Of a DNA stretch of 64,000 bases, positions 1 through 64,000 are shown piece after piece (within the stretch, counting starts at the first letter, position 1; every line of letters starts with the position of its first letter). The notes under the pieces are model-generated. The model worked only from the letters and a program-made list of their open reading frames with translations, was not told the DNA's origin and ran no database searches. Where the stretch lies: contig CALKGQ010000011.1 in assembly GCA_938085425.1 (NCBI GenBank), positions 1 through 64,000 on the forward strand, given 5' to 3'. Made by a program: the position numbers and the translations under genes. This stretch comes from an uncultured Flavobacteriales bacterium. GTDB taxonomy: Bacteria > Bacteroidota > Bacteroidia > Flavobacteriales_D > Sanyastnellaceae.

Positions 1-163
1 TGGCGCCGTCCTTGATTTGCGTGAGCGAGTGCAGGTCTGCGATGAACAGGAAGCTCTCGTTGGAACCCTCGTTCGCCAACTCAATCGCGGGCTTGATCGC
101 CCCCAAGATGTTTCCGAGGTGCGGGGTGCCGGTGCTTTGGATGCCTGTCAGGACGCGTGCCAT
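1..163 (-). CDS. trpS: Tryptophanyl-tRNA synthetase, N-terminal part (cut by window edge)
   Basis: Charges tRNA-Trp with tryptophan in the cytoplasm; class I aminoacyl-tRNA synthetase. Only the first 54 residues lie in the window. They begin MARVLTGIQSTGTPHLGN, the classic TrpS start, with the HIGH-like nucleotide-binding motif PHLGN at residues 14-18 and FIADLHSLTQ at about 40-49. The ATG at 163 is the natural start, because the conserved motif follows at the usual distance. The gene starts 10 nt after the bacilliredoxin stop and so probably shares a transcript with aspS and the bacilliredoxin. The rest lies beyond position 1. Confidence 0.93.
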   Translation of the reverse strand, partial: MARVLTGIQSTGTPHLGNILGAIKPAIELANEGSNESFLFIADLHSLTQIKDGA

Positions 164-173
164 GGTCTCGAAC

Positions 174-584
174 TCAGCAGAATTCGTCGAATGTCATCTT
201 GAGGTGATCGGAGATCATCTCGGCGGTGCGGCCCTCGATGTGGTGGCGCTCCACCATGGCCACGAGTCTGCCTTCCTTGAACAAAGCCACGCAAGGCGAA
301 GACGGAGGGTAGGGGAGCATGAATTTGCGGGCGCGGTCAACGGCTTCACGGTCGACGCCGGCAAACGCAGTCGTCAGGTTGGTGGGCACCTTGTTGTGCT
401 TCACCGCAAGCTTGACGCCAGGTCGCATCGAGCCGGCGGCGCAGCCGCAGACGCTGTTGAGGACCACAAGGGTGGTGCCTTCTTTGGCGAGGGCCGTGTC
501 GACATCGGCTTCGTTGATCAACTCTGAGAAACCGGCCTCTGTGAGGTCGGTTTTCATGGGGGCTACCATTTCAGGAGGGTACAT
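174..584 (-). CDS. BrxA/BrxB-family bacilliredoxin (YphP/YqiW family)
   Basis: Small cytoplasmic thiol-disulfide protein of the DUF1094/bacilliredoxin family. Characterised Bacillus members remove bacillithiol from oxidised protein cysteines. The 136 residues match the family length. The CGC active site is Cys46-Gly47-Cys48 in the context NSVCGCAAGSMRP, and the N-terminal pattern MYPPEMVAPMKTDLTEAGF matches family starts, so the first ATG is used rather than Met10. The gene lies 36 nt downstream of aspS and 10 nt upstream of trpS, as part of a minus-strand operon. Whether this organism makes bacillithiol cannot be judged from the window, so the exact thiol partner is open. Confidence 0.88.
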   Translation of the reverse strand: MYPPEMVAPMKTDLTEAGFSELINEADVDTALAKEGTTLVVLNSVCGCAAGSMRPGVKLAVKHNKVPTNLTTAFAGVDREAVDRARKFMLPYPPSSPCVALFKEGRLVAMVERHHIEGRTAEMISDHLKMTFDEFC

Positions 585-620
585 TGCTTTTGAATTTCAG
601 GTTTGGTGGGTCAACACGAT

Positions 621-2387
621 TCACTCGTCGTTGTTCTCATCAGGCGCGGTGGAGCGCAAGAAAAGCTCGTCGTATTGTTCGTCGTGGATGGGCGAAGGCG
701 CGTCGATCATGACGTCGCGGCCGCTGTTGTTCTTGGGGAAGGCGATGAAATCGCGGATGCTGTCGCTTCCGCCAAACAAGCTGCACAAGCGGTCGAACCC
801 AAGGGCCAATCCGCCGTGAGGTGGAGCGCCGTATTGGAACGCGTCCATCAAGAACCCAAACTGCGCCTGCGCCTCCTCCGGCGAGAAGCCAAGGAGGTCA
901 AACATGCGCGCCTGGATGTCTTTGTCGTGGATCCGGATGGATCCTCCGCCAATCTCGACGCCGTTGATGACCATGTCGTAGGCGTTGGCCTTGACCGCAC
1001 CTGGGTCCGACTCGAGGATGTCCATCTGCTCCGGCTTGGGCGACGTGAACGGGTGGTGCATGGCGTGGTAACGCTCGGTGTCTTCGTCCCATTCGAGGAG
1101 CGGGAAGTCGACCACCCAAAGTGGTTTGAAGACCTTGGGGTCGCGGAGGCCGAGCTCGGCGCCCAAGTGCAGACGGAGTTCGCAAAGCTGCTTGCGCACC
1201 TTTTCGAGGTCGCCGCTGAGCATCACGATGAGGTCGCCTGGCTTGGCACCGGAGTGCGCGGCCCAGGCCGCTTGGTCTTCGGGGCTGAAGAACTTGTCGA
1301 CGCTCGACTTGAAGGTGCCGTCTTCGTTGACTTTGCAGTAGACGAGGCCTTTGGCGCCGATTTGGGGGCGCTTGACCCAGTCGGTGAGTTTGTCAAGTTG
1401 TTTGCGTGTGTAAGACGCGCAGCCCGGGGCCACGATGCCGACCACGGCCTCCGCCGAGTCAAACACCCCAAAGCCTTTGCCCTGCGCCACAGGTGCAAAG
1501 TCCACAAACTCCATGTCGAAACGGACATCCGGCTTGTCGCTGCCGTAGCGGCGCATCGCCTCATCGTAGTCCATGCGAGGGAATGCTTCCACCTCCACGT
1601 CGAGGACCACTTTGAACAGGTGACGCACCATGCCCTCGAAGGTGTTCAGGATGTCTTCCTGTTCCACGAAGGTCATTTCACAGTCAATCTGCGTGAACTC
1701 GGGCTGCCTGTCCGCACGAAGGTCCTCGTCGCGGAAGCATTTCACGATTTGATAGTAGCGGTCAAACCCACTCACCATCAACAGCTGCTTGAAGGTTTGT
1801 GGACTTTGCGGCAGGGCGTAGAACTGGCCGGGGTTCATGCGGCTGGGGACCACAAAGTCGCGGGCGCCCTCCGGCGTGGACTTGATCAGGTATGGCGTCT
1901 CCACATCGATGAAGCCCACAGTGTCGAGGTACTTCCGGGTTTCAATTCCGATGCGGTGCCGCAGGAAGAGGTTGTTCTGAACGGGCTTCCTGCGCAAATC
2001 GAGGTAGCGGTACTGCATCCTCAAATCGTCCCCGCCATCGGTGTCATCTTCGATGGTGAAGGGAGGCGTTTTCGAGGCATTCAAGACGGCAAGTGAGGTG
2101 ACATCGATTTCAATGTCTCCCGTCGGCACGCGGTCGTTCTTGGATTCGCGCTCCTTCACTGCACCTTCCACTTTGACGACAAACTCTCGTCCCAGTTTGC
2201 GCGCTTGGGCGCACAGCTCCGCGTTGGAGTCCATGTTGAAGGCCAATTGGGTCAGTCCATAGCGGTCGCGAAGATCCACAAAGGTCATCCCGCCCAGGTC
2301 GCGGGTGCGCTGGACCCATCCGCTGAGCGTGACTTGGGTGCCGGCATGGTCGAGGCGGAGTTCTCCGCAGGTGTGCGTTCGGTGCAT
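621..2387 (-). CDS. aspS: Aspartyl-tRNA synthetase
   Basis: Class IIb synthetase that charges tRNA-Asp. The 588 residues match the bacterial form, which carries the GAD insertion. The N-terminal OB-fold anticodon domain (from about residue 15, [15 protein letters not shown]) is followed by the catalytic core with [18 protein letters not shown] (motif 2, near 220) and the C-terminal motif 3 [15 protein letters not shown]. The start is the ATG 7 nt downstream of a TAACTTCG promoter box on the same strand. It is the first gene of a probable aspS-bacilliredoxin-trpS operon and diverges from the M1 peptidase gene across 63 nt. Confidence 0.97.
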
Positions 2388-2394
2388 GTGACCA

Positions 2395-2402
2395 CGAAGT
2401 TA
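2395..2402 (-). promoter_or_regulatory. -7 promoter box of aspS
   Basis: TAACTTCG on the minus strand, matching the Bacteroidota TAnnTTTG/TAnnTTCG -7 element, ends 7 nt before the aspS ATG. The predicted leader is only a few nucleotides. I see no clear TTG -33 element at the usual spacing. Confidence 0.6.
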
Positions 2403-2438
2403 CCAAGTTCCACGCAGGCACCGGACCCTCAGCGACGC

Positions 2439-2446
2439 TAACTTTG
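2439..2446 (+). promoter_or_regulatory. -7 promoter box of the M1 peptidase gene (leaderless type)
   Basis: TAACTTTG ends exactly 4 nt (gccc) before the ATG at 2451. With the normal box-to-start-site distance, transcription would begin at the start codon. It lies 36 nt from the divergent aspS box. Confidence 0.65.
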
Positions 2447-2450
2447 GCCC

Positions 2451-5400
2451 ATGACCCATCTCATCCGTCCCGCCGTCTTTTGTTTGTGCTTTTTGCCTCT
2501 GATCTCCCCTTTGTTCGGGCAGCCAACGGGCCCTTGGCAGCAACGGGTCGACAGCGACATTCGCGTGGCGTTGGACGATGTGAATCACGTCCTGAACGGG
2601 GACATCGTCATCACCTACCACAACGAGAGTCCGGATGCGTTGGACGTCGTGTGGATGCACCTTTGGCCCAATGCCTACCGCAATGGTCAAACTGCCATGG
2701 CCAAGCAACATTTTCGGGATGGAGACATGCTCATGTTCTATGCTTTGAGCCGCGAGCTTGGGGGGATCGATTCTTTGGCATTCACGTCGAATGGACGGGC
2801 ACTGGAGTGGTCGTACCACCCTGAGCACATTGACATTGCACGCGTGGAGCTCCCACAACCGCTGGCCCCAGGGGATTCCTTGGAGTTGCGCACTCCTTTT
2901 CGCGTCGACCTCCCCAGTGGCAGCATTTCGCGGTTGGGCCATGTTGGGGAATCTTATCAAATCACCCAATGGTTCCCCAAGCCTGCGGTCTACGATGCCG
3001 AGGGTTGGCACCCCATGCCCTACCTCAGCCAGGGGGAGTTTTATTCCGAATATGGCAGCTATGATGTTCGGCTCACCTTGCCGGCCAACTACACCGTCGG
3101 GGCGACCGGAGACTTGGTGCCCGGATCAGAGGACAACGATGCGGAGAGGGTTCGCTTGGACAGCTTGGTCGCGGCATCTGTCGAGTGGGTGGCGTCCGAA
3201 GGTTGGCTCGAGGACAACAACGACTTCCCGGAGTCAGAGGATCAGCTCAAGACCCTTCACTACCGCCAATCCCGTGTGCATGACTTTGCGTGGTTCGCCG
3301 ACAAACGCTACAAGGTGCTGCGGGGCGAGGTGGAATTGCCGGGACAAGGCACCAAGGTGACCACTTGGTCGATGTTCACTCCTGAAGAAGGAGCCTTGTG
3401 GCAGAGGGCGCCAGAGTATTTGCACGACGCCACCTTCTACTACTCACTTTGGAATGGCGACTACCCCTACAACCAGGTCACGGCTGTCGACGGGACCATC
3501 TCGGCTGGCGGTGGCATGGAGTACCCCAACGTGACGGTCATCGGGGCGTCGGGCAGCGATTCAGGATTGGAAACGGTCATCGTCCATGAGGTGGGCCACA
3601 ACTGGTTCTATGGGATCCTTGGAAGCAACGAACGCGAGAATGCTTGGATGGACGAGGGCATCAACTCTTTCAACGAGACGCGCTACATGGTGACCAAGTA
3701 CGGCGAAGACAACAGCATCTCGTTCCTGCTTGGGGACGGCAACAACTTGGCCCAGCGGCTGGAGCTCGAAGACTTCAAGTACAGATGGATCGACGAGTTG
3801 AGTTATCTGTTTCCTGCGCGTTTTGGGGTGGATCAACCCATCCAATGCCACAGCAACAGCCTGACACAGCTGAACTATGGGGCGATCGTCTACAAGAAGA
3901 CGGCCGCGGCATTTGCCATGTTGCAAGCGCACTTGGGGGCCGCGAGGTTCGATGCGGCGATGCAGCTTTACTTCGACACTTGGAAGTTTCGCCACCCTTC
4001 CCCAAAGGACTTGCAAGCTTGCATGGAGGCCTCTTCGGGCGAGGATTTGGCATGGTTCTTTGAGGATTGGATCCAATCCACCAAGCGCAACGATTTGGCC
4101 TTGGTCAAAGCCAACCCGCGCAGGGGGCTCGTGGTCAAAAACAAAGGATCTCTTTCTTCTTCCTCTTCTTTGTCGGCCATGCGTGGTGACTCTGTGGTGA
4201 GGGTGATATCTGTGCCCCTCCTGGCTCCAGGCCAAAAGACTTCGGTCGACATGCCCGCGTTGGACGGCATCGACCGTTGGATGCTCGACCGTGACCGTGT
4301 GGGATTGGACTACGACCGTCGCAACAACCAGCGACGCGCGAAGGGCTTTCTGAAACCGCTTGAGCCTCTTCAATTCCGTTTGCTTTCCAGGTTGGAAGAC
4401 CCTGAGGCCACACAGTTGTTTTGGCTGCCTGCGCTCGGGTGGAACGCCCACAATGGCTTGATGTTGGGCATGACCTTTCACAACCTCACTCTGCCGCCCC
4501 GTGACCTCACGTGGCAGTGGACGCCTTTGTTGTCGAACAGGCAGTTTGGGCAGGGATTGGATTTTGGGGGCATGTTGTCCTTTGATTGGCGGAAGAATGC
4601 ATGGCATGTGGGGCTCAGAAGTTCACAGTTTCGGGCACAAGAAGCCTTGCAAATGCCGCCAGAGATCACCATTCCAGAATACGATGGTGAACTTTTGACA
4701 CGAACGTCTTGGCACGTGGAACGTCGGCTGAATGCGCGTCCAACTTCGCCATGGTCCGCCAATGTGGGGTACGAGGGGATCCACATGTATGGATTTGTCG
4801 ACCCCGCTCCGGACGCATATTGGACCCTCGTTCCCAATTCAGGCGGAGTGCGTCTGCAGCGCAGGGCTTCGTGGTTGCATGCGGAATTGGACCATGCCAT
4901 CCCCAACATTCCGGGCATGGCACAGTCCATCTCTGCCAAGTTGGGCCGCATGGTCACCCACGGATGGAGGTACGAGGGCATTTTGATTGAGCCCCCTGTG
5001 GCCAGTGCTTCCTATCTCAAGCACAATGTCGTGGATGTTTGGCACCACTGGGAGTATGCCCGTCCCCGAAGGACCAAGGAACACCGTTGGACCTTCGACA
5101 GTCGAGCCGCTTGGGTGTTCAGCACTGCAGAAGAGCCCGGCATGGCGGGCGCGCGGACCCTGGATGTCCCCGATTACGGCATCGCTGTGGCCGGGCCTGG
5201 GGCCCACTACGACCCTTTGGCGGACGTTTTGTTGCTGAACAGAGGAGGAGGCATGACAGGCGCAGACGGAGGCTGGACGGGTCGGCAAGCCGCCTTGGAC
5301 CGAGGAGGACTGCCCCTGAAGATGGTGGCCCCCCAGGGACTCGGATCCATTCGGGCAGGGTACACCCACCCTTGGGGGGTCGAAGTCTTTGCAGGAGCAG

Positions 5401-5627
5401 CCGTGGCATGGGACGAGGGTCGGGACGAGGTGAGCAACGCCCCCCTCGCGGAACCTTGGAATGCCGTGGTGGGTTTGGCCATGCCTTTGGGCCCCCTGGA
5501 GGTCCAATTGCCTCTTTGGTTGGCCAACGTGTCGGCCAATGCTGGGCAGCCATGGAGCGGTTGGATGTTCAAATTGGACTTGATGTCCCTCAACCCACTC
5601 AAGCTTGCCCGCGAAAATTTGCAGTAA
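2451..5627 (+). CDS. Exported M1-family zinc metallopeptidase with C-terminal barrel-like region
   Basis: Aminopeptidase-type gluzincin, 1058 residues. Residues 1-23 form a signal peptide ending LFGQ. The M1 N-terminal beta domain follows, then the substrate motif GGGMEYP (353-359, the GAMEN equivalent) and the zinc site His379-Glu380-Val-Gly-His383 with the third ligand Glu402 in WMDEG, the exact HExxH-x18-E spacing. After about residue 620 the protein changes to roughly 430 residues of short aromatic-rich strands with alternating polarity. I infer an outer-membrane or surface beta-barrel-like tail, as seen in other Bacteroidota M1 proteins. No T9SS sorting domain is evident. The ATG is fixed by the promoter box ending 4 nt upstream. 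Likely periplasmic or surface peptide degradation; substrate unknown. Confidence 0.9.
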   Translation: MTHLIRPAVFCLCFLPLISPLFGQPTGPWQQRVDSDIRVALDDVNHVLNGDIVITYHNESPDALDVVWMHLWPNAYRNGQTAMAKQHFRDGDMLMFYALSRELGGIDSLAFTSNGRALEWSYHPEHIDIARVELPQPLAPGDSLELRTPFRVDLPSGSISRLGHVGESYQITQWFPKPAVYDAEGWHPMPYLSQGEFYSEYGSYDVRLTLPANYTVGATGDLVPGSEDNDAERVRLDSLVAASVEWVASEGWLEDNNDFPESEDQLKTLHYRQSRVHDFAWFADKRYKVLRGEVELPGQGTKVTTWSMFTPEEGALWQRAPEYLHDATFYYSLWNGDYPYNQVTAVDGTISAGGGMEYPNVTVIGASGSDSGLETVIVHEVGHNWFYGILGSNERENAWMDEGINSFNETRYMVTKYGEDNSISFLLGDGNNLAQRLELEDFKYRWIDELSYLFPARFGVDQPIQCHSNSLTQLNYGAIVYKKTAAAFAMLQAHLGAARFDAAMQLYFDTWKFRHPSPKDLQACMEASSGEDLAWFFEDWIQSTKRNDLALVKANPRRGLVVKNKGSLSSSSSLSAMRGDSVVRVISVPLLAPGQKTSVDMPALDGIDRWMLDRDRVGLDYDRRNNQRRAKGFLKPLEPLQFRLLSRLEDPEATQLFWLPALGWNAHNGLMLGMTFHNLTLPPRDLTWQWTPLLSNRQFGQGLDFGGMLSFDWRKNAWHVGLRSSQFRAQEALQMPPEITIPEYDGELLTRTSWHVERRLNARPTSPWSANVGYEGIHMYGFVDPAPDAYWTLVPNSGGVRLQRRASWLHAELDHAIPNIPGMAQSISAKLGRMVTHGWRYEGILIEPPVASASYLKHNVVDVWHHWEYARPRRTKEHRWTFDSRAAWVFSTAEEPGMAGARTLDVPDYGIAVAGPGAHYDPLADVLLLNRGGGMTGADGGWTGRQAALDRGGLPLKMVAPQGLGSIRAGYTHPWGVEVFAGAAVAWDEGRDEVSNAPLAEPWNAVVGLAMPLGPLEVQLPLWLANVSANAGQPWSGWMFKLDLMSLNPLKLARENLQ

Positions 5628-5643
5628 GCCAAGGGAAGCAACG

Positions 5644-5651
5644 TAGTTTCG
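5644..5651 (+). promoter_or_regulatory. -7 promoter box of the carboxylase gene (leaderless type)
   Basis: TAGTTTCG ends 4 nt (caac) before the ATG at 5656. A TTG lies 22 nt upstream of the box, at the end of the preceding peptidase gene, and may serve as the -33 element. Confidence 0.6.
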
Positions 5652-5655
5652 CAAC

Positions 5656-7197
5656 ATGCAGCACCCTACAGAACGTTTGGAATCGATGCGTCAAGAAGCC
5701 CTTCTAGGAGGGGGTGAGGCGCGCATCGAAGCCCAGCATGGCAAAGGCAAACTGACCGCCCGTGAACGCATCCAGCTTTTGTTGGACCCCGGGACTTTCC
5801 AAGAATTGGGCCAATTGGTCACCCACAGGTCCACGAACTTTGGACTCGACAAGCAGAGGTTTTTGGGCGATGGCGTGGTCACGGGATATGGCAAAGTCAA
5901 TGGCCGCCAGGTGTACGTGTTCTCCCAAGATTTCACCGTGTTGGGAGGGTCTTTGGCGGAAGCGCATGCTGCCAAGATTTGCAAGATCATGGACATGGCC
6001 ATGGAAAACGGTGCCCCGGTGATTGGACTCAACGACAGCGGAGGCGCGCGCATCCAAGAGGGCGTCGTCAGTCTTGGGGGATATGCCGACATTTTCCACC
6101 GCAACGTGAAGGCCAGTGGTGTGGTGCCTCAACTCTCCTTGATTTTGGGTCCTTGTGCTGGCGGGGCCGTGTATTCTCCTGCATTGACGGACTTCATCTT
6201 CATGACGGAAGGCACGTCCTACATGTTTGTCACGGGACCCAACGTTGTGAAGACGGTCACCCACGAAGAAGTCACGTCAGAAGAGCTGGGGGGCGCGAGC
6301 ACCCACGCCACCAAGTCGGGGGTCACCCACTTCACCGCTGCCAACGAGGCCCTGGTCATTGAACAGGCCAAGCGCGCGCTTGGTTACTTGCCTCAAAATT
6401 GCGAGGAAGATCCTGCGCGGTTGGCCTACGATGCCAAAGATGAGACACGGCCCAATTTGGATGGGTTGGTGCCAGAGAGCGCCCAGCAGCCCTATGACAT
6501 CCGGGATGCGATCTCGGAGATTGTGGATGAAGGTTCCTTCATGGAAGTGCAGCCAGATTTTGCAGAAAACATGGTGGTGGGTTTTGGCCGATTGGCAGGT
6601 CAGAGTGTGGGAATGGTGGCCAACCAACCGGCATTTTTGGCAGGAGTGCTCGACAACAATGCGTCTGTCAAGGCGGCGCGCTTTGTGCGGACATGTGACG
6701 CATTCAATGTGCCGCTTGTGGTGCTGGAAGATGTGCCTGGCTTTTTGCCTGGCACCGACCAAGAATGGAATGGCATCATCACGAATGGCGCCAAATTGCT
6801 CTATGCCTTCAGCGAAGCCACCGTGCCCAGGATCACAGTGATCACGAGAAAGGCCTATGGTGGGGCCTACGACGTGATGAATTCTCGGCACATCGGGGCC
6901 GACCTGGTCTTTGCGTGGCCCACCGCAGAAATTGCGGTGATGGGGGCAAAGGGTGCCGCCGAGATCATTTTCCGCAAAGAGATTGCCGGTGCGGAGGACC
7001 CCGGCGCAAAACTGGCGGAGAAGGAAGCTGAATACGCGGAGCTTTTCGCCCATCCGTACAATGCGGCAAGCCGCGGTTATGTGGACGAGGTCATTCTCCC
7101 GAGAAACACCCGAGAAAAGCTCATTCAAGGCATGGCCATGCTCAAAAACAAGGCGGTCAAAACCCCTCGAAAGAAGCACAGCAACATCCCGCTCTAA
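5656..7197 (+). CDS. Acyl-CoA carboxylase carboxyltransferase (beta) subunit, propionyl-CoA type
   Basis: Biotin-dependent carboxyltransferase that moves the carboxyl group from carboxybiotin to an acyl-CoA (propionyl- or methylmalonyl-CoA type). The 513 residues carry both crotonase-fold carboxyltransferase halves. The first shows [14 protein letters not shown] (near 125-138) and [20 protein letters not shown]; the second shows [25 protein letters not shown] and [16 protein letters not shown]. Length and motifs match PccB/MmdA subunits. It stands alone in the window; the biotin carboxylase and carrier genes are elsewhere. The start is set by a TAGTTTCG box 4 nt upstream. It ends at a strong bidirectional terminator. 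Confidence 0.94.
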
Positions 7198-7213
7198 GCG
7201 GAAAGGTTAGGCG

Positions 7214-7256
7214 CAAAAAAAACGCGAAAGGGCCAGATGCTCTTTCGCGTTTTTTT
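7214..7256. terminator. Bidirectional intrinsic terminator
   Basis: A perfect inverted repeat, AACGCGAAAG with CTTTCGCGTT, has an A-run on one side and a T-run on the other. It lies between the convergent carboxylase (plus) and redoxin (minus) genes and can end transcripts from both directions. Confidence 0.9.
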
Positions 7257-7286
7257 GTGGAAGGTTGGTGGCCTTCTAGGGGTGAC

Positions 7287-7910
7287 TCAGCGCAAGCGCT
7301 TGATGGAGCATCCCACGGCTTTGGTCTCTGCCGTTTTGATTTTTTTGCCCGCCGCGAGACGCCCGATGGCTTCTTCGAGGTAGTGCTCACTGACCTCGGC
7401 TGAGCTGTTGACGTTGTCGTCAATCGAGCCGCAGTAGACCAAGGTCATGTCGGCGTCAAAGAGGTACACGTGAGGCGTGGTGCGCGCGCCAAAGTTGTTG
7501 GCGAGCTTGGAACCGCGGTCCACCACGTAAGGCACGGTGTAGCCTGCGTCACGTGCGTGGTTCTTCATCTCAGCCAAGCTGTCGTCCCCTGTGCGCTTGG
7601 CCTCGTTGGAATTCACCAACACCATGCCGATGTTCTTGGCTTCGGCCATGGCTGCCAGCCCATTGTATCGACCTTCCCATCCTTCCGTTTTGTTGCCATT
7701 CCCAACCACAAAGGGGCAGGTGTTGCAAGAAAAAATGACGAGGAGACCATTGTCCTTCTTCAATCCATTCATGGTCAGGTTGCTGCCATCAATGTTGATC
7801 AAGGGGGCGTCGACCATGGGTGCAGTTTCGCCGATGGCCAAATCTTGGGCTTGGACGGGGGCAAAGGCGAATGCCAAAACGGCAGTCAGGGAGAGGAAGA
7901 GAGATTTCAT
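7287..7910 (-). CDS. Exported thioredoxin-like redoxin (AhpC/TSA, PRX-like1 type)
   Basis: Thiol-disulfide protein with a thioredoxin fold, 207 residues. A signal peptide (residues 1-22, ending PVQAQ) sends it to the periplasm or outer membrane side. The active-site-like motif is Cys62-Asn-Thr-Cys65 in IFSCNTCPFVV, followed by ARTTPHVYLFD (cis-Pro region). It ends in GCSIKRLR, a conserved C-terminal cysteine pattern also found in the cytoplasmic relative at 22716-23276. The ATG at 7910 is preferred over an in-frame codon 30 nt upstream because it gives a clean signal peptide. It starts 26 nt after queA, so it is probably cotranscribed. Redox partner unknown. Confidence 0.86.
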   Translation of the reverse strand: MKSLFLSLTAVLAFAFAPVQAQDLAIGETAPMVDAPLINIDGSNLTMNGLKKDNGLLVIFSCNTCPFVVGNGNKTEGWEGRYNGLAAMAEAKNIGMVLVNSNEAKRTGDDSLAEMKNHARDAGYTVPYVVDRGSKLANNFGARTTPHVYLFDADMTLVYCGSIDDNVNSSAEVSEHYLEEAIGRLAAGKKIKTAETKAVGCSIKRLR

Positions 7911-7936
7911 GTGCAATTGGTTTTGGAGGGGTTTCA

Positions 7937-8986
7937 TCAAATGACCATCAAGGCGTCACCGTAGGCGAAGAAGCGGTACTTTTCTTTGATGGCTTCGTGG
8001 TACGCTTCCATCGTCAATTCGTGGCCTGCGAAGGCAGAAGTCGTCATGAGCAAAGTGCTCTGTGGCGTGTGAAAATTGGTGATGAGGGCGTCGGCAATTT
8101 GGAAATGAAACTTGGGGTAAATGAATTTGTTGGTCCACCCTTGAAACGGTTTCAAGGTTTGGGTTGTGCTCACGGAAGTCTCCAATCCGCGCAGCGCTGT
8201 GGTACCAACAGCCACAATCCGCTTTTTGTTTTCAATGCCTCGGTTCACGATGCGCGTGCAGAGTTCGTTGATGATGAGCTCTTCGCTGTCGACTTTGTGC
8301 TTGCTCAAATCTTCCACCTCGACTTCTCGGAACGTTCCCAATCCGATGTGCAAGGTCAACAAAGCCAAATCAATGCCCTTGATTTCAAGACGCTTCAAGA
8401 GATTCTTGGAAAAGTGCAGCCCAGCAGTGGGGACGGCCACGGCCCCTTCTTCGCTGGCGTAAATGGTTTGGAACCTGTCACGATCTTCTGGCTCGGCATC
8501 ACGGGTCATGTAACGGGGAAGAGGAGTTTGTCCCAGCTGATGCACCGTTTGCATGAACTCTTCGTGGGTGCCGTTGAACAAGAAGCGCAGGGTTCGACCT
8601 CGTGAGGTGGTGTTGTCGATCACCTCGGCGACGAGCTCGTCGTTTTCCCCAAAGTATAGCTTGTTGCCAATCCGAATTTTTCTTGCTGGGTCCACCAAAA
8701 CATCCCAAAGCAGACTCTCGCGGTTGAGTTCACGAAGCAAGAAAACCTCGATGACCGCGCCAGTTTTCTCCTTGTTCCCATACATCTTGGCAGGGAAAAC
8801 CTTGGTGTTGTTGGCCACAAACACGTCGCCTTCGTCAAAAATGTCCACCACGTCTTTGAACATGCGGTGCTCAAATTTTCCTGTGTCCCGATGGATGATC
8901 ATCAAGCGGCTGTCGTCGCGGTTGTCAAGAGGGTACTGCGCCACCAATTCTTCAGGAACATCGTACCTGAATTGAGAGAGCTTCAT
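7937..8986 (-). CDS. queA: tRNA preQ1(34) S-adenosylmethionine ribosyltransferase-isomerase
   Basis: Penultimate step of queuosine synthesis: transfers and isomerises ribose from S-adenosylmethionine onto preQ1 at tRNA position 34. About 349 residues, matching the family. Typical blocks are [20 protein letters not shown] at the N-terminus, [36 protein letters not shown] and [18 protein letters not shown] near the C-terminus. I use the ATG at 8986, where family homology begins; two in-frame ATGs lie just upstream. It has its own promoter at 9063-9093. Confidence 0.96.
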
Positions 8987-9062
8987 TCTTTGCATGGCCA
9001 TGGCTGCGGGGTTTCTGGAGAGGTGGTTGGGTCAGGTCTCAGGAGGTCGTTTCCGAGGCGCG

Positions 9063-9093
9063 CGAAAATAGCCAAAAACACCTTTCGTGTCAA
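9063..9093 (-). promoter_or_regulatory. Promoter of queA
   Basis: The minus strand carries TTG (9093-9091), 20 nt of spacer, then TATTTTCG (9070-9063), a good match to the Bacteroidota TTG-N19-TAnnTTTG consensus. The predicted leader before queA is about 70 nt. I found no convincing preQ1 riboswitch in it. Confidence 0.65.
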
Positions 9094-9121
9094 GGCGACA
9101 GGACAGGAAACCCACGGAAAT

Positions 9122-9895
9122 TCAAGAAGTTGGGTCCGCGTTGCTGAATCGCCCCACAAGGTCTTCGATGTGCCAAGCGTCGCGCACATGGAAATCACCG
9201 CTGGACACGCGACACAAGGCAGTGAGGGTGCCGCCTACGCCAAGGCTCTCTCCCAAGTCACGGGCCAAGGACCGGATGTAGGTGCCCTTGCTGCATCGGA
9301 TGTTCACATCGGCGTCGAGCACGGGATGGCCGTCCACTTCTCCTTCCCGGATGGCCAACACCTCAAATGCGTGGACTGTGACTTGAGACAGACGGAGTTG
9401 AAGGGTTTCTCCTTTCCGTGCGGCTTTGTAAGCCTTGACGCCCCCCACTTTTTTGGCGCTGTACATCGGTGGGCGCTGTTCCAAAGGACCGGTCCATTGG
9501 GCCGCTGCTTTTGCCACATTCTCCATGGAGAGGCCGCGCACCACCTCGGGATCGCTTGCCCATGCATCCACCTCTGTTTCTGCATCCAGCGATGGGGTGT
9601 GTGCGCCCAGCCGAATGGTTGCCGTGTACACTTTGTCCTGTGCTTGGAGGGTGTCAATGGTCTTGGTGGCCCGGCCGCAGCACACAACCAGCACTCCTGT
9701 GGCCAGAGGGTCCAATGTCCCGGCATGGCCCACTTTGATTTTTTTGACGCCTGTGAATCCGCGAAGGGCGTACCGCAATTTGTTGACCACATCAAACGAG
9801 GTCCATGTCAGGGGCTTGTCCACCACAAGGGTTTGTCCTTCGAGAAAAGCCTCGGGACGGTCAAACGGCAGTTCATGTGGGGCGGCCTTGGGCAT
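9122..9895 (-). CDS. truB: tRNA pseudouridine(55) synthase
   Basis: Converts U55 of the T-loop of tRNAs to pseudouridine. 257 residues, the compact bacterial form. The catalytic aspartate is Asp62 in GHAGTLDPLATG (56-67). VVDKPLTWTSFDVVNKLR at 24-41 and CSKGTYIRSLARDLG in the C-terminal half are also standard TruB motifs. It follows mfd after 27 nt and is probably on the mfd transcript. Confidence 0.96.
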   Translation of the reverse strand: MPKAAPHELPFDRPEAFLEGQTLVVDKPLTWTSFDVVNKLRYALRGFTGVKKIKVGHAGTLDPLATGVLVVCCGRATKTIDTLQAQDKVYTATIRLGAHTPSLDAETEVDAWASDPEVVRGLSMENVAKAAAQWTGPLEQRPPMYSAKKVGGVKAYKAARKGETLQLRLSQVTVHAFEVLAIREGEVDGHPVLDADVNIRCSKGTYIRSLARDLGESLGVGGTLTALCRVSSGDFHVRDAWHIEDLVGRFSNADPTS

Positions 9896-9922
9896 GATGC
9901 AAAGGTATTCGGTTCGTGATGC

Positions 9923-12900
9923 TCAGGTGCCTCGGGGAGCTGGCGCTTCAGGGGTCACCGTTTTTTGAGACAAGGCGGCCGCTTCATCGGCCGTCATGCC
10001 GGCGATGTCCTCAAAAATGGCCAAGGCCTGCAGCACCGTTTCCACCTTCTCGATTTTGAGCCTCAAACCGCCATTGCGCTGGTACATGCTGGCATCCTTT
10101 GCGTGGTGCTTGAGGTATTCCAGCACACGCGCAAAAGTGGCACTTTGGAAGTAGGGACTTTCTTCGTCCGAGACGAAGGCGGCAATGAGCTTGCCGCTTT
10201 TCAGGACCAGTTTTTCCATGCCCAACAATTGCGCGACCCACCGAAGTCGGATGGTCCCAAGCAGTTCTTCAGTCGCATCAGGCAGAGGCCCAAACCGATC
10301 CTCCAGGCGGTGCCTGAACCCCTTCATGTCCTCTGCGTGATGCAGGTTGTCCAGCTCACGGTAGAGGGCGATCCGTTCGGGAATGTCACTGACGTAATGG
10401 TCTGGAATCAGAAGCGACAGGTCAGTCTCCAGAACGGTCTCTTCGACAAAGCGTCCCGATTCAACTTGGTCGGCTTCCATCAAGTCCTTGAATTGTTCCT
10501 CCTTCAGTTCTTTGACGGCTTCTGCCAAAATCCGTTGGTACATGTCAAACCCGAGGTCATTGATGAACCCGCTCTGCTCGGCACCAAGAAGATCTCCAGC
10601 GCCCCGAATGTCCAAATCCCGCATGGCAATTTGCATGCCCGAACCCAAGTCTGAGAATTGCTCCAAGGCTTGGAGACGTTTCCTTGATTCTGCGGGAAGG
10701 GCGCTGAGTGGCGGGGCCATGAGGTAGCAAAAAGCCTTCCTGTTGGAGCGACCCACCCGTCCGCGAAGCTGATGCAAATCGCTCAAGCCAAACTTGTGGG
10801 CTTCGTTGATCAACATCGTGTTCGCATTGGAAATGTCGATGCCGCTTTCGATGATCGTGGTGGCCACGAGCACGTCGTATGCCCCGTCGATGAACCGCGC
10901 CATGACATCCTCGAGTTCCTTGCCTTCCATTTGGCCATGGCCAATGCCCACCCTCGCATCCGGCACCAAACGCTGGATCATTCCTGCCACCTCTTGGATG
11001 TTCCCCACGCGGTTGTGCACGAAGTAGGCCTGCCCTCCGCGGCTTAGCTCATAGGCGACCGCGTCGCGGATCACCTCTTCGTTGAACCCCGTGATGACCG
11101 TGTCCACAGGGTGCCTGTTGGGCGGAGGGGTTCGGATGATGCTCAAGTCCCTTGCGCCCATCAGGGAAAATTGTAGGGTCCGCGGGATGGGGGTGGCCGT
11201 GAGGGTCAACGTGTCGACGTTCGCTTTGAAGGTCTTCAGCTTGTCTTTGACACCCACCCCAAACTTTTGCTCTTCGTCGATGACCAAAAGGCCCAGGTCC
11301 TTGAACTTCACGCGTTTGCCCACAATGGCATGCGTGCCGACCAGGATGTCCACCTCCCCGCTTTCCACCTTTTTCAAGGTTTCCGTCAGGGCCTTGCCTG
11401 TCTTGAATCGGTTGATGAACTCCACGGAGACAGGGAACTCGCGCAGACGTCGGCTGAAGCTCTTGTGGTGCTGCATGGACAGGATGGTCGTGGGCACCAA
11501 CACGGCCACTTGCTTGCCGTCGCACGCTGCTCGGAAGGCCGCCCGGATGGCGATTTCCGTTTTGCCAAAACCCACATCGCCGCAGACCAATCGGTCCATC
11601 GGAATGGACTTGAGCATGTCCTCTTGGACGGCCTTGCTCGCGGCATTCTGGTCGGGCGTGTCTTCGTACATGAAGCTGGCCTCCAATGCGTGCTGCAGGT
11701 AGCCGTCGTCGGGGTAGGCATGGCCCGGTGCCGTCTTGCGCTTGGCATACAACTGCAGCAGGTCGTAGGCAATTTGCTTGACCCTGCCCTTGGTTTTTTG
11801 CTTGGTCTTGGCCCATGTGGCGGTCCCGAGCTTGTTGATTTTGGGCTGGGTCCCTTCCTTGGAGCTGTACTTTGAAATGCGGTGCAGGCTGTGGATGCTG
11901 ACATACAACACATCCCCACCTCGGTAGGTGAGTCGGATGGCCTCCTGCATCTTTCCGTTCACCTCGATTTTGTGCAAGCCACTGAATTCACCAATGCCAT
12001 GGTCGATGTGGACCACGTAGTCGCCCACCTCCAATGACATCAATTCTTTGATGGTCAGCGCCTCCTTGTTCTTTCGAAAACCCTCCTTCAGCCGGAAGCG
12101 ATGGTAGCGCTCAAACAGCTGGTGGTCGGTGTACACCAAAATCTTGAGCTCCTTGTCCACGAAGCCCTCGCTCAACTCCATGGGAATGGGCTTGTACGGC
12201 ACGGGCTCTTCGTGTTCTTCTAGACGGTCGTGGAAGACATCGTGCAGACGTTCCAATTGGGTGGCCTGCCCGCTGACCACCACATTGACGTAGCCGTTCT
12301 TGTGGTTGGACCGGAGGTTCCCGGCGATCAGGTCAAACTGTTTGTTGAAGGCTGGCTGGGCAACCATCCCATATTTCAAGATGAATCGGTTGGCCCAAGT
12401 GGTCCCTCCCCCAAACTCCACCACGCCAAACGGCTCGAGCAGGGATTCGAGATGCTCGCCGTCGAGAAACAGTTCTTCCGGTGGGGTCCTTTGGACTTCT
12501 CCACTCAGCCGGTCGTAATGCGCCTTTGCCCGCTCCATGGCCTTGTCCAATCCGGCAGCACATCGCTTGGCGTCGGCCATCCAAAGCACAGCGTCCTGGG
12601 GCAAGAACCCAAAGAACGGCTCGTGGGCCTCATGCAAGCTTGTGTTGCCCACGTTGGGCACAATGGTGGCGCGGGTCATCTTGGCGACACTGAGCTGTGA
12701 AGTGGGGTCAAACTTTCGGATCGAGTCCACATCGTCGCCAAAGAATTCAATGCGGTAAGGGTGGTCAAAGCTGAAGGAAAAAATGTCGACGATGCCTCCC
12801 CTCATGCTGTACTGTCCGGGTTCGTAGACGAAGTCGACCTTTTCAAAGTCATACGCCAGCAACACCTCATCCAAGAAGTCCATGGTGTAGGTCTCCCCCA

Positions 12901-13360
12901 AGGAAATCGTGAAGGTTTGGTCGCTGAGCTCTTTCCGGGTGATGACTTGTTCTGCCAAGGCCTCTGGAAAGGTCACCACCAAGAGGCCGTCCCTTCCGCC
13001 GTTGATTTCGTTCAGGACTTCTGCCCTCATGGCGATGTTGGCATTCTCGACTGTGGCCTCTTCGCTGTAGGGAACACGTGCCGACCTCGGGTAAAAGAGC
13101 ACGGGGCGTCGGTCCTCCAGAACCGATTGGAGGTCGTTCATGAAGTAGGCAGCTTGTTCCTTGTCGTCAAGGACAAACACATGGTGCCGCGGATGGGCCA
13201 GTTCGTCTTCGTGGGCCAGCATCCCCGCAATGGCCAAGGGTATGGCCGACCCCACCGCACCGTGCATTTCTACTTTGGCCCCTTCTCGCCCCAATGCCTC
13301 GCGCAACGAGGCGGCCCGAGGGTCACGGGCATAGAATTGGAGAAGATCGTCTGGGCGCAT
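9923..13360 (-). CDS. mfd: Transcription-repair coupling factor
   Basis: ATP-dependent translocase that removes RNA polymerase stalled at DNA lesions and recruits UvrA. 1145 residues, full length. The N-terminal half is the UvrB-like module (DDKEQAAYFMNDLQ and MRGGIVDIFSF are visible). The CarD-like RNA-polymerase-interaction domain contains GDYVVHIDHGIGEFSGL. The helicase core has Walker A GDVGFGKTE near residue 595, DEEQ box, TATPIPRTLQ and LRGRVGRSNR. A TRCF C-terminal domain ends the protein. The start ATG lies 8 nt after a TAACTTTG box that overlaps the fbp stop codon. Confidence 0.97.
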   Translation of the reverse strand: MRPDDLLQFYARDPRAASLREALGREGAKVEMHGAVGSAIPLAIAGMLAHEDELAHPRHHVFVLDDKEQAAYFMNDLQSVLEDRRPVLFYPRSARVPYSEEATVENANIAMRAEVLNEINGGRDGLLVVTFPEALAEQVITRKELSDQTFTISLGETYTMDFLDEVLLAYDFEKVDFVYEPGQYSMRGGIVDIFSFSFDHPYRIEFFGDDVDSIRKFDPTSQLSVAKMTRATIVPNVGNTSLHEAHEPFFGFLPQDAVLWMADAKRCAAGLDKAMERAKAHYDRLSGEVQRTPPEELFLDGEHLESLLEPFGVVEFGGGTTWANRFILKYGMVAQPAFNKQFDLIAGNLRSNHKNGYVNVVVSGQATQLERLHDVFHDRLEEHEEPVPYKPIPMELSEGFVDKELKILVYTDHQLFERYHRFRLKEGFRKNKEALTIKELMSLEVGDYVVHIDHGIGEFSGLHKIEVNGKMQEAIRLTYRGGDVLYVSIHSLHRISKYSSKEGTQPKINKLGTATWAKTKQKTKGRVKQIAYDLLQLYAKRKTAPGHAYPDDGYLQHALEASFMYEDTPDQNAASKAVQEDMLKSIPMDRLVCGDVGFGKTEIAIRAAFRAACDGKQVAVLVPTTILSMQHHKSFSRRLREFPVSVEFINRFKTGKALTETLKKVESGEVDILVGTHAIVGKRVKFKDLGLLVIDEEQKFGVGVKDKLKTFKANVDTLTLTATPIPRTLQFSLMGARDLSIIRTPPPNRHPVDTVITGFNEEVIRDAVAYELSRGGQAYFVHNRVGNIQEVAGMIQRLVPDARVGIGHGQMEGKELEDVMARFIDGAYDVLVATTIIESGIDISNANTMLINEAHKFGLSDLHQLRGRVGRSNRKAFCYLMAPPLSALPAESRKRLQALEQFSDLGSGMQIAMRDLDIRGAGDLLGAEQSGFINDLGFDMYQRILAEAVKELKEEQFKDLMEADQVESGRFVEETVLETDLSLLIPDHYVSDIPERIALYRELDNLHHAEDMKGFRHRLEDRFGPLPDATEELLGTIRLRWVAQLLGMEKLVLKSGKLIAAFVSDEESPYFQSATFARVLEYLKHHAKDASMYQRNGGLRLKIEKVETVLQALAIFEDIAGMTADEAAALSQKTVTPEAPAPRGT

Positions 13361-13368
13361 GGGCGCCG

Positions 13369-13376
13369 CAAAGTTA
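13369..13376 (-). promoter_or_regulatory. -7 promoter box of mfd, overlapping the fbp stop codon
   Basis: TAACTTTG on the minus strand ends 8 nt before the mfd ATG. Its first three bases, TAA at 13376-13374, are the fbp stop codon. Confidence 0.6.
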
Positions 13377-14441
13377 GGGGATGGGGGCAGGTGTCAACCC
13401 CTTGGAAGGGGCATTCCGACCTTGCCCGCCGCGTCTTGCCCAGCGGCAAGCTTCAAGGGCCTCCACGAGGTGCCTGTTCCCAATGTAAAACGGACTGCGT
13501 TCGTGCAGCGACTGAGGGCGTTTGTCCATGATGCGGACGCCATCGTCTACGGCCTTGCCACCGGCTTCCTCGGCGATCCAAGCCAATGGAGCGCATTCGT
13601 ACAGAAGCCGAAGTTTTCCCTGGGGTTGATCGATGGTCGAGGGGTACAAATAGATGCCGCCGTGCAAAAGGTTGCGGTGAAAGTCCGCGACCAAAGAACC
13701 GATGTAGCGTCCCCTGAACCCCGCATCGGCTGCATCGCGGCAACCGTCGATGAAATCTTGTGTAGGTCGATCGCTGCGCGCCTTGACCGCGTCGTTGATG
13801 CTGTAGGTGCTTCCTTTGGAAGGGAAGGTCATGGTCGGATGTGAGAGAAAAAACTCCCCGACTGCAGGGTCGAGGGTGAATCCATTCACGCCCGTCCCCG
13901 TGGTGTACACCAGCATGGTGCTGGAGCCGTAGAGCACATAGCCCGCAGCGACTTGGGACGTTCCCGGTTGAAGAAAATCTTTTTCTTTCAAAGGCTCGCC
14001 CATGGGGGTCAGCCGTCGCACGATGCTGAAGATGGTGCCAATGCTCACATTCACGTCGATGTTGGACGACCCGTCCAAGGGGTCGATCAAGACGATGTAT
14101 TTGCCTTGACGGCCCTCACCATCCTCTCCACATCTGACAAAGTGCTCTTGTTCTTCCGACCCGATGCCACAAACACTCTTGCCTGACGAAAGGATGCGCA
14201 TGAAGGCCTCATCCGCAAACACGTCCAACTTTTGTTGGCGTTCGTCTTGGATGTTGGTGGCTCCTGAGGCCCCAAGGATGGAGGTCAAACCCGCACGGTT
14301 GACCTGTTGATTCACGATTTTGGCGGCGACGCCCAAATCGGTCAAGAGCCGCGTGAGTTGGCCCGACACAAACGGAAAGTCCGCCTGCCGGTCCATGATG
14401 AATTCTCCAAATGTGGGGGCCTTGGTCATTTCAAGTGCCAT
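13374..14441 (-). CDS. fbp: Fructose-1,6-bisphosphatase, class I
   Basis: Gluconeogenic phosphatase that hydrolyses fructose-1,6-bisphosphate. About 355 residues. The metal-binding motif is IVLIDPLDGSSNIDVNVSIGTIFSI. SEEQEHFVR, GGIYLYPST and CAPLAWIAEEAGG in the C-terminal half are also class I signatures. The ATG at 14441 is chosen over one 30 nt upstream because a TACTTTTG box ends 6 nt before it. The gene is transcribed toward mfd. Confidence 0.95.
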   Translation of the reverse strand: MALEMTKAPTFGEFIMDRQADFPFVSGQLTRLLTDLGVAAKIVNQQVNRAGLTSILGASGATNIQDERQQKLDVFADEAFMRILSSGKSVCGIGSEEQEHFVRCGEDGEGRQGKYIVLIDPLDGSSNIDVNVSIGTIFSIVRRLTPMGEPLKEKDFLQPGTSQVAAGYVLYGSSTMLVYTTGTGVNGFTLDPAVGEFFLSHPTMTFPSKGSTYSINDAVKARSDRPTQDFIDGCRDAADAGFRGRYIGSLVADFHRNLLHGGIYLYPSTIDQPQGKLRLLYECAPLAWIAEEAGGKAVDDGVRIMDKRPQSLHERSPFYIGNRHLVEALEACRWARRGGQGRNAPSKGLTPAPIP

Positions 14442-14447
14442 TGTGAC

Positions 14448-14455
14448 CAAAAGTA
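14448..14455 (-). promoter_or_regulatory. -7 promoter box of fbp
   Basis: TACTTTTG on the minus strand ends 6 nt before the fbp ATG at 14441, and it would exclude the longer start at 14471, which lies upstream of the box. Confidence 0.6.
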
Positions 14456-14518
14456 GAAGGTTCCCCTCCACTCTCCATCACTGGGCCGCAAGAAACTTTT
14501 CAGAAGCCGGGACAAAGG

Positions 14519-15307
14519 TCACTGCGGCCCCTGAAGGGCAGCCGCCAATTCGTGGAATTCATCCACCGACAATTGCTCGGCACGTTTGGCCAAGTAAGCT
14601 TCAGGAATCTGTGCCTCTTCAAAACCGGCGCTCTTGAGCGCATTTCGAAGGGTCTTTCGCCGTTGGTTGAAGGCCCCTTTGACCACCCTTTTGAAGTGGG
14701 CAAACGACATGCCATGGGGCAGCTCCGACATGGAGTTGCGCACGAGCCGGATGACCCCACTCTTCACCTTGGGCGGAGGGTCGAATGCCTGCTCGTGGAC
14801 GGTGAAGAGGTAGTCGATGTCGTAGTAGGACTGGAGCAATACGCTGAGGATGCCGTACGTTTTGGAACCAGGCCCCTCGGCCACCCTCTCTGCGACTTCC
14901 TTTTGGAACATGCCCACGCATTCAGGAACCCTGTCCCGCCATTCCAAGACGCGGAAAAGAATCTGCGAACTGATGTTGTACGGGAAATTGCCGGCGACCA
15001 CGAACGGTGCGCCGTCTGGGTAGGCTTCGTTGGGGTCCCAGCGAAGCAAGTCCACGCCGAAGATTTGGTCGTCTGAAAGCACCCCCTGTGAGGTGAGGTA
15101 GTCCACGGATTCCTCGTCGAGTTCCACTGCCTTCAACGTCAAGTCGCCGCGCTCCAGCAATGGCCTTGTGAGGGCGCCCGTCCCCGGGCCGACCTCCAAT
15201 ACTTCTGTGCAACCACGGTGCTTGGTGACGGCTTGCGCGATGCGACGGGCCACGTTGAGGTCCCGCAGAAAATGCTGACCGAGGTGCTTCTTCGCCCGGA
15301 CCTTCAT
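14519..15307 (-). CDS. rsmA: 16S rRNA (adenine1518/1519-N6) dimethyltransferase
   Basis: RsmA/KsgA dimethylates two adjacent adenines near the 3' end of 16S rRNA late in 30S assembly. About 262 residues. Motifs are KKHLGQHFLRD at the N-terminus, EVGPGTGALTRPLL (SAM-binding motif I) and NFPYNISSQILFRVL (motif IV, NxPY). The ATG at 15307 overlaps the DUF4286 stop by 4 nt (ATGA), the usual sign of translational coupling. It is the last gene of the serS chain. Confidence 0.96.
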   Translation of the reverse strand: MKVRAKKHLGQHFLRDLNVARRIAQAVTKHRGCTEVLEVGPGTGALTRPLLERGDLTLKAVELDEESVDYLTSQGVLSDDQIFGVDLLRWDPNEAYPDGAPFVVAGNFPYNISSQILFRVLEWRDRVPECVGMFQKEVAERVAEGPGSKTYGILSVLLQSYYDIDYLFTVHEQAFDPPPKVKSGVIRLVRNSMSELPHGMSFAHFKRVVKGAFNQRRKTLRNALKSAGFEEAQIPEAYLAKRAEQLSVDEFHELAAALQGPQ

Positions 15308-15648
15308 CCTTGTTGGCTGGCATCCACCTTCTTGGTGGGGTGGCCCTCCGCAATCAACGGGAGGACCGTGCGAAAGGCGACGGCATGGGACCCCCACTTG
15401 GCCTGATGCTCTGCCTGGAGGGCGGGAGCGTGCTCCTTTTGGTACGTCTCCAAGGATTGGGCATCTCTTGCCATGTATTGCACCGCGAAGGTGATGCCTC
15501 CTTCTGCTTCGCCTTGCACATGGCAGAGCCGGAAGTCCCTGAAGTGTCCTGTGGCCAAAACCTCCGGAATGTGCTCTTCCATCATGTACTTGACCCAGTC
15601 GTTGGCATGTTCTAGGGAAACACTGACGGTGACGTTGTAGAGAACCAT
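15304..15648 (-). CDS. DUF4286 family protein
   Basis: Small cytoplasmic protein of 114 residues, starting MVLYNVTVSVSLEHANDWVKYM. Its size and its position next to rsmA fit DUF4286, common in Bacteroidota. No catalytic motif is known to me. The ATG at 15648 matches family starts and lies 10 nt after the TPR gene; the stop overlaps rsmA by 4 nt. Function unknown; the fixed link to rsmA hints at a role in ribosome maturation but does not show one. Confidence 0.8.
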   Translation of the reverse strand: MVLYNVTVSVSLEHANDWVKYMMEEHIPEVLATGHFRDFRLCHVQGEAEGGITFAVQYMARDAQSLETYQKEHAPALQAEHQAKWGSHAVAFRTVLPLIAEGHPTKKVDASQQG

Positions 15649-15658
15649 GGTTGGGGGA

Positions 15659-17500
15659 TTATTCAAGTTGATCGCCCCGAAGTTCGCGGAACCGCTTTCT
15701 GGCTTCGACGGCGTACAGGGATCCAGGGAAATCAAAAAGCAACTGCTCGTAAAGGCCCTGTGCAGTCTCCGGATCAAGGAGCGTGCGATGGGTCAAATCC
15801 GCGAGACGGAACAACGCGTCGTCCCCAGTGATGTCGTCAAAGTGCAGGTCCACCACGTCGCGGTAAATCGCCATGGCGGTGTCCAAGCGGCCCTGCTCCA
15901 GAAACATGTCGGCCGACATCATCATCGACTCGTCCTCCAAAGGGTGCCCAGGGTGGGCTTCTTCCAAAGAGTCAAGGGTGGCCCGCGCATCGTCGAATTG
16001 ACGCTGCATCCGCAAGAGGTCCGCACGGGCAAACATCTCCATGGGTTCCGTGAGGGTGTCGAGGTTGAAGTTGTCTGTGATCAGAAGGCTCAACTCAATG
16101 GCATCGTTGGAGATGAGCTTGGAGGTGGAGGCCTTCAGCGCATTGAGTTGGTTTTGGGCCCAATTGAAGTCCCCCCCAAAGTAGCTGACCCTGGCATTGC
16201 GAAACTTCGCTTCGTGCCCTAGTGCTTCGTTTTTGAAATCCAGGACCACCTGGGAGAACAAAAGAGAGGCGTCCCAAATCAAGCCCTCAAACACGTAGAT
16301 GTCACCCAGTGTCAATTTGCATGCCGCCGCCACGCGTTCGTTCAAGTCGTTTTGCGCCAAAAGGCGCTCCAAGTCTGCGATGGCCTCTTCTCCACGTTTC
16401 AGGTAGAAAGCCAAAAGATGTGCCCTGTCCTTGACCATCATGGCCGTTTCGGAACGCACGCCCAGGTCGGTCAAGCTCGAAGCATATTCTTGGGCCAAGG
16501 ACGCCATGGCTTCCAAGTCGGCGGGCACTGCTTGCATGAGTTCGTTGAAACGGACCTGCAGCAATTCGTTGCGCGCGGTGAAGAAGTAAGGATTGTCAGG
16601 ACCTTTCCCTGCGACGTAGCCATAGCAACGAAGCGCGGTGTCGGCATCTCCATTGGCTTGGGCGGTGTGCCCCAACTCCATCAGCCGCGTGCCTTGTTCT
16701 GCCAAACGTAGGTCCAGGGATTTGGCATGGACAAAGGAGGACGCAAAATCTTGGATTTGGTTGAAGTGCCACACCAGCAACTCGGGAAATACGGTCTTGT
16801 CTGGGTACGCCTGAATGGCCCTGAGCAATGCCACGCGCACGAGCTCTCGGTTGTCCTCCGTGGTGGTCAGCCTGAGGTTGCGGTTCATGCTGTTTTGGAC
16901 GGTCCGCAAATAGTTGGGCCTGGTGTTCAACAAAGACATGTAGGCATCGAGCATGCCCACGAAATCTCCGCGCATTCCCTGCAAATTGGCCAATTCATAA
17001 TCAAAGCCTGTGGTGCCCAACTTCTGGGCACGTTCGTAGGTGGCCAAGGCCATGTCGAGCTCGTCCAACTTGATGAATGCGTTGGCCAGGGACACAGCCG
17101 CGGAACGGCCAGGCTGCATCAGTTCGAGGGCCTCGACAAAGGCTTCCATCGCCTGTTCTTGTTTGTCGAACTGCAGGTACAGGGAGCCCAAATCCACCAA
17201 GGCCGTGGACTTGGAGTTTTTGTGGCGCCGTTTCAGGCGCGTCTTTACCAACTTTTCTGCCTCGACGAAGTCGTCCAACGCGAGAAGCGTGCCGTAGTAC
17301 ATCTTGTAGACGGCGTTGGTTTTGTTCTTTTTCCAAATGGTCTCCAAGTACAGACGGGCCTGAGGGTAGCTGCCTTCGTTGAAGTAAAACTCGGCCAATT
17401 CCAAGTCGGTTTGGGCATGCGCTTGATCTGGTGCAAATAGCCCCATGCCCGCGAGAAGAAGGGCGAACACAATGCGGTGAAAGCCACGTGGTTCACGCAT
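15659..17500 (-). CDS. Exported tetratricopeptide-repeat protein
   Basis: About 613 residues. A signal peptide (residues 1-30, ending DQAHAQ) is followed by a chain of TPR-like helical hairpins: units near LAEFYFNEGSYPQARLYLE and VDLGSLYLQFDKQEQAMEAF, and C-terminal ones around MFLEQGRLDTAMAIYRDVV and EQLLFDFPGSLYAVEARKRF. Likely a periplasmic or outer-membrane-associated protein-binding scaffold; partner unknown. The ATG at 17500 overlaps the lipoprotein stop by 8 nt. A TTG 12 nt upstream is also possible. Part of the serS-to-rsmA chain. Confidence 0.82.
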   Translation of the reverse strand: MREPRGFHRIVFALLLAGMGLFAPDQAHAQTDLELAEFYFNEGSYPQARLYLETIWKKNKTNAVYKMYYGTLLALDDFVEAEKLVKTRLKRRHKNSKSTALVDLGSLYLQFDKQEQAMEAFVEALELMQPGRSAAVSLANAFIKLDELDMALATYERAQKLGTTGFDYELANLQGMRGDFVGMLDAYMSLLNTRPNYLRTVQNSMNRNLRLTTTEDNRELVRVALLRAIQAYPDKTVFPELLVWHFNQIQDFASSFVHAKSLDLRLAEQGTRLMELGHTAQANGDADTALRCYGYVAGKGPDNPYFFTARNELLQVRFNELMQAVPADLEAMASLAQEYASSLTDLGVRSETAMMVKDRAHLLAFYLKRGEEAIADLERLLAQNDLNERVAAACKLTLGDIYVFEGLIWDASLLFSQVVLDFKNEALGHEAKFRNARVSYFGGDFNWAQNQLNALKASTSKLISNDAIELSLLITDNFNLDTLTEPMEMFARADLLRMQRQFDDARATLDSLEEAHPGHPLEDESMMMSADMFLEQGRLDTAMAIYRDVVDLHFDDITGDDALFRLADLTHRTLLDPETAQGLYEQLLFDFPGSLYAVEARKRFRELRGDQLE

Positions 17501-18116
17501 CGCCTTGGGCAATTTGTTGCGCCCATTCCGCGCGTTTGGCGAGGATCAGGCTGTCCATCTTGGCCAGGGTGCTTTGTTCCAACTCCATGCCCAAACGGAT
17601 GTACCGCTGGGTGTCGTCACAAGCTGATTTCCAGGCCTTGTATGCGTCGAGCTCCCGTCTTGCCTGGTTGTCAAAATACCCCTCGTCCATGGCTTGCCCC
17701 ATGCCGTCCACCTTGGCGCGGGTGCGGATGGCGTCGCGCAAGCCTTCGAGTTGGGTGCGGCACACTTCTCCTTGCTTTTTCAAGAGGTCGACTTTTTGCG
17801 ATGTGCCTTTGAGGTAACGCTTGACACGCGCCCAATCGCCGATGAGTTGCCCATCTTCGAGTGAGAAGGTCAAACTCGAGTCCGCCATGAGCCAGTTCAA
17901 GTCTTTGAAGCGCGTGGCCACCCTTTTTTGGGACGCCGCCAGGCTGTCGAGGTTCAGTCCATCGAGTGCGGAGAGGCCTTGGGCCACTTCTTGCGCGGCT
18001 TCGGCCAGCGCACCTCGGTGGGCACTCCCCGGCCCGCCACATCCAATCCCAGCCCACAAGAGACCAAGGACAGCGGTGCACATCGCCAAGCGCTGGATGC
18101 CGAAGGACATGGTCAT
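17493..18116 (-). CDS. Putative lipoprotein of unknown function
   Basis: 207 residues. The N-terminus is a lipoprotein signal with lipobox AGIGC (Cys26), so the mature protein should be membrane-anchored. The rest is predicted largely helical with many charged residues (for example KRYLKGTSQKVDLLKKQGEV) and may form a coiled coil. I recognise no family. It starts 4 nt inside serS (ATGA overlap) and overlaps the exported TPR gene at its end. Coupling to the TPR protein suggests the two may work together in the envelope; this is inference. Confidence 0.7.
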   Translation of the reverse strand: MTMSFGIQRLAMCTAVLGLLWAGIGCGGPGSAHRGALAEAAQEVAQGLSALDGLNLDSLAASQKRVATRFKDLNWLMADSSLTFSLEDGQLIGDWARVKRYLKGTSQKVDLLKKQGEVCRTQLEGLRDAIRTRAKVDGMGQAMDEGYFDNQARRELDAYKAWKSACDDTQRYIRLGMELEQSTLAKMDSLILAKRAEWAQQIAQGDA

Positions 18117-19387
18117 GCGTCGATGCGGTCAAACCCCACGAAGGGGACCAAGGCGGCGGGGATGCGGATGCCTTGATGGTCTTGGTGGTTTTCCATGAGC
18201 GCGGCAAGAATGCGGGGCAGGGCCAGTGCCGAGCCGTTGAGCGTATGCACCCATTTGTTCTTGCCATCGGCGTCTTTGAAGCGGCACTTCAGCCGGTTCG
18301 CTTGGAACGTCTCGAAGTTGGAGACGGAACTCACTTCCAACCAGCGCTCTTGCGCTGCAGACCAAACTTCAAAGTCGTAGGTCATGGCGGCCGTGAAGCC
18401 CATGTCGCCCCCACACAACCTCAGGATGCGGTAGGGCAGCTCAAGGCCTTCCAGCAGTCCCTTGACGTGCTCCACCATGGTGTCGAGGGTGCCGTAGCTT
18501 TCATCGGGATGCGTCACCTGCACAATTTCGACCTTGTCGAATTGGTGAAGGCGGTTCAACCCCCTGACGTCCTTGCCGTAGCTGCCTGCTTCGCGACGGA
18601 AACATGGGGTGAAGCCACAGATTTTCTGAGGCAACTGGTCGGCAGAGAGGACCACATCCCGGAAGATGTTGGTGAGGGGGACTTCCGCCGTGGGAATCAT
18701 GTACAAGTCGTCCTCTGGCATGTGGTACATCTGCCCTTCTTTGTCGGGGAGTTGTCCTGTGCCAAAACCCGAATCCGCATTGATCATCAAGGGCGGTATG
18801 TACTCAGTGTATCCCGCGTCGTCCGCCCGGTCGAGGAAGAACCGAATCAGCCCCCGTTGGAGTTTGGCACCTTTTCCCTTGTAAAAGGGAAAGCCCCCGC
18901 CGGTCACCTTGGCCCCCAAATCAAAATCGATCAGGTCGAGTTCCTTGGCCAAATCCCAATGCGGCTTGGCGTCTCCTCCGGCAGGCGAAGGTTCCCCGTT
19001 CCGATACGTTTCGACGTTGTCTTCCGGGGTTTTCCCGGAGGCCACAGCATCTGCTGGTGTGTTGGGCAACTGGACGAGCAAAGCGTGCATTTGGGCTTCC
19101 GCTTGGTCCATCGCCTCTTTGAGTTCAGCCGACTTCGCCTTGAGTCCGGCCGTGCGGTTTTTGATGGCTTCCGCTTCCTCTTTTTTGCCTTCCCGCATCA
19201 GGCCACCGATTTGTCGAGAGAGGGTGTTGCTTTCCGACAGGACATGGTCCAATTCTGTTTGAGCAGAGCGTCGCTCGGCGTCTTTGGACAGGACACCGTC
19301 GACCATGGCCGTGGCGTCGATGTGACGCTTGGCCAGGGCAGACAATACATCGTCGCGGTGGTCTCGGAGGCTTTGGAGGGTCAACAT
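18113..19387 (-). CDS. serS: Seryl-tRNA synthetase
   Basis: Class II synthetase charging tRNA-Ser. 424 residues, standard length. The N-terminal antiparallel coiled-coil arm (about residues 30-100) is followed by the catalytic core with motif 2 CFRREAGSYGKDVRGLNRLHQF and a C-terminal motif 3 region ending LNGSALALPRILAALMENHQ. A TATTTTTG box lies 20 nt upstream of the ATG. First gene of a five-gene chain (serS, lipoprotein, TPR, DUF4286, rsmA) with overlapping or nearly abutting ends. Confidence 0.97.
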   Translation of the reverse strand: MLTLQSLRDHRDDVLSALAKRHIDATAMVDGVLSKDAERRSAQTELDHVLSESNTLSRQIGGLMREGKKEEAEAIKNRTAGLKAKSAELKEAMDQAEAQMHALLVQLPNTPADAVASGKTPEDNVETYRNGEPSPAGGDAKPHWDLAKELDLIDFDLGAKVTGGGFPFYKGKGAKLQRGLIRFFLDRADDAGYTEYIPPLMINADSGFGTGQLPDKEGQMYHMPEDDLYMIPTAEVPLTNIFRDVVLSADQLPQKICGFTPCFRREAGSYGKDVRGLNRLHQFDKVEIVQVTHPDESYGTLDTMVEHVKGLLEGLELPYRILRLCGGDMGFTAAMTYDFEVWSAAQERWLEVSSVSNFETFQANRLKCRFKDADGKNKWVHTLNGSALALPRILAALMENHQDHQGIRIPAALVPFVGFDRIDA

Positions 19388-19407
19388 GGCAGTTGGTCTG
19401 TAAGGTC

Positions 19408-19415
19408 CAAAAATA
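19408..19415 (-). promoter_or_regulatory. -7 promoter box of serS, inside the rpmA terminator T-tract
   Basis: TATTTTTG on the minus strand, 20 nt before the serS ATG. It coincides with the T-rich tail of the terminator hairpin that ends the rplU-rpmA transcript. Confidence 0.55.
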
Positions 19416-19446
19416 AGAACTCCCGACCTGTCAGGGCCGGGAGTTC
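19409..19446 (-). terminator. Intrinsic terminator after rpmA
   Basis: On the minus strand, GAACTCCCG (19446-19438) pairs with CGGGAGTTC (19425-19417) and is followed by TTATTTTT. It lies 23 nt after the rpmA stop. Confidence 0.8.
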
Positions 19447-19469
19447 ACAAGCTTTGCGTAAGGTGTGCA

Positions 19470-19733
19470 TCAAGCGTCTCCCGCGGGGACCACGGAGACA
19501 AACGAACGGTTGTTCGCTTTTTTGCGGAATTCCACGGTGCCGTCCACCAAGGCGAACAACGTGTGGTCTTTTCCAATGCCGACATTCACTCCAGGGTGGT
19601 GCTGCGTTCCACGCTGGCGAACAAGGATGTTGCCTGCGATGCAGTGTTGACCACCAAAAATTTTCACGCCCAACCGTTTGGACTGGGACTCACGTCCGTT
19701 CTTCGAACTCGCTGCCGCTTTTTTGTGTGCCAT
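19470..19733 (-). CDS. rpmA: 50S ribosomal protein L27
   Basis: 87 residues. The start [24 protein letters not shown] is the canonical L27 N-terminus, which reaches the peptidyl-transferase centre; there is no Firmicutes-type cleavable extension. [24 protein letters not shown] follows as in the family. It lies 32 nt downstream of rplU in the standard rplU-rpmA operon. Confidence 0.97.
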
Positions 19734-19765
19734 GGCTTATGGGGTTGAGGACCGAGCGGTCCTGT

Positions 19766-20248
19766 TTATTCTTCTGTCTTTTTGGCTGCAGGCTTCTTCG
19801 CTGCAGGTTTCTTTGCCGCGGGCTTCTTTGCCGCGGGTTTCTTTGCCGCGGGTTTCTTTGCCGCCGGCTTCTTGGCGGTGTCCGCTGCATCGGCCTTGGG
19901 CGCAGCCTCCTTCTTTGGAGCCGCCTTCTTGGCCGCCGCCTTTTTGATGTCCGTGATCTTGATCTCGGTCAATGACGCGCGGAAGCCGTTGAGCTTCCGG
20001 TAGCCTTTGCGGCGTTTCTTTTTGAAGACAAGGACCTTGTCTCCTTTCAGGTGCCGTTCTACGACGGCATGGACGGCAAGGCCGTCTATCGCGGGGGCGC
20101 CAACTGCGACGTCACCGTCTTTGTCTGTGAGGAGCACGCGGTCAAAAGTGACCTTTTTGCCCTCCTCCACATCAAGACGGTTGACGAACACCTGTTGGTC
20201 TTTCTCTACCTTATACTGGTGCCCTGCGATCTCTACGATTGCATACAT
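19766..20248 (-). CDS. rplU: 50S ribosomal protein L21 with a lysine/alanine/proline-rich C-terminal tail
   Basis: 160 residues. Residues 1-103 are ordinary L21 (MYAIVEIAGHQYKVEKDQQ at the start, DKVLVFKKKRRKGYRKLNGFR near 75-95). About 55 extra residues follow: a K/A-rich linker and then six tandem PAAKK-type pentapeptides before the final TEE. The tail is very basic and probably disordered, so it may contact rRNA. The frame is open far upstream, but that part overlaps the permease gene antisense-free in another frame and has no L21 homology. The ATG at 20248 is the true start; a TATCTTTG promoter lies 31 nt upstream. Confidence 0.95.
   Translation of the reverse strand: MYAIVEIAGHQYKVEKDQQVFVNRLDVEEGKKVTFDRVLLTDKDGDVAVGAPAIDGLAVHAVVERHLKGDKVLVFKKKRRKGYRKLNGFRASLTEIKITDIKKAAAKKAAPKKEAAPKADAADTAKKPAAKKPAAKKPAAKKPAAKKPAAKKPAAKKTEE
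19783..19877. repeat. 15-bp tandem repeat encoding the PAAKK tail of L21
   Basis: About six imperfect 15-bp units (GGTTTCTTTGCCGCG and variants on the plus strand), each encoding one KPAAK pentapeptide of L21. The central copies are nearly identical, so copy number could change by slippage without shifting the frame. Confidence 0.85.
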
Positions 20249-20261
20249 GAGGAATGATTTT

Positions 20262-20295
20262 TTTCCCACAAAGGGGCCGCAAAGATAGTGGGAAA
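20262..20295. promoter_or_regulatory. rplU promoter with an inverted repeat flanking the -7 box
   Basis: The minus strand has TATCTTTG (20287-20280) with a TTTG element 20 nt upstream. A perfect 8-bp inverted repeat, TTTCCCAC (20262-20269) and GTGGGAAA (20288-20295), brackets the box. It may be an operator or coincidental. Confidence 0.55.
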
Positions 20296-20319
20296 GTCCC
20301 AAAAGCCCAAACGATGCCC

Positions 20320-21231
20320 CTATGATTTTGGAGTCGCCTTTCCTCCTCGGTTCACCAACCAAACCCCAGAAAGGACAACGAGTCCACCGACCAAATGCAG
20401 GAAGGTCAAAGGCTCGTGGTCCATCCAACCCCAAAAGGTGGCGAACAGGGGGATGATGTAGGTGACTGTGCTGGCAAAAAGGGCGTCGGTGCGTTGGATG
20501 ATTCGGTTGAACGCAATGAGGGCGAACCCTGTGCCCACCACGGCGAGCACGACCACGGAAAGAAGGCCGCGCATGCCATCGGGATGGGAGAATGCCAAGT
20601 CCATGGCCGATGGGGACCAGCCGAGGACCAAGGCAGGAAGGGCCATCAGACCCAAGGCGAAGGACGCCACGCCGGCGGGCGGGATGTGCCCAAGTTGGTG
20701 CCGAATCACATTGACGCTGACCCCATAGCAGGCCGTGGCCATGACCACCCGGGCTGCGCCCCAAAGCATGTCGGGCGCCACTTGGGTGCCAGGCTGGAAG
20801 GCGAGGATGAAGGCGCCGACCATGCCCACCAAAAGGCCCAACACTTGCAATCCCCTCACCTTGCTTCGGAAAAAGGCCACCCCTACGAGGAGGGTGAAAA
20901 GGGGCGTCAAAGCGTTGAGCATGCCTGCAAGTGAGGATGGCACGAGCGTTTGGGCCGTGGTGAATAGGTAGGCAGGCACCATGTTGCCCAGTCCCCCCAC
21001 CACCAAAAGCCAGGGAATGGAAGCGCCCGTCAGGTGGGCGCGGTGCTTCCATGCAAAGGGCAACATCGCCACGCCGGCGATGGCGATCCGTCCCATGGCC
21101 ACTTCGAGGGCAGGAAAAAGCGGTTGTCCTTGCGTGTCGAACAAGGCCAGCTTCATCAGGATGAAGGAGCTTCCCCAGATGAATCCGAGGACGAGTAGCG
21201 CGAGCCACATGGCTGCTTTGGCGGTCCCCAT
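20320..21231 (-). CDS. EamA/DMT-family permease
   Basis: Inner-membrane transporter of the drug/metabolite superfamily, about 303 residues with ten predicted membrane helices in two EamA repeats. The first repeat opens MWLALLVLGFIWGSSFILMK; the second covers the C-terminal half, with VVLAVVGTGFALIAFNRIIQ and VTYIIPLFATFWGW. Substrate cannot be assigned. The ATG at 21231 is set by a TAATTTTG box 6 nt upstream. It faces rplU downstream and diverges from the metal-binding lipoprotein gene. Confidence 0.88.
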   Translation of the reverse strand: MGTAKAAMWLALLVLGFIWGSSFILMKLALFDTQGQPLFPALEVAMGRIAIAGVAMLPFAWKHRAHLTGASIPWLLVVGGLGNMVPAYLFTTAQTLVPSSLAGMLNALTPLFTLLVGVAFFRSKVRGLQVLGLLVGMVGAFILAFQPGTQVAPDMLWGAARVVMATACYGVSVNVIRHQLGHIPPAGVASFALGLMALPALVLGWSPSAMDLAFSHPDGMRGLLSVVVLAVVGTGFALIAFNRIIQRTDALFASTVTYIIPLFATFWGWMDHEPLTFLHLVGGLVVLSGVWLVNRGGKATPKS

Positions 21232-21237
21232 GAGATG

Positions 21238-21245
21238 CAAAATTA
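21238..21245 (-). promoter_or_regulatory. -7 promoter box of the DMT permease gene
   Basis: TAATTTTG on the minus strand ends 6 nt before the ATG at 21231. It is back to back with the plus-strand box at 21280-21287. Confidence 0.55.
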
Positions 21246-21279
21246 GCACAACGCCGCACAAGGGGTGCGTTGGCCCACA

Positions 21280-21287
21280 TATCTTTG
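21280..21287 (+). promoter_or_regulatory. -7 promoter box of the HMA lipoprotein operon (leaderless type)
   Basis: TATCTTTG ends 4 nt (gcgc) before the ATG at 21292. This excludes the longer in-frame start at 21265. Confidence 0.62.
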
Positions 21288-21291
21288 GCGC

Positions 21292-21684
21292 ATGCGCATC
21301 GCTCTATCCTGTTCCGTTTTGGCCACGACCATGCTCCTCTCATGCGAGGGCAATGGCCCCCAAATGGCCCCCACGGTGTTTGAAGAATCCCATGTGGAGG
21401 GGACGGTGGAAAAGGCGGTGGCGGAGATGATGGTGCAAGGCATGATGTGTGAGATTGGCTGCGTGTCGAAAGTCCGCAAGGAACTCCTCGAGGTGCCGGG
21501 TGTGGCGTCTGCAAGCATCGAATTCGAAAAGGACCGCGCGGTCAATGTGGCCAAGGTGGAATACGACGCGGACGTGGTGGATGCCCGGGCCTTGGTGGCC
21601 AAGGTCACTGCCATTGGAGATGGAATGTACCCTGTGGAGAAGGTGGCCGTGACGCATTATGGCGCCGCAAAGTTCACGCCTTGA
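21292..21684 (+). CDS. Heavy-metal-associated (HMA) domain lipoprotein
   Basis: 130 residues. A short lipoprotein signal with lipobox LLSC (Cys18) should anchor it on the outer face of a membrane. The HMA fold begins near residue 45. Its metal loop is GMMCEIGC with Cys53 and Cys57, a CxxxC spacing instead of the usual CxxC, followed by KVRKELLEVPGVASASIEFE. Such domains bind Cu(I) or similar soft metals. It is directly upstream of heme A synthase (4 nt gap), which suggests a role near cytochrome oxidase assembly, for example copper handling; this is inference. Confidence 0.8.
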   Translation: MRIALSCSVLATTMLLSCEGNGPQMAPTVFEESHVEGTVEKAVAEMMVQGMMCEIGCVSKVRKELLEVPGVASASIEFEKDRAVNVAKVEYDADVVDARALVAKVTAIGDGMYPVEKVAVTHYGAAKFTP

Positions 21685-21688
21685 ACGC

Positions 21689-22708
21689 ATGAAAGGCTGG
21701 TTGCTCCCTTTGGCCAGATGGGCCTTTTGGTTGGCGTTTTTGGTGGTTCTGGCAGGAAGCGTGGTCCGAATGACTGGCAGTGGAATGGGGTGCCCGGATT
21801 GGCCCAAGTGCTTTGGTCTGCTCGTCCCGCCCACGGAGGTTGAACAGGTGACGTACCACGAAGGGGAGACCTATGCGTCTGGCCGGATGCTCCTTGTGGA
21901 CGATCGTTTTTGGGTGGCCCAAAAGGAGGTCGTCGCAGGCGATTTTGAGGCCGAGCGGGAGAGAGGGGATTGGTCCTTGTACACCAAGCACGACTACCAC
22001 ATCTTTCATCCATTGCACACCTGGGTGGAGTTCATCAACCGTTTGCTTGGGGCCTTGGCCGGTGTGCCAGCCCTGTTGCTCTTGATGGCCTCCGCGTGGG
22101 CGAGGGATTTGAGGACCACCGTGCTTGCTTTGGGGGCTGTCTTGGCCTTAGGATTGGTGGCATGGCTTGGGAAGTTGGTGGTGGACGGCAACTTGTTGCC
22201 CCACAGCATCACGATCCACATGATGGGCGCCTTGGCCATCCTCGCCATTGACAGTGTGATCATCCAACGCCTCAAAGGCGCCCGTGTGCGATGGCACCGT
22301 TCGGCACGCTGGGGATTGTTCGTGGCCCTGGCCGTGACGTTGGTCCAAATCTTGACCGGAACAGAGGTCCGAGAAACCGTGGACGTGCTGTTGGCCGAGG
22401 GTTTGGGAAGGCCAGACCTCGCGCATCAACTGGCGTCCAGCCAAGTGCTCTACCTCATGCACAGATCAGGGTATTGGGTGGTGCTGTTGTCCCATTTGTT
22501 TTGGATGTGGCGGATGGGTCCCTTTGGGCAAGGCCACGTGCTTCGGGCCCGGAACGCGACCCTCGCGCTGCTCGCCGCCCAAATGACGACAGGATTGTTG
22601 TTTGCCTACGGGGCATTTCCTGCGTGGGCCCAGCCCGTGCATTTGGTCATGGGGGTGGGCTTGTTTTTGACCACCTGGGGCCTTTTTTGGCGAACCCGCA
22701 CCAATTGA
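21689..22708 (+). CDS. ctaA: Heme A synthase (COX15/CtaA family)
   Basis: Integral membrane enzyme that oxidises the C8 methyl of heme O to make heme A for aa3-type cytochrome oxidases. About 339 residues, eight predicted membrane helices. Family blocks are VVLAGSVVRMTGSGMGCPDWPKCFG at the N-terminus, HIFHPLHTWVEFINRLLGAL with the ligand-type histidines, and HRSGYWVVLLSHL in the second half. I use the ATG at 21689, 4 nt after the previous stop; an ATG at 21659 would overlap that gene. Middle gene of a three-gene operon. Confidence 0.92.
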   Translation: MKGWLLPLARWAFWLAFLVVLAGSVVRMTGSGMGCPDWPKCFGLLVPPTEVEQVTYHEGETYASGRMLLVDDRFWVAQKEVVAGDFEAERERGDWSLYTKHDYHIFHPLHTWVEFINRLLGALAGVPALLLLMASAWARDLRTTVLALGAVLALGLVAWLGKLVVDGNLLPHSITIHMMGALAILAIDSVIIQRLKGARVRWHRSARWGLFVALAVTLVQILTGTEVRETVDVLLAEGLGRPDLAHQLASSQVLYLMHRSGYWVVLLSHLFWMWRMGPFGQGHVLRARNATLALLAAQMTTGLLFAYGAFPAWAQPVHLVMGVGLFLTTWGLFWRTRTN

Positions 22709-22715
22709 CTCACCC

Positions 22716-23276
22716 ATGGCTGCCATTGAAACCACCTCCATCCCCTTGGGCTTTTCGGCCCCGTCCTTTTGTCTTCCCGACGCGCGCAGCGGCGAAATGG
22801 TTCGGTCGGAGGATTTGTTTGGTCAACGGCCCACCCTGGTGGTGTTCATGTGCAACCATTGCCCTTTTGTGGTGCATGTGCTGCCGGCCTTGGTGGAGCT
22901 GGCAGCGACGTACAAGGAGCTGGGGGTGCAGACGGTGGCCATCTCCAGCAACGATGTGGTGCGCTATCCCCAGGACGGTCTGGAGCACATGGCGGCGCTT
23001 GCTGTGTCCATGGACTTCTCGTTCCCATACCTCTACGACGCGTCCCAAGAGGTGGCCCGCGCCTATGACGCAGCCTGCACACCCGATTTCAGCATCTTCG
23101 ACGCCCAAGGCCAATGCGTGTACCGTGGGCAGTTCGATGGGTCGCGGCCGGGCAATGACGTGCCAGTGAGTGGCAACGACGTGCGGCAGGTGTTGGACCT
23201 TCTCTTGGAGGGTCACCCCGTTCCTTCAGATGGCCAGCTTCCCTCCATTGGGTGCAACATCAAGTGGAAGGAGTAG
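22716..23276 (+). CDS. Cytoplasmic thioredoxin-like redoxin (AhpC/TSA, PRX-like1 type)
   Basis: 186 residues with a thioredoxin fold and no signal peptide. The motif Cys46-Asn-His-Cys49 (VVFMCNHCPFVVHVLP) replaces the usual CGPC, AACTPDFSIFD holds the cis-Pro region, and the end PSIGCNIKWKE is typical of the PRX-like1 group. It is a paralog of the exported protein at 7287-7910, sharing the CNxCPFV and GCxIK motifs. It follows ctaA by 7 nt, so it may be linked to oxidase biogenesis or redox stress. It ends at a strong terminator. Confidence 0.87.
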   Translation: MAAIETTSIPLGFSAPSFCLPDARSGEMVRSEDLFGQRPTLVVFMCNHCPFVVHVLPALVELAATYKELGVQTVAISSNDVVRYPQDGLEHMAALAVSMDFSFPYLYDASQEVARAYDAACTPDFSIFDAQGQCVYRGQFDGSRPGNDVPVSGNDVRQVLDLLLEGHPVPSDGQLPSIGCNIKWKE

Positions 23277-23306
23277 GAAAGGCCTCCCATGAAAATCTCG
23301 AGCATG

Positions 23307-23336
23307 AAAAAGGCCTCCAACTTGGAGGCCTTTTTT
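23307..23336. terminator. Bidirectional intrinsic terminator
   Basis: A nearly perfect hairpin, AAAAAGGCCTCCAA with TTGGAGGCCTTTTTT, lies between the convergent redoxin and nrdA genes and has T-tracts for both strands. Confidence 0.9.
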
Positions 23337-23356
23337 CGTGGAGGTCGGACTGGCGA

Positions 23357-25798
23357 TCAACCGCTGCACATTTCGCAGTCGGGGCCGTTGTCGATGCTGC
23401 AGGCTTGCACTTGCTGCTCGTACGTCATCTCTTCGGGCTGGGTGCCCGCTGGAGCTGCTGCAGTTTTGGTTGCAGCTTGTGCTTCTTGGGCCTCTGGAGC
23501 GGCCTGAAGGGCCTCTTCCTTGGATTGGTTCTTGTACTTCTTGTCCACCGTGAACTTGATTGCGTCGGTGGCGGCCTTGGTCCGGAGGTAGTACATGCCC
23601 GTCTTCAAGCCTTTCTTCCATGCATAGAAGTGCATGGAGGTGAGCTTGGAGTTGGTGACGTTCTCCATGAAGATGTTGAGCGACTGGCTTTGGCAGATGT
23701 ACGCACCGCGGTCGGCGGCCATCTCGAGGATCGCCTTCTGCGAAATCTCCCATGAAGTGCGGTACAGCACCTTCAGGTTCTCTGGAATTTCAGGGATGTT
23801 CTGGATGGATCCGTTGGCGGCAATCAGTCGGTTCTTCATGTCGTCGTCCCACAAGCCGAGCTTGGTCAAGTCGCGCAAGAGGTGCTTGTTCACCACGATG
23901 AATTCCCCGGAGAGGGTACGGCGCGTGTAGATGTTGCTCGTGTAAGGTTCGAAGCATTCGTTGTTGCCCAAAATCTGTGCCGTCGATGCCGTGGGCATTG
24001 GCGCCACGAGCAAGGAGTTGCGCATGCCGTGTTCCTTGATCTCGTCCTTGAGGATGTCCCACTCCCAACGGTCGGAGGGTTGGACATTCCACATGTCGAA
24101 CTGGAGCTTGCCCTGGCTGGCAGGAGAGCCTTCGAAGGTTTCGTAGGCGCCTTCTTCCTTGGCCATGTCCTTGGACGCTGTGCAAGCGGCGTAGTACATC
24201 GTTTCGAAGACGTCCTTGTTCAATTGACGCGCCTCTTCGCTGTCGAAGGGGAACCGCATCAAGATGAACGCATCGGCCAAGCCTTGCACCCCCAGCCCAA
24301 TGGGACGGTGGCGCATGTTGGAGTTGCGTGCTTCGGGGATGGGGTAGTAGTTCCGGTCGATGACGCGGTTGAGGTTGCGTGTCACGCGGTATGTGACCTC
24401 GAACAGCTTGTCGTGGTCAAACGTGCGGTCTTCCTTCACAAACTTGGGAATGGCGACCGACGCCAGGTTGCACACGGCCACTTCGTCCGGTGCGGTGTAC
24501 TCGATGATTTCTGTGCAGAGGTTGGACGACCGGATGGTGCCCAAGTTCTGTTGGTTGGACTTGCTGTTGGCGGCGTCCTTGTAGAGCATGTACGGCGTGC
24601 CTGTTTCCATTTGGCTTTCCAACACTTTGAACCAAAGGTCTTGGGCCTTGATGGTCTTCCGTCCTTTGCCTTCCGCCTCGTACTTGGTGTACAACGCCTC
24701 GAACTCTGCGCCCCAGGTGTCCGACAATCCGGGGCATTCGTTGGGGCACATCAGGGTCCAGTCGCCGTTCTCTTCCACACGCTTCATGAACAGGTCGGGC
24801 GTCCAGAGGGCGTAGAACAAATCCCGGGCGCGCTGCTCTTCTTTTCCGTGGTTCTTGCGAAGCTCGAGGAAGTCGAAGACGTCGGCATGCCAAGGCTCGA
24901 TGTAGATGGCAAAGGAACCTTTGCGCTTTCCGCCTCCTTGGTCCACGTAACGTGCCGTGTCGTTGAAGACGCGAAGCATTGGGACGATGCCGTTGGAGGT
25001 GCCGTTCGTTCCTTTGATGTAGGACCCTGTGGCGCGGATGTCGTGGATGGCCAAGCCGATGCCTCCAGCGTTTTGCGAAATTTTCGCGCACTGCTGCAAG
25101 GTGTCGTAGATGCCGGTGATGCTGTCCTCCTTCATGGTGAGCAGGAAGCAGCTGGACATCTGAGGCTTGGGCGTTCCCGCATTGAAAAGGGTGGGCGTGG
25201 CGTGGGTGAACCAGCCCTCGCTCATCATGTTGTACGTCTCAATCGCACTGTCCATGTCGTCCTTGTGGATGCCGACCGCCACGCGCATCAGCATCTGCTG
25301 AGGACGTTCTGCAATCTCTCCTTGGATCTTCAGCAGGTACGAACGCTCCAACGTTTTGAAACCAAAGAAGTCGTAGCTGAAGTCCCGGTCGTAGATGATG
25401 CTGGAATCCAACAACTCAGAATTCTTTTGGATGATCTCCCAAACATCATCCGCAATCAAACTGGCGTTTTGGCCTGTGATGGGGTCCACATATTCGTGCA
25501 GGTCCTTCATGCACTCGGTGAACGACTTTTTGGTGGCCTTGTGCAGGTTGCTCACCGCGATGCGGCTGGCAAGCTGGGCGTAGTCGGGGTGGGTCACCGC
25601 ATTGGTGGCGGCCACTTCGGCTGCGAGGTTGTCCAACTCGGTCGTGGTGACCCCATCGTACACCCCCTCGATGACGCGCATGGCGATTTTGGTGGGGTCG
25701 ACGGCATCGTGGAGGCCGTAACACAGCTTTTTGATTCGTGCTGTGATCTTGTCAAACTGGACCGGTTCGCGCCGGCCGTCGCGCTTCAATACAAACAT
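23357..25798 (-). CDS. nrdA: Ribonucleoside-diphosphate reductase, large (alpha) subunit, class Ia
   Basis: Reduces ribonucleoside diphosphates to dNDPs with NrdB. 813 residues. An ATP-cone allosteric domain occupies about residues 1-95 ([18 protein letters not shown]). The ten-stranded barrel carries NLCTEIIEY and [11 protein letters not shown] and the radical-transfer segment around [27 protein letters not shown]. The C-terminal tail ends DCEMCSG, the CxxC pair that passes electrons from thioredoxin or glutaredoxin. It lies 41 nt downstream of nrdB, the reverse of the usual nrdA-nrdB order. Confidence 0.97.
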
Positions 25799-25839
25799 GC
25801 GTAGTGGGGAGAGAGAGGTATAACGAGAGAGGGATGGGG

Positions 25840-26901
25840 TCAGAAGTCGGCGTCGAGGTTGAAGCTGTTGTCTTCTTCTGAAGATTGGTTGAGGACACCG
25901 GCCTTTTGGTATTCGCCGACCCGCTTCTCGAAGAAGTTGGTCTTGCCTTGGAGGCTGATCATGTCCATGAAGTCAAATGGGTTGGTCACATTGAAGACTT
26001 TTTCGTTGCCCAATTCCACCAAGAGGCGGTCGGCCACGAATTCAATGTACTGGCTCATCAAGGTGGCGTTCATGCCAATCAGACGAACGGGCAATGCGTC
26101 GCACACAAACTCCTTCTCAATCTCCACCGCGTCGAGGATGATCTTCTCGATGGTCTTCTTGGGAAGTTTGTTGACGATGTGGTCGGTGTACAACATGCAT
26201 GCGAAGTCGCAGTGCATGCCCTCGTCGCGGCTGATGAGCTCGTTGGAGAAACTCAGGCCGGGCATCAAGCCGCGCTTCTTGAGCCAGAAGATGGAACAGA
26301 AGCTGCCGGAGAAGAAGATGCCTTCCACGGCGGCAAAGGCCACAATGCGCTCCGCAAAGTTGCCGTTGTCAATCCACTGAAGGGCCCAATTTGCTTTTTT
26401 CTTGACGCAGTCCAAGGTTTCGATGGCATTGAAAAGCTTGTCCTTCTCTGCCTTGTCCTTGATGTAGGTGTCGATCAACAACGAGTAGGTCTCGCTGTGG
26501 ATGTTTTCCATCATGATTTGGAATCCGTAGAAGAACTTGGCTTCTGTGTACTGCACTTCCGCCACAAAGTTCTCGGCGAGGTTCTCATTCACAATCCCGT
26601 CTGAGGCTGCGAAAAAGGCGAGGATGTGCTTGACGAAGTAACGTTCGTCGTCGTTGAGCTTGTCGTTCCAGTCGACGATGTCTGCAGCCAAATCAATTTC
26701 CTCGGCCGTCCAAAAGCTCGCCTCCGACTTCTTGTAGAAGTTCCAGATGTCGTTGTGCTCGATCGGAAAGAGGACAAATCGGTTGGGGTTGTCTTCCAAG
26801 ATGGGTTCCACCACAGAAGTATTTTCAGGCAGCACCTCTTCGATGGCCGTTTGGGGGTTGTCGACGAGTGCGTCTTTGGGGGTTTCGGTGGTATTGTCCA
26901 T
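25840..26901 (-). CDS. nrdB: Ribonucleoside-diphosphate reductase, small (beta) subunit, class Ia
   Basis: Di-iron tyrosyl-radical subunit, 353 residues. Metal-ligand positions Glu132 and His135 and the radical Tyr139 are visible in [12 protein letters not shown] with the canonical E-x2-H-x3-Y spacing, so this is a radical-forming form. [20 protein letters not shown] in the C-terminal half supplies later ligands. A roughly 35-residue N-terminal extension is acidic and low in complexity. First gene of nrdB-nrdA. No clear TAnnTTnG box was found upstream; a GAAC-N4-GTTC palindrome lies 27-42 nt before the start. Confidence 0.97.
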
Positions 26902-26927
26902 GGTCTTGTGTGTGTTTCGTACGTGGT

Positions 26928-26943
26928 CTGAACGAATGTTCAG
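26928..26943. promoter_or_regulatory. Perfect palindrome upstream of nrdB, LexA/SOS-box-like
   Basis: CTGAACGAATGTTCAG has perfect 6-bp arms around a 4-nt spacer and contains GAAC-N4-GTTC, the core of the Gram-positive-type SOS (DinR/LexA) box. It sits 27 nt from the nrdB start codon, a position suitable for repression. Assignment to a particular regulator is inference. Confidence 0.45.
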
Positions 26944-27274
26944 GGGAGAAGTCGGCCACGCTACGAGGTTGATTTCGCAGGCAAATTGGCCATTTGACTG
27001 ATCAGGATGGGGGGGTGCTTGGGAGGTTCACGGAGGAACCCCCTTCAGCCCTCCAAAGAAACCTCGCAACCCCATTGCAGGGCAAATCGAATAGTTCACA
27101 ATTGGACCGAGTTCTTAACAAATGCCGTGCAACCATTGTGTAAGGGGCTGAGCAACAACCCTTAAGACACTGACGGGGAAGGTGAAAATACCCTGATTGG
27201 GTGAGGACGTTGTTGAAAATTGGCACGGTTTTTTCGGCAACGAATTTTGGCCTTCGACAGGGTGCATCACGTTG

Positions 27275-27282
27275 TACTTTTG
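27275..27282 (+). promoter_or_regulatory. -7 promoter box of secA (leaderless type)
   Basis: TACTTTTG ends 4 nt (tgtc) before the ATG at 27287. An in-frame ATG at 27197 is upstream of this box and encodes no SecA-like sequence. Confidence 0.65.
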
Positions 27283-27286
27283 TGTC

Positions 27287-30200
27287 ATGCTTGCAAAGCT
27301 TTTCAAGGCCTTCGTCGGGGACAAATCCGCCAAGGACATTCAAGAAGTACAGCCCATCGTCGATCGGGTCAAGGAGTTGGAGCCGTCCCTCACAGGATTG
27401 ACGGCGGACGATCTGCGTGGCCGCTCAGATGCGCTTCGCACTCGAATCCGAGACCATGTGGCCGGTGAACAGAAAGAAATTGAAAACCTTCAAGACCAAG
27501 CCGCGGCACTTCCGTTGAGCCAATTGGACCAAAAGGAAGCGCTCTTCGAACAGGTCGATGCGCTTCAACTCCAAATCAACGAGCGTTTGGAAGAGGTTTT
27601 GGAGGAGGTGATGCCTGAGGCGTTTGCCTTGGTCAAGGAGACGGCCCGTCGATTTGCCTCAGAAGGCGAGGTGGAGGTGACCGCCACGGAACTGGACAGG
27701 GACATTGCATCGAGCAGAGATTTGGTGCGGTTGGAGGGCGACAAGGCCTTTTGGTCCAAGTCGTGGACCGCAGCGGGCACAACCGTGACCTGGGACATGA
27801 TCCACTACGATGTGCAGTTGATTGGTGGGGTGGCCCTGCACAGAGGCAAGGTGGCCGAGATGCAAACGGGAGAGGGCAAGACCCTGGTGGCGACGCTTCC
27901 TGTGTTCTTGAATGCACTGGCCGGTCGGGGCGTGCACGTGGTGACGGTCAACGACTACCTGGCGCGTCGAGATGCGGAATGGATGGGTCCCTTGTACGAG
28001 TTCCATGGTTTGACCGTGGACTGTGTCGACAAGCACCAGCCCAACAGCGAGTCGCGCAGGGAAGCCTACAAGTGCGACGTCACGTTTGGCACCAACAACG
28101 AATTTGGATTCGACTACCTGAGGGACAACATGGCGAATCGGCCCGAGCAATTGGTGCAGCGCAAGCACCACTTTGCGATTGTGGACGAGGTGGACTCCGT
28201 GTTGGTGGACGAGGCGCGGACGCCTCTGATCATCAGCGGCCCCACCCCCAAGGGGGACGAGCATGAATTCGACGAGCTGAAGCCCAAAGTGGTGAGCATC
28301 GTCAAGGTGCAGCAGAAGGCGGCCCAAGGGTTTTTGTCTGACGCCAAGAAGTACCTCGTGGACGGGGCGTCCAAGCAGGACGTGGAAAAAGGTGGTTTGG
28401 CCTTGTACCGCGCGTTCAGAGCTTTGCCCAAGAGCAAGCCCCTCATCAAATTTTTGAGCCAAGACGGCATGCGCCAGCAGCTGCTCAAGACGGAAGGCTA
28501 CTACCTCGCCGACAACCAACGCGAGATGCACAAGGCGGACGAGGAACTCTTCTTTGTGATCGACGAGAAGCAGAACCAAATCGAGTTGACGGAGAAGGGC
28601 ATCGAATACCTCGTGGGCAACATGTCGGACGAGCACTTCTTCACCATGCCCGACCTGGCCACCGAGCTGGTGGGCATTGACAACGGCGAAGGAAGCGACG
28701 ATCAAAAGCTTGAAAAGAAGCAACAACTCATGCAGGACTACGGCGTCAAGAGCGCCCGCATCCACAGCATGAACCAGTTGCTCAAGGCCTACACGCTGTT
28801 CGAGAAGGACATCGAGTACGTCGTGATGGAGAACAAGGTGAAGATTGTCGACGAGCAAACCGGCCGCATCATGGATGGCCGACGCTACAGCGACGGATTG
28901 CACCAAGCGATTGAGGCGAAGGAGGGCGTGAAGGTGGAGGCGGCCACGCAGACCTATGCCACTGTGACCCTGCAGAACTACTTCCGGATGTACCACAAGT
29001 TGGCCGGGATGACTGGAACGGCGGAGACGGAGGCAGGGGAGTTGTGGGAGATTTACGAGTTGGACGTCATGGTGATCCCCACCAACCGTCCCATTGCACG
29101 TGCAGACAAGGACGACCTTGTCTACAAGACCAAGCGGGAAAAACTCAATGCGGTCATCGAAGACGTAGTGGAGTTGAGCAACCAAGGCCGTCCCGTCCTC
29201 GTGGGCACGACCACCGTGGAGATCAGCGAGCTGCTGTCGAAGATGCTTGGCATGCGCAGCATCAAGCACCAGGTGTTGAATGCGAAGATGCACCAGCGCG
29301 AGGCGGAAGTGGTCGCGGAGGCGGGCAAGCCCGGCACGGTGACCATCGCCACCAACATGGCCGGCCGAGGCACCGACATCAAGTTGTCCAAGGAAGTCAA
29401 GGACTCGGGGGGACTCGCCATTGTGGGCACGGAGCGGCACGACAGCCGCCGTGTCGACCGCCAGCTTCGCGGCCGTTCAGGCCGTCAAGGGGACCCAGGG
29501 TCCAGCCAATTCTATGTCAGTTTGGAGGACGACCTCATGCGTTTGTTTGGCTCCGAGCGCGTCAGCAAGATGATGGACCGCATGGGCCACCAAGAAGGGG
29601 AAGTCATCCAAGCAGGGATGATCACCAAGAGCATCGAGCGCGCCCAGAAGAAGGTCGAGGAAAACAACTTTGGCATCCGCAAGCGTTTGCTGGAGTACGA
29701 CGACGTGATGAACGCGCAGCGCGAGGTCATTTACAAGCGTCGCCGGAACGCCCTGTACGGCGACCGCATCCGGACGGACATCGCCAACATGTTCTACGAA
29801 CTCGTGGAGGCCCATGTCTTGTCCACGCACCCAGACAAAGATTTCGAAGGCTACCGCATGGCCTTGCTCGCGGACTTTGGCATCGAGCCCCCTGTGGATG
29901 CCGAGGCCTTTGCCACCGGCAAGCCCGAGGACATAGCCCACCAAACCTACTTGCGCGCCGAAGAGTTGTACCAGGCCAAGCTCGCGGACCTCGCCCAGCG
30001 CGCCCATCCGGTCATCCAACGCGTCCACGACGACCCCAAGAACGATTACAAGAACATCTTGGTGCCGTTCAGCGACGGCCGCAAGACCCTCCAGATTGGG
30101 GCGGACATCGAGCAGAGCGTGCTCACCGAGGGCAAAAGCGTGCTCGACACAGTGGAAAAGGCCGTTGTGCTCGCCATCATCGACCAGCACTGGAAGGAAC

Positions 30201-30706
30201 ACCTTCGCGACATGGACGACCTTCGCAGCAATGTGCAGCACGCGCGTTTCGAGCAGAAGGACCCGCTCCTCATCTACAAGTTTGAGTCGTACGAGCTGTT
30301 CCAGAAGCTGGTCCAAAAGGTGAACGCCCAGGTCGCATCCTTCTTGATGAAGTGCACCATCCCCACAGGCGCCGCCACCCAACCGGCACGCCAAGCGCAA
30401 CGTCCTTCCTCCTCCCCCCGCGTGCAAACCCAAAAAGCAGGGGTGCAGAACACGGCGGAGCAGGGGTCAGCGGCGAGGGCCGCGGCCCAGCAAGGGGGCA
30501 TGGCAGGCCGTCCTGGCGCCATCGCTCCGGGACGCATGCCGCAGCAGCGCACCCCGCGCCCCGCTCCGGTGGCCCCAATTCGTGCGGAGAAGAAGATCGG
30601 CCGCAACGAGATGGTCACCATCCGCAAGGGCGATGAGGTTCAAACCCTCAAGTACAAGAAAGCAGAGCCACTGCTCGGCCAAGGCTGGCAGTTGCAAGAC
30701 TCCTGA
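27287..30706 (+). CDS. secA: Preprotein translocase ATPase SecA
   Basis: Drives Sec-dependent export through SecYEG. 1139 residues, longer than the roughly 900 of E. coli SecA, as in Bacteroidota. Walker A MQTGEGKT, the helicase-like VDEVDSVLVDEARTPLIIS and MAGRGTDIKLS in NBD2 are intact, and QLRGRSGRQGDPGSSQFYVS follows. The last 110 residues are a P/Q/A-rich linker plus a short conserved tail (KIGRNEMVTIRKGDEVQTLKYK); the C-terminal zinc motif (CxCxSGxxxxxCC/H) is absent. The start is MLAKLFKAFVGDKSAKD, 4 nt after a TACTTTTG box. Confidence 0.97.
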   Translation: MLAKLFKAFVGDKSAKDIQEVQPIVDRVKELEPSLTGLTADDLRGRSDALRTRIRDHVAGEQKEIENLQDQAAALPLSQLDQKEALFEQVDALQLQINERLEEVLEEVMPEAFALVKETARRFASEGEVEVTATELDRDIASSRDLVRLEGDKAFWSKSWTAAGTTVTWDMIHYDVQLIGGVALHRGKVAEMQTGEGKTLVATLPVFLNALAGRGVHVVTVNDYLARRDAEWMGPLYEFHGLTVDCVDKHQPNSESRREAYKCDVTFGTNNEFGFDYLRDNMANRPEQLVQRKHHFAIVDEVDSVLVDEARTPLIISGPTPKGDEHEFDELKPKVVSIVKVQQKAAQGFLSDAKKYLVDGASKQDVEKGGLALYRAFRALPKSKPLIKFLSQDGMRQQLLKTEGYYLADNQREMHKADEELFFVIDEKQNQIELTEKGIEYLVGNMSDEHFFTMPDLATELVGIDNGEGSDDQKLEKKQQLMQDYGVKSARIHSMNQLLKAYTLFEKDIEYVVMENKVKIVDEQTGRIMDGRRYSDGLHQAIEAKEGVKVEAATQTYATVTLQNYFRMYHKLAGMTGTAETEAGELWEIYELDVMVIPTNRPIARADKDDLVYKTKREKLNAVIEDVVELSNQGRPVLVGTTTVEISELLSKMLGMRSIKHQVLNAKMHQREAEVVAEAGKPGTVTIATNMAGRGTDIKLSKEVKDSGGLAIVGTERHDSRRVDRQLRGRSGRQGDPGSSQFYVSLEDDLMRLFGSERVSKMMDRMGHQEGEVIQAGMITKSIERAQKKVEENNFGIRKRLLEYDDVMNAQREVIYKRRRNALYGDRIRTDIANMFYELVEAHVLSTHPDKDFEGYRMALLADFGIEPPVDAEAFATGKPEDIAHQTYLRAEELYQAKLADLAQRAHPVIQRVHDDPKNDYKNILVPFSDGRKTLQIGADIEQSVLTEGKSVLDTVEKAVVLAIIDQHWKEHLRDMDDLRSNVQHARFEQKDPLLIYKFESYELFQKLVQKVNAQVASFLMKCTIPTGAATQPARQAQRPSSSPRVQTQKAGVQNTAEQGSAARAAAQQGGMAGRPGAIAPGRMPQQRTPRPAPVAPIRAEKKIGRNEMVTIRKGDEVQTLKYKKAEPLLGQGWQLQDS

Positions 30707-30733
30707 GTCCGTCTGATTGGCTTCTGTTGACCC

Positions 30734-31396
30734 TCAGCTCCTGGTTTTGGGCCCAAAGGCCAAATCTCCCGCATCGCCCAAACCCGGCACGATGTACCCT
30801 TGGCCATTGAGTTCGGGATCGACCCCGCCCAAGATGAACTGCGTGCCCGACGGCAAGGCCTCCTGTGCATGGGCCAGGCCCTCCTCGCTGGCGATGGCGG
30901 CCAGGACAAACAGCGAACCTGGGGTGCCCGTTTCACACAAGGCCTCATAGGCCGCCACAAGGGAGGCTCCCGTGGCGAGCATGGGGTCGACCAGCACCAG
31001 TGGACGTCCTTCCATTTGCGGCGCCCCCAGGTATTCGATTTCGATGTCGAACCCTTCCTCGTGGTGCTTGCGGTAGGCGGAGACAAACGCGGCATCGGCT
31101 TGGTCCCAAACGTCCGTGACGCCCTGGTGGAGCGGGAGGGAGGCGCGAAGGATGCACGCCAACACGGGCTGCGGCCCTGGGATCTGTTCCACGGCCAACC
31201 CGAGGGGCGTGGTGCAGGAGGCTTCTTGCTGCGGCCAAACGTGGGCCATGGCGCTGCCGAGCTCGCGCCCCATCCGTTGCATGTTCCAACGAAAGGCTGC
31301 TTTGTCGGTGTGCCGAGAGGCATCCCGGAGGTTCAAGAGGAGCTGGCCGGCGATGCCTGGCGTTCGGTTCAAAATGCGTGGGGTGGGATCGGGCAT
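30734..31396 (-). CDS. upp: Uracil phosphoribosyltransferase
   Basis: Salvages uracil to UMP with PRPP. About 220 residues. The PRPP loop is LVLVDPMLATGAS (residues 133-145) and the uracil-binding C-terminal loop is GYIVPGLGDAGDLAFG; both are diagnostic. The ATG at 31396 is chosen because a TACTTTCG box ends 4 nt before it; the frame stays open upstream without homology. Convergent with secA across 27 nt. Confidence 0.95.
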   Translation of the reverse strand: MPDPTPRILNRTPGIAGQLLLNLRDASRHTDKAAFRWNMQRMGRELGSAMAHVWPQQEASCTTPLGLAVEQIPGPQPVLACILRASLPLHQGVTDVWDQADAAFVSAYRKHHEEGFDIEIEYLGAPQMEGRPLVLVDPMLATGASLVAAYEALCETGTPGSLFVLAAIASEEGLAHAQEALPSGTQFILGGVDPELNGQGYIVPGLGDAGDLAFGPKTRS

Positions 31397-31400
31397 GGAC

Positions 31401-31408
31401 CGAAAGTA
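31401..31408 (-). promoter_or_regulatory. -7 promoter box of upp (leaderless type)
   Basis: TACTTTCG on the minus strand ends 4 nt (gtcc) before the upp ATG at 31396. Confidence 0.62.
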
Positions 31409-31506
31409 CGCAGAGGTTGCAGGGAATGATGTAGTTTGGCCAACGATTGGAAGAACCCTTGGGAAAATGACTCCCTGCCTCTCTTTCATCGTCTCACCTT
31501 GCCTTC

Positions 31507-33159
31507 ATGAACACGTCTTTTTCGCCCCTTGACTACGCGATTTTCATTGGATATGCCCTGCTGATTTTGGGCGTGGGACTTTGGGTCTCTCGCACCAAAG
31601 ACGGCCAAGAGAAAAGTGCCGAGGACTATTTCCTTGCCAGCAAAAGCCTTCCATGGTGGGCGATCGGCGCCAGCTTGATTGCCGCCAACATCAGTGCAGA
31701 ACAGTTCATCGGGATGTCGGGCAGTGGCTTCACGCTAGGCCTGGCCATCGCCTCTTACGAATGGATGGCAGCCCTGACCTTGTTGGTGGTGGGCAAGTAC
31801 TTCCTGCCCATCTTCATTGAGAAGGGCTTGTACACCATCCCTGAGTTTGTCGAGAAGCGCTACAGCACCCAACTGAAAACGATTCTGGCGGTCTTTTGGA
31901 TCGCGCTGTACGTGTTTGTCAACTTGGCCTCGGTCCTCTATCTCGGGTCTTTGGCCTTGGAAACCATCATGGGTGTGCCCATGGTGTATGGCGTCATGGG
32001 GCTCGCCCTGTTTGCCGCAGCGTACAGCCTGTACGGCGGGCTCAGTGCCGTGTCTTGGACGGACGTGATCCAAGTGGTCTTTTTGGTCATGGGCGGCCTG
32101 GTCACGACCTACCTGGCTTTGGATGCGGTGTCGGGGGGAGCGGGCATGTGGGCTGGGATGCAGTCCATGATGGAGGTCGCTCCAGAGCGCTTTGTCATGA
32201 TCCTTGAAAAGGGGCATCCCCAATACAACAACCTTCCGGGCATTGGGGTCTTGGTGGGGGGGATGTGGGTGGCCAACCTCTACTACTGGGGATTCAACCA
32301 ATACATCATCCAACGGACGCTGGCGGCGAAGTCTCTGAAGGAGGCCCAGCGCGGCATCTTGTTTGCGGCCGTCCTCAAATTGATCCTTCCGCTGGTGGTG
32401 GTGCTTCCCGGCATCGCGGCCTACGTCATGATCAACGATCCGGCAGTGATGGCGGGACTTGGGGATGGCGCGTCCAACAACATGCCCTCCCTTGCAGAGG
32501 CGGACAAGGCCTACCCATGGCTGCTCCAATTTTTGCCTGCAGGCCTCAAGGGACTCGCCTTTGCGGCCTTGACCGCCGCCATTGTGTCGTCCTTGGCCTC
32601 CATGCTCAACTCGACCTCGACCATCTTCACCATGGACATCTACAAGCAGTACATCCGTCCGGATGCCGACGACCGAACCACCGTCAACATGGGCCGCATT
32701 TCGGCCACCGTGGCCTTGGTCATCGCCGCCTTCATGGCCCCTTTGCTCGGGGGAATTGACCAAGCCTTCCAGTTCATCCAGGAGTACACGGGGGTGGTGA
32801 GCCCCGGCATTTTGGCCGTCTTCGTGATGGGCTTGTTTTGGAAAAAGGCCACCAACAAGGGTGCGATTTGGGGCGCCCTGTCCAGCATCCCTGTGGCGAT
32901 GTACTTCAAAGTCGCGCCCAAGGGCTGGTCGGACAGCGCGCTCTTCTTGGACCTGCCTTTCTTGGACCAAATGGGCTGGACGGCCCTCCTCACCATGGCC
33001 ATCATTGCTGCAGTGAGCTGGCGAGAAGGCCAGGGCCAGGAGGATGCCAAGGCCATTTCCCTGTCGGGCGAGACCTTTCAAACGGGCCGCCTTTACAATG
33101 TGGGGGCGTTCGCCGTCATGATGGTTCTTGTGGCACTCTACGCCATGTTCTGGAGCTGA
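31507..33159 (+). CDS. Sodium/solute symporter, SSS (SGLT-like) family
   Basis: Inner-membrane Na+-coupled transporter, 550 residues with about 13-14 membrane helices. Typical SSS blocks are DYFLASKSLPWWAIGASLIAANISAEQFIG (helix 1, with the unwound region), YSLYGGLSAVSWTDVIQVV, FNQYIIQRTLAAKSLKEAQRG and GLAFAALTAAIVSSLASMLNSTSTIFTMDIY (helix 8 Na+-site region). The pattern is closest to SGLT-type sugar transporters, but the substrate is not proven. Monocistronic. A weak TAGTTTGG lies about 68 nt upstream. Confidence 0.9.
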   Translation: MNTSFSPLDYAIFIGYALLILGVGLWVSRTKDGQEKSAEDYFLASKSLPWWAIGASLIAANISAEQFIGMSGSGFTLGLAIASYEWMAALTLLVVGKYFLPIFIEKGLYTIPEFVEKRYSTQLKTILAVFWIALYVFVNLASVLYLGSLALETIMGVPMVYGVMGLALFAAAYSLYGGLSAVSWTDVIQVVFLVMGGLVTTYLALDAVSGGAGMWAGMQSMMEVAPERFVMILEKGHPQYNNLPGIGVLVGGMWVANLYYWGFNQYIIQRTLAAKSLKEAQRGILFAAVLKLILPLVVVLPGIAAYVMINDPAVMAGLGDGASNNMPSLAEADKAYPWLLQFLPAGLKGLAFAALTAAIVSSLASMLNSTSTIFTMDIYKQYIRPDADDRTTVNMGRISATVALVIAAFMAPLLGGIDQAFQFIQEYTGVVSPGILAVFVMGLFWKKATNKGAIWGALSSIPVAMYFKVAPKGWSDSALFLDLPFLDQMGWTALLTMAIIAAVSWREGQGQEDAKAISLSGETFQTGRLYNVGAFAVMMVLVALYAMFWS

Positions 33160-33165
33160 TCCTGC

Positions 33166-34110
33166 TCAGTCGAAGAGGGAGGCCGCCGGCGATGTCCCCA
33201 CGTCCACAGGTGCTTGGACGTGCAGTCCGGCGTGCTCCTTGACAAGCGCTGCAAATTGCCGGCACGTCTCGGGGGTATGCACGCTGTCGGGTTGATGCAC
33301 GAGCATGTGAAATTCCTGCAAGCCTTCTCGGGCCCACGAGGCGATGTGCTCGGCCCATTGCCGCAGGCGCTCCCGATCTGATGCGTGGCCTTCGTAGCCC
33401 CCAAAACGCACCAGCACAAATGGTGCGGTGATCCGCATGTGCAGCGCGTCGCGGCGGCCAGCGGTGTCGCTGATGACCGCACCCATGCCCAATTCGCGGA
33501 GCAACGACCAGACGCTTTCTGCCTGGGCGCCGCCTTCGAACCACTCGGGGTGACGGAACTCCACGGCAACCTTCAAGGCCCTCGGCCAAGCCTTCAGATA
33601 GTCGACCATGGCGTCGGCATGCTTGGGGGCAAAATGCGGTGGCAGCTGGACGAAAGATGGTCCCAAGTGCGGGCCCAAAGCCAACAGTCCTGCGATGAAG
33701 TCGTCGGTGGGGCCGTCGCAATTCTTGAACCGACGGTAGTGGGTGATGATCTGAGGAAATTTGGGGCAAAACCGGAAGTCCTCTGGCATGTGAGAGGCCC
33801 ACTCGGCCATGCGGTCGGCGGGGTGGATGCGGTAATGCGTGGCATTGAATTCCAAGGTGCCAAACTGCCTGCCGTAATGCCCGGGCCAGGTGCGCTGTGG
33901 ATCTTTCTCAGGATAAACAATGCCTCTCCATGGCTTGATGGTCCACATGGTTCCGCCAGCCCGGACCACAGGGACCGGCGCACTGCTGTCCATGGCCTCT
34001 GAACCGGCACTGCGCTGAGGTTGCACATCGGACCAGCCGTAGCCCACGGGGGACGCTGGAAGACGCCAATCCAAGGCCTCCGGGGGGTGGTCGAGTTTGC
34101 CAAACTTCAC
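33166..34110 (-). CDS. DUF72 (YecE-like) family protein
   Basis: Cytoplasmic TIM-barrel-like protein of 314 residues, function unproven in the family. Visible family features are GTLEFNATHYRIHPADRMAEW (the conserved N-terminal F-N-x-T-x-Y block), FRFCPKFPQIITHYRR, PSFVQLPPHFAPKH, VAVEFRHPEWF and the C-terminal HMLVHQPDSVHTPETCRQF. It starts with GTG at 34110, and a TAGATTGG box ends 4 nt before that codon. Its 3' end is 6 nt from the symporter's. Confidence 0.88.
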   Translation of the reverse strand: MKFGKLDHPPEALDWRLPASPVGYGWSDVQPQRSAGSEAMDSSAPVPVVRAGGTMWTIKPWRGIVYPEKDPQRTWPGHYGRQFGTLEFNATHYRIHPADRMAEWASHMPEDFRFCPKFPQIITHYRRFKNCDGPTDDFIAGLLALGPHLGPSFVQLPPHFAPKHADAMVDYLKAWPRALKVAVEFRHPEWFEGGAQAESVWSLLRELGMGAVISDTAGRRDALHMRITAPFVLVRFGGYEGHASDRERLRQWAEHIASWAREGLQEFHMLVHQPDSVHTPETCRQFAALVKEHAGLHVQAPVDVGTSPAASLFD

Positions 34111-34114
34111 AGGA

Positions 34115-34122
34115 CCAATCTA
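34115..34122 (-). promoter_or_regulatory. -7 promoter box of the DUF72 gene (leaderless type)
   Basis: TAGATTGG on the minus strand ends 4 nt (tcct) before the GTG start at 34110, supporting that non-ATG start. Confidence 0.5.
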
Positions 34123-34195
34123 CGACTGGCTGTTGCGTCCATGCACCGAAACCATGCGGGGGTGCATCGTTTGGGTTCCGCGATGGAAACGTCCA

Positions 34196-34203
34196 TTGTT
34201 TTG
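34196..34203 (+). promoter_or_regulatory. Possible -7 box of comF (one mismatch)
   Basis: TTGTTTTG ends 4 nt (accc) before the ATG at 34208. The second base departs from TAnnTTTG, so it is listed only because of the conserved spacing. Confidence 0.35.
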
Positions 34204-34207
34204 ACCC

Positions 34208-34888
34208 ATGGCGCGGAAGATCACGCGGCTTCCGCCGCTTTGCAGAAGCATGATGGGCTTGGGCTTGTGTTGGCAATGTGGCGTGGCATTGACGTTGAAC
34301 GAAGTCGCGGGAATTTGCCCCCCGTGCCGATGGGCTTGGCCGTTGCTTCCCTCGGGACAGGCCTCCCAGGCCCTCGCGGCTTTGCGGTGCGGGGCCAAGG
34401 TATGGGGCTTGGGCTTCCGGCTTTGCGGTGCGCGCGGCACCGACGCTGTGGTGCATCGGATGAAGTACGGTGCCTTCCCGGAAAAGGGCCGCGCTTTGGG
34501 CCATTGGATGGCCCAAGACTGGCCTGCCCCTCCGCCGGGCTCGGTCTTGGTGCCCGTTCCCTTGCATTGGCGACGGCGCGCCCGTCGGGGGTTCAACCCC
34601 TCCCGGGCCCTTGCAGGGGGGCTGGCCAGCGTGTGGAGCCTTCCCATTCACGACCAGGCGCTGCGAAGGGTTCAGCACCTCCCGTCCTTGACGGCCTCCA
34701 CACGCGCGGCCCGCCTGAGCGTCCTCGAAGGGACGTATGCGGCCACTCCAGTGGACGATGATGGGGCCCAAAAGGTGGTGTTGGTGGACGATGTATTGAC
34801 CACAGGCGCCACCTTTCGAATGTGCCGTCGGGCACTTGAAAAGGAGGGTCATGAAGTGTTGGGGGGCGTGTGGTTGGGCTTGGCATAG
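34208..34888 (+). CDS. comF: ComF family amidophosphoribosyltransferase-like protein
   Basis: 226 residues. The N-terminal zinc-finger-like region has Cys21-x2-Cys24 and Cys37-x2-Cys40. The C-terminal phosphoribosyltransferase domain has the PRPP loop VVLVDDVLTTGAT (about 190-202). ComF proteins assist DNA uptake in naturally competent bacteria, probably in single-strand processing; in other bacteria the role is unclear. It sits upstream of msrC, which has its own promoter, and diverges from the DUF72 gene. Confidence 0.85.
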   Translation: MARKITRLPPLCRSMMGLGLCWQCGVALTLNEVAGICPPCRWAWPLLPSGQASQALAALRCGAKVWGLGFRLCGARGTDAVVHRMKYGAFPEKGRALGHWMAQDWPAPPPGSVLVPVPLHWRRRARRGFNPSRALAGGLASVWSLPIHDQALRRVQHLPSLTASTRAARLSVLEGTYAATPVDDDGAQKVVLVDDVLTTGATFRMCRRALEKEGHEVLGGVWLGLA

Positions 34889-34903
34889 GCTGCACGAAAG
34901 GCT

Positions 34904-34911
34904 TACTTTTG
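34904..34911 (+). promoter_or_regulatory. -7 promoter box of msrC (leaderless type)
   Basis: TACTTTTG ends 4 nt (gacc) before the GTG at 34916. A TTG lies 21 nt upstream of the box. Confidence 0.6.
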
Positions 34912-34915
34912 GACC

Positions 34916-35425
34916 GTGGCAAACGACCTTCCCATCGACATGGCACAGCCCCGCTTCAAGCGGCTGGGCCAACTCTCTGCCCCCTTGGGGGCGTTGCTTG
35001 AGGGGGAGCCCTCTGGGTGGGCGAACCTGAGCAACGCTTGTGCCGCGGTGCATTCCGCCACGGGGTGGCATTGGGTGGGTTTCTACCTGGTGGATGCCGT
35101 GCAGGACAACCTTGTGCTTGGACCCTTTCAGGGACCTGTCGCCTGCACCCGATTGCACCGAGGCAAAGGCGTCTGTGCGGCAGCTTGGGAATCCGGAACC
35201 ACACAAGTGGTCACAGATGTGCATGCGTTTCCCGGTCATGTGGCGTGCAGTTCTTCCAGCAAGAGCGAATTGGTGCTGCCTGTGCGCAACGGCCTTGGAG
35301 ACGTTGTCGCCGTTTGGGATTTGGACAGCGCAGAACACGCAGATTTTGGGCCGGAGGATGTCCAGGCCATGGAGGCTTTGACAGCTTTGCTGGAGGAGAG
35401 GTGGTCAACGTGGACATGGTCATGA
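34916..35425 (+). CDS. msrC: Free methionine-(R)-sulfoxide reductase (GAF domain)
   Basis: Reduces free Met-R-sulfoxide; a GAF-fold enzyme (fRMsr, YebR type). 169 residues. The three catalytic cysteines are Cys77 (VACTRL), Cys87 (GVCAAA) and Cys111 (GHVACSS), with the same 10- and 24-residue spacing as E. coli YebR. GPFQGPVACTR and DVHAFPGHVA are the family blocks. It starts with GTG, 4 nt after a TACTTTTG box. The stop overlaps the start of the lipoprotein gene (ATGA). Confidence 0.92.
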   Translation: MANDLPIDMAQPRFKRLGQLSAPLGALLEGEPSGWANLSNACAAVHSATGWHWVGFYLVDAVQDNLVLGPFQGPVACTRLHRGKGVCAAAWESGTTQVVTDVHAFPGHVACSSSSKSELVLPVRNGLGDVVAVWDLDSAEHADFGPEDVQAMEALTALLEERWSTWTWS

Positions 35426-37089
35426 TAGCATTCCCACACGGAAAGGGCAAGATGGGCGCAATGGCCCTGCTGTGGTTTGTGGCAGCAGGATGCGCCCAAG
35501 TTGGGAGTCCCTCAGGGGGTCCCAAGGATGAAACGCCCCCCAAGTGGACGTCATCGGTTCCAGAAGTGGGGGCCGTGGAAGTCCGGCCTCAGGCACTCAG
35601 CTTCATCTTTGACGAGTACGTCAAAGCCCCACAATGGCGCTCACAATTGTTGGTGAGTCCCCCATTGGGTGCCGGGATGGAACTCGAGGTGAGGGGCCAC
35701 GAAGTGATCCTGAGCTGGGACGATTCGCTCGCCCAGGAGGTGACCTATGTTTTCCAATTTGGGGACGCCGTGGTCGACGTCAACGAGGGCAACCCAGCCC
35801 AAAACCTTCTCCATGCTTTTTCCACGGGGACTGAGCTGGACACGTTGTCTGTTCGAGGCCACGTGAGGGATGCCTTGACGGGTCAACCGCTCGATGGATT
35901 CCGCGTGCTTTTGTACCCCGATGCATGGCCGGTGGACAGCCTGTTGGCAGGGGCATTGCCAAGCTATGTGGCCACCACCGATGGCGAAGGTCGCTTCGAG
36001 GCGGGTTACCTGCCCAAGGGCGGCTTCCGAGTGCTGGCCGTGGAGGATGACAACCGAAACTACGCTTGGGATGCGGGAGAAATGGTCGCTGTGGGTCCCG
36101 CCTCTGCCAAGTCCCAAGACACGACGCTTTGGGACTTGAAGGCCAGTCCAACGAGAGCGCCGTCCGCTCCTTACCTCACTGAGGCGCGGCGGGACACCTT
36201 GGGTTGGGCCCGCTGGAAACTCAACGATTCTTGGGTCCAAGGGGACTCTTTGTCTTGGGCGTTGACGGACAGCATGCCCGGCACGTGGGAGGTGGATGAG
36301 CTCTCCTTGCAAGGGGTGCGAGGGGGTGTGGTGCGCGCTTCAGGATGGACCGAGCGCTTCGACAGCTTGGCCTTGCAAATGGTCTGGCATCACATGGCGC
36401 CATGGGGAGAAGCAGTGGGTTGGACGGACACCCTCGATGTGCCTCGCCCCCGCGTGGTCGCCTTGGACTCCCTTTCATTGGTGGACAAACCCATGGGGTC
36501 TTTGCTCCCAGGAGAATCCGGTACCGTTGTCTTGTCTGCACCTGTGCAGACCTTGGACACTTCCCGTTGGCGATTGGCTGTGGACAGTGTGCCAGTGACG
36601 GCTGTGGTGCAGTGGGGTCCGCCTTCTACGGAATGGTCACTCGCTGCAGGTTGCGCCAAAGGATCCCAGGTGGAGTGGACGTTTTTGCCTGGCGTAGCCC
36701 AGCGCCTGTCATCTCTTGAATGGTGGCCGCGTGACACCTTGACCCTCACATGGCAATTGGCCCAGGAAGAGGATCTGGCCACGTGGGTGCTCTCCCTTGA
36801 AGGGGTGCGATGTCCCGGGCAGTTGGAGCTGACCAATGCCAAAGGAAACCGCTTGGATTTGGTCGATGTGGCCATGGACACGTTGCTGCGGTGGCCGTCG
36901 CTTGCCCCAGGCCAAGTGCAAGCCACGTGGTGGAGCGACCCCGTGGGCGATGGGGTGTGGCGTTCTGTCGATGTGGAGGCTTGGACCGCACCTGAGCCGG
37001 TGGCCAAGAGTGAGGCTGTTGAGCTCCGCGCCAATTGGCTGGTGGAAACGACCTGGGTGCTGGACAGCGTTTGGTGCCTAGGGCCTTGA
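35422..37089 (+). CDS. Ig-like domain (Big_5/SbsA type) lipoprotein of Bacteroidota
   Basis: About 555 residues. A signal with a basic n-region (HGKGK) leads to lipobox VAAGC (Cys24). Then comes the highly conserved GSPSGGPKDETPP (28-40) and a bacterial Ig-like domain to about 140 (SFIFDEYVKAP, VTYVFQFGDAVVDVNEGNP). A second region near 150-215 (GHVRDALTGQPLDGFRVLLY) resembles a carboxypeptidase-regulatory-like fold. The rest is Trp-rich beta sequence. Probably outer-membrane anchored; function unknown, but the N-terminal architecture is widespread in the phylum. The ATG at 35422 overlaps the msrC stop by 4 nt; 35452 is an alternative with a weaker n-region. Confidence 0.82.
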   Translation: MIAFPHGKGKMGAMALLWFVAAGCAQVGSPSGGPKDETPPKWTSSVPEVGAVEVRPQALSFIFDEYVKAPQWRSQLLVSPPLGAGMELEVRGHEVILSWDDSLAQEVTYVFQFGDAVVDVNEGNPAQNLLHAFSTGTELDTLSVRGHVRDALTGQPLDGFRVLLYPDAWPVDSLLAGALPSYVATTDGEGRFEAGYLPKGGFRVLAVEDDNRNYAWDAGEMVAVGPASAKSQDTTLWDLKASPTRAPSAPYLTEARRDTLGWARWKLNDSWVQGDSLSWALTDSMPGTWEVDELSLQGVRGGVVRASGWTERFDSLALQMVWHHMAPWGEAVGWTDTLDVPRPRVVALDSLSLVDKPMGSLLPGESGTVVLSAPVQTLDTSRWRLAVDSVPVTAVVQWGPPSTEWSLAAGCAKGSQVEWTFLPGVAQRLSSLEWWPRDTLTLTWQLAQEEDLATWVLSLEGVRCPGQLELTNAKGNRLDLVDVAMDTLLRWPSLAPGQVQATWWSDPVGDGVWRSVDVEAWTAPEPVAKSEAVELRANWLVETTWVLDSVWCLGP

Positions 37090-37111
37090 AACCCGGCTGC
37101 TTTGGTGGGCC

Positions 37112-37810
37112 TCAGCCGTTGACGTCGAGGAACCTTTTGACAGCACCCAATGAACCAAACACGACCAGGGTGTCGGTGGCTTCAATGGTGGTGTCGGGGC
37201 GAGGCACACCCAAGATGTGTTCGCGCATGCAGGGCGAACCGTCGTCGCCGATTTCTTCAAATTCACGTCGGATGGTGATCAGCCTCAGTTCATAGCGGTT
37301 GGCCAAATCCAAATCTTGCAATTGGCGACCGTGACAAGCTTGTGGGGCTTTGAGTTCCGCAATCTCGTAGTCGTCGGGCAATGTCAGAAAGCCCCGGATG
37401 TTGGGGTTGATGAGGCGCTCGCTCACCACTTCCGCCACTTCGCTTTCAGGACTGAGGATTTCAGTGACCCCCAAACTGGTCAAGATCCGCTCTTGGTTGG
37501 CGTCGTTGGCGCGCACGATCACACGAGGGATGCCAAGGTCCAGGAGGTTGAGGGTGGTGAGAACGGTGGCTTCGAAGTTCTCGCCAATGGCGACCACGGC
37601 TGCGTCGAGGTCCTCGACGTGCTGGGCCATCAATGCTTTTTTGTCGGTGGCGTCCAAGGTTACCGCGAGTGCCACATCTTCCTTGAGCACCTCTGCCCGG
37701 TCCGCCTTGGCGTCGAACGTGAAAACTTCAGCGCCTTTCCTTGCGAGGGAAAGGGCGATTTGGGTGCCGTAGCGCCCAGCGCCAAAAACGGCAAATCTTG
37801 AACGTGCCAT
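37112..37810 (-). CDS. TrkA/KtrA-type potassium channel regulator (RCK domains)
   Basis: Cytoplasmic gating subunit for a Trk/Ktr K+ transporter, 232 residues. RCK-N has the Rossmann loop FAVFGAGRYGTQIA (residues 6-19) and an Asp after the second strand (FTFDAK) for NAD(H)/ATP-type ligand binding. RCK-C (TrkA-C) spans about 150-230 (DTTIEATDTLVVFGS). The membrane partner is not in the window. Convergent with the Ig-like lipoprotein gene and 34 nt downstream of kynU, so it may be read from the kynU promoter. Confidence 0.9.
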   Translation of the reverse strand: MARSRFAVFGAGRYGTQIALSLARKGAEVFTFDAKADRAEVLKEDVALAVTLDATDKKALMAQHVEDLDAAVVAIGENFEATVLTTLNLLDLGIPRVIVRANDANQERILTSLGVTEILSPESEVAEVVSERLINPNIRGFLTLPDDYEIAELKAPQACHGRQLQDLDLANRYELRLITIRREFEEIGDDGSPCMREHILGVPRPDTTIEATDTLVVFGSLGAVKRFLDVNG

Positions 37811-37844
37811 GGTGCAAAGGACGACACAAATCGCCTTTCCGCCG

Positions 37845-39149
37845 TCAAGCTTTTGGGCCGAGTTCTTCGAGGCCTGCTTTCAGCACGTGCCCAAACCTCA
37901 CAATGTCCTCAAAGGAGTTGTACATCGGCACGGGTGCCATGCGAATCACTGCGGGCTCCCTCCAATCCACGACGACCCCATGGGCCATGAGGTGGTCAAA
38001 CAGCGCCCGACCATGCCCATGGGCCACGATGCTCAATTGGCACCCACGTGCTTCTGGATCTCTTGGGGTCAGGATTTCGAGGGAGGTGCCAGTCAACTCT
38101 GCGACGGCACCCACCACTTCTTCAAGAAATGCTGTGAGCCGGAGGGAGCGTTCGCGCAAAGCGGACATGCCCACCGACAGAAACAAGTCCAGTGCGACTT
38201 TGTGGACCGCCATGTTCAGGACTGGGGCATTGCTCATTTGCCATGCTTCGGCACTTGGCATGGGCACGAAGTCGGGGGCCATCTTGAACCGGCTCTCGGC
38301 ATCATGTCCCCACCAACCTTCGAGACGTTGCATCGCGGTGCCAAGGCCTTGGGCATCTCGCACGTGACGTTCGTGGATGAACACTCCTGACACGGCTCCT
38401 GGTCCGGAGTTCAGGTACTTGTAGCTGCACCAACAAGCGTAGTCCACCTCCCAGTTGTGAAGCTCCAGGGGAACATTCCCCATGGTATGTGCGAGGTCAA
38501 AACCACAGGTGGCGCCCACCTTGTGTGCAGCTCGGACAATGCCCTCCATGTCGTGAAGTTGCCCCGTATAGTAGTTGACGCCGCCAATCATGACGGTGGC
38601 CAAGGCGTCGCCTGTCTCTTGGATTGCCGCCACGATGTCCTCCGTCCGCAAGTGATGTTCCCCTTCCCTTGGGGCCACCTCCACCAAGTCGGTTGCTGGG
38701 TTGCCGCCATGCAGCTTGATTTGGCTGCACAACGCGTACCGGTCGCTGGGAAAGGCCTTGGCTTCGCACAAGATTTTTGTCCGTCCCGCTTTGGGGTTGT
38801 AGAAGCTGATGAGCAGCAAATGCAGGTTCACCGTCAGGCCATTCATCGCCACCACCTCATGCGGCTTTGCACCGGTCAAATGGGTGAGTCCGTCCACAAA
38901 TCGATCGTGGTAGTTGACCCATGGATGTTGTCCATGAAAATGTCCTTCCACCCCAAGACGCGCCCAATCGTCGAGTTCCACTTGCAATGCCTTTGCCGCC
39001 GCTTTGGGCTGAAGGCCGAGGCTGTTGCCCGTGAAGTACATGGCATCTTGGCCACCGTGTTGGGGCAAATGAAACTCCTTGCGCAGTGCGCTCAACGGGT
39101 CGTTGCGGTCGAGGGCGCGCGCTTCTTCGAGAGAGGGGAGGTCCTTCAT
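37845..39149 (-). CDS. kynU: Kynureninase
   Basis: PLP enzyme that cleaves kynurenine or 3-hydroxykynurenine to anthranilate or 3-hydroxyanthranilate plus alanine. About 434 residues. The PLP lysine is Lys244 in CWCSYKYLNSGPG, and Asp218 in GFDLAHTMGN binds the PLP ring. YFTGNSLGLQPKA near 38-50 and WWGHDAESRF are also family motifs. The ATG at 39149 is placed 7 nt after a TACATTTG box. With the 3-hydroxyanthranilate dioxygenase at 54447 it fits the tryptophan-to-quinolinate (NAD) route. Confidence 0.95.
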   Translation of the reverse strand: MKDLPSLEEARALDRNDPLSALRKEFHLPQHGGQDAMYFTGNSLGLQPKAAAKALQVELDDWARLGVEGHFHGQHPWVNYHDRFVDGLTHLTGAKPHEVVAMNGLTVNLHLLLISFYNPKAGRTKILCEAKAFPSDRYALCSQIKLHGGNPATDLVEVAPREGEHHLRTEDIVAAIQETGDALATVMIGGVNYYTGQLHDMEGIVRAAHKVGATCGFDLAHTMGNVPLELHNWEVDYACWCSYKYLNSGPGAVSGVFIHERHVRDAQGLGTAMQRLEGWWGHDAESRFKMAPDFVPMPSAEAWQMSNAPVLNMAVHKVALDLFLSVGMSALRERSLRLTAFLEEVVGAVAELTGTSLEILTPRDPEARGCQLSIVAHGHGRALFDHLMAHGVVVDWREPAVIRMAPVPMYNSFEDIVRFGHVLKAGLEELGPKA

Positions 39150-39156
39150 GTGGCCC

Positions 39157-39164
39157 CAAATGTA
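39157..39164 (-). promoter_or_regulatory. -7 promoter box of kynU
   Basis: TACATTTG on the minus strand ends 7 nt before the kynU ATG and begins 4 nt after the stop codon of the preceding large gene. Confidence 0.5.
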
Positions 39165-39168
39165 GCCA

Positions 39169-42100
39169 TCATGGGCAGGGCTCCCCGAATGCCGCCAAGA
39201 TGCCATCCAACAGATCTTGGACTGTGACACTGCCATCGCCATTGATGTCTGCCACGCAATTGGAGGTGCACCCAAAGTCCCCGAGGAACATGAGCACATC
39301 TCCGATCACAATGAACCCATCGTTGTCCAAGTCTCCAGAACAAGTCCCAGGGTCTGGGGTGCAATCGACATCGGCAGAGCCATCCCCGAAGAAGGACATG
39401 CTTCGCTCAAAGGCATCCAAACCAATGTCGATGCCCATGAGACGGCCGGGAACGTCGTCGAAGTAGGGGTGGATGCCCCCATAGATGCGACTCAAGCTGC
39501 ATTCGTCAGAGGCGTCTCGGTAGGTCGCCCATTGCAATTCAATGTCGACACTTGGCCCATCTTCAAAGACCAAAAACTCGTTCGCAGGCGCTTCAAACGT
39601 CCCCATGCCACCAGGGAAGTAGGCGTCTCCCGTGAATGCGGTCAACACTTCCGCCGCTGCCCGTGAAAAGGTGCTGTGGCCGCTGACGTATCCACCAAAA
39701 TTGGGGCTGACAAAGGAAGGTCGCTGGTAGGGCTCCCACGACTCTGCCAACACCCAACCAACTCCCGCAAATTCCGTGTCGACGTTGTTGATGACACTGC
39801 TGCCTCTCCACGCCCAAAGTTTGATTTTTCCCACATTCACTCCGCCTTGACCTGCAAGTGCATCGCCAGCTTCCACGGTTTCAATGGAGCCCGGAATCAA
39901 AGGCAATCCACCGGGGTGGAAGTTGCTTGCGGACGCGTCGGTGCGCTGCCCCAATTCTGCCATTCCACGAATCGCTGTGATGGGACGCGAGGAGTCGTAC
40001 CACCCCTTGGTTCCCCAGACCGACACTGCGCAGTCGTGCATGGCAGAGCCCAAGGACAAATAGGACTTGACGTCCCACTCGAGGTCAGAAAGGACGTCAC
40101 CCTCCCCCTGGTATTGCTTGACCAAATCCGGATGATCGCTCACGTAGTTCAGGATGGTGAACCAGTGTCCTGGCGGGGTTTCAGAGTCTGGCCCATCGGC
40201 CCAGAATTCAGCCAGTACCCTGGCGTAGTCTCCCCGCGGCACCATGTTGGCGGCGTAAGGGTTGCCGGTGGCAGGGTTCACGGCGTGCCCAGGGCTGGGC
40301 GACCCACCATTTTCAGCATCGTAGAGGTCACCGTAGGTGGCCAAGGTGGTGGGGAATGCCCCGCGGTTGCCAATGGCCCCTGGGCTAATGTCCCACATGA
40401 CCCCATCTGTAGGGTCCAACATTCCCGACCATTGGGCCACCATGCTGTGAGATTCAGCGTAAAGGTCGGAGGTCCCAGATCCATCGTTGGTGTGCATGGC
40501 AGGAGGCCCCGGGTCATGGTAGACTTGGTAATCAAATCCTCCTCGCGAGTAAGTCGTCAGATCATCCGAGTGCAGTGCCCAAGACGTCACCTGACCCCAC
40601 TCTGGAGAAAGGAAGGGGGGCGTTTCGCCAGGAATCGCATTGCCACTTTGGTCGATGAACAAGTCCAATGTGAGGGGCTGCCAGCGGTTGAGGTCGCTGA
40701 CGGAGGCATTTCCAGGGAGGTCCACAATCAAAGGCTCATTGACCGGTTCGTAAGACTGGTTGGCGAAGTTGTTGGTTTCGTTGGCCCCATCTTGCATTCC
40801 GAAGGCGATGATTTGCGCGGCGAGATGGTTGCCCAAGGCCCTGCCATCGCCGTTGCTGTAATCGGTGTCAGTGAAGCTGATGTCGTACCCAAGGGTGGTC
40901 ATGTGGAGGTCGTACCCCACCATCAAGTTGTCCGCATCCGGAGCATCCGCAAAGCGATGCTTCAAAAAGCGGTACATCCCAAAGGCAATGGCTTCGTCCC
41001 TGGCTTCAGCGGGACTGTTCGCCGGCTCAAAGCCGTCAAAAGGTGCCGTGAACCCGTCGTAGTCCATTCCCAAAAATGCAGGGCATGACCCGGGGTCCAT
41101 CACGGACCAGGCGTCCCACATCAACATCGAGCTGTGCCAGAGGTTTCTGGCATGCACCGTTGGCCTTGCGAAGTCACCTCGGATGCTGGCCAGCAACATC
41201 TCATTCCATTGGCGGGCCATGCTGTGGCCCGTTTCCACGACAGGAAAATCGATGTCTTCGGAACAATCGGGGTCCGGGTTGGTGGGACAGACATCGCAGG
41301 CATCTGGCACCCCGTCCAAGTCGTAATCGGCCGCAGAAGCTACGAGGGCGCAGTTGGCCGACATGACAATGTCATACCCTTGGCACTTGCCGCTGAAGAT
41401 GTCGATCAGGCCATCGTTGTTGATGTCCAACAAAGCGACGTCGTAGCTGTTCGTCACCCAGTCAAAGTTGGTGTTGCCGTAGGGGTCGGCAAAGGTGCCG
41501 TTTTGGTTTTCGTAAATCGCCATGCGCCTCCCGCTGTTGCAAGGGGGGATGTCCACGTCCACATCGCTCACCACCACATCGATGTCCCCATCGAGGTCCA
41601 AATCTGCTGCATGTACGTTGCCCCCAAACCCATTGGAGGAGCTGAAGCCCAAATTCACCACGTCAAAGCCCAAGCTTTCATCTGGCGTTCGTGAAGTGGC
41701 GGTCAGCACCTTGTCGCTTCCGTCGTCCACGACGTAGAGATCGAGCCACCCGTCCCCATTGAAGTCGACCACCTCAAACATGTACGGCGAAGAAGAAGGC
41801 ACGAGGTTTTGCCAGTTGTTGAACTGGCCTTCACCGTCGTTGAAAAGCACAATGACCCCTCTCGAATTCCAGGGGGACACGTTGTACAAGGTGGTGTTCT
41901 TCACAATGTCCAAATCACCGTCGCCATCCATGTCCGCGATTTGGCCTGCAGTGCCAAAGGCGCTGTTTCTCAAGTCGCCCATCCGAGCTTCTCCATCGTC
42001 GACAAAGTGGCCCGTGCCATCGTTGATCAGAAGGAAATCTTTGGCCGTGCCTCCTCCTCCGTTGACACGGTAGTTCACGAAGTAGAGGTCTTCGGACCCA

Positions 42101-42651
42101 TTGCCCGTCAAATCACCCGCCCAAATGGCACAAATCAACGGCTGGTCACTGCTGAGCGATGGAAGGCGCTCCGCCGATTCGTCCAACAGACCCAACCACT
42201 CTCCCTCTGCACTTTCCCCTTGGTTCATGTACAGCATGGGCTGTTGGTTGAAGGTGTTCGCCACCACCACGTCGTCCCATCCATCGCCGTCCACGTCCGT
42301 CACGTAAATGTCCCTTGCAAAACTTGGGTTGGTCAAAAACTCTGGAGCATAGGTGGCGGTGGCGTCCACGAGCACCCCGTTTTGATTGAGCAGCAACAAG
42401 TCTGATTTGGGCGGCTCAGTCGGGGCGGAAAACGGTTCTTTCCGCACCACGATCACGTCCATCCAACCGTCCTTGTTCAAGTCGGCGGTCCAAATGTCTT
42501 TTTCCTCGTCGTCGTTGTTGGCGACGGTGGTCAAGACCAGCCTTTCCTCCGAGGCCATTTCCCAATCCAGCCATTGTCCCCAACTGGAAGTGGCGTTCAA
42601 TATCAAGAGCAGCGAAAACGTCAGGCAAAGGCGAAGGGGAGAATGAATCAT
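39169..42651 (-). CDS. Secreted FG-GAP / vanadium-haloperoxidase-like (PAP2) / dockerin-like protein
   Basis: 1160 residues, exported (signal 1-25, ending SSWG). Residues 50-420 hold FG-GAP/VCBS repeats with Ca2+-binding-type DxDGDGxxD loops (120-128, 241-249, 351-359, 409-417), probably a beta-propeller. A thrombospondin-3-like segment follows (DYDLDGVPDACDVCPTNPD, 442-460). Residues 470-1090 resemble vanadium-dependent haloperoxidases of the PAP2 superfamily, with Lys882-x6-Arg889-Pro890, Ser990-Gly-His992-Ser and Ser1054-Arg1055-x5-His1061. The last 55 residues (1104-1160) are two dockerin-like EF loops (GDLDNDGF, ADINGDGSV). No T9SS sorting domain. Substrate unknown: halogenation or phosphatase chemistry are both possible. 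No clear promoter box in the 81 nt upstream. Confidence 0.85.
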   Translation of the reverse strand: MIHSPLRLCLTFSLLLILNATSSWGQWLDWEMASEERLVLTTVANNDDEEKDIWTADLNKDGWMDVIVVRKEPFSAPTEPPKSDLLLLNQNGVLVDATATYAPEFLTNPSFARDIYVTDVDGDGWDDVVVANTFNQQPMLYMNQGESAEGEWLGLLDESAERLPSLSSDQPLICAIWAGDLTGNGSEDLYFVNYRVNGGGGTAKDFLLINDGTGHFVDDGEARMGDLRNSAFGTAGQIADMDGDGDLDIVKNTTLYNVSPWNSRGVIVLFNDGEGQFNNWQNLVPSSSPYMFEVVDFNGDGWLDLYVVDDGSDKVLTATSRTPDESLGFDVVNLGFSSSNGFGGNVHAADLDLDGDIDVVVSDVDVDIPPCNSGRRMAIYENQNGTFADPYGNTNFDWVTNSYDVALLDINNDGLIDIFSGKCQGYDIVMSANCALVASAADYDLDGVPDACDVCPTNPDPDCSEDIDFPVVETGHSMARQWNEMLLASIRGDFARPTVHARNLWHSSMLMWDAWSVMDPGSCPAFLGMDYDGFTAPFDGFEPANSPAEARDEAIAFGMYRFLKHRFADAPDADNLMVGYDLHMTTLGYDISFTDTDYSNGDGRALGNHLAAQIIAFGMQDGANETNNFANQSYEPVNEPLIVDLPGNASVSDLNRWQPLTLDLFIDQSGNAIPGETPPFLSPEWGQVTSWALHSDDLTTYSRGGFDYQVYHDPGPPAMHTNDGSGTSDLYAESHSMVAQWSGMLDPTDGVMWDISPGAIGNRGAFPTTLATYGDLYDAENGGSPSPGHAVNPATGNPYAANMVPRGDYARVLAEFWADGPDSETPPGHWFTILNYVSDHPDLVKQYQGEGDVLSDLEWDVKSYLSLGSAMHDCAVSVWGTKGWYDSSRPITAIRGMAELGQRTDASASNFHPGGLPLIPGSIETVEAGDALAGQGGVNVGKIKLWAWRGSSVINNVDTEFAGVGWVLAESWEPYQRPSFVSPNFGGYVSGHSTFSRAAAEVLTAFTGDAYFPGGMGTFEAPANEFLVFEDGPSVDIELQWATYRDASDECSLSRIYGGIHPYFDDVPGRLMGIDIGLDAFERSMSFFGDGSADVDCTPDPGTCSGDLDNDGFIVIGDVLMFLGDFGCTSNCVADINGDGSVTVQDLLDGILAAFGEPCP

Positions 42652-42732
42652 GGCGGGCGAGTTTCAACAGAGGGCACTAGTGCACGACTTCAATGTACAA
42701 CGATTTGCGCGACGCATGAATGGGCCAGCGCC

Positions 42733-43611
42733 TCACCTCATCATCAAGAAGCACCAAAGCAATGGCCACACCAACACCCCATCCAACACCCAGCCCGCTG
42801 CTTTTTCCTTTTCCCACTCCTCGACGGACGTGAGCAGGGGAAGGGCGCGCGACGGCCGCAACCACCATGCCGCTCCCCATGCCTGTAGGCACATCACGAG
42901 GGGTGTCACGGCAGCGAGATCTTCGCTAATGGCCCACCAGGAAGCGGCATGGGCCCAAGGCAACAAGCCCGCCAGGACAAGCAGGCCTTGCGCCCACCGC
43001 AAGCAGGAACGGGGCCCCAAGACCATGGGCCAGGTGGGGATGTGGTCCTTGTCCACACCCATGTCTCGGATGTCGATGGGCAAAGAGAGACCCGCGATCA
43101 ACAAGAACCTTTGGCCCCAGAGAACAGGGTCCCATGTCATGTTGGGATGGAGCGTGCATGCCGTGGCCCAAACGGCAGCGATGAGTGGAGTTTTGAGCCA
43201 AAGCACGCTGCGCAGTCCGCCCGGCAAACCTGGCGCCAATGCATAGGCCAAAGAGGCCAAAACCAAGGGAGCCCCCACCGCCAACAACGAACTCAACCCC
43301 CAGGCCATCAACCCCCATTGGGACCATGTGAAAAGCAACCATAGGCTTCCCCAAACCGCCAGCATGGAAAGGCCATGGCGGTCCCAATATGTTCGCCTTT
43401 GCGGAGGCATGGCCGCAGGGGTGCGTTGGTGCTTGATCGCGCGTTGGACGGTGTACCCACAACCTGTGGAAAGCCCCACCCAAATGGCGACGGCAAGGTG
43501 TTGCGGTGTGTCGATGGTGCCGTTGTCGGTCCCGTTCCAAGTCAACCAGGCGGTGGCGCTTGCCCCCAAGGCGATCCAGAAGTGAGAGAAAGACATGGCG
43601 CGCCAGATCAT
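42733..43611 (-). CDS. Multi-spanning membrane protein, possibly UbiA-superfamily prenyltransferase-like
   Basis: About 292 residues with seven to nine predicted membrane helices. LSLPIDIRDMGVDKDHIPTWPMVLG resembles the second aspartate motif of UbiA prenyltransferases. The first motif (NDxxDxxxD) is not clearly present; only YTVQRAIKHQRT stands at about that position. I therefore treat it as a divergent UbiA-like protein or an uncharacterised membrane protein. The ATG at 43611 is preferred because a GACCTTCG box ends 4 nt before it. It diverges from gcvP. Confidence 0.6.
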   Translation of the reverse strand: MIWRAMSFSHFWIALGASATAWLTWNGTDNGTIDTPQHLAVAIWVGLSTGCGYTVQRAIKHQRTPAAMPPQRRTYWDRHGLSMLAVWGSLWLLFTWSQWGLMAWGLSSLLAVGAPLVLASLAYALAPGLPGGLRSVLWLKTPLIAAVWATACTLHPNMTWDPVLWGQRFLLIAGLSLPIDIRDMGVDKDHIPTWPMVLGPRSCLRWAQGLLVLAGLLPWAHAASWWAISEDLAAVTPLVMCLQAWGAAWWLRPSRALPLLTSVEEWEKEKAAGWVLDGVLVWPLLWCFLMMR

Positions 43612-43615
43612 GGCA

Positions 43616-43623
43616 CGAAGGTC
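43616..43623 (-). promoter_or_regulatory. Possible -7 box of the UbiA-like gene (one mismatch)
   Basis: GACCTTCG on the minus strand ends 4 nt (tgcc) before the ATG at 43611. The first base departs from TAnnTTCG. Confidence 0.4.
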
Positions 43624-43700
43624 GAGGTCTTGTGGACGCAGAATGGCACTTGGTGGACGGGATGTTGATCGAAAGGCGTGGACGAGCACAAAGCCCGTTG

Positions 43701-43708
43701 TATTTTTG
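43701..43708 (+). promoter_or_regulatory. -7 promoter box of gcvP
   Basis: TATTTTTG lies 41 nt before the gcvP ATG, giving a leader of about 35 nt. I see no glycine-riboswitch-like structure. Confidence 0.55.
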
Positions 43709-43749
43709 TCCTTTCTCGGGAGTTTCCATCACTCTATTTCCCTGGTTCT

Positions 43750-46632
43750 ATGAAGATTGGAAGTTTTGTTTCGCGCCACTTGGGTCCTCGCGTCGAAGAC
43801 CAAACCACGATGCTGCGCACCATCGGATCACCTTCTCTGGACGACCTCATTGAACAGACCGTACCCGGTGCGATCCGGCTGCGTGAGCCCATGGATGTGA
43901 GCACAGCCTTGACAGAAAGCGAGTACCTCGAGCACATCGACGGCTTGGCGGCCCAAAATGCCGTCTTTCGGAATTACATCGGCATGGGCTATTACCCCAC
44001 AGAGGTACCAAGCGTGATCCGCCGCAATGTTTTGGAAAACCCAGGATGGTACACGGCCTACACGCCATACCAAGCGGAGATTGCCCAGGGTCGCCTCGAA
44101 GCCTTGCTCAATTTCCAGACCATGGTGTTGGACCTCACAGGGATGGAGGTGGCCAATGCGTCTCTCTTGGACGAAGGCACCAGTGCAGCGGAAGCCATGG
44201 CCATGCTGTTCGCGGCAAGGCCAAGGGCCCAGGTGAAGGAAGGGCGAACGAAATTTTTGGTGGACAAGGAGGTGTTTCCTCAAACGTTGAGTGTGTTGCG
44301 CACCCGCGCCGCGCATCTCGACATTGACATGGTGGTGTTGCCACGTCAGGACATGAGGGTTGGTTTGGAGGGCGGTGGCGTCTACGGATGCTTGGTCCAA
44401 TACCCTGACGCCAATGGAGAGGCGGAGGAGATGACGGAGTTGATGTCCTCCATGGCACAACATGAGGCGCGCTCGGTGTTTGCCTCAGACTTGATGGCCT
44501 TGTTGCTCATGAAGAGCCCAGGAATGATGGGTGCAGACGTCGTGGTGGGCAGCACCCAGCGATTTGGCGTGCCCATGGGCTACGGTGGCCCGCACGCGGC
44601 ATTTTTTGCGGCCAAGGAATCTTTCAAGCGGCATTTCCCCGGACGCATCATCGGCGTTTCAGTGGACCGTTTGGGCCAACAAGCCTTGCGCATGGCCCTC
44701 CAAACGAGGGAACAACACATCCGCAGGGACAAGGCCACTTCCAACATTTGCACCGCCCAAAGTTTGTTGGCGGTGATGGCCTCGATGTATGCGGTCTACC
44801 ACGGCCCCAAGGGACTTCGCGACATTGCCGAGAGGATCCACACCACGACCCGCTCATTGGCCACATCTCTTGGAGCAAACCCACAGCTTTCGATTGTCCA
44901 CAGCTGCTATTTCGACACCCTTAAAATCCATGTGCAAGGAGGGGGAGACGCGATGCGCGCATTGCGGGCACGCGCCGAATCGAAGCGCGTCAACCTACGC
45001 TACTTCAATGATGGAGAGCACATCGGGGTCTCCCTGAACGAACGCACCAATCAAAAGGACTTCACAACGCTGTGCTCTGTGTTGGGCGTTGAGCCCATCC
45101 AAGGAGTGGACTTTGACAGCACCTTCTTCGGGCCTCTTGCCCGCGAAGTGGATTATCTCCATCACCCCGTGTTCAACCGCTACCGCTCGGAAACGGAAAT
45201 GATGCGGTACATCAAGGTCCTCGAAAACAAAGATCTGAGTTTGACCCATGCCATGATTCCACTTGGCTCATGCACCATGAAGCTCAATGCAGCGACGGAG
45301 TTGATCCCCATCACCTGGGCGGCCTTTGCAGAGCTTCACCCTTTTTGTCCTGCGGACCAAGCCCGGGGCACCCGCGCCATGCTCATGGAGTTGGAGAAAG
45401 ACCTTTCCGAAATCACTGGCTTTGCGGGAGTTTCATTGCAGCCCAACAGCGGGGCGCAGGGCGAGTTTGCCGGGTTGATGGTCATCCGTGCGTACCACGC
45501 TTCGCGAGGAGAAAGCCACCGGAACATCTGCCTGATTCCCAACAGCGCGCACGGCACCAACCCTGCGAGCGCAGTGATGGCAGGCATGAAGGTCGTGGTG
45601 GTCGGATGCGACAAACACGGCAACATCGACACGGATGATTTGCTTGCCAAGGTGGAAAAGCATTCGAAAGAGTTGGGCGCACTGATGATCACGTACCCCT
45701 CCACCCATGGGGTGTTTGAATCTTCCGTTTTGAAGGTCACAGAGATGGTCCACGCGCACGGTGGTCAGGTGTACATGGATGGCGCCAACATGAATGCTCA
45801 AGTGGGGTTGACAAGCCCGGGAATGATCGGAGCGGACGTATGTCATTTGAATTTGCACAAGACATTCGCCATTCCACATGGAGGGGGTGGGCCAGGCGTT
45901 GGCCCCATTGGCGTGGCCGAGCACCTCGTGCCGTTCTTGCCGGGTCATGACGTTGTTCCAGTGGGGGACGACCAATCCATTGATGCCGTCAGTGCAGCTC
46001 CATTTGGCAGTGCTTTGATTGCACAAATCCCTTATGCCTACATCAAAATGCTCGGACAGTCCGGCTTGACCGAGAGCACCAGAGTGGCCATCCTCAACGC
46101 GAACTATCTGAAGGCAAGGCTCGAAGGTGCCTACGACGTTTTGTACCAGGCCAAAAATGGCACGGTGGCCCACGAAATGATTTTGGATTGTCGCCCGTTC
46201 AAGGCCGTTGGGGTGGAAGTCATGGACATCGCCAAGCGATTGATTGACTATGGATTCCATGCACCTACGGTGTCTTGGCCGGTCCCCGGCACGCTGATGA
46301 TCGAGCCAACAGAGAGCGAGAGCCTGGAAGAGTTGGACCGCTTCGCGGAAGCCATGCTGGGCATTCGGGAAGAAATTGCCATGTTGGAGCGCGGCGAGGT
46401 GCACCCTGAAGACAATGTGTTGAAAATGGCCCCCCACACCGTGGAAGAGGCCACGGCCACCGAGTGGACCCATCCGTACAGCAGGGAGAAAGCGGTCTAT
46501 CCAATGCACGACATGAAGTCCAGAAAGTTCTGGTGCTCCGTGGCGCGCGTGGACAACGCGCACGGCGACCGGAACCTCGTTTGTTCCTGCCCGCCTCTTT
46601 CTTCCTTTGAAGAACTTCTTGAAAAAGTTTGA
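43750..46632 (+). CDS. gcvP: Glycine dehydrogenase (decarboxylating), P protein
   Basis: P protein of the glycine cleavage system: decarboxylates glycine and passes the aminomethyl group to lipoyl-GcvH. About 960 residues, so both halves (alpha and beta) are fused as in E. coli. The N-terminal half has YYPTEVPSVIRRNVLENPGWYTAYTPYQ; the catalytic C-terminal half has the PLP lysine in CHLNLHKTFAIPHGGGGPG, preceded by HGTNPASAVMAGM and STHGVFE. The other gcv genes are not nearby. The ATG at 43750 begins MKIGSFVSRHLG, as in the family. Confidence 0.97.
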   Translation: MKIGSFVSRHLGPRVEDQTTMLRTIGSPSLDDLIEQTVPGAIRLREPMDVSTALTESEYLEHIDGLAAQNAVFRNYIGMGYYPTEVPSVIRRNVLENPGWYTAYTPYQAEIAQGRLEALLNFQTMVLDLTGMEVANASLLDEGTSAAEAMAMLFAARPRAQVKEGRTKFLVDKEVFPQTLSVLRTRAAHLDIDMVVLPRQDMRVGLEGGGVYGCLVQYPDANGEAEEMTELMSSMAQHEARSVFASDLMALLLMKSPGMMGADVVVGSTQRFGVPMGYGGPHAAFFAAKESFKRHFPGRIIGVSVDRLGQQALRMALQTREQHIRRDKATSNICTAQSLLAVMASMYAVYHGPKGLRDIAERIHTTTRSLATSLGANPQLSIVHSCYFDTLKIHVQGGGDAMRALRARAESKRVNLRYFNDGEHIGVSLNERTNQKDFTTLCSVLGVEPIQGVDFDSTFFGPLAREVDYLHHPVFNRYRSETEMMRYIKVLENKDLSLTHAMIPLGSCTMKLNAATELIPITWAAFAELHPFCPADQARGTRAMLMELEKDLSEITGFAGVSLQPNSGAQGEFAGLMVIRAYHASRGESHRNICLIPNSAHGTNPASAVMAGMKVVVVGCDKHGNIDTDDLLAKVEKHSKELGALMITYPSTHGVFESSVLKVTEMVHAHGGQVYMDGANMNAQVGLTSPGMIGADVCHLNLHKTFAIPHGGGGPGVGPIGVAEHLVPFLPGHDVVPVGDDQSIDAVSAAPFGSALIAQIPYAYIKMLGQSGLTESTRVAILNANYLKARLEGAYDVLYQAKNGTVAHEMILDCRPFKAVGVEVMDIAKRLIDYGFHAPTVSWPVPGTLMIEPTESESLEELDRFAEAMLGIREEIAMLERGEVHPEDNVLKMAPHTVEEATATEWTHPYSREKAVYPMHDMKSRKFWCSVARVDNAHGDRNLVCSCPPLSSFEELLEKV

Positions 46633-46700
46633 AGAAGGACATTCACGGCTTGCTGTTCGCAACCCTTTGGCGAAAAAAAGCGACTTAACTGCGATGGGCT

Positions 46701-46708
46701 TATTTTCG
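46701..46708 (+). promoter_or_regulatory. -7 promoter box of the first T9SS cargo gene
   Basis: TATTTTCG, with a 38-nt gap to the ATG at 46747 (11 nt to an alternative ATG at 46720). Confidence 0.5.
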
Positions 46709-46746
46709 CCCCGACTTTCATGCTTACGATTCCAAAACCTACCTAC

Positions 46747-48723
46747 ATGAAGCAATTTTACATTTTGGCCCTTGGTGGCCTCTTGAGCCTTGGAGCCCAA
46801 GCGCAGTACAACATGCCTGCAGCGGCCAAAGGCGACACGTCACCTCGTGCGAAGGTGACCGCAGTGACTTCCAACGTGGAGCGCGAAACCATTTGGACCA
46901 ACGATGCCAGCAATTGTGCGGATTGGACATTTGGCAATGGTTCCGGCGAGGCAGGAGCCCCTTGGACGGACATCGACATCTCTTTTGAGTGTGCTACAGA
47001 AGGTCCTTCAGGTCCTTACAACCAATGGGCGGGCGGTTCTGGAGACGGGTCAGCAGCAAGTGCCATCAACTCCACGTCCACAGACAATGGATTTTTGATG
47101 ATCGATTCTGACTTGTTTGGCGCCGATGCCAACTACGATGCGAGCTGGATCGAGAACAGCTGGGTGCAAACTGCCGATGCAATCGATTGTGCAAACTACC
47201 CATACGTCAGCATTTCATTCCAAACGCGCTACCGCTGCTGGGACAACGGTGCCTCGGATGGCAGCGAGAAGTGTTTCATCGAAGTGAGCCGTGACGGCAC
47301 GTCTTGGCCAGACTTAACCAGTGCATACAGCACCGAGTGGGCCAACGAAGGCATGGTGGACTACGGCGGTGAAATGGTGCAGTGTCGCTACGAGATCTTC
47401 CCCGATTCAGAGACAGGATACGAGACTGACAACCCTTCTGTTTTGGAGTTTGACATCACCGAAGCTGCTGGTGGCCAAGAGACTGTTTGGGTTCGTTTCC
47501 GTTGGGTCGGAACCTGGGGCTACTCTTGGGAAATCGACGACCTCGAAGTCTATGAGACGCCGCAGAACGATACCCGCATTGACAACTACGTGAGCTACAC
47601 CAACTATGAGCAGGTGGGCTACTACGAATATGGCGCATGGGCGTTGGGCCAATTGCCGGACACTTTGTTCGCAGCCGCCAAAGTCTACAATGTGGGCTAC
47701 GCTGACCAAACCAATGTCATGATGACGGTGGACGTGAACGGTGAGACGGTCATGTCCAACGTGATTGACACTTTGGGCTATGCTGCCAACGACACATTGG
47801 TTGCGGCCTACACGGCCACAGAACTTGGTACAGTAACACTTGACTATACCTTGACCGCCGACGATGAAGATGAAAATCCAGGCAACAACACAGCCTCTCA
47901 GTCCTTTGAGGTGACGGACCTCCAGTGGGGCCGCGACAACGGTGAGATCAGCGCGGCATATCCCGGCGATGGCACAGTGGACTACATCGCAATGCCTCTC
48001 TACCAGGTGGTGAACGATGCCACCATCTACGGTGTGGACGTCGCCATCATGGAAGGCACAGAGCCCAACATTCCCGTGCGTGGTTTCTTGGTGGATGTCA
48101 ACGATGACTTGGCCTTGACAGAGCAATACGGAGGCGAGCTGATCAGTTCCCCAGAGATTGACCTCGTGGAAGGCAACACCAACGACGGAACAGGAGAACT
48201 CATTTGGTACACTTTCGTGTTCGACGAGCCCTACGAGGCCACTGCAGGTGAGCTCCTCGGTGCTGCATTCGAGCACTATGGAGGTGGCAACGTGCAGATT
48301 GGCGAGGCTCAGTACACCTACGATCAAACGGCGTTTGTGTATGGACCATTCGGTTCTGGCCAAGCTTACGACTGGTACTACAGCAACGAGGTGCCCATGG
48401 TGCGTTTGAACTTGGACGCGGACGCTGTGACAGCGGTCAGCGAAGCCCAAATCACAGGTACAGAAGGCTTCGACCTTTTCCCAGCTTTCCCCAACCCTAC
48501 CACCGATGCGACCCGTTTCCGTTTCCAATTGGAGCAGTCTGCCGAGGTGACGTTCGAATTGCGGGACATCACTGGAAAATTGGTGGAGCGTCGTGACTTG
48601 GGTACCCAGCCTGCAGGCATGGGCAACATGGTCCTTGAGACCTCCGCCTTCGGCGCCGGATCCTACACCGCCACATTCGTGGTGAACGGAGCCCGCACCA
48701 CCCAAAAGTTGATGGTCAAGTAA
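46747..48723 (+). CDS. T9SS type A sorting-domain protein (secreted, function unknown)
   Basis: About 658 residues. The signal peptide is MKQFYILALGGLLSLGAQAQ. The middle is beta-rich and aromatic, with a likely jelly-roll-type region around TIWTNDASNCADWTFGNGSG through DDLEVYETPQND, then CARDB/Ig-like segments (AKVYNVGYADQTNVMMTVDVNG, LDYTLTADDEDENPGNNTASQ). The last 80 residues are a type A T9SS sorting domain: FPAFPNPTTDATRFRF, ELRDITGKLVERRDLG and the ending GARTTQKLMVK. An earlier in-frame ATG at 46720 is possible, but 46747 gives a clean signal. It is a relative in architecture of the next gene. Confidence 0.88.
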   Translation: MKQFYILALGGLLSLGAQAQYNMPAAAKGDTSPRAKVTAVTSNVERETIWTNDASNCADWTFGNGSGEAGAPWTDIDISFECATEGPSGPYNQWAGGSGDGSAASAINSTSTDNGFLMIDSDLFGADANYDASWIENSWVQTADAIDCANYPYVSISFQTRYRCWDNGASDGSEKCFIEVSRDGTSWPDLTSAYSTEWANEGMVDYGGEMVQCRYEIFPDSETGYETDNPSVLEFDITEAAGGQETVWVRFRWVGTWGYSWEIDDLEVYETPQNDTRIDNYVSYTNYEQVGYYEYGAWALGQLPDTLFAAAKVYNVGYADQTNVMMTVDVNGETVMSNVIDTLGYAANDTLVAAYTATELGTVTLDYTLTADDEDENPGNNTASQSFEVTDLQWGRDNGEISAAYPGDGTVDYIAMPLYQVVNDATIYGVDVAIMEGTEPNIPVRGFLVDVNDDLALTEQYGGELISSPEIDLVEGNTNDGTGELIWYTFVFDEPYEATAGELLGAAFEHYGGGNVQIGEAQYTYDQTAFVYGPFGSGQAYDWYYSNEVPMVRLNLDADAVTAVSEAQITGTEGFDLFPAFPNPTTDATRFRFQLEQSAEVTFELRDITGKLVERRDLGTQPAGMGNMVLETSAFGAGSYTATFVVNGARTTQKLMVK

Positions 48724-48759
48724 GACCGTCTAGGCCTTCCTCCCAAATGGAGGGATGAG

Positions 48760-48789
48760 AAAGGGGAAGCACATGCTTCCCCTTTTTTT
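48760..48789 (+). terminator. Intrinsic terminator between the two T9SS cargo genes
   Basis: AAAGGGGAAGCA pairs with TGCTTCCCCTTT across a 2-nt centre and is followed by a T-run; it lies 36 nt after the stop at 48723. Confidence 0.88.
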
Positions 48790-48833
48790 GTGCTTTGACG
48801 CATGGAAATTGTCGTTGTTTTGATCTTCAATTG

Positions 48834-48841
48834 TATTTTCC
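48834..48841 (+). promoter_or_regulatory. Possible -7 box of the second T9SS cargo gene
   Basis: TATTTTCC (last base differs from TAnnTTYG), 23 nt before the ATG at 48865, with a TTG 22 nt upstream. Weak. Confidence 0.35.
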
Positions 48842-48864
48842 GCGTCCAACTGAAACACCTGTAA

Positions 48865-50913
48865 ATGAAACACCTTCTACTTTTTACTGGCCTGACATGC
48901 TGTTTAACAGCTGCATTGGCCCAGCGCCCCACCGATTCCAACGTCGCACAATCTCCAACAGCCGTTGACCGTGCCGAAGCCCAATCTTCCTTGGATCAAG
49001 GGGTCGAGGCCTTGATGACACAGCGAGGCGGGGGCACCATTCTGTTCCAAGAGACTTTCTCCAATGGCTTCGATGGGAGCAACGGAAACGGTGCTTGGAG
49101 CGTCGACCAAAACGTGGAAACCGACATTTGGGTGTGGGTGGCTCCTGGCAACACGGGCTACTACGCCGACGGTACCGCAACGGGTGTCTCCCACCCGGCA
49201 GGGTATTACAGCACCAATATTGGTGCTTTGGAGTCGACCACGGCCTCTGATGGTTGGATGATTTTTGACAACGATTACTTCCAAGGTGGCCAAATCAATT
49301 CAGACAACCCTGCCGTGGACACGGAGGGCTCTTTGACAAGCCCGGTGATGGACTTTTCGTCGAATGCTTCCATCATCGTGAATTGGGAGTCGTACTTCCG
49401 CTACTGCTGCGCCCAAGCCTCTCCCATCTTCTTGGAGGTGGGCACCATCGAGGAAGGCGTCACGTCTTGGACATTATTCGATGGCCATGGCAATTTCATC
49501 GAGTCGGCCAATTCTCTATCGGCTAACCCATTTCCTGTGGGTGTCGATGTGAGCTGTGTGGCAGCGAACCAAGACTCCGTGCAACTTCGGTTTGCCTACC
49601 GCCAAGCAGGAGGTCACAGCCACTACTACTGGGGCATTGACGATGTGACGGTTTCTTCCAATGATGTGACAGACGACATTGAGATCACGCAAATTGTGAA
49701 TGGTGATGTGTTCAACGTGTTCGAATACCGCGTTACTCCCATCGAACAGGCGATTGTTCCTGGTGAAGGTGGACTGCTGGCAGGTGTGATGTACCGCAAT
49801 GTTGGCACTGCTGACCAATACGGTGTGGAGGTCATGGTGGAGGTCCTTGACCCCGCTGGCAACGTCGTCAACACCACGACCCAAGTGCTGGACACGGTCT
49901 ACACATTCGCAAACGCTCCAACTTGCCCGGCGAATTCCCAGGACACGTTGTACGTTGCGACCGATTGGGAGCCCGATGCCATTGGCACCTACGGGTTGCG
50001 CATCACCATGACGGCGGATTCTGCGGATGCCACACCCGACAACAATGTTGTGGTGAAGGATATCCTCTACACCGATGACATCTACGGCCACGACGACGAC
50101 GAGTCTTTCACTGGAGAATTGGGTGCCCGCGAAAGCGATGACATCGAGGACTACTTCGACCCCACAGGCTATGGTTCCTACTACCACTGTCCCAACCCTG
50201 GCTCCATGGCTTACGGCCTGGCCATCAAGTTTGGTCCCAGTTGTGGATTGAACCTCCAAGAAAACCCTGAGGAACTCGAGTTTGAAACCCGTTTGTATGA
50301 ACTCGACGGTGCAGTCGGTCTGACAGCAAGTCCATTCGATGCCAATTACTGGATTTACGACCAAGATTGGAGCAACATGAATTTTGACGGGGACGTCGAG
50401 GTGTACCTCTCGTTTGATGACCCAATTGAATTGGCCGTGGAAACCTTTTATTTTGCGGCAGTCATCAACGAATACGAGAGTCCAAGCCAGCTCACAGTCC
50501 TAGGGCAGGGCAACAGCGACAGCGACAACAGTACGGGCAATCTCGACCTTAATTCAGAAGGGAATTATACGTGGTTCGTAAGAAATACCTACTCGCCTGC
50601 CATCCGATTGATCACAAGCGAGCGCGAGGCCGTTGATTTGCTCGAGGCATCGCAAGGCATTCGTTTGGACCAGAACATCCCCAACCCTGCAATGGGGACC
50701 ACCACCATTCGCTTTGAGCTTGGCCAGAGCCGCGACGTGATGTTGGAGGTCCGTGACGGCATGGGCCGCTTGGTCTCGTCCAAAGACATGGGCACATTGG
50801 GTGCAGGCTTGCACAACATGGAGTTGAACCTCGACGGTTGGGCTTCAGGATTGTACACCTACACGCTCTCAGCAGATGGCCTTCGCACCACGAAGAAGAT
50901 GACCATCAAGTAA
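48865..50913 (+). CDS. T9SS type A sorting-domain protein (secreted, function unknown)
   Basis: 682 residues. The signal peptide is MKHLLLFTGLTCCLTAALAQ. The first half contains a jelly-roll-like region (ILFQETFSNGFDGSNGNGAWSV through HSHYYWGIDDVTVSSND), and the middle a CARDB-like stretch (MYRNVGTADQYGVEVMVEVLD). The C-terminal 75 residues form a type A sorting domain: IPNPAMGTTTIRFEL, LEVRDGMGRLVSSKDMG and the ending GLRTTKKMTIK. It shares this domain order with the preceding gene, suggesting an old duplication, but each has its own terminator. Function beyond secretion is unknown. Confidence 0.88.
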   Translation: MKHLLLFTGLTCCLTAALAQRPTDSNVAQSPTAVDRAEAQSSLDQGVEALMTQRGGGTILFQETFSNGFDGSNGNGAWSVDQNVETDIWVWVAPGNTGYYADGTATGVSHPAGYYSTNIGALESTTASDGWMIFDNDYFQGGQINSDNPAVDTEGSLTSPVMDFSSNASIIVNWESYFRYCCAQASPIFLEVGTIEEGVTSWTLFDGHGNFIESANSLSANPFPVGVDVSCVAANQDSVQLRFAYRQAGGHSHYYWGIDDVTVSSNDVTDDIEITQIVNGDVFNVFEYRVTPIEQAIVPGEGGLLAGVMYRNVGTADQYGVEVMVEVLDPAGNVVNTTTQVLDTVYTFANAPTCPANSQDTLYVATDWEPDAIGTYGLRITMTADSADATPDNNVVVKDILYTDDIYGHDDDESFTGELGARESDDIEDYFDPTGYGSYYHCPNPGSMAYGLAIKFGPSCGLNLQENPEELEFETRLYELDGAVGLTASPFDANYWIYDQDWSNMNFDGDVEVYLSFDDPIELAVETFYFAAVINEYESPSQLTVLGQGNSDSDNSTGNLDLNSEGNYTWFVRNTYSPAIRLITSEREAVDLLEASQGIRLDQNIPNPAMGTTTIRFELGQSRDVMLEVRDGMGRLVSSKDMGTLGAGLHNMELNLDGWASGLYTYTLSADGLRTTKKMTIK

Positions 50914-50935
50914 GGGTTCGAAACTTTGATGTCGA

Positions 50936-50971
50936 CAAGGCACTGCCCCCTGGGCGGTGCCTTGTTATTTT
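50936..50971 (+). terminator. Intrinsic terminator whose T-tract overlaps the next promoter
   Basis: CAAGGCACTGCC (50936-50947) pairs with GGCGGTGCCTTG (50953-50964) with one G-U pair and is followed by TTATTTT. The T-tract is shared with the promoter box at 50966-50973. Confidence 0.8.
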
Positions 50972-50973
50972 CG
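50966..50973 (+). promoter_or_regulatory. -7 promoter box of the GH3 gene (leaderless type)
   Basis: TATTTTCG ends 4 nt (ggcc) before the ATG at 50978. It lies inside the T-tract of the upstream terminator. Confidence 0.58.
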
Positions 50974-50977
50974 GGCC

Positions 50978-52483
50978 ATGGGATGGAAAGCCTTTTTGAG
51001 CCAACCGGTGGCACGTCTTTCATTGTGGCGCCTGCAAAGGCGTGTCTCTGATCCCGCGGCCGCCCAAAGGGAGGTGTTGGAAGGGCTCTTGAAGAAAGGG
51101 CAGGCAACGGCCTTTGGTCGTGCCCATGGTCTGCGGCCAGGGATGAACGTCCAGGCGTTTCAAGAGGCTGTGCCGGTCAGGTCTTACGAAGGGCTCCGTG
51201 CATTCGTCGATCGGGCTGTGGCAGGAGAGGCGGATGTGCTTTGGCCTGGCAAACCCTTGTACTTCTGCAAGACCAGTGGCACGACATCAGGGGCCAAGTA
51301 CATTCCCCTTACAGAGGACAGCATGCCCAACCACATTGGCAGCGCGCGCAATGCCTTGCTGGGACACATCGCTGGGACCGGGGATGCTTCTTTTGTCGAC
51401 GGCAAAATGATCTTCTTGCAAGGCAGCCCTGAACTCGGGTCCACACCAGGAGGGGTGCCTTTGGGCCGGCTCAGTGGCATTGTGGCGCATCATGTCCCGA
51501 GCTATTTGCAACGCAACCGCTTGCCTTCTTGGGAGGCCAATTGCATCGAGGATTGGGAAGACAAGGTGCAGGCCATTGTGGAAGAGACTTGCAAAGAAGA
51601 CTTGAGGCTCGTGAGCGGCATCCCTTCGTGGGTGCAGATGTACTTCGAACGTCTTCTTGCGCACACTGGCAAAGCCACTGTCAAGGAGGTGTTCCCCAAC
51701 CTTTCCCTCTTTGTCCACGGCGGCGTGGCGTATGGCCCTTATGCGGAGCGGTTCAAACAACTGCTGGGGTTCGAGATTCCACGGGTGGAATTGTACCCCG
51801 CCTCGGAGGGCTTCCTCGCGTTTCAAGAGGCCCCGAATGTGAAAGGCATGTTGTTGAATGTACGCGATGGTATTTTCTTCGAGTTCATTCCAGCGGGCCA
51901 GTATTTTGAGGAGAATCCGCCAAGATTGACCATTGGAGAGGTGGAGTGTGGGGTGCAGTATGCCGTGGTGCTTAGTTCCAATGCCGGGTTGTGGGGCTAC
52001 GACATAGGAGACACTGTCAAATTCGTTTCTCTTGACCCACCTCGCATTCTTGTGACAGGGAGGATCAAACATTTCACCTCGGCCTTTGGAGAACACGTCA
52101 TTGCCGAGGAAGTGGAGGGAGCGGCGCAGGTGGCCATGGCCCAATGTGGCGGGGTGATTTCAGAGTTTCACGTGGCGCCCCAGGTCGCACCTACTCAGGG
52201 ACTGCCCTACCACGAATGGTTGGTGGCCTTTGAGGATTTGCCGGAGGATTTGGACGATTTCGTTGGGGCTTTGGACCAGGCTCTGCAAGGGGCCAACCCT
52301 TACTACAAAGACTTGATCCAAGGGGCGGTGTTGCGCCCTGCTCAATTGACATGCGTGCCCACAGAAAGCTTCAATGAAGCGATGCGAAAACGAGGGAAAT
52401 TGGGCGGACAGAACAAGATGCCCCGGTTGGCCAATGACAGAGGCTTGGCCGATTTGATTTTGACAACTGAAGAGCAAGCATGA
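50978..52483 (+). CDS. GH3-family acyl-acid amido synthetase-like protein
   Basis: About 501 residues. GH3 proteins adenylate an acyl acid and join it to an amino acid; the plant members act on hormones, and the bacterial substrates are mostly unknown. Visible features are the ATP-binding FCKTSGTTSGAKYIPLTE (near 105-122), LFVHGGVAYGPYAERFKQLLG, YPASEGFLAFQ and WGYDIGDTVKFVSLDPPRILVTGRIKHF (the hinge region). The ATG at 50978 follows a TATTTTCG box by 4 nt and is preferred to an ATG at 50957 inside the terminator. It heads a tight group with a uridine kinase-like gene 1 nt downstream. Confidence 0.9.
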   Translation: MGWKAFLSQPVARLSLWRLQRRVSDPAAAQREVLEGLLKKGQATAFGRAHGLRPGMNVQAFQEAVPVRSYEGLRAFVDRAVAGEADVLWPGKPLYFCKTSGTTSGAKYIPLTEDSMPNHIGSARNALLGHIAGTGDASFVDGKMIFLQGSPELGSTPGGVPLGRLSGIVAHHVPSYLQRNRLPSWEANCIEDWEDKVQAIVEETCKEDLRLVSGIPSWVQMYFERLLAHTGKATVKEVFPNLSLFVHGGVAYGPYAERFKQLLGFEIPRVELYPASEGFLAFQEAPNVKGMLLNVRDGIFFEFIPAGQYFEENPPRLTIGEVECGVQYAVVLSSNAGLWGYDIGDTVKFVSLDPPRILVTGRIKHFTSAFGEHVIAEEVEGAAQVAMAQCGGVISEFHVAPQVAPTQGLPYHEWLVAFEDLPEDLDDFVGALDQALQGANPYYKDLIQGAVLRPAQLTCVPTESFNEAMRKRGKLGGQNKMPRLANDRGLADLILTTEEQA

Positions 52484-52484
52484 C

Positions 52485-53111
52485 ATGAAAATTTTGGCGA
52501 TCACAGGAGGAAGCGGCTCGGGAAAGAGCACCGTGTTGAATGGTTTGAAGGACCACTTCGGCGGGCGGATGTCCATGCTGTCGCTCGACGATTATTACCG
52601 TCCCAAGGCCGAGCTGCCCGTGGACGAGAATGGGGAGACGAATTTTGATGTGCTTCAGGCCATTGATGACGAAAAACTGCACGCCGACATTCTGAAACTG
52701 GCTTCAGGGGCCTCAGTTTCCTTCGATTCATACACCTACAACAAGAGCCTCATGAAGTCCCAGATTGTCTTGGTGGAGCCCAGAGAATGGTTGGTGGTGG
52801 AAGGGCTGTTTGCGCTGAGCTACCCCAACATCGTGGCATGCACGGATGTCAAAGCTTTCATTCATGCTTCTCCAGACATCCGGTTGGCCCGCAGAAAGCA
52901 CCGCGACATGACCATCAGGGGATACACTCCTGAGGAAGTGGATTACCAGTGGCAGCATCACGTGCGTCCCGCCGACAAGGCGCACATCGAGCCCCACAAA
53001 GAGACGTGTCACGTGGTGATTGAAAACGACGACGATTGGCGCCCGGGATTGGGGCGCTTGATTGAACACATGGAGGCGTTCGACGCTTCTTCTCCCAAAC
53101 CACAACCATGA
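52485..53111 (+). CDS. Uridine kinase-like P-loop kinase
   Basis: 208 residues. P-loop GGSGSGKS at 8-15, then MLSLDDYYRP (the substrate Asp block), NFDVLQAIDDEKL and a lid-like RRKHRDMTIRGY. The order matches the uridine kinase/phosphoribulokinase family. It may phosphorylate uridine or another nucleoside; the substrate is not certain. It begins 1 nt after the GH3 gene and overlaps the next gene by 4 nt (ATGA), so translation is probably coupled. Confidence 0.85.
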   Translation: MKILAITGGSGSGKSTVLNGLKDHFGGRMSMLSLDDYYRPKAELPVDENGETNFDVLQAIDDEKLHADILKLASGASVSFDSYTYNKSLMKSQIVLVEPREWLVVEGLFALSYPNIVACTDVKAFIHASPDIRLARRKHRDMTIRGYTPEEVDYQWQHHVRPADKAHIEPHKETCHVVIENDDDWRPGLGRLIEHMEAFDASSPKPQP

Positions 53112-53461
53112 AAAAGGCATTCACCCTCCCCAATTGCAAAACGTGTCAGCGGATTTTTGGGGACCTCCAACCCGAGCAACACGGCTGCGAAGTCGTCGAC
53201 ATCAAAGCGGAGGGCATTGCCGCAGCCGACCTCGATGCCATGAAGGCCCACGCGGGTTCCTATGAATCTTTGTTCAGCCGTCGTGCCATGAAGTTTCGCA
53301 GCATGGGGTTGGCGGACAAGTCCTTGGCTGAATCCGATTACCGCGCCTTGATTTTGGAAGAATACACCTTCCTCAAGCGCCCCGTCTTCCTCACGGACAA
53401 AGGGGTCACGGCGGGGTCCAGCAAGGCGGAGGTGCAACGCGCCCGCGACCTCATCTCTTGA
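53108..53461 (+). CDS. ArsC/Spx-family thioredoxin-fold protein
   Basis: 117 residues, with an N-terminal CxxC at Cys10-Lys-Thr-Cys13 (TLPNCKTCQRIF) and the later FLKRPVFLTDKG, which places the Arg-Pro pair of the ArsC family. It could be an arsenate reductase-type enzyme or an Spx/YffB-like protein; the context (uridine kinase-like, permease) does not decide. It overlaps both neighbours by 4 nt. Confidence 0.82.
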   Translation: MKKAFTLPNCKTCQRIFGDLQPEQHGCEVVDIKAEGIAAADLDAMKAHAGSYESLFSRRAMKFRSMGLADKSLAESDYRALILEEYTFLKRPVFLTDKGVTAGSSKAEVQRARDLIS

Positions 53462-54381
53462 GTTCTTCAGTTCCATCTCGAGGTCCCTGGCAAGCGCACT
53501 TGGCCCTCTGGGGGGTGGGTTTGATTTATGCCTACAACTACCTCGTGGCCAAAGGACTGATGCCTGAAAAGGTGGGTCCCTCTGGCTTCATTGCATTGCG
53601 GGTGGCGGGGGCGACGCCCTTGTTTTGGATCCTGTATGCCTTGCGTTGGGAAAGGGTGGACCGCTCGGATTTGGGCCGGCTGTGGCTCTGCGGACTGACA
53701 GGGGTGACCATCAACCAGCTGTTCTTCTTCAACGGTTTGGCAGCAACAAGTCCCGTGCATGCCTCCATCATCATGACGATCAACCCCGTTTTGGTGCTTT
53801 TGATCAGTGCGGCATTGCTGGGCACGGCCATCACCACACGCAAGGTTTTGGGCATTGCACTTGGGGCGATGGGGGCCCTCACCCTCCTGACCCAAGGCGG
53901 AGGCTCTGACTTGTCGTCGCACGCATCGTGGCAGGGAGATTTGATGGTGCTTTTGAATGCTGCAAGCTATGGGGTGTACCTCGTGGTGGTCAAACCCCTC
54001 ATGCAGAAGTACCGCCCCATTACGGTCATTTCTTGGGTGTTTTTGTTTGGGGGACTCATGGCATTGCCCGTGGGGGCCCCCCAAGCCATGGCCATCGATT
54101 GGTCGTCGTTTGGCCCCCAGGACTGGCTGTCCGTGGGGTTTGTGCTGCTCTTCACGACGTTTTTGGTCTACCTCTTGAACATCTATGCCCTTGGCAAGGT
54201 GCAGCCAACGGTGGTCAGCATCTACATCTACCTGCAGCCACTGTTGGTGGGAAGCATGGTTTGGCTTGCGGCACAATGGGGCGGAGCGGATTACATGGCG
54301 GACATGGGGTGGCTTCAATTGGGCTGTGCCTTGGTGATTGCAGCCGGGGTTTGGTTGGTCAGTGTTCCTGGAAAGACCTGA
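53458..54381 (+). CDS. EamA/DMT-family permease with TTG start
   Basis: About 307 residues with ten predicted membrane helices in two EamA repeats. LWGVGLIYAYNYLVAKGLMPEKVGPSGFIALR opens the first, GLAATSPVHASIIMTINPVLVLLISAALL closes it, and VSIYIYLQPLLVGSMVWLA lies in the second. The start is TTG at 53458, overlapping the previous TGA (TTGA). The next in-frame ATG would remove the first helix, so TTG is preferred. A second DMT permease of the window; substrate unknown. Confidence 0.86.
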   Translation: MSSSVPSRGPWQAHLALWGVGLIYAYNYLVAKGLMPEKVGPSGFIALRVAGATPLFWILYALRWERVDRSDLGRLWLCGLTGVTINQLFFFNGLAATSPVHASIIMTINPVLVLLISAALLGTAITTRKVLGIALGAMGALTLLTQGGGSDLSSHASWQGDLMVLLNAASYGVYLVVVKPLMQKYRPITVISWVFLFGGLMALPVGAPQAMAIDWSSFGPQDWLSVGFVLLFTTFLVYLLNIYALGKVQPTVVSIYIYLQPLLVGSMVWLAAQWGGADYMADMGWLQLGCALVIAAGVWLVSVPGKT

Positions 54382-54411
54382 GTATTTTCCTCGGGGTGGA
54401 GGTGCTTGTGG

Positions 54412-54442
54412 TTTGAAGTGGCTTTGCCTCGATGTAACTTGG
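54412..54442 (+). promoter_or_regulatory. Promoter of the 3-hydroxyanthranilate dioxygenase gene (leaderless type)
   Basis: TTTG (54412-54415), 19-nt spacer, then TAACTTGG (54435-54442), ending 4 nt (agcc) before the ATG at 54447. The spacing matches the Bacteroidota consensus exactly; the seventh base is G instead of T/C. Confidence 0.6.
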
Positions 54443-54446
54443 AGCC

Positions 54447-54980
54447 ATGGCGATCATGAAACCTTTCAATTTGACAGCTTGGATCGAGGAGAACCGCGAC
54501 CTGCTCAAGCCCCCAGTGGGCAACAAAAACCTCTATGTCGACAGTGGCGATTACATCGTGATGATCGTGGCAGGACCCAACGCGCGAAAGGATTACCACT
54601 ACAACGAAACCGAGGAGCTGTTTTATCAGCTCGAAGGCCACATCAACGTCCGCATCCAAGAAGATGGCCAGGCGGTGGACATGAAACTTGGTCCGGGCGA
54701 CATGTACTTGCACCCCGCCGGCGTGCCCCACAGCCCTGCGCGCGAGGCGGGTTCGCTTGGTCTTGTGATCGAACGCAAGCGCAAGGGCACCCCGATGAAG
54801 GACGGCCTGATGTGGTTTTGCGACAAGTGCAACCACAAATTGCACGACACCTACTTTGAGCTTGAAAACATCGAGAAGGACTTCTTGCCAAGATTTCGCG
54901 AATTCTATGGCAGCGAAGAATTGCGCACGTGCGATTGCTGTGGCCACGTGATGGAGGTTGACCCGCGATTTGTGGACTGA
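54447..54980 (+). CDS. nbaC: 3-Hydroxyanthranilate 3,4-dioxygenase
   Basis: Non-heme iron cupin enzyme that opens 3-hydroxyanthranilate to aminocarboxymuconate semialdehyde, the quinolinate precursor for NAD. 177 residues. Fe ligands His51, Glu57 and His95 and the substrate residues Arg47 and Arg99 are at the same numbers as in the Cupriavidus enzyme. A rubredoxin-like second iron site is present: Cys125, Cys128, Cys162 and Cys165. It acts downstream of kynureninase (37845-39149). It has its own promoter and stands alone. Confidence 0.96.
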   Translation: MAIMKPFNLTAWIEENRDLLKPPVGNKNLYVDSGDYIVMIVAGPNARKDYHYNETEELFYQLEGHINVRIQEDGQAVDMKLGPGDMYLHPAGVPHSPAREAGSLGLVIERKRKGTPMKDGLMWFCDKCNHKLHDTYFELENIEKDFLPRFREFYGSEELRTCDCCGHVMEVDPRFVD

Positions 54981-55012
54981 CAACCATCGACCTTCAAACC
55001 GCACGCACATCC

Positions 55013-55027
55013 CGTCAAGTCTTGACG
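55013..55027. promoter_or_regulatory. Perfect 15-bp palindrome upstream of the DUF2723 gene
   Basis: CGTCAAGTCTTGACG has 7-bp arms around a single base. It is about 34 nt upstream of the TACCTTCG box and 33 nt after the dioxygenase stop, so it may be an operator; it lacks the T-run of a terminator. A second small inverted repeat, GACCCC/GGGGTC, lies at 55035-55055. Confidence 0.4.
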
Positions 55028-55060
55028 CTCGATTGACCCCGCGCTTCAAGGGGTCTGCCC

Positions 55061-55068
55061 TACCTTCG
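55061..55068 (+). promoter_or_regulatory. -7 promoter box of the DUF2723 gene
   Basis: TACCTTCG. A GTG at 55070 lies just 1 nt downstream, likely before the transcription start, so the ATG at 55118 with a leader of about 45 nt is favoured. Confidence 0.5.
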
Positions 55069-55117
55069 CGTGGACGCGAACCAAGGGGTTCGTGCCTTCA
55101 CGAAGATTGGAACCTGC

Positions 55118-58100
55118 ATGCGTTTTGAACGACTCAACAACCTGACTGGATGGGCCATATGGGCCCTTGCCACGCTTGTCTTTGTCCTCACAGTGGAACC
55201 CACCGCCAGTTTTTGGGACTGCGGGGAATTCATCGCTTCGGCGTACAAGCTTGAAGTGGGCCACCCTCCAGGCGCACCTTTTTTCATGTTGCTCGCCCGC
55301 TTCCTCATGGTGCCCATGGGCCCGGAAACGGCGGCCTTGGCGGCCAACGGCCTCTCGGTGCTGAGCAGTTCCTTCACGGTCCTGTTCTTGTTTTGGAGCA
55401 TCACCCATTTGGCCAAACGACTGACAGGCGAACAGGAATTGAGCCAAGGAAATGTGTTGGCAGTGTTGGGTTCTGGTGCGGTGGGTGCCTTGGCGTATGC
55501 GTTCAGCGACTCGTTCTGGTTCAGCGCAGTGGAAGGGGAGGTGTATGCCCTGTCAAGCCTTTTTACGGCCTTGGTGTTTTGGGCGATTTTGAAATGGGAA
55601 AATGAGGCGGACCGAGAGGATTCCACCAAGTGGATCATCTTGATTGCCTACCTCATGGGGCTCTCCATTGGGGTGCACTTGCTCAACCTGTTGGCCATTC
55701 CTGCCATTGCCATGGTGTACTACTACCGGAAGCATGGCTTCACTTGGAAAGGATTGGTGCTGACTGGTGCGGTGTCCTTGGTGTTGTTGGGCTTTGTCCA
55801 GGAGGTGCTGATCAAAGGTGCGGTGCAACTTGCAGGCAGTTTCGAATTGTTTTTTGTGAATGATCTGGGCTTGCCATTCAACGCCGGAGCCTTGGTGTAC
55901 TTGGCGCTTTTGGTGGCGCTGATTGTGGCCCTTGTCGTGGTGTCCCGCCAAAAAGGATGGTGGGCCGTCAACACCCTCACCTTGGGCATGGCGATGTTGC
56001 TTTTGGGCTACAGCTCCTTCGCCACCGTCATGATCCGGTCGGCAGCGAACCCACCCATGGACGAGAACGACCCCCAAAACTTGTTTGCCTTGTTGAGCTA
56101 CCTCAGCCGCGAGCAGTATGGTGACAGGCCTTTGGCCAAGGGCCAATTTTGGGGCAGCCCCACAAGTTTGGACAAGCCCTACCTCGACGGCAAGCCTTCT
56201 TGGGTGAAGAGCTACAGCGTGATGAAAAAGCGAGGCCCTTCGGAGCGTCGGATCAAGAGTTTCAAGGGGGAATACGCAGCACAGAAATTTGTGGAAGCGA
56301 ACCCAGATGAGAAGTACTTCATCGCGGAGGAATACGTCGACAGTGGAGAGAAGAAAGGGAGCAAGCCGAATTACAATCCGGAATTCACCATGTGGTTTCC
56401 TCGGATGTACAGCTCCACAGGCAGCCACCTGAAAGAGTACAAACGCTGGAGCAATTACAAGGGCTTCAACATGACGACGTCTTACGAAAGCCCGCTGGTC
56501 GATGGCCTCATGACCAGGGCCCAGTTTGTGAACCACATGGAGAATGACGTTCTCTCAGGTGAGATGAGCAAGGCGGAACTCGAGCGCGTCCTGCGCCGTC
56601 TGTTCGCAGATTACGGCCTGCGCTTTGAGCAAAACTTCGGGGTGCAGTCCAAGGACTTGCTCACGGTGCGCAATCCAGAAACAGGGCAGATGAATTCGGC
56701 CCCTTTGACCAACCCCCAAATGCGTGCCAGCTTGGCGGGATACATCGTGGACCAATTGGACGAGGGGTTGACCTACGGGAAGGGCTATGTCAGGCGTTTG
56801 GGCCAAAAAAAGCGCGCCCAAGAAGATGCGCTTCGACGCAGCACACAACGGGCCAACCAAACCCGCAACCAGGACGACATTCGCGCGGCACTCCAGGCAG
56901 AAGGTCGCTTGAACAAGACCTTGGAAGACATGATGCCAAGCCAGGGTGAAAACCTTCGCTTCTTCACCGATTACCAAATGGGCTGGATGTACTTCAGGTA
57001 CTTTTTCTGGAACTATGTGGGCCGACAAAACGACACCCAGGGTCATGGGGACTTCATGACGGGAAATTGGCTCAGCGGGGTGGATTTCATCGATGCTGAA
57101 CGATTGGGCAACCGTGCTGAATTGACGCAGGAAGCCATGGACAACAGGGGCTGGAACAGGTTTTTCTACCTTCCTCTGCTGCTCGGTTTGATCGGCCTTG
57201 TTTTCCAAGCATTCAGAGACCCCAAAGGGGCCTCCGTGGTGGGGATGCTGTTCTTGATGACGGGCATTGCCATCGTGGTGTATTTGAACCAAACCCCCCT
57301 TCAGCCCCGCGAGCGAGACTATGCGTTCGTCGGGTCGTTCTATGCCTTTGCCATGTGGATTGGCCTTGGGGTGATGGCGCTCTGCCAGGCCACCAAGTCT
57401 TCGGAATTCAAAGCCCACATGCAGGGATTGGCCCTTCCTTTGGTGGCAGGCGTGGTGTTTTTTGCCATGGAATCCCTCAGTGGTGGATCCCATGTCCTGT
57501 CGTACAGCACCTTGTTCATGGCTGTTGTGGCCGTGGTCTTGTATGCTGTGTCTTGGGCACTTGGCAAAGCCTCCCTTTCTGACCCCATGCGGGCGGGGGT
57601 GGTGGTCGCCTTGACGGCCCTCGTTCCTCTTCTGATGGCTTCGGAAGGATGGGACGACCACAGTCGGGCGAGGCGCAGGACTGGTGTGGACATGGCGAAG
57701 AACTATCTGAACTCATTGGCCCCCAACGCCATCATTTTCACCAATGGGGACAACGACACCTTCCCACTTTGGTACGCCCAGGAAGTGGAAGGGGTGCGCA
57801 CGGACGTTCGGGTCTGCAACCTCAGCCTCTTGAACACCGATTGGTACATCGACCAAATGCGCCGTCGTGCCTATGACAGTGCTCCCTTGCCCATCATGAT
57901 GGACGAGGAGAAGTACCGCCAAGGCACCCGGGACGTGGTGCTCATCGACAAAAACGGAGCGGCCGTGGACCTTTTGGAGGCCATGGAATACAGCCTGAAC
58001 GATGGGAACATCCAAAAGTATCCCGGTCAAAAAGGGTACTACAACCTGCCCTCGAGCACTTTCCGTGTGCCCGTGGACTCCGCTGCGGCTTTGGCTTCGG

Positions 58101-58987
58101 GTCTCGTGACCGAGGAGGAGTTGCCGTTCTTGGTAGATGCTTTGGAGTGGGAGCTTGCCAATGGCGATGGCTCCACCCCCAGCTACATCACCAAGAACCA
58201 TTACGCCGCCCTCAACATGATTGCGAACAACCAATGGGAGCGGCCCATTTACTTCGCCGTCACCACTGGGCCAGAGAGCTACCTGGGATTGCAGGAGCAC
58301 TTCCGGTTGGAAGGTTTGGCCTACCGGCTCGTGCCCTTGAAGTTCCCCCAGAATGAAAACCCCAACATCCTCGGTGCCATAGGAACGGACATCATGTTTG
58401 ACAACGTGATGGAAAAGTGGGTTTGGGGCAACATGGACGATGTGGAGCACGGCATTTACATGGATGAAAACAACCGCCGCATGGTCACCAACATCCGCCT
58501 TCAAATGGCCAACCTGGCCGAGACCTTGTTGAAACAAGGGGAGGCTGAACGCTCCATCGTCGTGTTGGACGAGATGATGCGGGCGATGCCCCGCCAAAAT
58601 GTGCCTTACAGCCGGGTCATCATGCCTGTGGCGGAAGCGTACATGCAGCTGGCCTCGGACACCACTTTGGCCCCCAACACGAAGGAACTTTCAGACGGAT
58701 CCCGGGCCAGCGCTTGGGCATCTGCGCAGAAAATCGCGGATGAATTCATGGCCATGCAAGAGGACAACATCAGGTATTTCACGTCCCTCGATGCCAACTT
58801 GTTCATGGCGTCAGAACGGGAGATTCAGTTTTCTCTTCAGGTGGCCGACCGACTGGTGCGCGTTATGAAGTATTTCCACCCCGACACGGAGGAAGCAAGG
58901 GCGTTGGAAGGACGGTTGACGGAGATGGAATCCGATTTGGAGGCCTACGAGCAATCGCAGATGAACATGGCCGGTGGGCCCATTTGA
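55118..58987 (+). CDS. DUF2723 membrane protein, putative protein O-mannosyltransferase-like glycosyltransferase
   Basis: About 1289 residues. The N-terminal half is a multi-helix membrane domain with TASFWDCGEFIASAYKLEVGHPPGAPFFML (near 27-57), whose Asp-Glu pair and His-Pro resemble the catalytic loop of GT-C/PMT-type glycosyltransferases. A soluble insertion (about 300-620) precedes a second helix cluster (LNQTPLQPRERDYAFVGSFYAFA). The large C-terminal periplasmic part begins IIFTNGDNDTFPLWYAQEVEGVRTDVRVCNLSLLNTDWY and ends in helical, TPR-like sequence. In Bacteroidota this family is thought to act in protein O-glycosylation; inference here. It abuts purN. Confidence 0.9.
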   Translation: MRFERLNNLTGWAIWALATLVFVLTVEPTASFWDCGEFIASAYKLEVGHPPGAPFFMLLARFLMVPMGPETAALAANGLSVLSSSFTVLFLFWSITHLAKRLTGEQELSQGNVLAVLGSGAVGALAYAFSDSFWFSAVEGEVYALSSLFTALVFWAILKWENEADREDSTKWIILIAYLMGLSIGVHLLNLLAIPAIAMVYYYRKHGFTWKGLVLTGAVSLVLLGFVQEVLIKGAVQLAGSFELFFVNDLGLPFNAGALVYLALLVALIVALVVVSRQKGWWAVNTLTLGMAMLLLGYSSFATVMIRSAANPPMDENDPQNLFALLSYLSREQYGDRPLAKGQFWGSPTSLDKPYLDGKPSWVKSYSVMKKRGPSERRIKSFKGEYAAQKFVEANPDEKYFIAEEYVDSGEKKGSKPNYNPEFTMWFPRMYSSTGSHLKEYKRWSNYKGFNMTTSYESPLVDGLMTRAQFVNHMENDVLSGEMSKAELERVLRRLFADYGLRFEQNFGVQSKDLLTVRNPETGQMNSAPLTNPQMRASLAGYIVDQLDEGLTYGKGYVRRLGQKKRAQEDALRRSTQRANQTRNQDDIRAALQAEGRLNKTLEDMMPSQGENLRFFTDYQMGWMYFRYFFWNYVGRQNDTQGHGDFMTGNWLSGVDFIDAERLGNRAELTQEAMDNRGWNRFFYLPLLLGLIGLVFQAFRDPKGASVVGMLFLMTGIAIVVYLNQTPLQPRERDYAFVGSFYAFAMWIGLGVMALCQATKSSEFKAHMQGLALPLVAGVVFFAMESLSGGSHVLSYSTLFMAVVAVVLYAVSWALGKASLSDPMRAGVVVALTALVPLLMASEGWDDHSRARRRTGVDMAKNYLNSLAPNAIIFTNGDNDTFPLWYAQEVEGVRTDVRVCNLSLLNTDWYIDQMRRRAYDSAPLPIMMDEEKYRQGTRDVVLIDKNGAAVDLLEAMEYSLNDGNIQKYPGQKGYYNLPSSTFRVPVDSAAALASGLVTEEELPFLVDALEWELANGDGSTPSYITKNHYAALNMIANNQWERPIYFAVTTGPESYLGLQEHFRLEGLAYRLVPLKFPQNENPNILGAIGTDIMFDNVMEKWVWGNMDDVEHGIYMDENNRRMVTNIRLQMANLAETLLKQGEAERSIVVLDEMMRAMPRQNVPYSRVIMPVAEAYMQLASDTTLAPNTKELSDGSRASAWASAQKIADEFMAMQEDNIRYFTSLDANLFMASEREIQFSLQVADRLVRVMKYFHPDTEEARALEGRLTEMESDLEAYEQSQMNMAGGPI

Positions 58988-58989
58988 GC

Positions 58990-59634
58990 ATGACAGGAGG
59001 ATCGACACCCAAGGTGCGCATCGCCATTTTGGCCTCAGGAGGAGGCTCCAACGCGGAATGCTTGATGGCGCACTTTGCACAAGGTCCGGGTTCCGAGGTG
59101 GGCGAGGTGGTCTGGGTTGTCACCAACCGCAAAGACGCTGGGGTCAGGGGCCACGCCCAACGGCATGGCATTTCTGAAAGCCATGTGTCCAAACAAGCCA
59201 TGAATTCTGGGGAGTTGCTCAATGAGCTTCGGGAGCGCGGCGTCGAATGGATCGCCCTTGCCGGGTTTTTGCTTCAGCTGCCCACTGAAATTTGTGAGGC
59301 CTACCCTCACAGGGTGGTGAATGTCCACCCGGCACTTTTGCCCCTTCACGGGGGCAAGGGCATGTTTGGCATGCATGTTCACCGGGCGGTGCACGCTTCA
59401 GGAGAACTTCGCACGGGCATGACCATCCATTGGGTCAGTCCGGCGTACGACGAGGGGGACATCCTTTTCCAAGGCGAAGTGGCATTGGCAGAAGGCGACT
59501 CCCCTGAGGACATTGCCGGCAAGGTGTTGGCCTTGGAGCACCGTCATTACCCGCCCATTCTCGAAGGCCTCATCCGTCTGTCCCAAGGGACCGATGTGCG
59601 CGATGCCACCCATTTGCAATCCCACAAACGGTGA
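58990..59634 (+). CDS. purN: Phosphoribosylglycinamide formyltransferase
   Basis: Transfers a formyl group from 10-formyl-THF to GAR in purine synthesis. 214 residues. The start shows RIAILASGGGSNAECL (phosphate loop). The catalytic NxH is in VNVHPALLPLHGG, and the Asp block is SPAYDEGDILFQ. The Ser-Phe-Lys-Gly stretch normally after HPALLP is replaced by LHGGKG. I use the ATG at 58990, 2 nt after the previous stop; a TTG at 58984 overlapping that stop is possible. rnhA follows after 1 nt. Confidence 0.94.
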   Translation: MTGGSTPKVRIAILASGGGSNAECLMAHFAQGPGSEVGEVVWVVTNRKDAGVRGHAQRHGISESHVSKQAMNSGELLNELRERGVEWIALAGFLLQLPTEICEAYPHRVVNVHPALLPLHGGKGMFGMHVHRAVHASGELRTGMTIHWVSPAYDEGDILFQGEVALAEGDSPEDIAGKVLALEHRHYPPILEGLIRLSQGTDVRDATHLQSHKR

Positions 59635-59635
59635 C

Positions 59636-60097
59636 ATGGCCAAGGTGACGATGTACACGGACGGAGGGGCGAGCGGCAACCCAGGCCCAGGGGGGTACGG
59701 CACTCTTTTGATGTATGGTGAACACGTCAAGGAAATCAGCGAAGGTTTCCGATTGACCACCAACAACAGGATGGAATTGCTGGCCGTCATCAAGGGTCTG
59801 GAGGCCCTCACCCGGGAAGGGGTGGAGGTGGATGTGTACTCCGATTCCAAGTACGTGGTCGATGCCGTCGAGAAGCGGTGGGTGATGGGCTGGGAAAAGA
59901 AGGGATACAAAGGCAAGAAGAATCAGGACTTGTGGCAGCGTTTCTTGGTGGTGTACCGAAAGCACGCGGTGAAGTTCCATTGGGTGAAGGGCCACGCAGG
60001 CGACCCCTTGAATGAACGCGTGGACGCCATGGCGGTTGCTGCGTACCAAACTGGGGACTTGCTGACCGATGCATGGTATGAAGCGAACCAGGCATAG
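59636..60097 (+). CDS. rnhA: Ribonuclease HI
   Basis: Cleaves the RNA strand of RNA-DNA hybrids. 153 residues. The catalytic set is complete: Asp9 (MYTDGGASGNPG), Glu47 (NNRMELLA), Asp70 (YSDSKYV), His120 (VKGHAG) and Asp130. The basic-protrusion region around 80-97 (KRWVMGWEKKGYKGKK) is also present. The ATG at 59636 lies 1 nt after the purN stop; both genes probably share the transcript of the DUF2723 gene. Confidence 0.97.
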   Translation: MAKVTMYTDGGASGNPGPGGYGTLLMYGEHVKEISEGFRLTTNNRMELLAVIKGLEALTREGVEVDVYSDSKYVVDAVEKRWVMGWEKKGYKGKKNQDLWQRFLVVYRKHAVKFHWVKGHAGDPLNERVDAMAVAAYQTGDLLTDAWYEANQA

Positions 60098-60119
60098 GGC
60101 ACGGGCAACCCGGAGGCGT

Positions 60120-60127
60120 TATCTTTG
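60120..60127 (+). promoter_or_regulatory. -7 promoter box of the acyl-CoA dehydrogenase gene
   Basis: TATCTTTG ends 12 nt before the ATG at 60140, giving a predicted leader below 10 nt. Confidence 0.58.
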
Positions 60128-60139
60128 CCTCGCAATTCA

Positions 60140-61324
60140 ATGACCATGCGCACAGACCTCTACCAAGGCCACGACTACCTTTTGATGGATGAACTTCTTA
60201 CAGAAGAGCATCGGCTGATCCGCGACACCGCTCGTGCATGGGTCAAGCAGGAGGTGAGCCCCATCATCGAAGATGCAGCGGAGCGCTGCGAATTTCCCAA
60301 ACATTTGTTGCCAGGATTGGGAGAGATTGGCGCCTTTGGTCCCTACATCCCTGAGGAGTACGGAGGGGCCGGCTTGGACCAGATCGCCTACGGTTTGATC
60401 ATGCAAGAACTGGAACGCTGCGACAGCGGATTGCGCTCGACAGCATCGGTCCAGAGTTCTTTGGTCATGTACCCCATTTGGAAGTATGGATCGGAAGAAC
60501 AAAAACAGAAGTTCCTGCCCAAGTTGGCCACAGGCGAGTGGATGGGATGTTTTGGCTTGACAGAACCGGACCATGGGTCGAACCCAGGTGGCATGACCAC
60601 CCATTACAAAGAAGACGGCGACGACATCATCCTCAATGGGGCGAAGATGTGGATTTCCAACGCGCCCTTCGCTCAAATGGCCGTGGTGTGGGCCAAAAAT
60701 GAAGAGGGACGCATCCACGGTGTTCTGGTGGAGCGTGGCATGGAAGGGTTCAGCACCCCCACCATGAAAGGAAAATGGAGCCTTCGTGCGTCCGACACAG
60801 GAGAGCTTATTTTCGACAACGTCCGCGTGCCCAAAACCAACATTTTGCCAGGTCGATCTGGATTGGGCGCTCCATTGAGCTGCCTCGACAGCGCACGTTA
60901 TGGCATTGCTTGGGGCGCCATCGGTGCAGCCCTTGATTGTTACGATGTGGGCTTGCGTTACGCCAAGGAGCGCAAGCAGTTTGGCCGGCCCATCGCGGGC
61001 TTCCAGTTGCAACAGAAGAAACTTGCCGAGGCGATCACTGAGATCTCCAAGGCCCAATTGATGACTTTGCGCATTGGCCAACTTCGCAACGAAGGACGTG
61101 CCACCTCGGCTCAGATTTCAATGGCCAAGCGGAACAACGTGGACATGGCCATTCACATTGCGCGGGAGATGAGGCAAGTGCTGGGCGGCATGGGCATCAT
61201 GAACGAGTACCCCATCATGCGCCACATGGCCAACCTCGAGTCGGTCATCACCTACGAAGGCACCCACGACATCCACCTGCTCATCACAGGGTTTGACATC
61301 ACAGGCGAAAACGCCTTCAAATAA
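60140..61324 (+). CDS. Acyl-CoA dehydrogenase, glutaryl-CoA dehydrogenase-like
   Basis: FAD enzyme of the acyl-CoA dehydrogenase superfamily, about 394 residues. SGLRSTASVQSSLVMYPIWKYG, FGLTEPDHGSNPGGMTT, LNGAKMWISNAPFAQM and the C-terminal catalytic block ITYEGTHDIHLLITG resemble glutaryl-CoA dehydrogenases, which oxidise and decarboxylate glutaryl-CoA in lysine and tryptophan breakdown. The Arg near residue 95 and the Glu of YEGTHDIH fit that group, but a different acyl-CoA cannot be excluded. The ATG at 60140 begins MTMRTDLYQG; 60146 is an alternative. The 3' end overlaps the convergent fusion gene by 8 nt. Confidence 0.87.
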   Translation: MTMRTDLYQGHDYLLMDELLTEEHRLIRDTARAWVKQEVSPIIEDAAERCEFPKHLLPGLGEIGAFGPYIPEEYGGAGLDQIAYGLIMQELERCDSGLRSTASVQSSLVMYPIWKYGSEEQKQKFLPKLATGEWMGCFGLTEPDHGSNPGGMTTHYKEDGDDIILNGAKMWISNAPFAQMAVVWAKNEEGRIHGVLVERGMEGFSTPTMKGKWSLRASDTGELIFDNVRVPKTNILPGRSGLGAPLSCLDSARYGIAWGAIGAALDCYDVGLRYAKERKQFGRPIAGFQLQQKKLAEAITEISKAQLMTLRIGQLRNEGRATSAQISMAKRNNVDMAIHIAREMRQVLGGMGIMNEYPIMRHMANLESVITYEGTHDIHLLITGFDITGENAFK

Positions 61325-63359
61325 AGATTCCAAAGCGGTCGGCGTCCTCCAAGAAGGGGAGGGCCTTTCGAAAGGCCCGCAGCTTTTCACGGCCCAACGT
61401 CGCTTCAATGGTCTTGGCTTGCCCGTCCCCATCTGCATCGGCCAAACAGGCCCCAGCCATGTCTACGACCATGCTGTCGCCAGCATAGCGGTGGCCTGAG
61501 CCATCCACGCCGACTCGGTTCACTCCCACCACGAAGCATTGGTTTTCAATGGCTCTGGCTTGCAAAAGGGTCCGCCAAGCTTCACGCCTTTTCTCTGGCC
61601 AATTGGCCACGTAGATGGCCACATCGTAGGGTGGGTGCTGGTGGTTTCTGGCAAAGCCAGGAAACCTCAAGTCGTAGCACGTTTGCAAGAGGAAGGTCCA
61701 CCCTCGCCATTCCACCTCGATGCGCGCGTCGCCGGCTTCGTAATGCGCGGCCTCCTTTGCCAAGGTGAACAAGTGTCGCTTGTCGTAGCTCACCAGAGTT
61801 CCCTCAGGAGTGGCCCACCAAAAACGGTTCCATGCCCGCCCTTCATGGTCCCTCACGGCGACACTGCCGGCAAGGGCCACATCATGGTGCTTGGCTTGGG
61901 CCAGCATCCACTCTGACGTGGCGCCTTTTCCCTCTGGGTCCAAATCCTCTGGCATGCCTGGGTCCATGGTGAACCCTGTGGTGAACATTTCTGGCAACAC
62001 CACCACATCCGCGGTTCCAGCAACATCCAGTCGTGTCAATTCGTTGGCAATGGCGGCCAGGTTGGCAGAGGGGTTGTGCCATTCCAAGTCCATTTGCAGG
62101 GCCACCACCCGAAGGCTTTCCGTCACGTTCCCAAGGCTGTTCTCCGTGGGCCCGCTGTTTTGCGCGATCAAGCGTTCCTGGCCCTCGGGAATGGGGATGC
62201 TTTGCAACAGCGATAGGGCTTTGTCAATGGTGGCGTCTTCCTTGGCAAAGCAGATGCGCACCGAAGGCTTGCACCGATTGCTGAAGGCGCTCATCGGAAT
62301 GGTCGCCAAGCCATGGTCTCGGGTCCATCTTCTTGCCAAATCGTGGTCGTTCTCTCCTTCAAGCAAGTATTCGGAAACGTCCACGACTTGGAAGTAGCCC
62401 CCTTCTGCAGGGGTCCACGTCAAAGCGGTGTCCGTCAAACCTGCCAACAGGCGATCGCGCTTTTCCTCATAAATGGGTCCAACCGTGTCCAAGTGCGCCC
62501 GGGCCTCATCTGTTTCGAGATACGTGACCAAGGCTTGTTGGAAGGGTGCCCCGGTGGAGAACACGTCGTATTGATGCACCTTTCTCAATTCTGTTGTGAT
62601 GGCCTTTGGAGCCGCCATCCAGCCAATCTTCCAGCCTGTGGCGTGGAAAAGCTTGCCAAAGCTCCCGGCCACCAATGTGCGGCCACGCAGCTTGGGGTGA
62701 TTGGACGGCCGTGGGTCAGGTCGTCCGTCATGTACCATGGGTCCATACACTTCATCGCTGATCAGCCAAGCCGAGGTTCCTTCCATGGCGACGGCCAAGG
62801 TGTCGAGCACCACTTCAGTGGTGACCATCCCTGTTGGGTTGTGCGGGCTGTTCAAAATGACAAGCCGTGTCCTGTGGTTGATGGCAGAGGCGAGGCCGTT
62901 CGCATTCATTTCTCCGCGGTCATTCACAAGGGGCACTTTGACCACACGCGCATGCTGCAATTCGGCAACAGGCGCGTAGAGGTCGTAGCAGGGGTCCTGC
63001 ACCACCACCTCGTCGCCGGCTCGCAAGAGGGCGGTCATGGCTGCGAACAAAACACTGGAGGCGCCTGCGCCGATGGTGATTTCATCCTCAGGATCATAAC
63101 CCATCCCTTGGTGGTAGGAATGTGCGATCCACCCACGAAGGGCCGCATTCCCGGCCATGGGGGCATATTGGTTGTGGCCATTCTCCATGGCTTCTCGCGC
63201 CGCGTTTCGGAGGTCCTTTGGCGTTGCCAAATCTGGAAATCCCTGTGCCATGTTCAAGGCACCACAGGTTTTGGCCAAGGCACTCATTTCCGTGAAGATG
63301 GTGGTGCCCACGTTGGGCATTTTGGACGATGGGAGGCTGGGAAGTTCGCTTCGCTTCAT
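61317..63359 (-). CDS. Aminotransferase / omega-amidase (nitrilase) fusion protein
   Basis: 680 residues with two complete enzymes. Residues 1-390 are a fold-type I PLP aminotransferase of the methionine/kynurenine/glutamine transaminase K type (YbdL-like): NSPHNPTG, Asp202 in SDEVYG, PLP Lys236 in SFGKLFHATGWKIGW and Arg368 for the substrate carboxylate. Residues 415-680 are a nitrilase-superfamily omega-amidase (YafV/Nit2-like) with the full triad Glu457 (VLPEMFTTGF), Lys527 (YDKRHLF) and Cys561 (TCYDLRFP). Together they would transaminate a 2-oxo acid with glutamine and hydrolyse the resulting 2-oxoglutaramate, driving methionine salvage or similar reactions. No stop or frameshift separates the halves. 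The start overlaps the porZ stop by 4 nt. Confidence 0.93.
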   Translation of the reverse strand: MKRSELPSLPSSKMPNVGTTIFTEMSALAKTCGALNMAQGFPDLATPKDLRNAAREAMENGHNQYAPMAGNAALRGWIAHSYHQGMGYDPEDEITIGAGASSVLFAAMTALLRAGDEVVVQDPCYDLYAPVAELQHARVVKVPLVNDRGEMNANGLASAINHRTRLVILNSPHNPTGMVTTEVVLDTLAVAMEGTSAWLISDEVYGPMVHDGRPDPRPSNHPKLRGRTLVAGSFGKLFHATGWKIGWMAAPKAITTELRKVHQYDVFSTGAPFQQALVTYLETDEARAHLDTVGPIYEEKRDRLLAGLTDTALTWTPAEGGYFQVVDVSEYLLEGENDHDLARRWTRDHGLATIPMSAFSNRCKPSVRICFAKEDATIDKALSLLQSIPIPEGQERLIAQNSGPTENSLGNVTESLRVVALQMDLEWHNPSANLAAIANELTRLDVAGTADVVVLPEMFTTGFTMDPGMPEDLDPEGKGATSEWMLAQAKHHDVALAGSVAVRDHEGRAWNRFWWATPEGTLVSYDKRHLFTLAKEAAHYEAGDARIEVEWRGWTFLLQTCYDLRFPGFARNHQHPPYDVAIYVANWPEKRREAWRTLLQARAIENQCFVVGVNRVGVDGSGHRYAGDSMVVDMAGACLADADGDGQAKTIEATLGREKLRAFRKALPFLEDADRFGIFI

Positions 63360-64000
63360 CGGAGGATGGCGAATTTGATCACAGCGCCTTTCTTGCCTTC
63401 ACTGTCCGTGGCAAAGGCCAAATACACGCCGTAAGGCGCGGGCTGTCCGTTTTCCATGACCCCATCCCATGTGGCCCGGCCACCATTGCTTTCCAGCACC
63501 TCGATGCGTTGGCCGGTGGCGTCGGTGATGTGAACTGTGCTGTTGAATGCCATGCCGTCAAACACAATCGGACCGGTGTGGTCTGCTCGGATGGGGTTGG
63601 GCATGACCCGGACGTTCTCCATTTCCCGGTCCCAGTTGGTGGCTTCGGCGCGGTAGGACACCAACCCCGTGGACGTGGCGATGTAGACTTCGCCTGAAGC
63701 GTAGTCCATTGCAATGTCTAGGATGTCGTTGGAAGGCAGGGGGCTGTTCTCGCGCGTGAAATGGTGGTCTGTTGTCAAGCCATCCGCAGAAAGCACGAAG
63801 ACCCCTGAGGATTGGGTGCCCAACCACTTTCGGTTTCCCGCATCGATGATGATGCTTTGGATGACTTCTGTTTCCAACAGGTACTGCAGGTTGCCATCTT
63901 GGGAGATCAAGATTTGACTGGCATTGATGTCGTCGTCAAATACGGAGGCGCTTTGGTAAAAGACCGCTGGCCCTTCGGCCGTGCCTACCCAAATTTCATT
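63356..64000 (-). CDS. porZ: PorZ-like T9SS component, C-terminal part (cut by window edge)
   Basis: About 214 C-terminal residues, open to the window end. The end of a beta-propeller is visible: NEIWVGTAEGPAVFYQSAS, INASQILISQDGNLQYLLE, DAGNRKWLGTQSSGVFVLS and VYIATSTGLVSYR. The tail VRVMPNPIRADHTGPIVFDG ... ITDATGQRIEVLESNGG ... ATWDGVMENGQPAPYGVYLAF matches the sorting-type C-terminal domain of PorZ, which in Porphyromonas is part of the T9SS surface attachment complex and delivers anionic LPS to the sortase. A generic two-component-propeller protein is the alternative. Coupled (ATGA) to the aminotransferase/amidase gene downstream. Confidence 0.82.
   Translation of the reverse strand, partial: NEIWVGTAEGPAVFYQSASVFDDDINASQILISQDGNLQYLLETEVIQSIIIDAGNRKWLGTQSSGVFVLSADGLTTDHHFTRENSPLPSNDILDIAMDYASGEVYIATSTGLVSYRAEATNWDREMENVRVMPNPIRADHTGPIVFDGMAFNSTVHITDATGQRIEVLESNGGRATWDGVMENGQPAPYGVYLAFATDSEGKKGAVIKFAILR

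Follow-up and report, generated by a model that had tools for sequence, protein, structure and literature searches.

NapH1 (PDB 3w35, 3w36), a bacterial vanadium chloroperoxidase with a two-bundle fold, is part of napyradiomycin biosynthesis. The iodoperoxidase of Zobellia galactanivorans (4cit, 4usz), a member of the Bacteroidota, has about 410 residues, and the chloroperoxidase of Curvularia inaequalis (1vnc, 1vni, 1idu) is a fungal enzyme. Algal and cyanobacterial bromoperoxidases carry an Arg three positions ahead of the active-site Lys, given as R425 for the A. marina enzyme in PMC11871015. The GC-type dockerin-anchored proteins of NCBIfam NF041540 have a C-terminal tail of two EF repeats with an end Cys, and the family is silent on the enzyme that bears it.

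The window, which is the whole 64,000-nucleotide stretch of DNA analysed, comes from an uncultured Bacteroidota bacterium with Flavobacteriales as its nearest named relatives. The gene of interest (39169..42651, (-) strand, as are all features below) is open from an ATG and encodes 1160 amino acids plus a stop codon. From sequence and model together, the product is probably a secreted vanadium-dependent haloperoxidase. It consists, in order, of a signal-peptide-like start, an FG-GAP propeller, a TSP3-like linker, a module of approximately 620 residues, and a dockerin-like tail of two EF repeats that runs up to the stop. The initial annotation had described a propeller, a haloperoxidase-type part and a dockerin-like tail in one open reading frame, and all of these were found at 39169-42651 (-). 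The module has the two-bundle fold in common with NapH1 (19% identity), the Trp at K-3, Phe at S-5 and S-G-H in common with the Zobellia enzyme (20% identity), and seven site residues in common with the Curvularia enzyme, which at 16% identity was too distant for the sequence searches used here. Unlike the window protein, the solved NapH1 chain is without propeller or tail and the solved Zobellia chain is without an FG-GAP or dockerin-like part. A word search of the literature returned no paper joining vanadium haloperoxidase with dockerin, or haloperoxidase with FG-GAP, while the dockerin-like tail itself may well already have been discussed in print.

Export is probable given the signal-peptide-like stretch at about residues 1-26 (42574..42651, (-)), which was judged by eye from a basic start, a hydrophobic core and the ending SSWGQ. 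The propeller with calcium-loop motifs occupies about residues 56-441 (41329..42486, (-), limits by eye) and was matched by the Pfam models FG-GAP_3 (E 1.4e-25 over five stretches) and FG-GAP (E 4e-7), with six loop motifs located by regular expression. It would serve as an accessory or binding domain stabilised by calcium, and the calcium-dependent adhesion suggested at first may be a role of this conserved part. The TSP3-like linker at residues 441-462 (41266..41331, (-)) was visible by eye, its Pfam TSP_3 score of 16.5 bits being under the cut-off of 25. A full-length model of the 1160 residues, built on an alignment of 11 sequences, had a pLDDT of 36.6 and was unusable for domain packing.

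The two-bundle vanadium-haloperoxidase module spans about residues 471-1090 (39382..41241, (-)), where the first bundle is partly DUF6851-like and the second corresponds to VCPO_2nd. The VCPO_2nd model (PF22778) matched the whole protein at E 9e-7 and 29.5 bits against a cut-off of 27, a marginal score, as the best single segment in a six-frame search reached 26.4 bits, just under the cut-off, and three of seven homologues scanned also fell below it. A 55-row profile searched against solved sequences matched haloperoxidase-type chains with E values from 1.5e-15 to 4.5e-8, and 9ptr, 9l8x, NapH3, Zobellia 4cit and NapH1 were the sole matches at E up to 1. The catalytic part had previously been labelled a PAP2 domain. 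That part is real, but the PAP2 model PF01569 was not significant on this protein (E 0.21, 11.8 bits against a cut-off of 27.2) and neither of the genome's two PAP2 matches is this gene; the larger two-bundle module fits better.

The vanadate-binding set of K, R, S, G, R and H in three motifs was complete. The first motif with its second-shell Trp comprises W879, K882, R889 and P890 (39982..40017, (-)), the second F985 and S990-G991-H992 (39676..39699, (-)), in which H992 is the expected acid-base His, and the third R1055, H1061 and D1065 (39457..39489, (-)), in which H1061 is expected to bind vanadate. Every one of these residues was identical in all 56 aligned rows, including the window protein and two paralogues from its own genome, and was likewise unchanged in all 55 rows of an earlier alignment in which one row is a second copy of another. 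Together with the Pfam and profile matches, such invariance is more than would arise by chance. K882, R889, S990-G991-H992, R1055 and H1061 had been listed beforehand with their spacing, and these positions and P890 were exactly right; the haloperoxidase-type active site that they implied was borne out by profile, residue conservation and model alike.

A model of the module alone reached pLDDT 86.6 and pTM 0.90; residues 982-984 (model positions 512-514), beside F985, had a pLDDT under 50. The two-helical-bundle haloperoxidase fold is present in this predicted structure, which matched NapH1 at Z 28.5 over 437 residues, the Zobellia iodoperoxidase at Z 26.6 over 398 residues and the Curvularia chloroperoxidase at Z 21.4 over 424 residues. 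Algal and cyanobacterial bromoperoxidases matched at Z 9 to 11, no higher than the acid phosphatases (Z 12.2, covering roughly 200 residues between model positions 215 and 620), so by fold score the module belongs with the NapH, Zobellia and Curvularia enzymes and not with haloperoxidases in general. Foldseek E values were 1.6e-16 to 5.2e-10 for that group, 9e-4 to 1e-2 for the bromoperoxidases and 0.7 or worse for the acid phosphatases.

These comparisons bear on the earlier suggestion of a halogenating or phosphatase activity, of which the haloperoxidase-type active site was supported. Phosphatase as the main activity is less likely because the whole module follows the two-bundle fold of the NapH1, Zobellia and Curvularia enzymes, with which it aligns at Z 21-28, and a conserved first bundle is present. 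A secreted phosphatase of PAP2 chemistry, for which phosphate would be the natural ligand and extracellular phosphate scavenging the role, could account for acid phosphatases scoring equal to or above bromoperoxidases in the structural comparison, and PMC4859513 describes the three motifs as common to haloperoxidases and acid phosphatases and reports phosphatase activity for the Curvularia chloroperoxidase itself. The poor Foldseek values of the acid phosphatases and the non-significant PF01569 match make such a phosphatase quite unlikely.

Halide oxidation does not follow from the fold alone, because the solved NapH3, 9ptr and 9l8x have other residues in place of H992 and the reaction of NapH3 is a rearrangement. 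The protein might be a haloperoxidase homologue that has lost halide oxidation and carries out vanadium-free chemistry like NapH3; one of the closest solved folds is NapH3, whose structure title names an alpha-hydroxyketone rearrangement. Against this, NapH3 has a Phe in the alignment where the window protein and all other rows keep H992, and this alternative appears very improbable. The position is not decisive by itself, since a Ser was aligned there both in 9l8x, which is titled a halogenase with vanadate, and in 9ptr.

For the predicted haloperoxidase, the second shell was considered as a guide to the halide. W879 and F985 agree with the second-shell Trp (K-3) and Phe (S-5) of the Curvularia chloroperoxidase in its own numbering. 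The active site had been likened to chloroperoxidase and these two residues do agree, but they fail as proof of a chloroperoxidase because the Zobellia iodoperoxidase has both of them in the alignment, and for the same reason the halide cannot be named. The Arg of the bromoperoxidase group at K-3 was not encountered, the Trp at this position being constant across the alignment. From the sequence, W879 speaks against a bromoperoxidase second shell but is compatible with chloro- and iodoperoxidase alike. According to PMC13198595, it is largely unknown which residues determine the halide.

The module was found in Bacteroidota, Gammaproteobacteria and Planctomycetota and in one Myxococcota record, and relatives also occurred in Alteromonadaceae. 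Three haloperoxidase paralogues with complete active sites are encoded in this genome. A search of 60 genomes for the whole gene gave a full-length or nearly full-length match in 18, the own genome included. The tree contained 56 rows, obtained from 64 module rows by removing L004-L012, nine rows of the same genus, together with L015, which duplicates L040, and adding the two paralogues of the own genome; the fragments L042, L043 and L068, as well as another open frame of L020, had been set aside before the module alignment. Within the 20-row clade of the window protein the propeller was kept throughout, as established by Pfam for five members (window, L013, L018, L021, L041) and by regular expression for the others, and the type of tail was variable. 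Tail labels were assigned by eye: L040 was labelled dockerin-like though its contig stops after the first repeat, and the label "other" indicates that no dockerin-like end was seen, with L019, L022, L023, L027 and L032 running to the sequence end. The type IX sorting domain Por_Secre was present in three of seven proteins scanned (L018, L021 and L046).

A kynureninase gene adjoined the haloperoxidase gene in all ten genomes of the same genus that have the orthologue and in none of nine orthologue-bearing genomes of other genera, as far as the contigs show, so this pairing looks like local gene order. A functional link to the kynureninase was dropped as the adjacency is confined to one genus. 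L048 was one odd case with respect to this adjacency.

The C-terminal tail (residues 1104-1160, 39172..39342, (-)) has two EF-type repeats and Cys at 1104 and 1159. It scored 19.1 bits with NF041540, under the cut-off of 29, and matched solved dockerin-type chains weakly (E 0.095 and 0.44). The tail clearly resembles other tails in the same genome, five of which exceed the NF041540 cut-off. A tail-profile search gave 55 matches, and the best 30 of these were taken for measurement, which left 28 distinct tails as L120 gave no row and L108 gave the tail of a neighbour; the other 27 matches lay outside the measured set, some of them inside long repetitive frames. All 28 measured tails end 0-3 residues before the stop, although 10 of them are profile members picked as ORF ends, in which the stop position holds by construction, and the other 18 are not. 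A single EF repeat was found in six of the 28.

The EF pair claimed by the initial annotation was confirmed as two repeats at the end of the protein; a cellulosomal dockerin is another matter, as the Pfam cohesin model PF00963 had no match in the own genome, which is 97.8% complete. For this reason the tail is called no more than dockerin-like, and it is probably not a cellulosomal dockerin. A true dockerin that docks the enzyme on a cohesin scaffold would agree with the two repeats in dockerin layout and the weak matches to solved dockerins, with cohesin matches in three of 30 tail-bearing genomes, and with the non-cellulosomal cohesin and dockerin proposed for freshwater Planctomycetes in PMC6461901. 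This arrangement is nonetheless unlikely, as PF00963 was missing from all 11 genomes of the genus, the own genome included, and from 27 of the 30 tail-bearing genomes, where a divergent cohesin may escape Pfam, and as single-repeat tails occur.

Type IX secretion provides another candidate reader for the tail, which would then stand in for the sorting domain Por_Secre. The genome has a SprA-type translocon domain (PF14349, 70 bits), the same-clade relatives L018 and L021 have Por_Secre tails at the same place, and the measured tails are all C-terminal. For the window protein, Pfam matches with E no higher than 1 did not include Por_Secre (PF18962) at the C-terminus. The own genome also has 41 Por_Secre matches, and planctomycete homologues end in the same kind of tail. 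Planctomycetes are not known to have type IX secretion. The planctomycete tails speak against a pure type IX signal, and recognition by the type IX system is a doubtful though not negligible prospect. Somewhat more plausible, and still tentative, is a cohesin-independent C-terminal display tag that is used across a Bacteroidota family beside type IX sorting domains and read by a putative receptor. Such a tag would come in full (two EF) and half (one EF) sizes, closed by Cys, on many secreted proteins including all three haloperoxidase paralogues of this genome.

In the proposed mechanism, the module would, after export, bind vanadate via H1061 with K882, R889, S990, G991 and R1055 holding it and H992 acting as the acid-base residue. 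Hydrogen peroxide and the bound vanadate would form peroxovanadate, whose oxidation of a halide would yield hypohalous acid, and the acid in turn may halogenate or oxidise organic matter outside the cell. The C-terminal tail would act as a targeting or anchoring tag. Since relatives swap the tail for a type IX sorting domain or go without, it would set the place of the enzyme and not its activity. The protein and its relatives place haloperoxidases with complete active sites in uncultured Bacteroidota, with module relatives in Planctomycetota and Alteromonadaceae. The exchange of tails on the same enzyme (dockerin-like, type IX or none) offers a clean comparison for the role of a dockerin-like tag where no cohesin was found by Pfam. 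If active, these enzymes would be an unmeasured source of extracellular hypohalous acids and organohalogens.

The haloperoxidase-type protein of 1160 residues encoded at 39169-42651 (-) fits best within the vanadium haloperoxidase family, where it makes a new domain variant, and the observation made in the initial annotation is real and was correctly spotted. After a signal-peptide-like start, as judged by eye, come FG-GAP repeats, a TSP3-like linker, the large catalytic module and, up to the stop codon, a short tail of two EF repeats. The propeller was recovered with Pfam (FG-GAP_3, E 1.4e-25, five stretches), while the proposed TSP3 segment stands as a TSP3-like linker scoring below the curated cut-off.

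The catalytic part had been proposed as a PAP2/haloperoxidase domain, of which the haloperoxidase-type fold was supported (Z 21-28.5) and the bare PAP2 domain was not, the Pfam PAP2 model giving a non-significant match (E 0.21). The VCPO_2nd model narrowly passed over the whole protein (29.5 bits against a cut-off of 27), with 26.4 bits for the best single segment in a six-frame search and scores below 27 in three of seven homologues scanned, and DUF6851 fell below its own cut-off of 27 on the first bundle (21.1 bits). A single-sequence search of solved structures matched the module to four haloperoxidase-type chains, and a 55-row profile searched up to E 1 returned five solved sequences, all haloperoxidase-type (9ptr, 9l8x, NapH3, Zobellia 4cit and NapH1). 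An AlphaFold2 model of residues 471-1095 (pLDDT 86.6, pTM 0.90) was closest to NapH1 (Z 28.5, 437 residues, 2.7 A), NapH3 (Z 28.3), 9l8x (Z 28.3) and the Zobellia iodoperoxidase (Z 26.6), and the suggested comparison with vanadium chloroperoxidase gave Z of about 21 for the Curvularia enzyme. Scores dropped to 12.2 over about 200 residues for acid phosphatases, a level that algal and cyanobacterial bromoperoxidases did not exceed (about 300 residues at Z 9 to 11). In Foldseek the same model matched the NapH/Zobellia/Curvularia group at E 1.6e-16 to 5.2e-10 and bromoperoxidases at 9e-4 to 1e-2, and no acid phosphatase came out better than 0.7. Because both measures fall off in this way, the predicted structure groups the module with the NapH/Zobellia/Curvularia enzymes, as more than a bare PAP2 domain.

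The active-site residues K882, R889, P890, S990, G991, H992, R1055 and H1061 all lie where the annotation had placed them, and we infer vanadium-haloperoxidase chemistry for this protein. Across a 56-row alignment (the protein, 53 homologues and two same-genome paralogues) the site residues, P890, W879, F985 and D1065 were invariant (56/56). Fungal chloroperoxidase has Trp three residues before the site Lys, the position of W879, and its F397 is matched by F985 in spacing. F397 is a suspected halide acceptor according to excerpts of PMC10427571. In the sections of PMC11871015 consulted, the bromoperoxidases of A. marina (R425, three residues from K428) and Corallina have Arg where the present protein has Trp, and Arg to Ser replacement makes both better chlorinators. 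The profile alignment placed the same Trp and Phe in the Zobellia iodoperoxidase. Since that enzyme shares both residues, and halide-setting residues are largely unknown according to passages of a recent paper (PMC13198595), the halide is left unnamed.

The H992 position is occupied by Ser in 9l8x and 9ptr and by Phe in NapH3, in contrast to His here. This position may be that of the catalytic Ser of selective haloperoxidases; if so, the enzyme with His992 would be of the non-selective kind. Portions of a preprint take catalytic Lys and Ser as a sign of selective haloperoxidases (PMC12871659).

The tree placed the protein inside a 20-row clade (support 100/100), in which 19 rows had at least 467 residues ahead of the module in open frame, L039 being cut by a contig end, and all 20 carried FG-GAP-type motifs by regular expression. 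Fifteen C-termini in the clade were dockerin-like and five were other, with Por_Secre at loci L018 and L021. Ten gammaproteobacterial homologues ended right behind the module. Two loci distant from each other in the tree (L024 and L062) both carried FG-GAP and ASPIC/UnbV ahead of the module, an indication that module and propeller came together on more than one occasion or that propellers were lost often. Saprospiraceae homologues had chains of Cu-binding MopE-type repeats between module and C-terminus (PF11617 in L046; by eye in L047, L049 and L050).

Matches at E <= 1e-5, some partial, were found in 45 of 60 genomes searched, own genome included, and the proposed search for the architecture in other Bacteroidota gave near-full-length matches including the propeller in 18 of the 60. 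Named relatives comprised 37 loci from Flavobacteriales, Saprospiraceae, Alteromonadaceae, Colwelliaceae, Cellvibrionales, Planctomycetota and one Myxococcota record, mostly metagenome assemblies, with strain-titled loci from Aestuariibacter salexigens and Paraglaciecola arctica. A gene fragment in a record titled Rhodospirillales (L042) was 78% identical to the protein, far nearer than other non-Bacteroidota homologues, and its contig is probably misplaced or misnamed.

A kynureninase gene (37848-39149, -) starts about 20 bases past the haloperoxidase stop codon. It lay downstream on the same strand in all ten genomes of the genus having the orthologue (directly in four; in six, with some 1.3 kb in between) and, as far as contigs show, in none of nine orthologue-bearing genomes of other genera. 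An Altibacter record (L048) has a kynureninase (6564-7814, 47% identity) beside a distant haloperoxidase (7911-10097) in the other orientation, possibly by coincidence.

All three module copies in the own genome, on C11, C4 and C1, carry a dockerin-like tail, and a 13-tail profile gave 55 matches (E <= 0.01), L117, L119 and L122 among them, in this 2.07-Mb genome. The best 30 of these yielded 28 distinct tails, all ending 0 to 3 residues ahead of a stop codon, ten being profile members picked as ORF ends and 18 independent of that pick. Six of the 28 matched the second EF repeat only; these single-EF tails close with FG-x-x-C at or beside the stop codon. The dockerin-like tails look like a genome-wide C-terminal tag. 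The GC-type dockerin model NF041540 matched tails in 30 of 60 genomes, all from this family (30/37), and gave no match in the 23 genomes that represent the order's other families. Cohesin (PF00963) had no match in the own genome or in any of 11 genomes of the genus, and was absent from 27 of the 30 tail-bearing genomes, with a match in three. None of six genomes of dockerin-tailed homologues outside Bacteroidota or lacking a taxon name passed the cohesin cut-off, one having a weak match. A divergent cohesin is a possible partner of the tail, and excerpts of PMC6461901 propose cohesin-dockerin systems beyond cellulose degradation in Planctomycetes. The own genome also encodes a SprA-type translocon domain and 41 Por_Secre matches. 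The most interesting of the possible readings is that the dockerin-like tail is a cohesin-independent tag.
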